This document shows, piece after piece, positions 1-32,148 of a stretch of DNA of 32,148 nucleotides. Source of the stretch: Armatimonadota bacterium (lineage in GTDB: Bacteria > Sysuimicrobiota > Sysuimicrobiia > Sysuimicrobiales > Sysuimicrobiaceae). The stretch spans positions 1 through 32,148 of the forward strand of contig JAVKGX010000017.1 in the NCBI GenBank assembly GCA_031432545.1. Direction: 5' to 3'. The translations under genes were made by a program, and so were the position numbers. Within the stretch, counting starts at the first letter, position 1, and every line of letters starts with the position of its first letter. Under the pieces are notes generated by a model. The model had not been told where the DNA came from, made no database searches, and was given only the letters and a program-made list of their open reading frames with translations.

Positions 1-3
1 GCC

Positions 4-1080
4 GTGGCACGCGGTCTCCAGGGGGCCCCAGACGCGGACGTCAATAGCCCGCATCCCGCGCTCGGGCACGTGGATCCCGCCCGGGTCCTGCGCTTCGGTC
101 AGGCGGGGCGCTCTCGGCTGGTCAGCATCAGTCTGACGTGGGCCATGGCGGGGATCCTCCTGCTCATCTTGGCGTTTGGGACGCCGCCTTCGCGTTCCGC
201 GCCGCCTCGGGCACCAGACCGTGCTGTCCTCGCCGTCCACGCCAACCGGCTCGAGGGAAAGTACGTCTTCCGCAGCCGGACCTGGGACCTCGAGCAGATC
301 CGGCGGGTGTTCAACGCCGTGATCGTCGCTGCCGGCGACCAGGATCTCGTCAGGGCGGCGCGGGCCGCAGGGCTCGCCGTCTACATTCAGTTCGACGAGA
401 AGCGCGACTTTGCAGCGGGCAAGGACATCGCCCCTACCGTTCGGGCCGTCGTCGCCCAGGTCCGTGCCAACCCGGGGACGATCGCGGGCATACGGATTGC
501 CGACGAACTCAACGAAGCGCTCGATCCACAGACGGCGCTTGCCTATCTGCGCGCGACCGGTGGCGTGCTGCGCCGCGAAGCCCCCGGCGTGCCGGTGATC
601 GTCGACGTGATCGACGGCGAGCTGACCTGCAACCAGCCGGGGCAGAGGCTGTGCGCGCAGTACCTCGTCGGCAACTCCCGCTACCTGCGCGACTACGTCC
701 TCAAGATGTTCTACGAATCCGGGTACGTCGACGGGTTCTTTCTGTCGACGAGCCTGCGCAACTTCGACCCGGACGTCCAGGCGAGGGCGTGGCAGAAGGC
801 TCGCGCGATGTTTCCGCAGCCGTTTTTGCTGTTCAACCGCACGGCGCAACTGTCGTTCTCCGAGCCTTCCTACCCGCACGACGCCGCGACGGCACGCAGA
901 CAGGTCGCGGCGCACGTCAGCGTGCCGCTTCTCCAGGGCGCCGACGGGGTCGACCTGTGGGCCTGGCACCGCCCCTGGCGCGACTCGCTGCGCACGTTCC
1001 TCGACAAGGACGGCCGCGCCAACCCGCTGTGGGATGCGCTGGTCCAGGCAGCGCGGGAGATGGGGGTCCACCGACCGTGA
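4..1080 (+). CDS. Membrane-anchored or secreted protein of unknown function, TIM-barrel glycoside-hydrolase-like
   Basis: I do not recognise the family with certainty. The protein has one hydrophobic segment (about residues 40-58, MAGILLLILAF) followed by a roughly 300-residue soluble domain. The segment IRIADELNEAL and the spacing of predicted beta/alpha units look like a (beta/alpha)8 barrel of the glycoside-hydrolase type, with E and D residues that could be catalytic, but no family motif is decisive. The start is uncertain: GTG at 4 gives 358 residues, while ATG at 145 would place the hydrophobic segment at the N terminus as a normal signal peptide or anchor; the gene may also begin before the window. 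Its stop overlaps the GTG of the next gene, so it is co-transcribed with the RiPP operon. Whether it acts on the RiPP or on a polysaccharide is unknown. Confidence 0.6.
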   Translation: MARGLQGAPDADVNSPHPALGHVDPARVLRFGQAGRSRLVSISLTWAMAGILLLILAFGTPPSRSAPPRAPDRAVLAVHANRLEGKYVFRSRTWDLEQIRRVFNAVIVAAGDQDLVRAARAAGLAVYIQFDEKRDFAAGKDIAPTVRAVVAQVRANPGTIAGIRIADELNEALDPQTALAYLRATGGVLRREAPGVPVIVDVIDGELTCNQPGQRLCAQYLVGNSRYLRDYVLKMFYESGYVDGFFLSTSLRNFDPDVQARAWQKARAMFPQPFLLFNRTAQLSFSEPSYPHDAATARRQVAAHVSVPLLQGADGVDLWAWHRPWRDSLRTFLDKDGRANPLWDALVQAAREMGVHRP

Positions 1081-2243
1081 CACGCTCCGTCGCGCCGACC
1101 ACACCCGCCCAAGCCCTGCTGCTGCTGTGCGCCAATCCTCAGGCGGCGACCGATGCGGTGGCTGCCGGGCTGCCCGCCGACGACGCGGCGTGGGAGGCCT
1201 TCCTGGCCCTCGCGGCCGGGCACGGCGTGCTCTCGCTCGTCCACCGACGCCTTAGCGCCGAAGCCATCCCGCTCTGGGTGGCGGCCCGGCTGCGCGCGGC
1301 CCTGGAGGACACCCTCGCGCAGAACCTGTTCCTGACCGCCGAACTGCTGCGCTTGCTGGAACGTTTCGCCGCCGGGGGGGTGCGGGTGATGCCGCTGAAG
1401 GGGCCGACGCTCGCCCTTCGGCTGTACGGAAACGTCGGACTTCGCGAAGTTCGGGACCTCGACGTGCTCGTGCATCCCTCAGACGCCGAGCCAGCCCACC
1501 GACTGCTCATGGAGTCCGGATACCGCCCCGACATCCCGCTGACGCCCCGGCAGGAGGCCTTCTATCTGGCCCACGGCGCGATGCGCAACTTCGTCCGCCG
1601 CGACGGTCGCATGGTCGTCGAGCTGCACTGGCGCCTGGCGCAGAGGTACCTGCTCTTTGCACTCCCTTTCGACGAGCTGTGGCGGCGCAGGACCGTCCAG
1701 CCGCTGGGAGGGCGGTCCATTCCCGATCTGGCGCCCGAAGACCTCCTGATCGTGCTGTGCGCGCACGGTGCCAAGCACCGCTGGTCGAGGCTGTTGTGGA
1801 TCGCCGACGTCGCGGAGTTTCTCTGGCACGAACGCCCTGACTGGGAAGCGACGCTCGAACGCGCACGGTCGATGGGCTGCACGCGGATGGTGCTTGTGGG
1901 GGCAACGCTTGCGGGATCGCTGCTGCGCGCCCCGTTGCCGGACATCCTCGCGGCAGGGGCGGCCACCGATCCAATGGTCGGTACGTTGCGCGACCAGGTG
2001 ACGCGTCGCCTGTGGGTGCCCGACCACTCCGCCGTGGCCGAAAGAGTGGGGTTTTCGATGTTCTACTACCGCTGCCGGGAGCGGATCGGCGACCGCCTTC
2101 GGTATGTCTGGAGGTCGGCCACCACGCCAAACCTGCAGGACTGGAGCGCCCTGCGACTGCCTCCGGCGCTGTCGGTGCTGTACTACGCATTCCGCCCGCT
2201 GCGCCTGATCTGGAAGTACGGCAGCGAGGTGGTCCGTGGGTAG
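1077..2243 (+). CDS. Nucleotidyltransferase family protein (PF14907-type), likely RiPP-tailoring
   Basis: 388 residues from a GTG that overlaps the previous stop (GTGA). The segment from about residue 105 (PLKGPTLA) to 132 (REVRDLDVLV) has the K-G and R-x-x-D-x-D pattern of the uncharacterised nucleotidyltransferase family PF14907, with D127 and D129 as the probable metal ligands. Genes of this family sit in paeninodin/pseudomycoidin-type lasso clusters beside an HPr-kinase-like gene; in pseudomycoidin the homologue was reported to add hexose to the phosphorylated C terminus. Here the kinase, precursor and maturation genes lie 2-5 kb downstream in the same orientation, which supports the same role. 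Substrate and donor cannot be read from sequence. A much longer open frame extends upstream to 138, but it overlaps the preceding gene and is not credible as coding. Confidence 0.85.
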   Translation: MTRSVAPTTPAQALLLLCANPQAATDAVAAGLPADDAAWEAFLALAAGHGVLSLVHRRLSAEAIPLWVAARLRAALEDTLAQNLFLTAELLRLLERFAAGGVRVMPLKGPTLALRLYGNVGLREVRDLDVLVHPSDAEPAHRLLMESGYRPDIPLTPRQEAFYLAHGAMRNFVRRDGRMVVELHWRLAQRYLLFALPFDELWRRRTVQPLGGRSIPDLAPEDLLIVLCAHGAKHRWSRLLWIADVAEFLWHERPDWEATLERARSMGCTRMVLVGATLAGSLLRAPLPDILAAGAATDPMVGTLRDQVTRRLWVPDHSAVAERVGFSMFYYRCRERIGDRLRYVWRSATTPNLQDWSALRLPPALSVLYYAFRPLRLIWKYGSEVVRG

Positions 2244-3282
2244 CCGGCCAGAAGCGTCGCACATGGACCTACGGGCAGACGGGACGACTGCGGGCCGCGC
2301 GCGCGCACCGTCGTTCAGGCAGGAAGGCAGCGGGTCTCCGGCGGTGGAGCTCGTGGAGGTGACGCGCCGCTTCGGCGCCGTCGTTGCCCTCGACCGGGTG
2401 TCGATGCGCGTCGTGCCGGGGCAGGTCGCAGCGCTGCTCGGCCCCAACGGCGCCGGCAAGACGACCCTGCTGCGCGTGCTGACCGGGCTGATAGACCCCC
2501 ACGAAGGAGAGGCGCGGATCCTGGGGCAGGCGGTGACCGACGGTGGATGGGTGACCAGGCGCCTTATCGGTTTGGTCCCCTCCGGCGACCGCACCTTCTA
2601 TCTGCGCCTGTCGGGCCTGGAAAACCTCGTCTTCTTCGCGAGGCTGCACGGGATGCGGGGGCGGCAGGCGGCCGGGCGGGCACGCGAGGTCCTCGACCAG
2701 GTCGGCCTGGCAGACGCCGGGGAGGTCGCCGTCGGGCGCTACTCCCACGGCATGCAGAAGCGGTTGTCGGTGGCGCGCGCGCTGTTGACCGACCCACCTG
2801 TCCTGCTGGTCGACGAGGCGACGCACGACCTGGATCCGGAGGGGGCACAGGCGGTCCGTACGCTCGTGCGCGCGCGCGCCGCGCGCGGCACGGCGGTGAT
2901 CTGGACGACCCAACGCGTCGAGGAGATCCGGGGCTTCGCCGACACCGTGACGGTGCTCGGTCGCGGACGTGTCCTGTTCGACGGTACGGTCCCGGAACTG
3001 CTGAGCCGGTCCTTGCCCCGCCGATACATCCTGCAGGTTCGCGACGGAGCGCGGCGTGTCCCGGACCTGGCCGAGGCGCTGGACAGAGCGCTGGGTACGA
3101 CCGGCACGATCGAGCCGACCGCACAGGCCGAACACTTCCTGCTCGCCCTGCCCGAGGGCGCGATCCTCGGCGATGCGGTGGCGGCCCTGACCGCTTCGAA
3201 CTTCCAGGTCCTGGCGTGCCGCGAGGAGACGCCGGAGGTCGAGCACGTCTTCTTGCAGATCACCCGAGGAGACAGCCGATGA
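2236..3282 (+). CDS. ABC transporter ATP-binding protein (probable RiPP export)
   Basis: 348 residues. Walker A GPNGAGKTT lies at about residues 69-77, followed by a signature region YSHGMQKR in place of LSGGQ and a Walker B segment VLLVDEATHDLDP. An accessory domain of about 100 residues follows the ATPase core, as in DrrA/CcmA-type exporters of the ABC-2 class. The start is GTG 2236, overlapping the nucleotidyltransferase stop by 8 bp. The first 36 residues are Arg/Gly/Ala rich and precede the ABC fold, so ATG 2263 or GTG 2344 are possible true starts. The stop overlaps the ATG of the permease (ATGA). The adjacent RiPP genes suggest that it exports the mature peptide and gives self-immunity, by analogy with lasso D proteins. 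Confidence 0.9.
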   Translation: MGSRPEASHMDLRADGTTAGRARAPSFRQEGSGSPAVELVEVTRRFGAVVALDRVSMRVVPGQVAALLGPNGAGKTTLLRVLTGLIDPHEGEARILGQAVTDGGWVTRRLIGLVPSGDRTFYLRLSGLENLVFFARLHGMRGRQAAGRAREVLDQVGLADAGEVAVGRYSHGMQKRLSVARALLTDPPVLLVDEATHDLDPEGAQAVRTLVRARAARGTAVIWTTQRVEEIRGFADTVTVLGRGRVLFDGTVPELLSRSLPRRYILQVRDGARRVPDLAEALDRALGTTGTIEPTAQAEHFLLALPEGAILGDAVAALTASNFQVLACREETPEVEHVFLQITRGDSR

Positions 3283-4121
3283 CGATCACGACGCCGCCAC
3301 GTCCGTATCCTGGCTTCCTGCCAGGGCTGGGGGCGGTTTGGGCGTTCGTGCGCCGCGACTTCCTGATCGCCTGGAGCTACCCGGTGAACTTCCTCAGCGG
3401 GTTCGCCGGCATGATCGGCCAGGTGGCGGTCTTCTACTTCGTCGCGCAGATCGTCGACCCGTCCCGGATCGGCGGGCAGGGGCCGACGGCATACGTCGCG
3501 TTCGTCTCGGTCGGTGTGGCGGTCACGACGTTCTTCCAGCTGGGTGCGTTCCGGCTGGCAACCGCCCTCAGGACGGAGCAGTTCATCGGGACGATCGAGT
3601 CGCTGCTCGTGGCGCCGGTTTCCATGGTGACGCTCCAGTTCGGGCTCGTCGCCTACGAACTGATGCTGTTGCCCGTGCGGATGGCCCTGTTCCTGGGCAT
3701 GGTCGGCCTGCTCGGAGTGACGCTCCACCCGGCCGGGGTCCTCTCGGCTCTTTTGTTGCTGGTCGCCTTCGCACCCTTCGTCGCCGGCGTCGCTGCGCTC
3801 AGCGCCGCGGCGACGCTGCGGTTCAAAAACGCCTGGAGCGTGATCGGTGCGGGGACCGCCGCGCTGGCCGTGCTGTCCGGCGCGTACTTCCCCGTCTCCG
3901 TGTTCCCGCAATGGCTCTTTCATCTGGCCGCGGTCAACCCGATGGCGATCGTGCTGGACGGGATGCGCGCGGCGCTGCTGAGCGGTTCCGGATGGGCCGA
4001 CGTCGCGCCCGATGTGCTGGCCGTGTTGGCCATCTCTGTGGCGACGCTGCTTGTGGGGCTCGGGGCGTTCCAAGCGGCGTTCCGCGCAGAGCGTCGACGC
4101 GGGACGCTTGGCCTGTACTGA
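3279..4121 (+). CDS. ABC-2 type permease
   Basis: 280 residues with about six hydrophobic segments: around residues 38-60 (NFLSGFAGMIGQVAVFYFV), 70-90, 115-145, 148-175, 185-205 and 245-268. This is the size and layout of ABC-2 family exporters (DrrB/NatB/NodJ-like). A conserved-type stretch FPVSVFPQWL and the following LDGMRAAL match the loop and helix seen in ABC-2 permeases. The ATG overlaps the ATPase stop and the two proteins would form the exporter together (a 2+2 arrangement, unlike the single fused ATPase/membrane protein common in proteobacterial lasso clusters). It lies 8 bp before the PqqD-like gene, so it is in the same operon. The substrate is inferred only from context. Confidence 0.9.
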   Translation: MTITTPPRPYPGFLPGLGAVWAFVRRDFLIAWSYPVNFLSGFAGMIGQVAVFYFVAQIVDPSRIGGQGPTAYVAFVSVGVAVTTFFQLGAFRLATALRTEQFIGTIESLLVAPVSMVTLQFGLVAYELMLLPVRMALFLGMVGLLGVTLHPAGVLSALLLLVAFAPFVAGVAALSAAATLRFKNAWSVIGAGTAALAVLSGAYFPVSVFPQWLFHLAAVNPMAIVLDGMRAALLSGSGWADVAPDVLAVLAISVATLLVGLGAFQAAFRAERRRGTLGLY

Positions 4122-4129
4122 GGTGCTCG

Positions 4130-4414
4130 ATGATCACCGCGCAGACGAAGATCGTCCGCAACGACCGGGTCGTCTACCAGGAACTCGCGCCCGGCCAGGG
4201 CGCGGTGCTGCTGCACCTGGACACCGCACACTACCACGGGCTCAATCCGGTGGGTGCCCTGATCTGGGACCTGCTGGGGACGGAGGGCGCGACGCTGGGG
4301 GAGGTCCTGGCCGGTGTACGGGCCGCCGTGCCGGACGCGCCGGATGCCGTGGAGCGAGACGTGAGGGAGTTCATACAAGCTCTGGCCGACCGCGACGTCG
4401 TGCGCACCACCTGA
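4130..4414 (+). CDS. PqqD-family RiPP recognition element (lasso B1-type leader-binding protein)
   Basis: 94 residues, the usual length of a free-standing PqqD-like RRE. Visible features are the N-terminal beta strands with VVYQEL and AVLLHLDTAHYHGLNP, then GALIWDLLG, which is the conserved hydrophobic/Trp patch of the family, and a C-terminal three-helix winged-helix part ending FIQALADRDVV. In actinobacterial and firmicute lasso clusters this protein binds the leader YxxPxL motif and delivers the precursor to the peptidase B2. The precursor gene starts 48 bp downstream and carries that motif, and a separate B2-like gene lies at 7389-7802, so the split B1/B2 arrangement is complete. The start is ATG 4130 with a GAGGTG ribosome site just upstream. 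Confidence 0.93.
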   Translation: MITAQTKIVRNDRVVYQELAPGQGAVLLHLDTAHYHGLNPVGALIWDLLGTEGATLGEVLAGVRAAVPDAPDAVERDVREFIQALADRDVVRTT

Positions 4415-4448
4415 CACGAACCGCCAGGTGTTCGGCAAAACATCACGG

Positions 4449-4459
4449 AAAGGAGGTGA
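4449..4459 (+). promoter_or_regulatory. Full-length Shine-Dalgarno sequence of the RiPP precursor
   Basis: AAAGGAGGTGA is an uninterrupted 11-base complement of the usual 16S rRNA 3' end, with GGAGG six bases before the ATG at 4463. No other gene in this window has such a perfect site. It fixes the start of the short precursor gene and predicts high translation of the peptide relative to its processing enzymes. Confidence 0.85.
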
Positions 4460-4462
4460 GCC

Positions 4463-4618
4463 ATGAGGTACGAGAAGCCGCAGGTCGCGGACTTCGGACT
4501 GATCCAGGATCACACCTTCACACGGTGTGGTGGCTCTGGACCACCACCCAAGGACTGGGACTGCTCCTGTCCGCGCGACAAGTTCGGAGAAGCGTCCTGC
4601 GGCCATACGGGGACGTAG
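4463..4618 (+). CDS. Lasso-type RiPP precursor peptide (51 residues)
   Basis: This short gene encodes a leader fitting the lasso consensus YxxPxLxxxGxxxxxT: Y3, P6, V8 (for L), G12 and T18, with Thr at the expected penultimate leader position. The presumed core begins near T20 and holds four cysteines (C22, C34, C36, C46), a GGSGPPPKD segment at 23-31, a DKFGEAS segment at 39-45 and a C terminus CGHTGT. A normal lasso ring needs Asp or Glu at core position 7, 8 or 9. With a core starting at T20 there is none (D31 would be position 12). D31 would serve only if cleavage left G23 or G24 as the first residue. The gene lies between the leader-binding protein and the cyclase gene and has a perfect ribosome site. 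Confidence is high that it is the precursor, low on the final topology. Confidence 0.9.
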   Translation: MRYEKPQVADFGLIQDHTFTRCGGSGPPPKDWDCSCPRDKFGEASCGHTGT

Positions 4619-4643
4619 GTGCGACAGCACCCGTAACCCCGCA

Positions 4644-4677
4644 CTCCGCGGTCCGCGTCCCACCCGGGACCGCGGAG
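4644..4677 (+). promoter_or_regulatory. Stem-loop between precursor and cyclase genes
   Basis: CTCCGCGGTCC (4644-4654) and GGACCGCGGAG (4667-4677) form a perfect 11-bp stem with a 12-base loop. It sits 26 bases after the precursor stop and 37 bases before the cyclase ATG, and no T-run follows. Such hairpins after RiPP precursor genes commonly stabilise the upstream message or give partial read-through, so that peptide exceeds enzyme. The role is inferred; the structure is seen. Confidence 0.75.
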
Positions 4678-4713
4678 TCGCTCCACGATGTCCCCGGTGG
4701 CGAACGCTGAGCT

Positions 4714-6471
4714 ATGGGTTCCATCGTCGCAACCGTCGGTTTCCCTCCCGATCCGCAGTTGGGCGAGCGCATGCTCGGATCGGCACCCTACCGCGGCACG
4801 TGCCGCCAATGCGTAGCCGTCGGCAGGTGCCTGCTCGGCTTCAGCAGAACCGAAGACGGCTCGGATGCCGGCTCGGCGACGCGGGACGGATGGGGTGCGG
4901 TCTTCTGCGGGACGCTCGACAACCTGGCTGAGCTGGCCGCCGAACCGGGCGACCGGGTAGCCACCCCGGCCGAGGCGGTGCTGGCGACGTTCCAGCGCTT
5001 CGGCAAAGACGCTCCGGCCCGGCTGCGCGGCGCCTTCGCGGCCGCGGTGACCGATGGCAGGCAGCTGTGGTGCTTCCGCGACCACGTGGGCTTGTATACC
5101 CTGGTCTACTCCGAACGCGCCGGGACAGTCGCCGTCGCCAGCGAACCGGCGGAGCTCGAACCGGTGCTGCCCACCGGCCTGCAGCCGGACCTGGATGGAC
5201 TGGAAGCGCTCTTGTACAAGTTCTGCGACGGCAGCGCCGGCACCCACCTGGGGGTGCGGACCCTGCCGGCGGCGACGACCCTGTGCGCGGACGGCTCTTC
5301 CGTGCGCCTGCACCGCTACTGGCGTCCGGAGCACCTGATCGAGAGCGCACGGCTGGCAGACGACGAGATCGCCGAGCGGTTCGCGGCGTGCATGTCCCAG
5401 GCGGTCGCCCGCACCCTGACCGGTGCAGACGCCATCGCGCTGAGCGGAGGGATCGACTCGACCGCGGTGGCCGCCTTCGCGGCCCCCCTGCACCGCGCGC
5501 GCTGGGGGCGGCCGCTGGGAGCGGTTTCCGCCGTCTATCCGCAGCACCCCACCGCTGACGAGAGCGAGTTCATCCGGGCGATGGCGAGTTCGGCCGGGCT
5601 CGTGCTCCACACGTACGTTCCCGCAGCCCGCCCCACGGACCATCTGGAGTACTGGACCCGTCTGACCCGGTCCCCGGTCCACCCCCAGTACACGATCTCC
5701 GAAACCGAGGAGATGTATCGGTGCGCTCGCGCGCTCGGGTACCGGACGGTCATCACCGGCGAGTACGCGGAGGGGTTGGTCGAGATGCGCCAGGGTCTGT
5801 TCCGCCACCTGCTCCGGCGCGGCCGCATCCGCACTCTGGCCCGGCACCTGCGCGGGTACCGGGCCAACGGAGTCGGGCTCGGGTCGCTCGCCGGGCATCT
5901 GGCCGTCGCCGCCTTCCCCCGGCTGTATGCAGCCTACCGAAGGGTGAGGGGCGGGCCGCGGGTGCGCGCACCGGACTGGCTCGATGCCGATCGCGTCCGG
6001 CAGGCCCGGCGCACCGTGGAGGCGACGAGGCCGACTTGGCGGCACGCGCAGATGCCCGCTTTCGAGGGCGCCAACCTCGCGGGCTGCGCCGACGAGGTGT
6101 GCCAGGAGGTGTGCGGCGTGCGCGTGCGGGTCCCCTGGGCCGACGTGGACCTGTGGGAGTTCTTCATGAGCCTGCCCGCGGAGGTGAAGTTCCCGGACGT
6201 CCGACCCAAGGGTCTGGTCCGAAGCCTGCTGCGCGGGCGGGTGCCGGATACGATCCTTGACCGGTCGGACAAGACGTACTTCGACGACGCGATCCGGGAC
6301 AACATCGACTACAAGGCGCTGCGCCGGTGGCTGGTCGAACCCAAGCACCGCCTACGCAGCATCGACTACGAGGTCCTCGCGTACCGGCTCCATATGGAAG
6401 ACCTGGAACTGTCCGAGTTTTTGTGGGCGAAGGACCTGGCTTCGATCCAGGCGTTCCTCGCACTGTGGTGA
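4714..6471 (+). CDS. Asparagine-synthetase-like lasso macrolactam synthetase (C protein)
   Basis: 585 residues. The N-terminal part (about 1-200) resembles the Ntn glutaminase fold (CGTLDNLAEL, LRGAFAAAV, FRDHVGLYTLVY) but residue 2 is Gly, so the Cys nucleophile needed for glutamine hydrolysis is absent, as in lasso cyclases. The C-terminal half is the ATP-pyrophosphatase domain, with the PP-loop SGGIDS at residues 244-249 and a later RSDKTYFDD segment. In lasso systems this enzyme adenylates an Asp/Glu side chain and closes the ring on the peptide N terminus. Unusual cysteine groups are present: C-x2-C-x5-C near residues 29-39 (TCRQCVAVGRC) and C-x4-C-x3-C in the segment AGCADEVCQEVCGV, the latter in the synthetase domain. 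The ATG at 4714 follows the stem-loop; the stop is 7 bases before the kinase start. Confidence 0.92.
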   Translation: MGSIVATVGFPPDPQLGERMLGSAPYRGTCRQCVAVGRCLLGFSRTEDGSDAGSATRDGWGAVFCGTLDNLAELAAEPGDRVATPAEAVLATFQRFGKDAPARLRGAFAAAVTDGRQLWCFRDHVGLYTLVYSERAGTVAVASEPAELEPVLPTGLQPDLDGLEALLYKFCDGSAGTHLGVRTLPAATTLCADGSSVRLHRYWRPEHLIESARLADDEIAERFAACMSQAVARTLTGADAIALSGGIDSTAVAAFAAPLHRARWGRPLGAVSAVYPQHPTADESEFIRAMASSAGLVLHTYVPAARPTDHLEYWTRLTRSPVHPQYTISETEEMYRCARALGYRTVITGEYAEGLVEMRQGLFRHLLRRGRIRTLARHLRGYRANGVGLGSLAGHLAVAAFPRLYAAYRRVRGGPRVRAPDWLDADRVRQARRTVEATRPTWRHAQMPAFEGANLAGCADEVCQEVCGVRVRVPWADVDLWEFFMSLPAEVKFPDVRPKGLVRSLLRGRVPDTILDRSDKTYFDDAIRDNIDYKALRRWLVEPKHRLRSIDYEVLAYRLHMEDLELSEFLWAKDLASIQAFLALW

Positions 6472-6478
6472 CGTGCAC

Positions 6479-7396
6479 ATGACGACAGACGGCCTGCGGG
6501 CGTGCTCCGGTTTCGCGGTCCGGTCGGAGTTGGAGTTCCACTACCTCCGGCACGGCGGCGGCGTGCCTCTGGAGATCGTCGGCGGCGCCCGACCGGGGCC
6601 AGACCCGCACGACGAACTGTGGATCGAGTGGACACCCCGACCGGACAACGCCCTGCACGCCCGTCTGTACTCCGACGGGCGCACCTACCGGCTGTGGATC
6701 TCGGAGGTCGGCTGGTACCGCGTGCAGCCCGATGTCCTGCGGATCGAGGTCCCGGACACGGACGAACACCTGCGGCGCGAACACCGGCTGTGGGGCCTGC
6801 CGACCACGCTGTGCGCGGTCGGACGCGGCGACCTGACGCTCCACGCCGCCGCGGTTGAGGCGCACGGAGGCGCGATCGTGCTGGCCGGACCCAGCCGGTT
6901 CGGAAAGACCACGCTCGCAGCGGCCTTCCACCAGGCCGGGTTCCGACTGCTCTCCGAGGACCTGACGTGCATACGACCGCTGCCACAGCCGGCGGCCGTC
7001 CCAGGTCCGGCGACGCTGCGGATCCGCAGGGACGTCGCCGACCGGCTGGCTCTGTCCGGTGTGTGCGAGGTGGGACGCCTCGACGACCGGGTGTGCCTGG
7101 CGATCGACGACGCCCGTCGCGGGGATTGTACCCCCGTGCCCCTGCGCGCGGTGGTCTTCCTGCGCGCCGGCAACGGCTCGCCCCGGCTGGAGCCCACGAC
7201 GCTCCGCGACGGGCTCGCGGACCTGTGGACCCTGGCGTTCCGGCTGCCCAACGACCCCGACCGCACCCGGTGCTTCGCGGGCGTCGCAGCGGTCGCACGA
7301 ACCGTCTCGCTGTGGAACTTCCACCGCGCGCTCAGGCTGGAAGACCTGCCGGCGGCGGTCGCCACGCTCTCCGCACTCTGCCACAGCGATGCGTGA
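6479..7396 (+). CDS. HPr-kinase/phosphorylase-like lasso tailoring kinase (K protein)
   Basis: 305 residues. The C-terminal domain has the P-loop GPSRFGKTT (residues 137-145), preceded by LHAAAVEAHGG, which matches the HPrK-type motif placing a catalytic His just before the P-loop. A downstream acidic segment LLSEDLTCI is the likely metal-binding region. The N-terminal 110 residues are a beta-rich domain of unknown detail, as in other lasso-cluster kinases. Characterised homologues (ThcoK, PadeK) phosphorylate the C-terminal Ser of lasso precursors. The precursor here ends in Thr (T51), so Thr would be the predicted acceptor. It is placed between the cyclase and the peptidase, overlapping the peptidase gene by 8 bp. 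A role in carbon-catabolite HPr regulation is unlikely given this context. Confidence 0.88.
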   Translation: MTTDGLRACSGFAVRSELEFHYLRHGGGVPLEIVGGARPGPDPHDELWIEWTPRPDNALHARLYSDGRTYRLWISEVGWYRVQPDVLRIEVPDTDEHLRREHRLWGLPTTLCAVGRGDLTLHAAAVEAHGGAIVLAGPSRFGKTTLAAAFHQAGFRLLSEDLTCIRPLPQPAAVPGPATLRIRRDVADRLALSGVCEVGRLDDRVCLAIDDARRGDCTPVPLRAVVFLRAGNGSPRLEPTTLRDGLADLWTLAFRLPNDPDRTRCFAGVAAVARTVSLWNFHRALRLEDLPAAVATLSALCHSDA

Positions 7397-7802
7397 GCCA
7401 CCCGCGAACCCGCTTTCGCTTGCGGCCAAGGTGCGTCTGCTCCTGCGCGTGTGGGGCTGCTACGCGCGCGTGCGCTTCGGGATGGGACGGGTTCCCTTCC
7501 CGGAATTCGTCGCGGCGCTCGGCCGGCCCACGCGTCTTGCGCGCCGGCGGTACCCACCCCGGACCCTGAGCCGCGCGGTGGCGCGCAGTCTCACGTTCGG
7601 TCGCATCGGCCCGACCTGTCTGGTCAACGCTCTGGTCCTCTACCGTCTGCTGCGCGAGCAGGGGGACCCGGCCGAGGTCGTCATCGGCCTGCCGCCCCAT
7701 GCGGCCGACCACCGTGCGCACGCCTGGGTGGAACTCGACGGCCAGGACGTCGGCCCCCCACCCGGCCGCAGCGGCCACACAGCGATGGTCCGGTTCGCAT
7801 GA
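7389..7802 (+). CDS. Transglutaminase-like leader peptidase (lasso B2-type)
   Basis: 137 residues, the usual size of stand-alone B2 proteins. The triad of the lasso-B2 transglutaminase fold is visible: Cys77 in PTCLVNALVLYRLLR, His111 in RAHAWVEL and an Asp (probably D120) in DGQDVG. The first ~70 residues are Arg-rich and hydrophobic and probably contact the leader or B1. The enzyme would cut the precursor leader near T18-F19 once the leader is presented by the PqqD-like protein. The ATG at 7389 overlaps the kinase stop by 8 bp, and the stop overlaps an upstream in-frame ATG of the epimerase gene, so translation is coupled. Confidence 0.9.
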   Translation: MREPPANPLSLAAKVRLLLRVWGCYARVRFGMGRVPFPEFVAALGRPTRLARRRYPPRTLSRAVARSLTFGRIGPTCLVNALVLYRLLREQGDPAEVVIGLPPHAADHRAHAWVELDGQDVGPPPGRSGHTAMVRFA

Positions 7803-7834
7803 CCGATCAACCCATCCTGCCAGAGGAGGGCAAG

Positions 7835-8851
7835 ATGCGGACGATGCTCGTGACCGGCGGCGCCGGGTTCATCGGCGCCCATTTGGTGGCCGCGCTTCTA
7901 AAGCGCGGCGACGCCGTGCGGGTGCTGGACAACTTCTGCGAGGGCACACCGGAGAATCTGGCGCGGGCGCTGGGGTGGCCTGCCAGCGAAGTGCACCTGC
8001 GGATGTCCGAACGCCCCAGCCGGCCCGTCGCGCTGAGCGCGCGCTGTGAGCTCGTCAACGGCGACATCCGAGATTTCGACGTCGTCGCGCGCGCCTGCGC
8101 TGGAGTGGACGTCGTCTTCCATCAGGCAGCCCTCCGCTCGGTCCCGCGCTCGATGCGCGACCCGGAGGCGACGACGGAGGTCAACGTCGCGGGGACGCTG
8201 CGCGTGCTGGAGGCGGCCCGGCGGGCCGGAGTGCGCCGGCTCGTGTTCGCCTCCTCTTCGTCGGTCTACGGGGACACGCCGCTTCCCAAGCACGAGGGGC
8301 AGATCCCCAAGCCGCGCTCGCCCTACGCGGCCAGCAAGCTCGCCGGCGAGGCGCTGTGCCAGGCGTACAGCCGCGCCTTCGGACTGCCCACCGTCTGCCT
8401 GCGTTACTTCAACGTCTTCGGTCCGTGGCAGGATCCGGCGTCCGAGTACGCGGCGGTCATCCCCAAGTTCATCCGTCTGGCGATGGACGGCGCGGTGCTG
8501 CCCGTCCACGGGGATGGGCTTCAGTCGCGTGACTTTACCTACGTCGACAACGTCGTGGAGGCGAACCTGCGGGCCGCCGACGCCGACGTTGAGGCGGCCA
8601 CGATGAACGTCGGGGCGGGCCGGCGCCACACGCTGCTGGACCTGGTCTGCCACGTCGGACGGATCCTCGGTCGCGCGCTCCAGGTCGTACACGAACCAGC
8701 GAGGCCCGGAGACGTCCGCCACACCGAAGCCGACATTGGCCTCGCCCGACGGCTGATCGGTTACGAGCCCCACGTCGACTTCGAGACGGGCCTGCGCCGC
8801 ACCGTCGAGGCGATGCTGGCCGAACGCAGAGAGGTGGTCCCCCTTGGATAG
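7835..8851 (+). CDS. NAD-dependent nucleotide-sugar 4-epimerase (WbpP/GalE-like SDR)
   Basis: 338 residues of an extended short-chain dehydrogenase/reductase. The NAD-binding motif GGAGFIG is at residues 8-14 and the catalytic YxxxK at Y164-K168 (SPYAASK), with the preceding serines in FASSSSVYG. The segment NVFGPWQDPASEYAAVIPKF is close to that of UDP-GlcNAc/UDP-GalNAc(A) 4-epimerases of the WbpP/TviC group. I chose ATG 7835, which has a GAGGAGGG ribosome site five bases upstream and puts the glycine motif at the usual distance. An in-frame ATG at 7799 overlaps the peptidase stop and would add 12 residues. With the following 6-dehydrogenase it would make a UDP-uronic acid. It feeds either the nearby polysaccharide genes or a glycosylated RiPP. 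Confidence 0.87.
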   Translation: MRTMLVTGGAGFIGAHLVAALLKRGDAVRVLDNFCEGTPENLARALGWPASEVHLRMSERPSRPVALSARCELVNGDIRDFDVVARACAGVDVVFHQAALRSVPRSMRDPEATTEVNVAGTLRVLEAARRAGVRRLVFASSSSVYGDTPLPKHEGQIPKPRSPYAASKLAGEALCQAYSRAFGLPTVCLRYFNVFGPWQDPASEYAAVIPKFIRLAMDGAVLPVHGDGLQSRDFTYVDNVVEANLRAADADVEAATMNVGAGRRHTLLDLVCHVGRILGRALQVVHEPARPGDVRHTEADIGLARRLIGYEPHVDFETGLRRTVEAMLAERREVVPLG

Positions 8852-10178
8852 CAAAGTCGCAGCGCTGCGCGGCACGGCACTCCGCCCGGTGCCCGTCGCG
8901 GTCATCGGCGGCGCCGGCTACGTCGGAACGATCACCGCTGCCGGGCTCGCGCACCTGGGCCACCTCGTGCGCGCCTTCGACGTCAACGAGGAACGCATCG
9001 AGATGCTGCGCGGCGGCTTCTGCCCGTTCCTCGAGCCGGATCTACCGGAACTGCTGCACGAACAGCAGCGCTCCGGTCGCCTCGTGTTCACGCCGTCGCT
9101 GCCCGAGGCCCTCGCCGAAGCGGCCATCGTGTTCGTGGCCGTCAACACCCCGCGCCGCAGCAACGGCGAAGCGGACCTGTCGCACGTGATCGAGGTCGCC
9201 CTGCGGCTGGCCCGCCAAATGAACCGCCACTTCGTGGTGGCCGTCAAGAGCACCGTCCCGGTGGGATCCCACGCGGCCATTCGGCGCGTGTTCGAACGGT
9301 CGGGGCTGCGCGAAGGATCGGATTACGACCTGGTGGCGACGCCGGAGTTCCTGCGCGAGGGCCACGCCGTCTCGGACTTCTTCTTCCCGGACCGCGTGGT
9401 GGTCGGAGCGGACAGCGCCGACGCGCGGGCCATGGTCCGGGAGCTGTTCGAGCCGCTGCAGGCACCCATCCTCGAGACGACCATCGAGAACGCGCAGATG
9501 ATCAAGTACGCCGCGAATGCGTTCTTGGCCATGCGGATCTCGTTCATCAACGAGGTCGCCAACATCTGCGAGCGCGTCGGCGCGGACGTGGAGGTGGTCG
9601 CGCAGGGCATCGGCTACGACCGGCGCATCGGCCACGACTACCTGCGGCCGGGCGTAGGCTTCGGCGGCCCGTGCCTGCCGAAAGACCTGGAGGGGCTGAT
9701 CCGGCTGTCCGAAGACGCCGGCTACGAACCGTACTTCCTGAAGGCGGTGCTGGAGAAGAACCAACACCAGCGGCGCGAGATCCTGGCGAAGGTGCACGCG
9801 CTGCTGGGGCCTTCGCTGTACGACCGCCGCATCGCGGTGCTCGGCCTGACGTTCAAACCCAACACCAGCGACGTCCGCAACTCGACCGCCTCGGTGCTCG
9901 TGGACCGGCTGGTGCGCCGGGGCGCCGAGGTGACCTCGTACGATCCCGGCCTCGAAGCGGCGGACGTCGAGGGGCGCGTCGTCCGCAACCCCTACGAGGC
10001 CGCAGCCGACGCCGATCTCCTGCTGCTGGCCACCGCCTGGCCTCAGTTCCGCGAACTCGACTACGGGCGCATCCGGACGACGATGCGCTCACCGAACATC
10101 GTCGACGCCGTCAACCTGCTGGACCCCGCGTCGATGCGCCGCCTCGGCTTCACCTACCTGAGCGTGGGACGACCCTGA
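8844..10178 (+). CDS. Nucleotide-sugar 6-dehydrogenase (UDP-Glc/UDP-GlcNAc or GDP-Man type)
   Basis: 444 residues from a TTG start overlapping the epimerase gene by 8 bp. The NAD-binding loop is VIGGAGYVG; the central domain carries GFGGPCLPKDL with the catalytic Cys277, and the C-terminal domain begins LGLTFKPNTSDVRNS, typical of the UDP-glucose/GDP-mannose dehydrogenase family. The enzyme performs the two-step NAD-dependent oxidation of C6 to the uronic acid. The WbpP-like partner suggests UDP-HexNAc or UDP-hexose as substrate, but specificity cannot be read from sequence. The GGAG-type GAGAGG site is 10-15 bases before TTG. It is the last gene of the + strand run, ending 9 bp from the convergent next gene. 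Confidence 0.9.
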   Translation: MDSKVAALRGTALRPVPVAVIGGAGYVGTITAAGLAHLGHLVRAFDVNEERIEMLRGGFCPFLEPDLPELLHEQQRSGRLVFTPSLPEALAEAAIVFVAVNTPRRSNGEADLSHVIEVALRLARQMNRHFVVAVKSTVPVGSHAAIRRVFERSGLREGSDYDLVATPEFLREGHAVSDFFFPDRVVVGADSADARAMVRELFEPLQAPILETTIENAQMIKYAANAFLAMRISFINEVANICERVGADVEVVAQGIGYDRRIGHDYLRPGVGFGGPCLPKDLEGLIRLSEDAGYEPYFLKAVLEKNQHQRREILAKVHALLGPSLYDRRIAVLGLTFKPNTSDVRNSTASVLVDRLVRRGAEVTSYDPGLEAADVEGRVVRNPYEAAADADLLLLATAWPQFRELDYGRIRTTMRSPNIVDAVNLLDPASMRRLGFTYLSVGRP

Positions 10179-10187
10179 GCGAAGCCC

Positions 10188-11702
10188 TCAGATCACGCTC
10201 CATACCGCCCGCTTCACCTCAGCCACGACCTCGTCCAGCCCAGCATCGGCGTCCACGGTGAACACCTGCGCGCCCGCGGCGTGGGCGACGACGTGTGCGG
10301 AGTTCGTGCGCCGGACGATGTCCGCAGGATCCATCCCGGGCTTGCGACCGCTGGCGACCTCCGGCGAGACGACCAGATGGATCACGGCGTCGGGCGGTCG
10401 GGTTGCCGCCCGGTCGTAGGGGATGCGTTCCCAACGGGCCAAAAAGCGCAGGAATCTCCACCGGTGCTCGGTCCACCGGCTCAGCAGCGGCCCGTCCATG
10501 TGGCCCGGCACGCGGTTCTGCGGGTAGCGGTCGCACAGCACGACCATCCCCCGATCCTTTGCCTGCCACGCCCGCCGGAGTTTGCCCCGCTTCTCGTAGG
10601 CCAGCACCAGCGCCCACACCGCCCTCGCGATCACCTGCCAGCCTCGTTCGGACTCTCCGCCGCCCTCCCGCGCAGGTGTCGCGGTGCGCCGGTCCGACCT
10701 CAGCACACGGAGAGCCATCCTCAGGGGCCAGCGCAACAGCGAAGCCGGCCCTTCGCCGCTGCCGAAGTACACCGTGTACACCGCGGCCTTGCGCGACAGC
10801 CACTTTTCGACCGTACGGACGACCGCGGACTTGCCCGACCCGTCGGAGCCGACGAAGGCGACGAGCGCACCACCGCTCGCCGGTACGCGGGTGTGCGGCA
10901 CCGGCCGGCGCAGCAGCCTGCGATCCAGGCCTCCCCACGCCCAACAGATCTCCCGCATCCACGCCTGCCAGATGGCGCCCAGTGGGCCGTAGCGGCGGTG
11001 GACGGCGAGCGCGGCAGCCACGGCCCGGCGCAGCCTCGCGACCTCGGCGACGGAGGGCATCCTCTCGGACATCCCGCGCAGCGTCTGCGCGACCCGCGGC
11101 GGCAGTACGCGCAGCCCCATGTCTTCCACCCCTTCCGGACGCGCCCGCTCGCGCAGCCACTCGTACTCCGCAAGACGGCGGCCGCGCCAGTAGGGGGTGC
11201 GGAGGTGGCGGAGCCGGTCCCGCGTCCGCAACTTCAGCGCTTCGCGGACCAGGAAGACGACCATCTCCAGGTCCGGATCCAGGACGTACAGACCGCTGTT
11301 CGGATCACGCCGGCGCGTCGACAGCATGAGCGAATCCCAGGGGAGTTCGTACCCCTTGAGGTGCGTCTCACCGGTGACGAGGCGGTGGTAGACGTGCAAA
11401 TGCACCAGCACACCGGTCGTTTGGTCGAAGCCAAGGTGGTCCACGATCCCCGGGTACGCGCGGCACGGCGAAGCCACAAAGGACTTGAACCCCAGCTTGG
11501 TCGCGACCCCGGAGAACGCCGTCGCCGATTGAGCCGGGACCAGCAGATCGAGATCACCCTCCCCCCACGCGACTTCCTTCACGAAGGCGTTGCTCTTCCA
11601 GTGGCAGTAATCCACACCCGCAGCGTCGAGCTCGGCGGTCAAGCGCGCCAGGATCTCGATTCCCCGGCACACGGGACCGTCGGACGCAGCGCTGTTGGTC
11701 AC
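10188..11702 (-). CDS. Fusion of a nucleotidyltransferase-like domain with a thymidylate-kinase-like P-loop domain
   Basis: 504 residues. The N-terminal ~200 residues contain HWKSN and GEGDLDLLV with D50 and D52, a nucleotidyltransferase-fold D-x-D pattern. A linker of Arg-rich helices leads to a C-terminal P-loop kinase domain: Walker A GSDGSGKS at residues 285-292, a DRYPQNR segment like the DRY/DRH motif of thymidylate kinases, and a lid-like Arg region. The protein is far too long for a housekeeping Tmk (about 210 residues), so it is more likely a specialised sugar or nucleotide kinase associated with polysaccharide loci. I chose GTG 11702 because GGAGG lies seven bases upstream; the frame is open to 11753. 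The substrate is unknown. Confidence 0.75.
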   Translation of the reverse strand: MTNSAASDGPVCRGIEILARLTAELDAAGVDYCHWKSNAFVKEVAWGEGDLDLLVPAQSATAFSGVATKLGFKSFVASPCRAYPGIVDHLGFDQTTGVLVHLHVYHRLVTGETHLKGYELPWDSLMLSTRRRDPNSGLYVLDPDLEMVVFLVREALKLRTRDRLRHLRTPYWRGRRLAEYEWLRERARPEGVEDMGLRVLPPRVAQTLRGMSERMPSVAEVARLRRAVAAALAVHRRYGPLGAIWQAWMREICWAWGGLDRRLLRRPVPHTRVPASGGALVAFVGSDGSGKSAVVRTVEKWLSRKAAVYTVYFGSGEGPASLLRWPLRMALRVLRSDRRTATPAREGGGESERGWQVIARAVWALVLAYEKRGKLRRAWQAKDRGMVVLCDRYPQNRVPGHMDGPLLSRWTEHRWRFLRFLARWERIPYDRAATRPPDAVIHLVVSPEVASGRKPGMDPADIVRRTNSAHVVAHAAGAQVFTVDADAGLDEVVAEVKRAVWSVI

Positions 11703-11916
11703 CTGGAATCCTCCACGGCGGGACTGCGAGCCGTGCCCTTGGTGTTCCACCACAACGCCGCCCGGTCCTGCGCACCGGGGCAGCGTTCATCGGCGCGCTC
11801 CCGACGGGACGAACAGGGCACAGCGATCCGTGTCTTGTCGGAAGTCAAGCACGCCGGCCAGCAGGAATTCTGTCCGCCGGTGCATAACCCACACGTGTCA
11901 GCCAACTGAATAGCAG
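11703..11916. other. Upstream part of a 397-bp intergenic region, no gene seen
   Basis: The region between two divergently transcribed genes has no credible open frame of normal composition. It should hold the promoters of the - strand fusion protein and of the + strand riboswitch transcript. AATAGC at about 11909-11914 is a weak -10-like element just before the riboswitch, but no convincing -35 accompanies it. Confidence 0.4.
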
Positions 11917-11999
11917 ACCCGCGACAAGGGCACCCCGCCCGCGAGGGCGGTTCGCAAAGCCACGGGACTGGCGACAGTCAGCCGGGCTGCCGAACGGGG
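11917..11999 (+). promoter_or_regulatory. c-di-GMP-I (GEMM) riboswitch
   Basis: The hallmark GEMM elements are present in order. AAGGGCA precedes a perfect stem CCGCCC / GGGCGG (11935-11940 / 11945-11950) closed by a GCGA (GNRA) tetraloop. CGCAAAGCCACGGG then follows, next a hairpin GACTG-GCGA-CAGTC (11966-11979), and then AGCCGGGCTGCCGAA. CCCG (11918-11921) can pair with CGGG (11995-11998) as the closing P1 stem. These are the conserved ligand-pocket and tetraloop-docking parts of the family. The related 3',3'-cGAMP subclass (GEMM-Ib) differs at very few bases and is not excluded. A transcription terminator follows within 10 bases, so control is probably at termination, acting on the DUF1996 lipoprotein gene. 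Confidence 0.9.
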
Positions 12000-12007
12000 A
12001 CGGACGG

Positions 12008-12052
12008 GAGCAGACGGTCCTGTTTTGCGCGGGCCTGTCTGCTCTTGTTTTT
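12008..12052 (+). terminator. Rho-independent terminator of the riboswitch expression platform
   Basis: GAGCAGACGG (12008-12017) pairs with CCTGTCTGCTC (12034-12044) with one bulged T, followed by TTGTTTTT. It lies between the aptamer and the lipoprotein ATG at 12100, so it ends the leader transcript unless folding is altered by ligand. Whether ligand turns the gene on or off cannot be read directly. Confidence 0.8.
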
Positions 12053-12063
12053 CGGGTGCAGAG

Positions 12064-12091
12064 CCCTCGCGCGGGCGTACGCCTGCGAGGG
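12064..12091 (+). promoter_or_regulatory. Hairpin overlapping the lipoprotein ribosome site
   Basis: CCCTCGC (12064-12070) pairs with GCGAGGG (12085-12091), with an inner GGC/GCC stem around GTAC. The 3' arm runs into GAGGGAGGAG, the Shine-Dalgarno region of the gene starting at 12100. It may add translational control after the terminator or simply shape the 5' end of the read-through transcript. Confidence 0.5.
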
Positions 12092-12099
12092 AGGAGACC

Positions 12100-13008
12100 A
12101 TGGGCACGCACACAGGGTTGTCCAGAGTCTGGCTCGTCTACGCCATGGTCCTGGTCGTGGCCGCGTGCGGCGGTGGCGCGCTCACCGGCGTAGGTCCGGG
12201 TCCCGGCTCGGACCCCGAGGTTGAGCCTGAATCCGGTAGCCCGGGCTGGATCGTCCAGTGTCCGTTCTCCCACGCGCTGGCCGACGACCCGATCGTGCAC
12301 TTCGGACACGCCGGCGCAAGCCACCTGCATGACTTCTTCGCCAACCGGAGCACCAACGCCTCGAGCACCTACTCGTCAATGGCCACGTCCGAGACCACAT
12401 GCAGCCCGACATCGGGAGACACAGCCGGTTACTGGACGCCTGCGCTGTACCGGGACGGCGTGAAGATCGACCCCGCCGGCAGCTACGGCGGCCGCAACGC
12501 CCGCCAGCGCTTCTACTATCGGAAGAACAACCTCGCCTCCACAACCCGTATCCACGCGCCTCCACCGGACCTGAGGGTCGTCGTGGGCAACGCGGGCGCG
12601 ATGACCGCTGCCGACAACCCTCTGCTCGGCCGTGAAATCTACTGGGGATGTGCGGACAACAGCACCGGGAAGCTCAAGGAGCCACCCACGTCCTGCTCGG
12701 TCGGGATCATCTCGCTCCACGTCGGGTTCCCCAACTGTTGGGACGGCAGGAACCCCGACTCCGCCGACCACCGCAGCCACCTCGCATACCCGAAGAGCGG
12801 CGCATGCCCGGCCACGCACCCGGTGGCCATTCCCAGGATCATCATGCGGCTGGAGTTCCCGGTGGGCACGACGACGGGGAACATTACCCTTGCGAGCGGG
12901 AGCGTGTACAGCATCCATGGCGACTTCTGGAACACGTGGGACCAGTCCAGGCTCCAGAAGCTCACCGATGACTGCCTGAACCGCAACGTCGACTGCGGCC
13001 GGCTCTGA
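12100..13008 (+). CDS. DUF1996-domain lipoprotein, c-di-GMP-riboswitch controlled
   Basis: 302 residues. The N terminus has a short charged start, a hydrophobic stretch and the lipobox VVAAC, so the mature protein is probably lipid-anchored outside the cytoplasmic membrane. The rest matches DUF1996: a His-rich opening (HFGHAGASHLHDFFANRST), a Ser/Thr/Cys stretch, YWTPALYRDG, then conserved Cys residues and GISLHVGFPNCWDG-like and GDFWNTWD segments. The molecular function of DUF1996 is unknown; members are secreted in fungi and bacteria. The ATG at 12100 has GGAGGAG upstream. The riboswitch suggests production linked to a lifestyle switch such as attachment, matching the surface-polysaccharide neighbours. 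Confidence 0.9.
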   Translation: MGTHTGLSRVWLVYAMVLVVAACGGGALTGVGPGPGSDPEVEPESGSPGWIVQCPFSHALADDPIVHFGHAGASHLHDFFANRSTNASSTYSSMATSETTCSPTSGDTAGYWTPALYRDGVKIDPAGSYGGRNARQRFYYRKNNLASTTRIHAPPPDLRVVVGNAGAMTAADNPLLGREIYWGCADNSTGKLKEPPTSCSVGIISLHVGFPNCWDGRNPDSADHRSHLAYPKSGACPATHPVAIPRIIMRLEFPVGTTTGNITLASGSVYSIHGDFWNTWDQSRLQKLTDDCLNRNVDCGRL

Positions 13009-13028
13009 ATCGCTCGGCACCGGGTAGG

Positions 13029-14462
13029 TCAGTATTCGTAGGCGCCCCGGTCGTCGTACAGCCGGGGGCCCGTGCCGGTGTTGGGTGTCCCCGGGTCGTC
13101 GCGCCGTGGCCGCCCCTCGGCGTCGGTGTCCTGCTGACCGCTCACTCCGGAGTCTGCGGAGTCGATCGCGGGGGAACCCTCCAACAGACGGAAGTCTCCC
13201 CCCGCCGGGTCTCGCCACCGCGGATCCGCCTCGATCCCGTTGCGCTCCATCCCCGTGGCCGCCACGAACGCGGCCAAGCTAGAGTACCGCTTCGAGCCCC
13301 ATCGGACAAGCGTCTGGCCGGGAACGCTGTGGTACAGGATGTCGTGGTCCGCGGTCGTACCAGGGATCGAGTCGGCCGACACCCACAGGTTTCCGCTTGA
13401 GGCGGAGTTGTTGATGCCGTTGTCGACGCTGATGTTGTTCGCGACGAGCGTCCCGGTCGAACCCCCCTCGACGCTGATCCCGTCGACCGCGTTCTTGTAC
13501 ACGGTGTTGCCGATGATTCGGTTGCCGGTGACCTTCAAGACGTCGATGCCGTGGTCCCGGTTGTTGTAGCTCACGTTGTTGACGACCAGGTTGTCGTGCC
13601 CGTCGCCGCGGAGGTTGATCCCGCTGTCCTGGTTGTCGTACGCGATGTTTCCGGCGATCAGGTTGCCGCGGCTGCGGACTTCGATGCCCGCCGCACCCCG
13701 CTGCTCCGGGCCGCGGTCGTTGCCAAATATGCGGTTGCCGACGATCTCCACACGTGTGGACGCGTAGATGACATAGATCCCGTGGTTGGAGTTGTGGTGG
13801 ACGCTGTTGTTCGCGATCCTCGTGTCCGTCGTATCGCGCACCACGATCCCCGGCGCGAGGTTGTCCGACGAAGGGGTGCCCGAATAGCTGACGTCGCTGC
13901 CCTGAACCGTGACGTACGAGGACAGGTACAGGTAGATGCCTCCTCGGCGCGCGGCGTGGCTCACGGTGTTGCCTTCCAGGACGATGTGGGACGCGCTGTA
14001 CACGTAGATCCCCGCGTCGGTGGTCCTCGTCACCGTGAACCCGCGGATCGTCACCCAGCTGCGGCCCGAGATCCGAAATCCGTACCGCTGCCCCGTAACG
14101 GTCACCGTCGCCCCGGGCGCCGCCACCAGAGCGACCGGCGCGCCCGCAGACCCCGAGTTCGCAACGGAGACCTCCTCCGCGTACGTGCCCGCGGCGACCT
14201 GGGCGGTCTCGCCCGCCTTCGTGACCCTCGCGGCCCTCCCGATGGTGCAGAAGGGCTGGGTCTCAGTACCGGCGCCGCTGTCGCTGCAGTTGGGATTGGC
14301 GCGGTCGACGTAGTACTTGACCGGTCCGATCCCCGAGAAGGCCGTGATGCCGGAGATCCGGACGGGTGCCGGGCCGCCGGGCATCCGCAACCCCGTGCTG
14401 GTGCCACATCCGGTAAAGACGACCACGATCGCACCCACCAGCAGGAGTCTGGGGATTCGCAT
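13029..14462 (-). CDS. Right-handed parallel beta-helix lipoprotein
   Basis: 477 residues with a lipobox signal (hydrophobic core then FTGC, Cys19). From about residue 130 to 370 there are tandem ~22-residue turns with repeated patterns such as IVLEGNTVSHA, IANNSVHHNSNHGIYV and IAGNIAYDNQDSGINL. These Asn ladders are characteristic of PbH1 repeats in polysaccharide lyases, hydrolases and adhesins. The C terminus (LLEGSPAIDSADSG then DDRGAYEY) is the common ending of secreted beta-helix proteins. A catalytic class is not recognisable. ATG 14462 has GGAGG five bases upstream. It converges on the DUF1996 gene with a 20-bp gap and probably belongs to the same extracellular matrix or polysaccharide function. 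Confidence 0.88.
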   Translation of the reverse strand: MRIPRLLLVGAIVVVFTGCGTSTGLRMPGGPAPVRISGITAFSGIGPVKYYVDRANPNCSDSGAGTETQPFCTIGRAARVTKAGETAQVAAGTYAEEVSVANSGSAGAPVALVAAPGATVTVTGQRYGFRISGRSWVTIRGFTVTRTTDAGIYVYSASHIVLEGNTVSHAARRGGIYLYLSSYVTVQGSDVSYSGTPSSDNLAPGIVVRDTTDTRIANNSVHHNSNHGIYVIYASTRVEIVGNRIFGNDRGPEQRGAAGIEVRSRGNLIAGNIAYDNQDSGINLRGDGHDNLVVNNVSYNNRDHGIDVLKVTGNRIIGNTVYKNAVDGISVEGGSTGTLVANNISVDNGINNSASSGNLWVSADSIPGTTADHDILYHSVPGQTLVRWGSKRYSSLAAFVAATGMERNGIEADPRWRDPAGGDFRLLEGSPAIDSADSGVSGQQDTDAEGRPRRDDPGTPNTGTGPRLYDDRGAYEY

Positions 14463-14626
14463 GACCCCTCCGCGCCCGGTGTATTTTCGTGCCGCCCCGC
14501 CTGCCCGACGTATAGCGTGGCACACCGGATCCGCAGGGCGCCTCCCTCGAACAGGCGATTCCTTCGAATCCATCGGAGGATGCCTGACCGCCCGGTCTGC
14601 AACCCGTGGCCGGTCGAGGGCGGCAC

Positions 14627-15289
14627 TCAGCGCGTGTAGCCCTTGCGGATCGCGTAGGCGGCCGCCTGCGCGCGGTCCCGCGCGTCGATCTTGCGGAAGA
14701 TGCTGCGCAGTCGGCTCTTGACGGTGGACTCGGAGACGAACAGCTTGCGGGCAATCTCCTTGTTCGTGGACCCGTTGGCGATCTCCACGAGGATCTCGAC
14801 CTCTCGTTCCGTCAGGTTGTCCCCGAAACCGCCGGTGCCGTTGCCGTCGCGCGCCATGAACGAGAGCCGGTTCAGCACCCGGCGCGCGATCCCCGGGTGG
14901 ATCATGGTGTGGCCCCGCCGCACGGCATGCACCGCACGGATCAGGTTCTCGGGGGTGATGTCCGTCAGGACGTATCCCGAGGCACCGGCGCGGATGGTCT
15001 CGAACACCACGTCGTCGTCGTCACGCGCCGTCAGAACGAGGACGTCGGCCTCCGGCAGCAGCCGCTTCACCGCACGGCACGCCTCGACGCCGTGCATCCC
15101 CGGCAGGTCCACATCCATGATCACGAGCGCGGGCCGCAACGACGCGCAGAGCTGAAGGGCCTCGGGTCCCGACTCGCAGCTGCCGACCAACTCGATCTGC
15201 GGGTCCGAACGGAGGACCGCCTCCAGCCCGATCCGGAAGATGGGGTGCGGGTCGACGACCAGGACCCTGACTGTGGCTGCGCTCGTCAT
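14627..15289 (-). CDS. NarL/LuxR-family response regulator, no adjacent kinase
   Basis: 220 residues. The receiver domain (about 1-125) has D13 and phosphoacceptor D59 in IMDVDLPG and the switch Thr in VLVLTARDD. The LuxR-type HTH near the C terminus (about 152-215) starts LTEREVEILVEIANG and continues NKEIARKLFVSESTVKSRL. The conserved receiver Lys, normally in GYLLKD, is replaced by Thr (GYVLTD), which may weaken or alter phosphorylation-dependent switching. No sensor kinase is in this window. ATG 15289 is the start because it begins the receiver fold; an upstream in-frame extension is not conserved-looking. It is divergent from the glycosyltransferase across 282 bp that is less GC-rich than the genes and probably holds both promoters. 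Confidence 0.9.
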   Translation of the reverse strand: MTSAATVRVLVVDPHPIFRIGLEAVLRSDPQIELVGSCESGPEALQLCASLRPALVIMDVDLPGMHGVEACRAVKRLLPEADVLVLTARDDDDVVFETIRAGASGYVLTDITPENLIRAVHAVRRGHTMIHPGIARRVLNRLSFMARDGNGTGGFGDNLTEREVEILVEIANGSTNKEIARKLFVSESTVKSRLRSIFRKIDARDRAQAAAYAIRKGYTR

Positions 15290-15571
15290 CGGCCGTTCTC
15301 CCCATGAGAGCAAGAGCGTTACGGGAGCGTTATGCAGCGACGCCGGTCGGGATCCTTCGGGGACTCGCCGACCTCGGGACCGGTGTGCGCGAATTGTAGT
15401 CGAGGCAGCGAACAAGTGCCAGAAAAATCTATCGATCGCCAGGGGATCGTATTGATATCGCACTCCGATCCTACCGCCGCACCACGCCGGCCAGGAGAGC
15501 TCGAGTCTGACGGGGAAGGTATCACCCGAGGTCTGCGATCGACCGAATCACCGGGGCCAACGAGGCGGGAC

Positions 15572-16906
15572 GTGAACGTCGGGATGGTGTCTGCGCGCCT
15601 GCGTTCCGCCGACGGCGTCTCCATCGAGGCGGCCAAGTGGGAGAAAGCGCTGGAGCGCATGGGGTTCTTCGTGTACCTGTGCGCCGGTGCGATCTCCCAG
15701 CCCAAGCCGACCGACACGATCGTTCCGCGTCTGGAGTGTAACGACAGCCAGATCCAGAGGCTCGATGCCCGCCTGCGCTACGATCCCGACCACATCTCGG
15801 AAGAAGCGCTGCGGGAGCTGCACGAGTGCCCCGACGGGATCAAGCGGGAACTTTGCGCGTTTGTGGACACGCACGGTATTGGCCTGCTGATCATCGAGAA
15901 CCTCCTCAGCTTGCCGCTGAACCTGCCCGCCGGGATCGCCGTCTGCGAACTCGTCGAGGAACTGGCCGTACCGGTGATCGCGCGTCACCACGATTTCTAC
16001 TGGGAGCGTGAAAAGCTGGTCCGTGGGGCGGCGGCCGAATTCATCCGCGACCACTTTCTGCCGGGACACCCCACCCTCGTCCACGTGGTCATCAACAGCG
16101 CGGCCCAGCGCGAGTTTCGGCGGCGACACGGCATCGTGGCGACACGAATGCCCAACGTCTTCGACTTCGAGGCGATGGCGACACGGGACGAGTACAACGC
16201 CGACTTCCGCAATGCCCTGGGCATCCGTTCCGACGACGTCGTCTTCCTGCAGCCTTCGCGGATCGTGCCACGCAAGCGCATCGATCGGTCCGTCGAACTG
16301 TTCGCCGCGATCGACGCGCGACTGCGACTGCGCGGGCGTCGGGCCGTACTCCTCATCACTGGGCCGGCGCACGGCGAACGGGAGGCCGAGCGGACGCGGG
16401 CGGAAATTCTCTCGATGGCTGCGACACGGGATCTCGAGGTCCGGCTCGCCGCAGACCGTATCTCGATCGAACGCAGGACCGATCCCGAAAAGGTCTACTC
16501 GATCCACGACGCCTACGTGCACGCCGATGTGGTCACCTTCCCCAGCGACCTGGAAGGCTTCGGGAATCCGGTCATCGAGGCCGCCGCCTACCGCCTGCCG
16601 CTGTTCACCAACCGCTACCCGGTGCTGGCCGACATCACACGGCGGGGCTTCCGGTTCGTGGAGATCGACGGACAGCTCACCGCCGACGCCGTCGACCAGA
16701 TCTGGAGACTTGTCGTCGATCCCGACCACCGGCGGGAGATCACGGACCACAACTTCGCGGTCGCGCAGCGCTACTTCGCCTTCCCCGCCCTCGAGATCCT
16801 GCTGTCGGAGGTCTGCGAGCGCGCCCTGATCGCCGCACAGCCGTACGTCGGGGACGGCGCCCAGGGTGTACGCCAGACCGCATGGCGCACAGGCCGGCGG
16901 CCGTAG
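15572..16906 (+). CDS. GT4-family glycosyltransferase
   Basis: 444 residues with the GT-B fold signature. The N terminus (VGMVSARLRSADGVSIEAAKW) carries the acceptor-site loop seen in GT4 enzymes. The donor-binding half contains LQPSRIVPRKRIDRSVELF and FPSDLEGFGNPVIEAAAY, the E-x7-E-type motif that contacts the nucleotide sugar. No signal peptide or membrane segment is seen, so it works in the cytoplasm, probably membrane-associated. GTG 15572 is preceded by a purine-rich site; ATG 15584 is an alternative, and the frame stays open back to 15332 but that part looks non-coding. Donor and acceptor are unknown. The nearby nucleotide-sugar genes suggest exopolysaccharide or glycoconjugate synthesis. 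Confidence 0.88.
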   Translation: MNVGMVSARLRSADGVSIEAAKWEKALERMGFFVYLCAGAISQPKPTDTIVPRLECNDSQIQRLDARLRYDPDHISEEALRELHECPDGIKRELCAFVDTHGIGLLIIENLLSLPLNLPAGIAVCELVEELAVPVIARHHDFYWEREKLVRGAAAEFIRDHFLPGHPTLVHVVINSAAQREFRRRHGIVATRMPNVFDFEAMATRDEYNADFRNALGIRSDDVVFLQPSRIVPRKRIDRSVELFAAIDARLRLRGRRAVLLITGPAHGEREAERTRAEILSMAATRDLEVRLAADRISIERRTDPEKVYSIHDAYVHADVVTFPSDLEGFGNPVIEAAAYRLPLFTNRYPVLADITRRGFRFVEIDGQLTADAVDQIWRLVVDPDHRREITDHNFAVAQRYFAFPALEILLSEVCERALIAAQPYVGDGAQGVRQTAWRTGRRP

Positions 16907-16918
16907 GATAATGGAAGC

Positions 16919-17319
16919 GTGCTGCGGGTGCGCCGGGTGTACGAGCCTCCGGACCCTTCAGACGGGTTCCGGGTGCTGGTGGACCGGCTGTGGCCTCGGG
17001 GGTTGAGCAGGGCCGCGGCGCAGGTGGACCTCTGGGCGCGGGATTTGGCCCCCAGCGATGCCCTGCGGCGGTGGTTTGCCCACGATCCGGCCCGGTGGAA
17101 GGAGTTCTGCCGGCGGTACCGGCAGGGGCTGTCGGGGAGTCCGGCGCAGGCGCAGATCGAACAGGTCGTGCGGCGTGCGCGCGGGGGGGGACCGTGACGT
17201 TGTTGTTCGGCGCCCGCGACGAACGCCACAACAACGCAGTCGCCCTCGCGGAGTACCTGGAGGAGCGGCTCAGGGGCGTCGGGGGACGGCGATCCGGCGT
17301 GGCGTCCCAAGAGAGGTAG
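16919..17319 (+). pseudogene. DUF488 family gene with a frameshift at a G8 tract
   Basis: The first frame (16919-17197, GTG start, 92 residues) has the DUF488 opening: RVRRVYEPPDPSDGFRVLVDRLWPRG, then LAPSDALRRWF, KEFCRRYR and a truncated end. The family C-terminal motif, TLLFGARDERHNNAVALAEYLEERL, continues immediately in another frame up to the TAG at 17319. The break falls at a run of eight G (17183-17190): one more G, or two fewer, would restore a single protein of about 133 residues, close to the family norm of ~115-125. Function in the family is unknown. The change may be a sequencing or assembly error, a real inactivating mutation, or a slippage-prone phase switch. Confidence 0.85.
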
Positions 17320-17328
17320 TGGCGGGCC

Positions 17329-19929
17329 TCAGACGTGCGCGCCGCCGTGTGAACCAGGGGCCACGATGTCCGTCGGCGACCGAACCGACGCTCCCCGGTA
17401 GAACCACCCCTTGACCAGCTCGGCGCCGGCGACGTAGGCGAGCACGACGACCCCGAGCACAACCAAGAACAGCGGCGGCAGCGGCACCAGTTCGAAGGGC
17501 GCGGCCAGCGGCGTGTACGGTAAGGCGACGGTGGCGGCCACCACCAGTGCCGTCGCCAGCAGGAGCGCCCCGGACGGCCGGGTCCGGAAGAAGCGGCCCC
17601 GGCTGCGCAGCACGAGCACGATGAGCGTCGCCGAGACCACCGACTCCACGAACCACCCAGTACGAAACTCGGCCGGTCCGGCACGCAACACCCACAGCAG
17701 CACCCCAAACGTCAGGTAGTCGAAGATAGAGCTGAGCAGACCGAAGACGACCATGAAGCGGCGGATGAAGCCGATGTCCCACCGCCGCGGCCGTTCGATC
17801 CAGTCTGCGTCGACCCGATCGGTAGCGATCGTCATCTCCGGGAGGTCGGTAAGCAGATTCGTCAACAGGATCTGCTTGGGCAGCAGAGGCAGGAACGGCA
17901 AGAGCAGCGAAGCACCGGCCATGCTGAACATATTGCCGAAGTTCGCGCTGGTGGCCATGAAGACGTACTTCAACGTGTTCGCGAAGGTGCGCCGCCCCTC
18001 GCGCACGCCCGCCTCGAGCACCGCGAGCGACCGCTCGAGCAGCACGATGTCGGCCGCTTCCTTGGCCACGTCCACCGCCCCCTGCACCGAGATCGAGACG
18101 TCCGCAGCATGCAGGGCGGGTGCGTCGTTGATCCCGTCGCCCATGTATCCGACCACGTGGCCGGCCCGCCGCAGCGCGCGGATGACGCGCTCTTTTTGGT
18201 TGGGCTCGATCTCTGCGAAGACGTCCGTTTCCTGGGCACGCACGGGCAGCGCCTCGTCGCTCAGACGGTCCAGCTGTTCGCCGCTGAGCACGCGCGGTTC
18301 GCTCAACCCCACCTGCGCCGCCGTCCGTGCGGCGACGATCACGTTGTCGCCGGTGACCACCTTCAACCGCACCCCCAAGTTGGCCAGCGCTTCCACCGCA
18401 TGCGCGACATCGGGTTTGGGCGGGTCGGCGAGGGCCAGCAACCCCACAAAGGTCATGCCGAACTCGGAGTCGCGGCCGATCGCTGCCGCCGAGTCCATCC
18501 GGCGGATCGCGACGCCCAGGACCCGGTATCCCTCGGCGCTGAGATGCGCGAAGCGCTGCTCGATCGCCGCCCGGGCCTCATCGGTCAGCGGGCGCGCCGT
18601 ACCTCCGGGTCCTTCGACCGCGACGCAGACCTCCAGGATTTTGCGCACAGCACCCTTGGTAATGAGGATCACATGCCCCTGGTGTTCCACGAGCACGCTG
18701 AGCCGTTTGCGCTCGAAGTCGTACGGCACCTCGTCGAGCTTGCGCCAGCCGTCCAGGGAGAAGGTGCGGTGGGCGCGGATGGCTTCGTCGATCGGATTGC
18801 GGAAGGCCGTCTGATGAACGGCATTGAGGTAGGCGTACAGCAGCGTCCGCTCGCTTGGGCGTCCTTCGACGTCCAGGGAGGCGTGCACGCGCACCCGCCC
18901 CTCCGTGAGCGTGCCGGTCTTGTCCGAGCAGAGCACGTCCATGCTGCCGAAGTTCTCGATGGCCGACAGGCGCTTCACGATCACCTGCCGTTCGGCCATG
19001 CGCTGGGCACCGCGCGCAAGGTTCACGGTGGTGATCGCGGGCAGCAGTTGCGGCGTCAACCCCACCGCGAGCGCGAGGGCGAAGAGAAACGAGTCGAGGA
19101 TCGGCCGCGCGAGGTAGACGTTCAAGGCGAAGATGATGATCACCAGGACCAGCGTGACCTCGAGCAGCAGATGACCGAAGTGCCGTAGGCCGCGCTCGAA
19201 CTCGGTCACGGGCGGGTGAAGACGCAGCCGTTCGGAGATCCGACCGAACTCGGTGGCCCGCCCGGTGTGCACCACCACGGCCCGGCCGCTCCCGCTCACC
19301 ACGTGGGTACCCAAAAAGAGCGCGTTGGACCGGCCCGCCAGCGGCGCCTCCGACGGCACGACGCCGGGAGCCTTGGCCACCGGGAAGCTCTCCCCGGTCA
19401 GCGCGGCTTCGTTGACGAACAGGTCGCGTCCGGTCAGCAGCCGGCAGTCCGCGGGAACCCCGGACCCGCCGCCCAGCAGCACCACGTCGCCGGGCACCAC
19501 CTCGTCGGTCGGGACCTCGACCTCGCGCCCATCGCGCAGCACCCTAGCCTTCAGTTCGACGGTCTCCAGCAGCTTGTCGACTGCCGTCGCCGCGCCCCGT
19601 TCCTGCGAGTAGCCCAGCAGCCCGCTGATGAGCACGATGGCCAGGATGATGGCCGCGTCCGTGGAGTCGTGCAGGCCGAAGGAGAGTACAGCTGCACCCA
19701 TCAGGATCAGGACGATGGGGCTGGTGAACTGCCGCAGCAGGAGCGCCAGTACCTGGGAGCGCTGCTGCCCGGCCAGCGCGTTGGGACCGAAGCGCACGCG
19801 CCGCGCTCCAGCCTCCGCAGCCGACAGCCCCGCCTCGCTCGCCCCGAGCGCACGCAGCAGGTCCTCGACGGGCAGGCTCCAGAAGGCGCGATACCGGGTT
19901 GTGTGGGAAGAGTCGACCGAAAGCGCCAC
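17329..19929 (-). CDS. mgtA: P3B-type (MgtA-like) magnesium-translocating P-type ATPase
   Basis: 866 residues. The phosphorylation site is D336 in SDKTGTLT, the actuator loop is LTGESFPV, and the hinge is GDGINDAPAL. NFGNMFSMAGASLLLPFLPLLP and LLTNLLTDLPEM are typical of the MgtA/MgtB group rather than Ca or H pumps. About ten membrane segments are visible, the last pair near the C terminus. The role would be Mg2+ uptake across the cytoplasmic membrane. I chose GTG 19929, which has GGAGG six bases upstream; an upstream GTG at 19980 lacks a ribosome site. No Mg riboswitch or MgtC was seen nearby. It converges on the DUF488 gene. Confidence in the fold is high; in ion specificity, moderate. Confidence 0.88.
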   Translation of the reverse strand: MALSVDSSHTTRYRAFWSLPVEDLLRALGASEAGLSAAEAGARRVRFGPNALAGQQRSQVLALLLRQFTSPIVLILMGAAVLSFGLHDSTDAAIILAIVLISGLLGYSQERGAATAVDKLLETVELKARVLRDGREVEVPTDEVVPGDVVLLGGGSGVPADCRLLTGRDLFVNEAALTGESFPVAKAPGVVPSEAPLAGRSNALFLGTHVVSGSGRAVVVHTGRATEFGRISERLRLHPPVTEFERGLRHFGHLLLEVTLVLVIIIFALNVYLARPILDSFLFALALAVGLTPQLLPAITTVNLARGAQRMAERQVIVKRLSAIENFGSMDVLCSDKTGTLTEGRVRVHASLDVEGRPSERTLLYAYLNAVHQTAFRNPIDEAIRAHRTFSLDGWRKLDEVPYDFERKRLSVLVEHQGHVILITKGAVRKILEVCVAVEGPGGTARPLTDEARAAIEQRFAHLSAEGYRVLGVAIRRMDSAAAIGRDSEFGMTFVGLLALADPPKPDVAHAVEALANLGVRLKVVTGDNVIVAARTAAQVGLSEPRVLSGEQLDRLSDEALPVRAQETDVFAEIEPNQKERVIRALRRAGHVVGYMGDGINDAPALHAADVSISVQGAVDVAKEAADIVLLERSLAVLEAGVREGRRTFANTLKYVFMATSANFGNMFSMAGASLLLPFLPLLPKQILLTNLLTDLPEMTIATDRVDADWIERPRRWDIGFIRRFMVVFGLLSSIFDYLTFGVLLWVLRAGPAEFRTGWFVESVVSATLIVLVLRSRGRFFRTRPSGALLLATALVVAATVALPYTPLAAPFELVPLPPLFLVVLGVVVLAYVAGAELVKGWFYRGASVRSPTDIVAPGSHGGAHV

Positions 19930-20005
19930 AGCCGCCCTCCTGGCCCGCAAATAGACCGCCGCAGTCCCCCCAGGACGCACGCCTAGGCCCGAAGCAATTC
20001 CGGCC

Positions 20006-20574
20006 TCAGATGCAGCCCGACGCCCATCGGGCGGTCAACCGGGGGACCCAATGCAGATACACTAACATTCCCATCAACTCCACCAGGGGCTGGAGCACGA
20101 CGACGGTCACCGCCCCCCACCCCGCCGGCAGGGCCAGGACCACGGGCAGCACCACGAAGGAGTTGCGCGTCCCGGTACTGAACAACAAAGTCCGGGTCGC
20201 CGCGTGCGAAAGCCTGAACAGGCGCGATGTGGCCACGCCCAGCCCCGCCGCGAGGATCAGGTACAGGACGAAGGCCGCGACCACCAGCTCTATCCCCCGC
20301 AGGTGGTCCGCCACCTGGCCCGTCTGGGAGGGTGCGATCAGAAACAGCACGACCGTCAGACACGGCACGGGCAACCACGCCAGACTGCGGATCGCTCTCC
20401 TCCCCGGTGCATGCCATTCCGCCCACGTCTGCGTCGCGACGGCCGCCAGAAGGGGGACGACGACGCGAAGACCCGCACGAAGGGCTCCGCCCTCACGGCC
20501 TCACCGAGCGTCACGCCTAAAAACAGCCACAGGTACAGTGGGAGGAACAAGAACTGCGTTACGAGCAGCGCTCC
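20006..20574 (-). pseudogene. Decayed arsenite/bile-acid:Na+ symporter-like (ACR3/ArsB-type) transporter
   Basis: Two frames together give the C-terminal half of a bile-acid:sodium symporter/ACR3-type membrane protein. One frame reads LLVTQFLFLPLYLWLFLG then EAVRAEPFVRVF. The other continues VVPLLAAVATQTWAEWH, then LPVPCLTVVLFL, LLFSTGTRNSFVVLPVVLALPAGWG and LVELMGMLVYLHWVPRL, all typical of the family. A single missing base near 20464-20465 (gtc ttc gcN gtc) explains the shift. The N-terminal ~130-150 residues are not recognisable upstream of 20574. With both defects the gene is unlikely to make a working pump. GTRNS is a conserved family motif. A sequencing error alone would not explain the missing 5' half. 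Confidence 0.8.
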
Positions 20575-20635
20575 CGTGTCATCGCCTCGCGTGCTCGAGT
20601 GGCACGGCGCTCGCAAGCACGCCCTCGCGGGCGGG

Positions 20636-20663
20636 GCCCCTCCCAATGTTAGGGGAGTGGGGC
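20636..20663 (-). terminator. Possible terminator-like hairpin after the radical SAM gene
   Basis: GCCCC-TCCC pairs with GGGGA and GGGGC around an AATGTTA loop with a two-base bulge. It lies 30-60 bases downstream of the radical SAM stop (- strand). There is no clear U-tract, so this is only a candidate end signal of the nos operon, or a relic at the edge of the decayed transporter. Confidence 0.35.
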
Positions 20664-20691
20664 GCGCATCGGTTCGTCTCGGTGTGGGGCG

Positions 20692-21810
20692 TTACCGCCC
20701 GGATCCGGAAGGAAGGTACGGGCACAGGGGGTCGCTGGCCATGGGGTCACCCGTGTGGGCGTAGGCGCGGGCCCGCGAGCCGCCGCAGACATTTCGGAAG
20801 GGGCATCGCCCGCATTTCCCCCGCAGCCGGTCGGTGTCCCGCAGCCGCAGCATCATATCGGAAGAACGGTACAGCTCCACGAGGCTGCGCTCCCGGACGT
20901 TGCCGATCCGCAAGGGCAGGAAGCCGGACGGGTAGACTTCCCCCACGTGCGAGACGAACACGATGCCGTTCCCGTCCCTCACCCCGAATCCGCGGCCCAC
21001 GGAGGTCTGGGCCACTTCCGAGAGGCTCATGCCCTCCCGCAGCATCTGGAGCAACGCCACACGGCGGTAGTGCGGGGCCTCCGTGGTCTTGATGGCGAAG
21101 GGAGACTGCCGGCTTAGGCCGAACAGCCAGTGACACAGGCGCTCTGCGGCTTCCGGATGGACCTCCTCCAGCAGCCGCCCCCGTCCTACCCGGATCAAGA
21201 AGAACAGGCTCCAGCGGACTGCGTCTAGGCTACGCACCAACCCGTACAGGGCCGGTAGGTCGTCTGCTGTGCAGGCGGTGATGAGGGTGTTGATCTGCAG
21301 GTTGATGCCCTCCTCCCGCACGCAGCGCGCCAGGCGCAGGGTGAGGTCGAAGCAGCCCGGGATCCCCCGCAGCGCGTCGTGGCGGTCCGGACCGGAGCCG
21401 TCCAGGCTCAGGGAGATGGCTTGCACACCCGAGCGCGCAAGAGCCTGGATGGCCTGGCGGCTGACCAGAGGCGTGGCGCTAGGCGCCAGCGACACGCCGA
21501 ACCCCAAGGCACGAGCCTCTTCCACCAGCGCCGCAAGGTCCGGCCGCTTGAGGGGGTCTCCTCCGGTCAGGACCCAGTGGGGCAGGGGACGGCCGAAGGC
21601 TGTGGCGTCTCGCAGCATCCGGCGTCCCTCTTCCATGGACAGCTCCAGGGGGTGACGGTCTGGGACGGCCTCGGCCCGGCAGTGCTGGCAGGCCAGGGCG
21701 CACGCGCGGGTGAGCTCCCAGTAGATCAAAAGCGGCGCCCGGTCGAATACGTACCGGCCATTGGGGACTGCGACGCCGAAAGGCGATCGGCTCATGGAGA
21801 CCCGTTCCAT
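20692..21810 (-). CDS. Radical SAM/SPASM-domain protein
   Basis: 372 residues. The radical SAM cluster motif is C37-x3-C41-x2-C44 (CALACQHC), followed by the TGGDP segment of the SAM site. The C-terminal SPASM-like region GKCGRCPFRNVCGG has extra Cys for auxiliary Fe-S clusters, and the end (SRARAYAHTGDPMASDPLCPYLP) resembles the TIGR04053 family, related to heme d1/mycofactocin-type SPASM enzymes. The actual reaction is unknown. It starts 18 bp after the FixH-like gene stop on the same strand, so it is the last gene of the nos transcription unit and may help cofactor or maturation steps there. ATG 21795 is an alternative start. It is not obviously linked to the RiPP locus, which is more than 10 kb away. 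Confidence 0.85.
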   Translation of the reverse strand: MERVSMSRSPFGVAVPNGRYVFDRAPLLIYWELTRACALACQHCRAEAVPDRHPLELSMEEGRRMLRDATAFGRPLPHWVLTGGDPLKRPDLAALVEEARALGFGVSLAPSATPLVSRQAIQALARSGVQAISLSLDGSGPDRHDALRGIPGCFDLTLRLARCVREEGINLQINTLITACTADDLPALYGLVRSLDAVRWSLFFLIRVGRGRLLEEVHPEAAERLCHWLFGLSRQSPFAIKTTEAPHYRRVALLQMLREGMSLSEVAQTSVGRGFGVRDGNGIVFVSHVGEVYPSGFLPLRIGNVRERSLVELYRSSDMMLRLRDTDRLRGKCGRCPFRNVCGGSRARAYAHTGDPMASDPLCPYLPSGSGR

Positions 21811-21828
21811 TCGTGCCGTGGCGGGGCC

Positions 21829-22212
21829 TCAGTGCGCCCCGACCTCGATGCGGAACTCTGTGCGGTGCACCCGCCCGTCGGAGGTCCACTCCGCATGAAG
21901 TGTCCACCGGCCGTCCATCGAGAACGTGTGCACCGCCTCGAAGATCCCGTCCCCGACCGGGACGAATGCGACGGTTTCTCCCCCGTGCTCCATCTCCGGC
22001 ATCGTCGCCATGGCGCTCAAAGCCCCGATCGCGAGAGGGCGGCCGGAGGCATCGATCAGCTTCAGCCGGAGCGTCACCGGGCGGAGCGCCGCCGGCCGGG
22101 TCGTCCACGTCAGTTCGGCCCGCCAACCCTCACCTGTTGCGACCGCCTCCGGTGGCGACGAACAGGCGACGGCGAAAAGGATCACCGCCGCTGCGAGCGC
22201 TGCATGCCTCAT
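21829..22212 (-). CDS. FixH/YtkA-like lipoprotein, possible copper handling
   Basis: 127 residues. The N terminus MRHAALAAAVILFAVAC ends in a lipobox Cys, so it is likely an anchored extracytoplasmic protein. The remainder is a single beta-sandwich domain (WRAELTW ... RPVTLRLKLIDASGRPL ... MDGRWTLHAEWTSDGRVHRTEFRIEV) of the YtkA/FixH type. A Met/His-rich loop AMATMPEMEHGG resembles the Met-rich copper-contact loop of this family. The ATG overlaps the NosY stop (ATGA). Standard NosL is not in this window; this protein sits where a Cu chaperone or assembly factor usually lies in nos operons, so a copper-delivery role is plausible but not shown. Confidence 0.78.
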   Translation of the reverse strand: MRHAALAAAVILFAVACSSPPEAVATGEGWRAELTWTTRPAALRPVTLRLKLIDASGRPLAIGALSAMATMPEMEHGGETVAFVPVGDGIFEAVHTFSMDGRWTLHAEWTSDGRVHRTEFRIEVGAH

Positions 22213-23036
22213 CCGTCCACCGGTGCTCGGGCGAAACGCGTGCGACCGACCCAGAAGGCGCCGAGCGCCCAGGCGACCAGGACCGCGACCAGCCCCCCGC
22301 TCAGGCCCACTGTCCCCAGGCGCTCGGCGACGTAGATTCCCACCGGACCGATCGTCTCGGTGCTGCCGACCGCGACGATCGCACCGATCCGAAACGCGCT
22401 CACCGGATTCACGGACACGAGTGCCATGAGTGCCGGCGCAGGCAGCCGCAGCATGGCCGCCGTGCCCAACACCCCCAGATCGCTGACGACCACGAGCACC
22501 AGCCACCACAGCACCGCCACACCCAAAGCGTGACTGCGGTTGGGGGCGACTGCGGAGATCGCGAACCCGATCGCCAGCATCGCCACCGCCAGTAGGACCG
22601 CCAGCGCCACCATCCAGACGAACGAGCCCAAGTGCTCGGTGCCTGCGCGCACAGCCAGCAGCGCTCCGGCCGCACCGTACCCGACGAGGATCGCGGCGGC
22701 GATTGCGGTGGCCACGCCCGCGAACTGACCGGTGAACACCGCCCGCCGGTCCACCGGTTGCGCCAGCAGCAGCGCAAGTGCCCCGCTCTCCCGATCGGCC
22801 GCGATCCACCCCGCCCCCACGGTCAGCCCGATGAGCGGCACGAACAGCATCGTAAGCTGCACCAGCGCGGCCGCCGCGCGGTCGAACGACGACACGCCGA
22901 CGATGCCGGCGCCCGCCAGCGCCACGGCGGAGGCTGCCACAGCCAGCACCGCGAACGCAGCGGCGGTCGCCGCAAACCACCGATCCCGCAGCACCGCGCG
23001 GACGTTCCAGCGACAAAGCACGCCGGCCGCAGTCAC
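22209..23036 (-). CDS. nosY: NosY-like ABC permease of the nos system
   Basis: 275 residues with about six membrane segments: around residues 20-45, 58-80, 105-130, 140-165, 170-190 and 245-265. It belongs to the ABC-2 type; the segment ADRESGALALLLAQPVDRRAVFTGQF is very typical of NosY. With NosF it forms the transporter that supports assembly of the copper-sulphide CuZ site of NosZ (NosDFY). Its GTG overlaps the NosF stop and its stop overlaps the lipoprotein ATG, so the three genes are translationally coupled. The exact cargo remains debated in the literature (a sulphur compound and/or help for copper loading). Confidence 0.9.
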   Translation of the reverse strand: MTAAGVLCRWNVRAVLRDRWFAATAAAFAVLAVAASAVALAGAGIVGVSSFDRAAAALVQLTMLFVPLIGLTVGAGWIAADRESGALALLLAQPVDRRAVFTGQFAGVATAIAAAILVGYGAAGALLAVRAGTEHLGSFVWMVALAVLLAVAMLAIGFAISAVAPNRSHALGVAVLWWLVLVVVSDLGVLGTAAMLRLPAPALMALVSVNPVSAFRIGAIVAVGSTETIGPVGIYVAERLGTVGLSGGLVAVLVAWALGAFWVGRTRFARAPVDG

Positions 23037-23881
23037 GGTTCACTCTCCCGCAGCAGGTCCTCGGGCGCGGGCTCGTGGATCCGGAACGGGCGCCCGGACA
23101 GCGCGCGAACGGTTTCCCAGATCTGCGCGTCGGGCACCCGCAAATGCAGCGCCCCGTTGCGCCGCGACAGCAACCGCACGCCGCAGGGCAGCGCCGGCGG
23201 CGGGGGAGGGGGCGCGATGATTTCGACCCAGTGCCGCGACCAGAGCTCTGCGGTCAGCGCGTCGGCGACGACGCGGCCGTCATCCAGCAGGATCATGCGG
23301 TCCACATGCGCCTCCAGCCCGCGGAGGTGGTGGCTGGCGACCAGGAGGGTCCGGCTGGCCTCGGCAGCCGAGGCGATCCGGTCGAGTAGCAACTCCTCGC
23401 CGTCGCGGTCCAGGTAACTGGTGGGCTCGTCGAGAAGCAGCACCGGCGGCGAACCGATGCTCGCGACCGCGAGCGCGAGCCGGCGCACCATGCCGCCGGA
23501 CAGCGTGCGGATCATCTTGTCGGCATGGGGTCCCAACCCCACTTCCTCCAGCACCGGGAGTGGGTCCGGCAAAACGCCCCTCAGCTGCTGGAACAGCGCC
23601 ACGACCTCGGCTGCGGTCAGCCTTGGGGGGAACGCCGGCACCTGGGGCACATACCCCATCCGGCTGCGGGCGCGCACGCCGTCGCGGCGCGCATCCAATC
23701 CGTCGATGTGAATCGCCCCGGTGTAGGGCACGAGATCGAGCAGGCAACGGAACAACGTGGTCTTGCCCGCGCCGTTGGCTCCGACGACCGCGACCCTTTG
23801 CCCTGCTGGGACGGTCAGGCTGACGTCGTGCAGCGCGTAGCGCTCTTGGTAGCGCACGGAGACCCCTTGCAGCTCGATCAC
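23033..23881 (-). CDS. nosF: NosF-like ABC ATPase
   Basis: 282 residues from GTG 23881, which overlaps the nosD stop (GTGA) and has GGAGAG six bases upstream; an ATG at 23899 is a longer option. Walker A is GANGAGKTT, the signature LSGGMVRR, and Walker B VLLLDEPTSYLD followed by the SHH switch His region (LLVASHHLRGLE). A poly-Pro hinge (APPPPPP) joins the ATPase core to a ~60-residue C-terminal domain of NosF type. It drives NosY and, with NosD, supports CuZ-centre assembly of nitrous oxide reductase. The nos context is unambiguous. Confidence 0.92.
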   Translation of the reverse strand: MIELQGVSVRYQERYALHDVSLTVPAGQRVAVVGANGAGKTTLFRCLLDLVPYTGAIHIDGLDARRDGVRARSRMGYVPQVPAFPPRLTAAEVVALFQQLRGVLPDPLPVLEEVGLGPHADKMIRTLSGGMVRRLALAVASIGSPPVLLLDEPTSYLDRDGEELLLDRIASAAEASRTLLVASHHLRGLEAHVDRMILLDDGRVVADALTAELWSRHWVEIIAPPPPPPALPCGVRLLSRRNGALHLRVPDAQIWETVRALSGRPFRIHEPAPEDLLRESEP

Positions 23882-25245
23882 GCCAATCTCTCCTTCCACG
23901 GCTGGCGGCCGACCGCAGCCCGCAACGCGGCGGCGCCCAGCACCACCAGCACCAGCGACGCCAGCGCGAACGCCCCCGAGCCCTGTCCACCCCGGAACGC
24001 CACCGGGACCTCAGGACGCATGAGCGGGTGGGGGTCGGTGACAAGCACCTGCGGGGCGAACACCGGAACGGTCCGCGCCGCGAAGTCCACCGCCGCGACC
24101 GCCGCGCTTCCCCACAGCAACCGCGCGCCGGGCACGACTTCGTCCAGTCCTTCGAACCAACGGCGCGCTACGTAGGGGAAGTCGCCCACGCTGTCGCCGT
24201 CGGCGTCCAGTCCCGCGTAGTCGCTCCAGTAGTTCCCGCGGCCGTCGCGCTGCCAGACGTTGTGGGTCTGGGCGCCGCCGTCTACGCGGATTTGCTCGCG
24301 GTTCGCCTCGAAGACGTTGCCCCAGATCGTATTGCCCGACACGTTGCTCAGCAGCAGTATCCCCACGTCGTTGCCGGCGACGACGTTGCCGGCAATCTCG
24401 CCCCGTCCGCCCTCGCGCAGCGGCGTCCCGTCCACGTAGATCCCCGCGGTGTTGCCGGCGAACAGGTTTCCCACCACGCGCACGTCGTCGGACTCCTTCA
24501 GCGCGAGCCCCACCCCGCCGGCGCCGCGGTGCCGCAGGAACCGATTCCCTTCAATGCGGACGCCCGTACTGTACATGACGTAGGCGCCGACCGCGTTGTC
24601 CTCGAAAATGCTGTAAAGGAGGGGTGTGTCGTTCCCGTACATGTAATGCACACCGTAGCGAGCGTCGCGCACGTCGAGGGCGTGCAGCACCGATCCGGTG
24701 GAGAACCACAGAAGCACGTCCCGCATCCTCCGGATCGTGACCTCGGTGAGCGTGACGCGGTTGCTGTACCACAGGCGCACCGCGTCCCCGCGCCGGCTGA
24801 GCGGGAGGTCCTTGCCGATCATCGTCACGCGCCGCACGATCGTGCCGTGGGATTCCTTGAGGTTGACCCCGAACAGTACGTCCTCCATGCGGATGTCCTG
24901 CAAGATGGCTCTTGGTGCGGTGACGTAGACGCCTGCATCCTCGGTGTTCAGCTCCGTCCCACTGCCCCGCAGCGTCACGCCGGTCAGCACCACCCCGGGC
25001 GAAGTGATCGACACGACGGTCCCCGTTCCTCCTCCGTCGATAACCGCACCCGGTCTCCCGGTGATGCGCAGCGGCTTGCGCACAACGATCGGGCCGCGTT
25101 CTGAGCCGCGCACCACGATCTCGCTGCCGGGGGCCGCCGCATCGATGCGGGCCTGCAGCGGCGTTGCCTGCGATGCCGGCGCCCCCGACGAGACGGCGAA
25201 GAACACCGCGGACAGCAAGACGGCCACGCACACCGGTCCGGTCAT
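23878..25245 (-). CDS. nosD: NosD, periplasmic beta-helix Cu maturation protein
   Basis: 455 residues. An N-terminal Sec-type signal (MTGPVCVAVLLSAVFFAVSS) is followed by a long right-handed parallel beta-helix with carbohydrate-binding/CASH-domain repeats such as ITSPGVVLTGVTLRGSG, RRVTMIGKDLPLSRRGDAV and VGNLFAGNTAGIYVDGT. The C-terminal motifs RGNYWSDYAGLDADGDSVGD and YVARRWFEGLDEVVPGARLLWGS are the classic NosD ending, before a final membrane helix. ATG 25245 overlaps the nosB stop and has GGAGG ten bases upstream; the frame is open further upstream but that lies inside nosB. It works outside the cytoplasm with NosFY to build CuZ. Confidence 0.92.
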   Translation of the reverse strand: MTGPVCVAVLLSAVFFAVSSGAPASQATPLQARIDAAAPGSEIVVRGSERGPIVVRKPLRITGRPGAVIDGGGTGTVVSITSPGVVLTGVTLRGSGTELNTEDAGVYVTAPRAILQDIRMEDVLFGVNLKESHGTIVRRVTMIGKDLPLSRRGDAVRLWYSNRVTLTEVTIRRMRDVLLWFSTGSVLHALDVRDARYGVHYMYGNDTPLLYSIFEDNAVGAYVMYSTGVRIEGNRFLRHRGAGGVGLALKESDDVRVVGNLFAGNTAGIYVDGTPLREGGRGEIAGNVVAGNDVGILLLSNVSGNTIWGNVFEANREQIRVDGGAQTHNVWQRDGRGNYWSDYAGLDADGDSVGDFPYVARRWFEGLDEVVPGARLLWGSAAVAAVDFAARTVPVFAPQVLVTDPHPLMRPEVPVAFRGGQGSGAFALASLVLVVLGAAALRAAVGRQPWKERLA

Positions 25246-25970
25246 CTCCCGCCGCCTCCGATGCGAGGGACCGCCGTGACGGCGCGGGGCGAACTGCGTC
25301 GGTCGCGGACGAGGTCGTAGATCGCCAGACCCGCGGCCGCGAGTGCGAGAAAGAAGCCGGGGCCGAACATGGCCACCGTCGCGAACTGCGCGATCTCGCC
25401 CCGTCCCAGGATCACTGGCATGAATGGCTCCAGGCGGATCGGCGCCGCCGGATCCAGAGAGTGCCCGAAGCGCCACAGCCAGTATGCGATGTCGGCGACG
25501 ACCGCCGCGGGGAAGGCGATCGCCGGAAGACGCAGGAGGACTCGGAACCGCCGGACCCACGCCGACAGCGCCAGGCCCAGCGCGAACAGCAGCACGGTGG
25601 GGACGGCCACGCTGCGTTCGAGCGGCGCCGCCTCGTCGAGCGCCTTCATCCCGATGTAGTGGTTGAGGTTGCTGATCTCGTCCGTGTCGCCCTTCACGTG
25701 CGTCAGGTACACGCTCGCGCGCAGCCCGCCCGGATACTGCGGCGCGTACAGCGTGATCGTCCAGTAGGGAAACAGCAGCGACGCGACGAGCAGGACAGCC
25801 GCGAAGACGGGCACCGGCGGGTGCACCATCGGCCGGGCCACTGGGACGTTCACCCGTACAAGCTTACGGGCCGCCGCGGCCGCTTCGGGGCCGCCTTTGG
25901 AGGCGGGATGGCCGGGGGCGTCCCCGCCGGCCACCCACTCCCGCTTCCGCGCCCGGGTGCCCAGGGTCAC
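25242..25970 (-). CDS. nosB: NosB-like membrane protein of clade II nos clusters
   Basis: Up to 242 residues from GTG 25970, overlapping the nosZ stop (GTGA). A downstream GTG giving VNVPVARPMVHPP would remove the Ala/Lys-rich start. Four membrane segments are visible, including PVFAAVLLVASLLFPYW, a segment around AVPTVLLFALGLALSAWV, LPAIAFPAAVVADIAYWLW and FATVAMFGPGFFLALAAA. The loop ISNLNHYIGMKALDEA is a NosB-type feature. NosB is specific to Sec-type (clade II) nitrous oxide reductase clusters, where it follows nosZ directly; its biochemical function is not established. It is placed in the operon between nosZ and nosD. Confidence 0.82.
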   Translation of the reverse strand: MTLGTRARKREWVAGGDAPGHPASKGGPEAAAAARKLVRVNVPVARPMVHPPVPVFAAVLLVASLLFPYWTITLYAPQYPGGLRASVYLTHVKGDTDEISNLNHYIGMKALDEAAPLERSVAVPTVLLFALGLALSAWVRRFRVLLRLPAIAFPAAVVADIAYWLWRFGHSLDPAAPIRLEPFMPVILGRGEIAQFATVAMFGPGFFLALAAAGLAIYDLVRDRRSSPRAVTAVPRIGGGGR

Positions 25971-27940
25971 GGAGCGACCTCCAGATACCCCATCATCTCC
26001 AGGTGCAGCGCCGAGCAGAACTCGGTGCAGTAGAAGGGGAACACACCGGGCGTCGTCGCCCGGAACCTGACCGTCTCGTGCTTGCCCGGTTCGAGGCTGA
26101 GGTTGATGTTGTAACCGGCCAGCGCGAAGCCGTGGATCGCATCCTTGGTCTTCTCGATGTTGGTGATGTGGAACACCACGGTGTCCCCCCGCCGTACGCG
26201 GATTCGGTCGGGCGTGAAGTGGCTGCGCATCGCGGTCATGTACACGTGCACCGTGTTGCCCTCGCGGACGATCCGCTGCTTGCCGGGCTGCACCGCCCGC
26301 GGGTCGGGCTGCATCGTCAGCGGGTTGGTCCCCACCGGGTAGGTCTCCCACGACTTGACCTTGCTGATCGGGATGATCTGCGCCAGGTGTGGTTCGCCGA
26401 CCCCGATGGGCATGTTGTACAGCAGCTTCATCTCGTCGCCGCTGATGTCGATGAGCTGAAAGTTCTGCGGGAACAGCGGGCCCACGTTGCTGTACTGGTC
26501 GACCGACCACTTGTTCATGGCCACCAGGTACTTCCCGCCCGGCTTGACCGTGTCGCCCTCGACCGCGGTGAGGTGCCCGATGTTGTACTGTACCGGCAGC
26601 TTCTGGACAAGCTTCCAGGCGTCGTCACCCGTTTTGTACGGTGGGCCGAGCGTCCACTTTGCGACGGCGCTGTCCAGAAACAGGCTCGTGTAGGCGTTGC
26701 CCTTGTCGTCGAACATCGTGTGCAGCGGGCCCAACCCGATCTTCACCTGAGCAGCCACGACCGCGTCGAACTTCAGGATCGGCACGCCGTACGGGTCGCG
26801 ACCGCTGAAGGCCTGATCCCGGATCGCCTGCTGGATCTTCTCGAAGCTGTAGACGGTCACGTTGGGGTCGAGCTTCCCGCCGACCACGATGTAGTCGCCG
26901 CGCGGGGCGACGTCGTTGCCGTGCGGACTCTTCGGCTGCGGGGCGAAGTACAGGACTCCGTTGTCCACCGCCTCCTTGAGCGTCAGGACGCGCATACCGT
27001 TCACGACGGTGCCCTTGCCCTGCGCGACCAACTCCGCAGCCTTGCGGTAGTCGATGATGTGCAGGTAGTCCATGTCGTTGGCGGACGCCCCGATCTCCAC
27101 CGGTGGCTTGCCCTCGAGCGTGCCGCCGATCGCACGCTCCGTGTTGAACGAGTTGATGAACACCCAGCCGTCGCTGACGAGCTTGCCGAAGTCCGCCAGG
27201 TCCTGCCAGTAGGGAGGCAGCTCAATCTGGAACGACCGAGCGGGGTCGATGCGCCCCTTGTCGCGGTCGAAGCGCCAGAAGGTCGCCAGCCCGCGGAAGT
27301 ACTGATTGTAGTTCTCCTGCGTTACGGGCATAGGACGCGGCGGGAACGGGATCGCGTACTGCGTGCTCTCGAGGACGTAGTCGGTGTTCGGGCTGACCAC
27401 CGCCCCGTGGTTGCTCCACGCGTTCGGATTCTTGACGATCTGCTTGGTCGCGAAGTCACGGAGGTCGATCACCGCCATGCGCGCGTTGCCCTTGTCGTTA
27501 ATGAACAGGAACTGCCCGTCGTACTCCCCGTTGGTCTCGCTCAACGCCGGGTGGTGAGTGTCGCCCCACGAGATCGGGGTTCGGTCGGCCCCGTGGTGAC
27601 CCAGGACCTCCTGGGTCTCTTGGCTGAAGCCGTACCCCTGCCACGGTTCCGGCGCGAACACGCCGATCACGCGCAGCAGTCGCATGGACGGGATGCCGAT
27701 GACGAGCACCTGCCCGCCCTGGCCGCCGGACGTGAACATCAGATAGTCGTCGTACTTTCCCGGCGGCACGTAGGTCTGGATCGCAGCCCTCACCTGCTCC
27801 GGTGTCAGCTCTCGGGCCTGGATCAGGCCCTGGAGGTCCTGGGGCAGCGCGGCACCACCCCCTCCCGTCTGGCAGCCCGCCAGTGCCAAGGCGACCGCCA
27901 GCACGGCGATGGCGCTCAATGACATCCGATTGGCTCTCAT
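25967..27940 (-). CDS. nosZ: Nitrous oxide reductase, clade II (Sec-type) NosZ
   Basis: 657 residues. The reaction is N2O + 2e- + 2H+ to N2 + H2O. The signal lacks a Tat twin-Arg and ends in a lipobox (ALAGC, Cys23), so it is a Sec-exported lipoprotein-type enzyme, the hallmark of clade II. The seven-bladed propeller holds the His ligands for CuZ in DTHHPA, WSNHGAV, SPHGND, GPLHTMFDDKGNAYTS, NIGHLTAVEGD and GEPHLAQI. The C-terminal cupredoxin domain has the CuA ligands C638, C642, H646 and M649 plus an earlier His. The ATG at 27940 overlaps the Rrf2 stop. It catalyses the last step of denitrification; no nir/nor genes are in the window. Confidence 0.97.
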   Translation of the reverse strand: MRANRMSLSAIAVLAVALALAGCQTGGGGAALPQDLQGLIQARELTPEQVRAAIQTYVPPGKYDDYLMFTSGGQGGQVLVIGIPSMRLLRVIGVFAPEPWQGYGFSQETQEVLGHHGADRTPISWGDTHHPALSETNGEYDGQFLFINDKGNARMAVIDLRDFATKQIVKNPNAWSNHGAVVSPNTDYVLESTQYAIPFPPRPMPVTQENYNQYFRGLATFWRFDRDKGRIDPARSFQIELPPYWQDLADFGKLVSDGWVFINSFNTERAIGGTLEGKPPVEIGASANDMDYLHIIDYRKAAELVAQGKGTVVNGMRVLTLKEAVDNGVLYFAPQPKSPHGNDVAPRGDYIVVGGKLDPNVTVYSFEKIQQAIRDQAFSGRDPYGVPILKFDAVVAAQVKIGLGPLHTMFDDKGNAYTSLFLDSAVAKWTLGPPYKTGDDAWKLVQKLPVQYNIGHLTAVEGDTVKPGGKYLVAMNKWSVDQYSNVGPLFPQNFQLIDISGDEMKLLYNMPIGVGEPHLAQIIPISKVKSWETYPVGTNPLTMQPDPRAVQPGKQRIVREGNTVHVYMTAMRSHFTPDRIRVRRGDTVVFHITNIEKTKDAIHGFALAGYNINLSLEPGKHETVRFRATTPGVFPFYCTEFCSALHLEMMGYLEVAP

Positions 27941-28404
27941 CGTCCTCCTCCTTCCTTTTGCTGATGGTCCACACTCTGGCACTCGAATCGGCGCTCGAAA
28001 GCCGCCGGCGACGAAAGGGCGGCCAGCGTCGTATCCGCCATGCGCGCGGCGATCCATGGCCGCAATGATGCCCACAAGGAGTGCAACGGGCAGGGCGCCC
28101 GGTCGGAACAGCCGTTGCCCCAGAACGCGCAGCGCGCGAACAGGTCCGGCCCCTCGATGCCTTCGAGGATTTCCCGGACCGTGATCCGCTGCGGTTCGCG
28201 CGCCAGCCTGTAGCCGCGCCGGCGCCCGCGGTGGGACGCGAGCAGTCCGCAGGCGACGAGCTTGCGCAACGTCTTCGCCAGGAATGCGGGCGGAAGCCCG
28301 TTGGCGCGCGCGATCTGCACGAGCGGGACGATCGCTCCCTGCGGTTGGGAAGCCAGATACCTCAGGCTCACCAGCGCGTACTCGCTTTCCTTGACGAGGT
28401 GCAT
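27937..28404 (-). CDS. Rrf2-family Fe-S regulator, first gene of the nos operon
   Basis: 155 residues. The N-terminal winged helix begins MHLVKESEYALVSLRYLA. Three cysteines suited to an Fe-S cluster follow, C92-x6-C99-x5-C105 (RCAFWGNGCSDRAPC). This layout is like NsrR/IscR/RirA proteins that sense NO, Fe-S status or iron. Its stop overlaps the nosZ ATG (ATGA), so it probably controls its own operon. The last residues are basic and Gln-rich and unlike the conserved domain. A ~160-bp spacer upstream holds an inverted repeat that might be its operator. Whether the signal is NO, O2 or Fe-S demand is not visible. Confidence 0.92.
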   Translation of the reverse strand: MHLVKESEYALVSLRYLASQPQGAIVPLVQIARANGLPPAFLAKTLRKLVACGLLASHRGRRRGYRLAREPQRITVREILEGIEGPDLFARCAFWGNGCSDRAPCPLHSLWASLRPWIAARMADTTLAALSSPAAFERRFECQSVDHQQKEGGGR

Positions 28405-28471
28405 GCTCTCTTCCGCTCCCCATACGCGCGAGCCCGGCGGCCGCCGCCTTCAGCGATCGCCAGGCTCGCCT

Positions 28472-28505
28472 TCGGTGGACCCAGCGGACCCGTTGAGTCC
28501 ACCGA
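28472..28505 (-). promoter_or_regulatory. Inverted repeat upstream of the Rrf2-nos operon
   Basis: TCGGTGGAC (28472-28480) and GTCCACCGA (28497-28505) form a perfect 9-bp inverted repeat with a 16-base spacer, 68-101 bases upstream of the Rrf2 ATG and about 60 bases after the CuA gene stop. It could be an operator, or a hairpin ending the upstream unit. There is no T-run, which favours a regulatory role slightly. It lacks the classic FNR/Dnr form TTGAT-N4-ATCAA. Confidence 0.5.
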
Positions 28506-28564
28506 CAGCCTACGGTGCCATGTGGGGAGTCGCCATCGGGCGCAGACCCGATTTTCTGGGCCAG

Positions 28565-29005
28565 TCACCGCCGGACGACGAGTTGACCGACCATCTCGGC
28601 GTGGCGCGGACTGCAGACCAGGTTGCAGGCGAACGGGAAGTGCCCTTCCTTGTCGGCGACGAACTCGACTCTCTGCTCCTTGCCGGGCAACAGTGGCAGT
28701 ACCTTCACGCCGAATGAAGCCAGCTCGAACCCGTGTGGGGTGTCGACGGCTCGAAGGACCAGGCGCACCCGGGTGCCCCTGCGGACCACGATCGTCTTCT
28801 CGCTCCACCCGCCCCTTTCCGGCGCGCGTGCTTGCAGCCTCACCGTCGCGGTTGCGGTTGGGGAAAATGGCGCGGCCGCGACAACCGTCGGCGCCTCCGT
28901 CCGTGCAATTGGCCCGACCGACCGAACGGCGACTGCCGCGCCGACCACCGCCAGCGCGGCCAGGGCGAGCGCCAACCGGCCGACCAGGCGGTCGACGTCC
29001 GTCAC
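28565..29005 (-). CDS. Membrane-anchored CuA protein (COX2/NosZ CuA-like)
   Basis: 146 residues. One hydrophobic segment (about 9-27, LALALAALAVVGAAVAV) anchors a cupredoxin domain carrying a complete binuclear CuA ligand set: H91 (TPHGF), C127, C131, H135 and M138 (ACNLVCSPRHAEM). This is the pattern of the CuA domain of cytochrome oxidase subunit II and of NosZ itself, here free-standing. GTG 29005 overlaps the preceding cupredoxin stop (GTGA). It would accept electrons from a small carrier or quinol route outside the membrane and could pass them on to NosZ. No oxidase subunit I gene is seen. Its position just before the nos operon supports, but does not prove, that route. Confidence 0.88.
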   Translation of the reverse strand: MTDVDRLVGRLALALAALAVVGAAVAVRSVGPIARTEAPTVVAAAPFSPTATATVRLQARAPERGGWSEKTIVVRRGTRVRLVLRAVDTPHGFELASFGVKVLPLLPGKEQRVEFVADKEGHFPFACNLVCSPRHAEMVGQLVVRR

Positions 29006-29367
29006 GGCTTGACCACCAGAGTACCGACCATCCCCGCCTCGCGGTGCCCGGGGACGTCGCACTCCATGCGGTAGCGCCCGGGCTGTGCCCGGATCTCCAA
29101 CTCAAGGTCCCTGCTCTGCCCGGGCGGAATCGGCGGGGTGCCGAGCCCGAGGTCAGGCAGCACGAAGTCGTGCTCTACCGTGCCGGTGTTCTTCAGCTTG
29201 AAGACGACCTTGCCGCGGCTCACCTCGATCGTCGCGGGCTCGAACCGGAACTCGCTTAAGCCGACCTCGATCTCCTGGGCCGGGGCCGCCTGCTGCCGAG
29301 GCTGGCCAGAGGGGCCGCAGGCCACGAGCAACGAGGCGACCAATACCGTCATCAACAGGACTCGCAT
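29002..29367 (-). CDS. Type 1 blue copper lipoprotein (plastocyanin/azurin-like)
   Basis: 121 residues with a lipobox at Cys17 (SLLVAC). The domain has the type 1 copper ligands H66 (EHDF), C103, H108 and M113 (ECDVPGH then REAGM) in the spacing of plastocyanin-like cupredoxins. It is thus a predicted periplasmic or outer-face electron carrier, tethered by lipid. Its stop overlaps the CuA gene start, and the multicopper oxidase gene is 36 bp upstream in the same orientation, so the three form one operon. The name of the donor or acceptor is not known. Confidence 0.9.
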   Translation of the reverse strand: MRVLLMTVLVASLLVACGPSGQPRQQAAPAQEIEVGLSEFRFEPATIEVSRGKVVFKLKNTGTVEHDFVLPDLGLGTPPIPPGQSRDLELEIRAQPGRYRMECDVPGHREAGMVGTLVVKP

Positions 29368-29403
29368 GGGTGTGTCGCACCTCCCCGAGTTGTGAAATTC
29401 GGT

Positions 29404-30384
29404 TCACCGCACGATCAGAGCCGTCACCATGCCATGCATGCCGTGGTCGGATTCGGCGTGGCTGAGGATGTGGCAGTGGAAGGCCCACACGCCGGGTTCC
29501 GTGGCATCGATCACCACGTCGATCCGTTCGCCCGGCGCAATGTTCAGGGTGTCCACCATGTACGGTTGCGGCAAGGGGTATCCGTCCTTGGCCATGACGC
29601 GCATCGGCATGCCGTGCAGGTGCATCGGGTGGATGATCAGTCCCTCGTTCATGAACCGCACGCGCAGCCGCTCCCCCCGTCGGACCACGATCGGCTCGGT
29701 CGCCGGGAAGCCCTTGCCGTTGATCGTGTAACCGAGCGGCCCGTCGTTGAGGATCATCACCACGTCGTGGTTCACTCGGGGCTCCCCCCGCTTGTCCCGC
29801 GGCTCAACGATGAACGCGCCCAGCAATCCCATCGGCACCTGACGGTCGGCCGCGTGGTGGGAATGGTACATGTGCGAACCGGGATTGCGCGCGGTTAGCT
29901 CGTAGACGAACGTCTCACCGGGTTTGACCGGCGGCTGCGTGATGTAGGGGACGCCATCCATGCTGTTCGGTACGACCAGACCGTGCCAGTGGATCGCCGT
30001 ACTTTCGGGCAACTCGTTCTTGAAGATCACCCGCACGCGGTCGCCCTCGGTCACGCGGATCGTGGGGCCCGGGACGGTGCCGTTGTAAGCGAAGGCGCGT
30101 CGCTTTTCGCCCGGCGTGACCTCCCACTCGATCTCCGAGGCCGTGATCCGGAAGACCTTGACGCCGTCGACGACCTCCGGCTCGATGGGCTGCGCTCCCC
30201 TCCCTTCGGTCTTTGCGGGGAACGCCTTCACGACGGCCTCGTGCATCTGGTCGATCATCTGCGCACGCTCCGCCGCGGTGGGCGTGTGCGTGGCCTCGGG
30301 GGTGGGAGCCACCGCGCCCCGTGGCGCACACGCACCGAGGGTAAGAGCGGCCGCGATCAGGACCTGCCCGGCGAGTTTCGACAT
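29404..30384 (-). CDS. Two-domain multicopper oxidase lipoprotein
   Basis: 326 residues with a lipobox Cys19 (TLGAC). The four copper-binding clusters are HWH (132-134), H-x2-H-S-H-H (171-177), HPMHLH (252-257) and HCHILSH (303-309), plus T1 ligands C304 and M316. All sites for the T1 and trinuclear centres are present in a two-domain chain, the size of two-domain laccase-like enzymes that trimerise. It lacks the NirK-type catalytic arrangement (no HxxC...PGM type 1 site), so a copper nitrite reductase is unlikely. It could oxidise copper or a small electron donor and pass or use electrons with the downstream cupredoxin. ATG 30384 has AGGAGGAC upstream. Confidence 0.88.
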   Translation of the reverse strand: MSKLAGQVLIAAALTLGACAPRGAVAPTPEATHTPTAAERAQMIDQMHEAVVKAFPAKTEGRGAQPIEPEVVDGVKVFRITASEIEWEVTPGEKRRAFAYNGTVPGPTIRVTEGDRVRVIFKNELPESTAIHWHGLVVPNSMDGVPYITQPPVKPGETFVYELTARNPGSHMYHSHHAADRQVPMGLLGAFIVEPRDKRGEPRVNHDVVMILNDGPLGYTINGKGFPATEPIVVRRGERLRVRFMNEGLIIHPMHLHGMPMRVMAKDGYPLPQPYMVDTLNIAPGERIDVVIDATEPGVWAFHCHILSHAESDHGMHGMVTALIVR

Positions 30385-30518
30385 CCGCCTGTCCTCCTAC
30401 TTTGGCCTTCGCCGACGATGCTACTGGCCTGGCAGGCCGCCGGACATCGGGTCCATCACGGATTTCCGGGTCGGTCGAGCACCCGATGCCATTTCGACGC
30501 CCGACCGGATGGGCACCG

Positions 30519-30550
30519 GCCCGTGGCCGCACTACACTCCGGCCACGGGC
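30519..30550 (+). promoter_or_regulatory. Perfect 11-bp inverted repeat between divergent genes
   Basis: GCCCGTGGCCG (30519-30529) and CGGCCACGGGC (30540-30550) with a 10-base spacer lie between the multicopper oxidase (start 30384) and the CBS gene (start 30572). It is 21 bases before the latter ATG. Either an operator for a regulator of the copper/nos genes, or an RNA hairpin near the CBS ribosome site, would fit. Confidence 0.65.
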
Positions 30551-30571
30551 ATTCGCGGTCGAGGTGCGGGG

Positions 30572-31252
30572 ATGGTGGTCCGCGACGTGATGACAGCCAA
30601 TCCGGTGGCGATCGAGCCGGACACGACCTTAGAGGAAGCGACGCGCCTGATGCGTGAGAGGAAGTTTCGACACCTGCCCGTCCTGCGGGGTGGGAAGCTG
30701 GTCGGGATCGTGACGTGGACCGACCTGATGCGGGCGGCGCCGTCCCCGGCGACATCGCTGTCAGTCTGGGAAATTCCTGCGCTGCTCGCCAAGGCCCACG
30801 TAGCCGATGTCATGACGCGGGAAGTGATCACGGTCGGCCCCAACACGCTGGTGGAGGACGCCGCCTACCTGTTGCGCAAGCACAAGATCGGCGCGTTGCC
30901 CGTCACCGACCAGGGCAGTTTGGTGGGCATCGTCACCGAGAGCGATCTGTTCGACGCTCTGATCTACCTGCGCGGGGGAGACATCGCGGGTGTACACTTA
31001 TCGGTGAACCTGCACAATGGGGTGGAGGACCTCGTCTCGCTCGCACGGGCCCTACAGCCTCTGTTCGATGGCTCGGAGCGCATCGCGCTGTCCGTGCGGC
31101 TGAACGGGTCGGTGCGGCGGGCGGACCTACGGATAGCGACCGACTCGCCCCTGTTGCTGGCCGAGCACCTCGCGGCCGCTGGACTCGAAGTCTCCCACCT
31201 GCGCTTCGAGCCGGCGGTCCGTGATGACAAAACCCGGGTGGGACAGAACTGA
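30572..31252 (+). CDS. Tandem CBS-domain protein with an uncharacterised C-terminal domain
   Basis: 226 residues. Two CBS motifs are seen: VVRDVMTANPVAIEPDTTLEEATRLM ... FRHLPVLRGGKLVGIVTWTDLM and VADVMTREVITVGPNTLVEDAAYLL ... IGALPVTDQGSLVGIVTESDL. A Bateman pair of this type binds adenosine nucleotides and acts as an energy or ligand sensor. The remaining ~95 residues (from about LSVNLHNGVEDL) have an ACT-like mixed beta/alpha appearance I cannot name. The gene diverges from the copper oxidase operon; its role there is unknown. GAGGTG is a reasonable ribosome site before ATG 30572. It converges with the metal ATPase with a 3-bp gap. Confidence 0.87.
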   Translation: MVVRDVMTANPVAIEPDTTLEEATRLMRERKFRHLPVLRGGKLVGIVTWTDLMRAAPSPATSLSVWEIPALLAKAHVADVMTREVITVGPNTLVEDAAYLLRKHKIGALPVTDQGSLVGIVTESDLFDALIYLRGGDIAGVHLSVNLHNGVEDLVSLARALQPLFDGSERIALSVRLNGSVRRADLRIATDSPLLLAEHLAAAGLEVSHLRFEPAVRDDKTRVGQN

Positions 31253-31255
31253 CCG

Positions 31256-32148
31256 TCAGTCCGGACGAAGTCGCAGCAGCCGCAGCCCGTTGAAGACGAC
31301 GATGACCGTGCTGCCCTCGTGGCCGACCACGCCGGCAGCCAGTCGCAGCCCTGCGCCGAACGTCGCCACCAGCAGTCCGACGATCACCGCACCTGCAAAG
31401 ACCAGGCTCTCCTGGATCGTCCGCCTCGTCCGACGGCTCAGCGACACGACGTAGGGCAGACGTCCGAGGGCATCACCCATCAGCACGACGTCGGCCGTCT
31501 CCATCGCCGCGTCCGTGCCGGCCGCCCCCATCGCGACCCCAACGTGCGCGCTCGCCAGCGCCGGGGCGTCGTTCACCCCGTCGCCGACCATCACCACCAC
31601 GCCGTCCCGGGTCAACGCCCTCACGGCCTCCGCCTTCTCCTCGGGGAGCATTCCGGCGCGGACGTCATCGATGCCCAGTTGTTCGGCGACCGCTTCAGCC
31701 ACCTCGCGGTGGTCGCCGGTCAGGAGCACCAACCTCCGTATGCCCGCCCGCCGCAACGCCCGCACCACGGCCGCGGCCTCCGGTCGCACCGTGTCGGCGA
31801 CGGCCAGGATCCCCAACACGCGGTCCTCAGCAACCAGGATCGGAGTCTTGCCCTCGTGCCGCAGGCGCCGCAACACTGCGCGGACGTCCTCCAGCACCTC
31901 GACCCCCTCGTCGAGCAAGAAACGTTCGCTGCCCGCGCGGATGCGTCGACCCTCCACGTATCCCCGCACGCCGCGCCCGGTCACCGCCTCGAACTCGGTG
32001 ACCGGCGGCGGCTCGAGGCCACGCGCGAAGCATGCCTGGACCACGGCGTCGGCCAGCGCATGCTCCGAGCGTCGCTCCACCGCTGCGGCGAGCCGCAACA
32101 CCGACTCCCCGTCACCCGTAAGCGCGATCACGTCGGTCAGCACCGGTT
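31256..32148 (-). CDS. Metal-transporting P1B-type ATPase (P1B-4-like), 5' part outside the window
   Basis: Only about 297 C-terminal residues are in the window; the reading frame runs through its end (the residues before position 32141 are PVLTDV, which normally follow the DKTGTLT site). The SEH nucleotide-binding signature (SEHALADAV), GRGVRGYVEG, LLTGDHREVAEAVAEQLGI and GDGVNDAPALASAHVGVAMG are all typical of heavy-metal ATPases. The last membrane segment HEGSTVIVVFNGLRLLR has the HEG[GS]T motif of the P1B-4 subgroup (Co/Zn/Fe export). SEHA in place of the common SEHP is a small variation. The N-terminal part and the TM6 motif, which would settle specificity, are missing. Confidence 0.92.
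   Translation of the reverse strand, partial: PVLTDVIALTGDGESVLRLAAAVERRSEHALADAVVQACFARGLEPPPVTEFEAVTGRGVRGYVEGRRIRAGSERFLLDEGVEVLEDVRAVLRRLRHEGKTPILVAEDRVLGILAVADTVRPEAAAVVRALRRAGIRRLVLLTGDHREVAEAVAEQLGIDDVRAGMLPEEKAEAVRALTRDGVVVMVGDGVNDAPALASAHVGVAMGAAGTDAAMETADVVLMGDALGRLPYVVSLSRRTRRTIQESLVFAGAVIVGLLVATFGAGLRLAAGVVGHEGSTVIVVFNGLRLLRLRPD

Follow-up and report, generated by a model that had tools for sequence, protein, structure and literature searches.

The rule used to recognise lasso peptides and to predict their cores is that the N-terminus of the core is joined to an Asp or Glu at position 7-9. The locus described here raises the question of where a ring would close when a precursor with a lasso-type leader, encoded among lasso genes, does not offer that acid. 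It lies in a 32,148-base stretch of DNA (hereafter the window), which is one contig of a 2.19 Mb genome. Gene A encodes the product MRYEKPQVADFGLIQDHTFTRCGGSGPPPKDWDCSCPRDKFGEASCGHTGT (translation of the ORF at 4463-4618, + strand), and a AAGGAGGTGA ribosome site can be read from the sequence ahead of its start. This 51-residue precursor is real and sits within a complete kinase-type lasso cluster; it is not a chance ORF, since its neighbours are lasso biosynthesis genes and the same type of precursor occurs beside the same genes in 16 other genomes.

All genes of the cluster are on one strand, in the order nucleotidyltransferase (NTase), ABC transporter, permease, B1, A, C, HprK-like kinase and B2 (Table 1). 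The precursor is thus accompanied by the genes that mark a lasso cluster (B1 RiPP recognition element or RRE, B2 peptidase and Asn-synthetase-type C) and by those that mark the paeninodin type (HprK-like kinase and NTase). The Cys and His of B2 are kept in 11 of 11 sequences. The kinase matches fall under the family-model cut-offs, and the kinase His, P-loop Lys and Glu-Asp are kept in 14/14; characterised kinases carry His-Lys-Asp-Asp (PMC9266682). The hairpin between A and C possibly limits read-through or protects the A transcript.

Table 1. Features of the cluster and of the precursor gene, in window coordinates.
Feature	Position	Strand	Evidence and remarks
Nucleotidyltransferase (NTP_transf_5)	1080..2243	+	PF14907 4e-63; typical of kinase-type lasso clusters
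ABC transporter ATPase (predicted export)	2236..3282	+	PF00005
ABC-2 type permease	3279..4121	+	PF01061
B1, PqqD-like RiPP recognition element	4130..4414	+	PF05402 1.2e-14; NF033530 2e-10, sub-cut-off
Precursor gene A, 51 aa	4463..4618	+	Translated ORF; single copy in its genome
Leader M1-F19: RRE motif Y3xxP6xV8, G12, T18-F19; predicted B2 cut behind F19	4463..4519	+	Conservation in 17 precursors; register from PMC10368454
Linker T20-P29, holds C22	4520..4549	+	Precursor alignment; length 6-40 aa across 17 precursors
Module K30-[D]-x7-D39-x3-E43-x-S45 (KDWDCSCPRDKFGEAS)	4550..4597	+	Proposed cyclisation site K30/D39; possible kinase recognition at E43/S45
C-terminal tail C46-T51	4598..4615	+	12/17 precursors end in Ser/Thr; paeninodin-type kinases, PMC9266682
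GC-rich hairpin between A and C	4641..4680	+	RNA folding of 4615-4700: -41.7 kcal/mol, z -3.3
C, Asn-synthase-type cyclase, 585 aa	4714..6471	+	PF00733 7e-25; SGGIDS present, position 2 without Cys
HprK-related kinase with His, P-loop Lys, Glu-Asp	6479..7396	+	TIGR04352 6e-12, sub-cut-off
B2 leader peptidase, transglutaminase-like	7389..7802	+	NF033537, 52 bits against a cut-off of 33

The best NCBIfam match of the C protein is NF033535, but at 127 bits against a cut-off of 525. Its predicted structure (AlphaFold pLDDT 89) has an Asn-synthetase-like fold, with TsnB9 and beta-lactam synthetase as the best Foldseek matches; solved lasso cyclases are not among the PDB matches to this structure. 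An alignment of 11 C proteins showed that SGG[IVL]DS is kept, as is a Lys that aligns near K443 of beta-lactam synthetase. The N-terminal catalytic Cys is missing from every C protein with an intact N-terminus in this sample, so normal glutamine use should be impossible, and a peptide amine rather than ammonia is the expected nucleophile. The predicted structure was also considered as a guide to the attacking amine and dropped, as it shows the fold and is silent on which amine attacks.

The 16 relatives of the window precursor come from four phyla and bring the family to 17 precursors. The first 11 (the window and 10 others) were collected by cyclase homology and then by leader pattern alone, with no pre-selection of cores: cyclase homology in relatives gave G020 and G034, the latter from the window's own taxonomic order, and a cyclase-alignment scan of 84,980 species genomes gave 8 further genomes (Actinomycetota, Gemmatimonadota and Spirochaetota). 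A profile built from these 11 retrieved six more precursors (L042, L043, L045, L048, L049 and L050), which are not independent support for the conserved module described below because their search model already includes it. Searches with the precursor model at the class, order and phylum level added few members, a plasmid collection yielded distant matches only, and the NCBIfam and Pfam precursor models gave the family only weak, sub-threshold matches (NF033521, NF033528 and DUF5972).

A C gene lies near the precursor at 16/17 loci (split across two contigs in G034), and L043 is at a contig end. Those loci also hold B1, the kinase and ABC genes and, on contigs of sufficient length, usually B2. 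In a tree that includes three Asn synthetases and a lasso-type cyclase from Paenibacillus, the 16 C proteins group as a single clade (support 100/99), which makes one common mechanism a reasonable assumption. No description of this precursor family was found in open-licence papers, and an earlier account may exist elsewhere; the branch looks undescribed. Separately, a precursor-like ORF, MTFEAPRVVDFGSIARHAFEGEENVTNDWWHGLF, adjoins B1 and kinase genes at about 6586-6691 of L060 (G224:C131). Its leader is of the family type with HAF for HTF, and its short core lacks the K-D-E-S module, so variants of the family exist.

Studied lasso leaders carry Tyr(-17), Pro(-14) and Leu(-12), with Thr at -2 and rarely Ile or Val there (PMC10368454), and the accepted leader pattern is [Y/W]xxPx[L/V/I/A/F/Y] (PMC13381572). 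The window leader, YEKPQV...G.....T, contains [Y/W]xxPx[LVI] and a penultimate Thr (Y3/P6/V8/T18). The first-pass annotation had described an exact match to YxxPxLxxxGxxxxxT, which holds for all but the L position; this is Val8, an accepted variant. Because Y3 and T18 are 15 residues apart, as in the Tyr(-17)/penultimate(-2) register (PMC10368454), F19 would be -1 and T20 core residue 1, in agreement with the first-pass placement of the core start near T20. The residues Y, P, G, T and F are kept in 17/17 precursors (Y is F in one), and the Y-T spacing is 15 in all of them.

Read in this T20 register, core positions 7-9 of the window precursor are G, P and P, as had been pointed out, so that neither Asp nor Glu stands at core 7, 8 or 9. 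The four cysteines are at 22, 34, 36 and 46, again as stated there. An acid at these positions is missing in 16 of the 17 precursors; the exception has D7, and none has one at 8 or 9. Two controls do obey the ordinary rule when read in this register, namely L064 from Paenibacillus cellulosilyticus (...DLIQ|GTCGWGTE, ring G1-E8) and L059 from a Gemmatimonadota genome (...ELTG|AGGSQPGTD, ring A1-D9). Three other assignments were tried and rejected. A ring beginning at C22, a residue that the family does not conserve, would have D31 as its tenth residue. A Lys replacing the ring acid at core 7-8 was dropped because the members with long linkers do not fit. Finally, the window, G020 and G034 could all be read as ordinary lasso peptides (G1-D9, starting 3-4 residues past Thr-Phe), a reading broken by 14 more sequences, as L029 and L048 have no usable acid ahead of the module.

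What the family keeps instead is a module further downstream, K[G/S/D/N/Q]-x(5-8)-D-x3-E-x-S, which follows a linker of 6-40 residues in the 17 precursors. Its Lys sits 8-10 residues before the conserved acid in 16/17 (shuffle mean 3.9), with L027 at 6. Among the 11 precursors found irrespective of the module, the Lys spacing is present in 10 (shuffle mean 2.6) and [DE]x3-4ExS in all 11 (shuffle mean 0.24). The position of D39 is D in 15 precursors, E in L025 and shifted by one residue in L027; E43 is E in 17/17, four residues past the acid (five in L027), and S45 is S in 17/17, two residues past the E. The alignment that had been proposed as a check for an invariant acid therefore singles out the D39 and E43 positions and not D31, which aligns with the variable residue behind the Lys (G in 7, D in 5, S in 3, otherwise Q or N). 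The conserved K30, D39, E43 and S45 were absent from the first-pass account. The K-to-D distance is near constant, whereas the acid lies nearer to or further from the predicted N-terminus depending on linker length. The Thermoleophilia precursors L054 (at 4585) and L055 (at 8232, both +) share the identical stretch HKDHIVCETDKFGEYSCGS and have different linkers, which marks the module as the constrained part.

On balance, and with a modest degree of confidence, we interpret the family as a widespread lasso-type RiPP branch with phosphorylated products and a cyclase that acts on a displaced module; the 6-residue K-D spacing of L027 is an exception that counts against this. In the proposed pathway, B1 would bind YxxPxV and B2 would cut behind T18-F19, as the canonical register predicts. 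C would then adenylate Asp39 or, less likely, Glu43, and would close the ring on an amine near Lys30 rather than on the T20 N-terminus; the ABC genes would export the product. The choice of acid rests on L029 (QTPGKGTKSTNTTYQLDKYNEYSHPAAGS), whose only post-leader acids are the module's own D and E, so that a common mechanism needs D39 or E43 as the acceptor. L048 has a single extra post-leader acid, a D at position 1. D39 is preferred over E43 because the K-to-D spacing is tighter, and the cyclase most likely acts on D39, as judged from these alignments.

The donor is the less certain half of the proposal. We slightly and tentatively favour the Lys30 side chain, which would give an isopeptide ring K30-D39; T20-P29 would then remain as an extension at the N-terminus, held through C22 by a disulphide. 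The module site is Lys in 17 precursors and Arg in none (p 0.004 from the K:R ratio of the remaining post-leader region), which supports a Lys side chain. Just three precursors, those of the window, L030 and L032, have a Cys in the linker; they lie in different parts of the C tree, and all three have an odd Cys count after the Lys. The only further precursor with an odd count is L050 (Fisher p 0.006, post hoc and from a small sample). This parity suggests that the linker is kept in the product by a disulphide, and so favours the side chain. We found no precedent in open-licence papers for an Asn-synthetase-type cyclase that uses a Lys side chain. If the ring is of this kind, an Asn-synthetase-fold cyclase would join the side chains of K30 and D39 and leave the N-terminal tail, and the product would be a side-chain-closed lariat, possibly threaded, found in at least four phyla; we hold this, too, to be a possibility well short of an even chance.

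A close second, and also short of probable, is that the D31 alpha-amine is the donor after an additional cut behind K30, which would give a 9-residue lasso ring D31-D39. A hypothetical cut behind the module Lys would yield rings of 8 (5 precursors), 9 (9), 10 (2) and 6 (1) residues, of size 8 or 9 in 14/17 and thus largely within the lasso range; in 10 precursors the ring would begin with Gly or Ser. It would begin with Asp in five, the window precursor among them, which counts against this donor, and no gene for a protease or for cutting behind Lys was noticed in the cluster neighbourhoods. The first-pass idea of a new topology in the lasso enzyme family may still turn out to be right, while the thioether-like links that it also proposed find no support, as the cluster has no enzyme for them.

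The best surviving rival to cyclisation at the module is an ordinary lasso with a shifted leader cut, with a ring G23-D31 (nine residues, as had been counted correctly) or G24-D31 (eight), the tail W32-T51 and two disulphides. These were the fallback rings of the first-pass annotation. A Gly-to-acid spacing of 7-9 lies upstream of the module in 13/17 precursors (the window and 12 others) against 6.2 in shuffled sequences (p=0.00025), in a test that ignores the clustering of glycine at the linker start and of acids near the Lys, and the ring would also be G1-D9 in G034, L026 and G020. Set against these pairs, D31 is the residue behind the conserved Lys and is not itself conserved, and L029, L030, L045 and L048 have no Gly-to-acid pair of this spacing upstream of the module. 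The starting Gly would lie 2-7 residues or more past T-F, so that the B2 cut would vary and the Thr would be at -4 to -9 and not -2; K30, D39, E43 and S45 would also be left unexplained. We regard an ordinary ring as unlikely, although the excess of Gly-to-acid pairs over shuffling keeps it a minor candidate for the window precursor.

Two further readings are more improbable still, and about equally so. A large macrolactam from the N-terminus at T20 to D39 or E43 (20 or 24 residues in the window) would combine the known alpha-amine-to-Asp/Glu chemistry with the predicted B2 cut and would use conserved acids. Its ring sizes across the family would run from about 15 to more than 50 residues, whereas lasso cyclases are size-selective (PMC13352647), and the invariant Lys would be left without a role. 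The T20 amine is an unlikely donor because its distance to D39 differs from member to member and the first core residue is not conserved (T, Q, D, A, V, M or I). Alternatively, there may be no ring, with the product a linear phosphorylated peptide resembling the Bacillota linear polyphosphorylated peptides (LPP), and C inactive or otherwise employed. The set of kinase, NTase and RRE and the sugar-locus context match those linear peptides (PMC13381572), but their clusters have no cyclase and use a signal-peptidase homologue, whereas here C is present at all loci but the contig-end L043, with its ATP-binding motif and conserved Lys intact, and B2 keeps its Cys and His. That C amidates D39 or E43 with glutamine, as an enzyme of Asn-synthetase-like fold might, is very improbable given the missing N-terminal Cys.

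Known kinases of this type modify a C-terminal Ser (paeninodin) or Ser3 (Bsf, LPP) (PMC9266682, PMC10368454, PMC13381572). The window precursor ends in Thr; a terminal Ser or Thr, in keeping with modification of the C-terminus by paeninodin-type kinases, is present in 12/17 precursors, and S45 in 17/17. The kinase would phosphorylate a Ser or Thr near the C-terminus, with S45 or the terminal residue (T51 in the window) as its likely target.

Several family clusters lie in polysaccharide loci. An epimerase and a UDP-glucose dehydrogenase are encoded downstream of the window cluster. G020 is followed by genes for glycosyltransferases and for a sugar transferase; a sugar transferase is also encoded near L030, and a flippase near L054. 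Paeninodin and LPP clusters of Bacilli are often found in capsule loci, where their role is unknown (PMC13381572). These neighbouring genes suggest a surface or capsule role for the product. We also observed genes for secreted GHL15 proteins (hypothetical glycosyl hydrolases) within a few kb of L029 (twice), L054 and L055. In the sugar-gene region of the window, a c-di-GMP-I riboswitch (11919-11994, +; Rfam RF01051, 55.9 bits) lies upstream of an ORF at 12025-13008. Further along, 25967-28423 (-) and 29404-30384 (-) look by eye like NosZ (nitrous oxide reductase) and a copper nitrite reductase-like protein, and are probable denitrification genes. Elsewhere, less than 10 kb of L058 (G648:C24; 4500-13927) holds two nucleotidyltransferases along with three B1-like RREs and two B2-like regions. 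At least two RiPP systems are thus neighbours there, with leader discrimination possible.

Mining tools built on the ring rule would mis-predict a coherent branch, spread over four phyla, that keeps the machinery and breaks this rule. If the Lys side chain is the donor, an internal Lys can serve lasso cyclases as nucleophile, a new bond class for this fold; if there is a second cut, lasso leaders can be longer than supposed and carry an additional cleavage site marked by Lys. In both cases the family would provide a new scaffold for engineered cyclic peptides.

Among known systems, paeninodin-type clusters (PadeA/B1/B2/C/K/NTase) share with the window family the gene set, the YxxPx leader and Thr(-2) in the same register (PMC9266682), and the Ser or Thr at the end of 12 of the 17 precursors is a further likeness. 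Paeninodin-type cores have the ring acid 7-9 residues past the cut, whereas the window family has no such acid and carries the K-D-E-S module. The Paenibacillus relative L064, whose C protein is 25% identical, would have the ordinary ring G1-E8. Its paeninodin-type precursor, YTTPTMVEFGHSNDLIQGTCGWGTENLS..., at position 6642 (+) of NZ_CP054613.1, has Ile(-2), G1-E8 and a Cys-rich tail, and the PLSDB gene table lists no gene at this site of the Paenibacillus cellulosilyticus replicon. The Bsf type (BsfA of Bradymonas sediminis) is similar in its kinase and NTase and in its leader with Tyr(-17), Pro(-14) and Leu(-12), and differs in its Gly1-Asp8 ring, its Ile(-2) and its phosphorylation on Ser3 (PMC10368454). 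Bacillota LPP clusters also have an RRE, an HprK-like kinase, an NTase and a polysaccharide setting (PMC13381572). In contrast to the window, they have neither C nor B2 and use a SipW-like peptidase, which sets the window cluster outside the LPP type. In class I lasso peptides the ring joins Cys1 to Asp9. Similar to the window, class I peptides (the siamycin/sviceucin group) have four core-region cysteines that allow two disulphides (PMC13352647). The Cys1-Asp9 register itself is not available in the window precursor. Graspetides of the microviridin type contain Lys-to-Asp side-chain bonds. They are made by ATP-grasp ligases, whereas the window has an Asn-synthetase-type enzyme with B1 and B2, and a family search found no ATP-grasp protein among the window cluster proteins scanned. 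The K30-D39 bond, if right, would nevertheless be of the same type as the graspetide bond.
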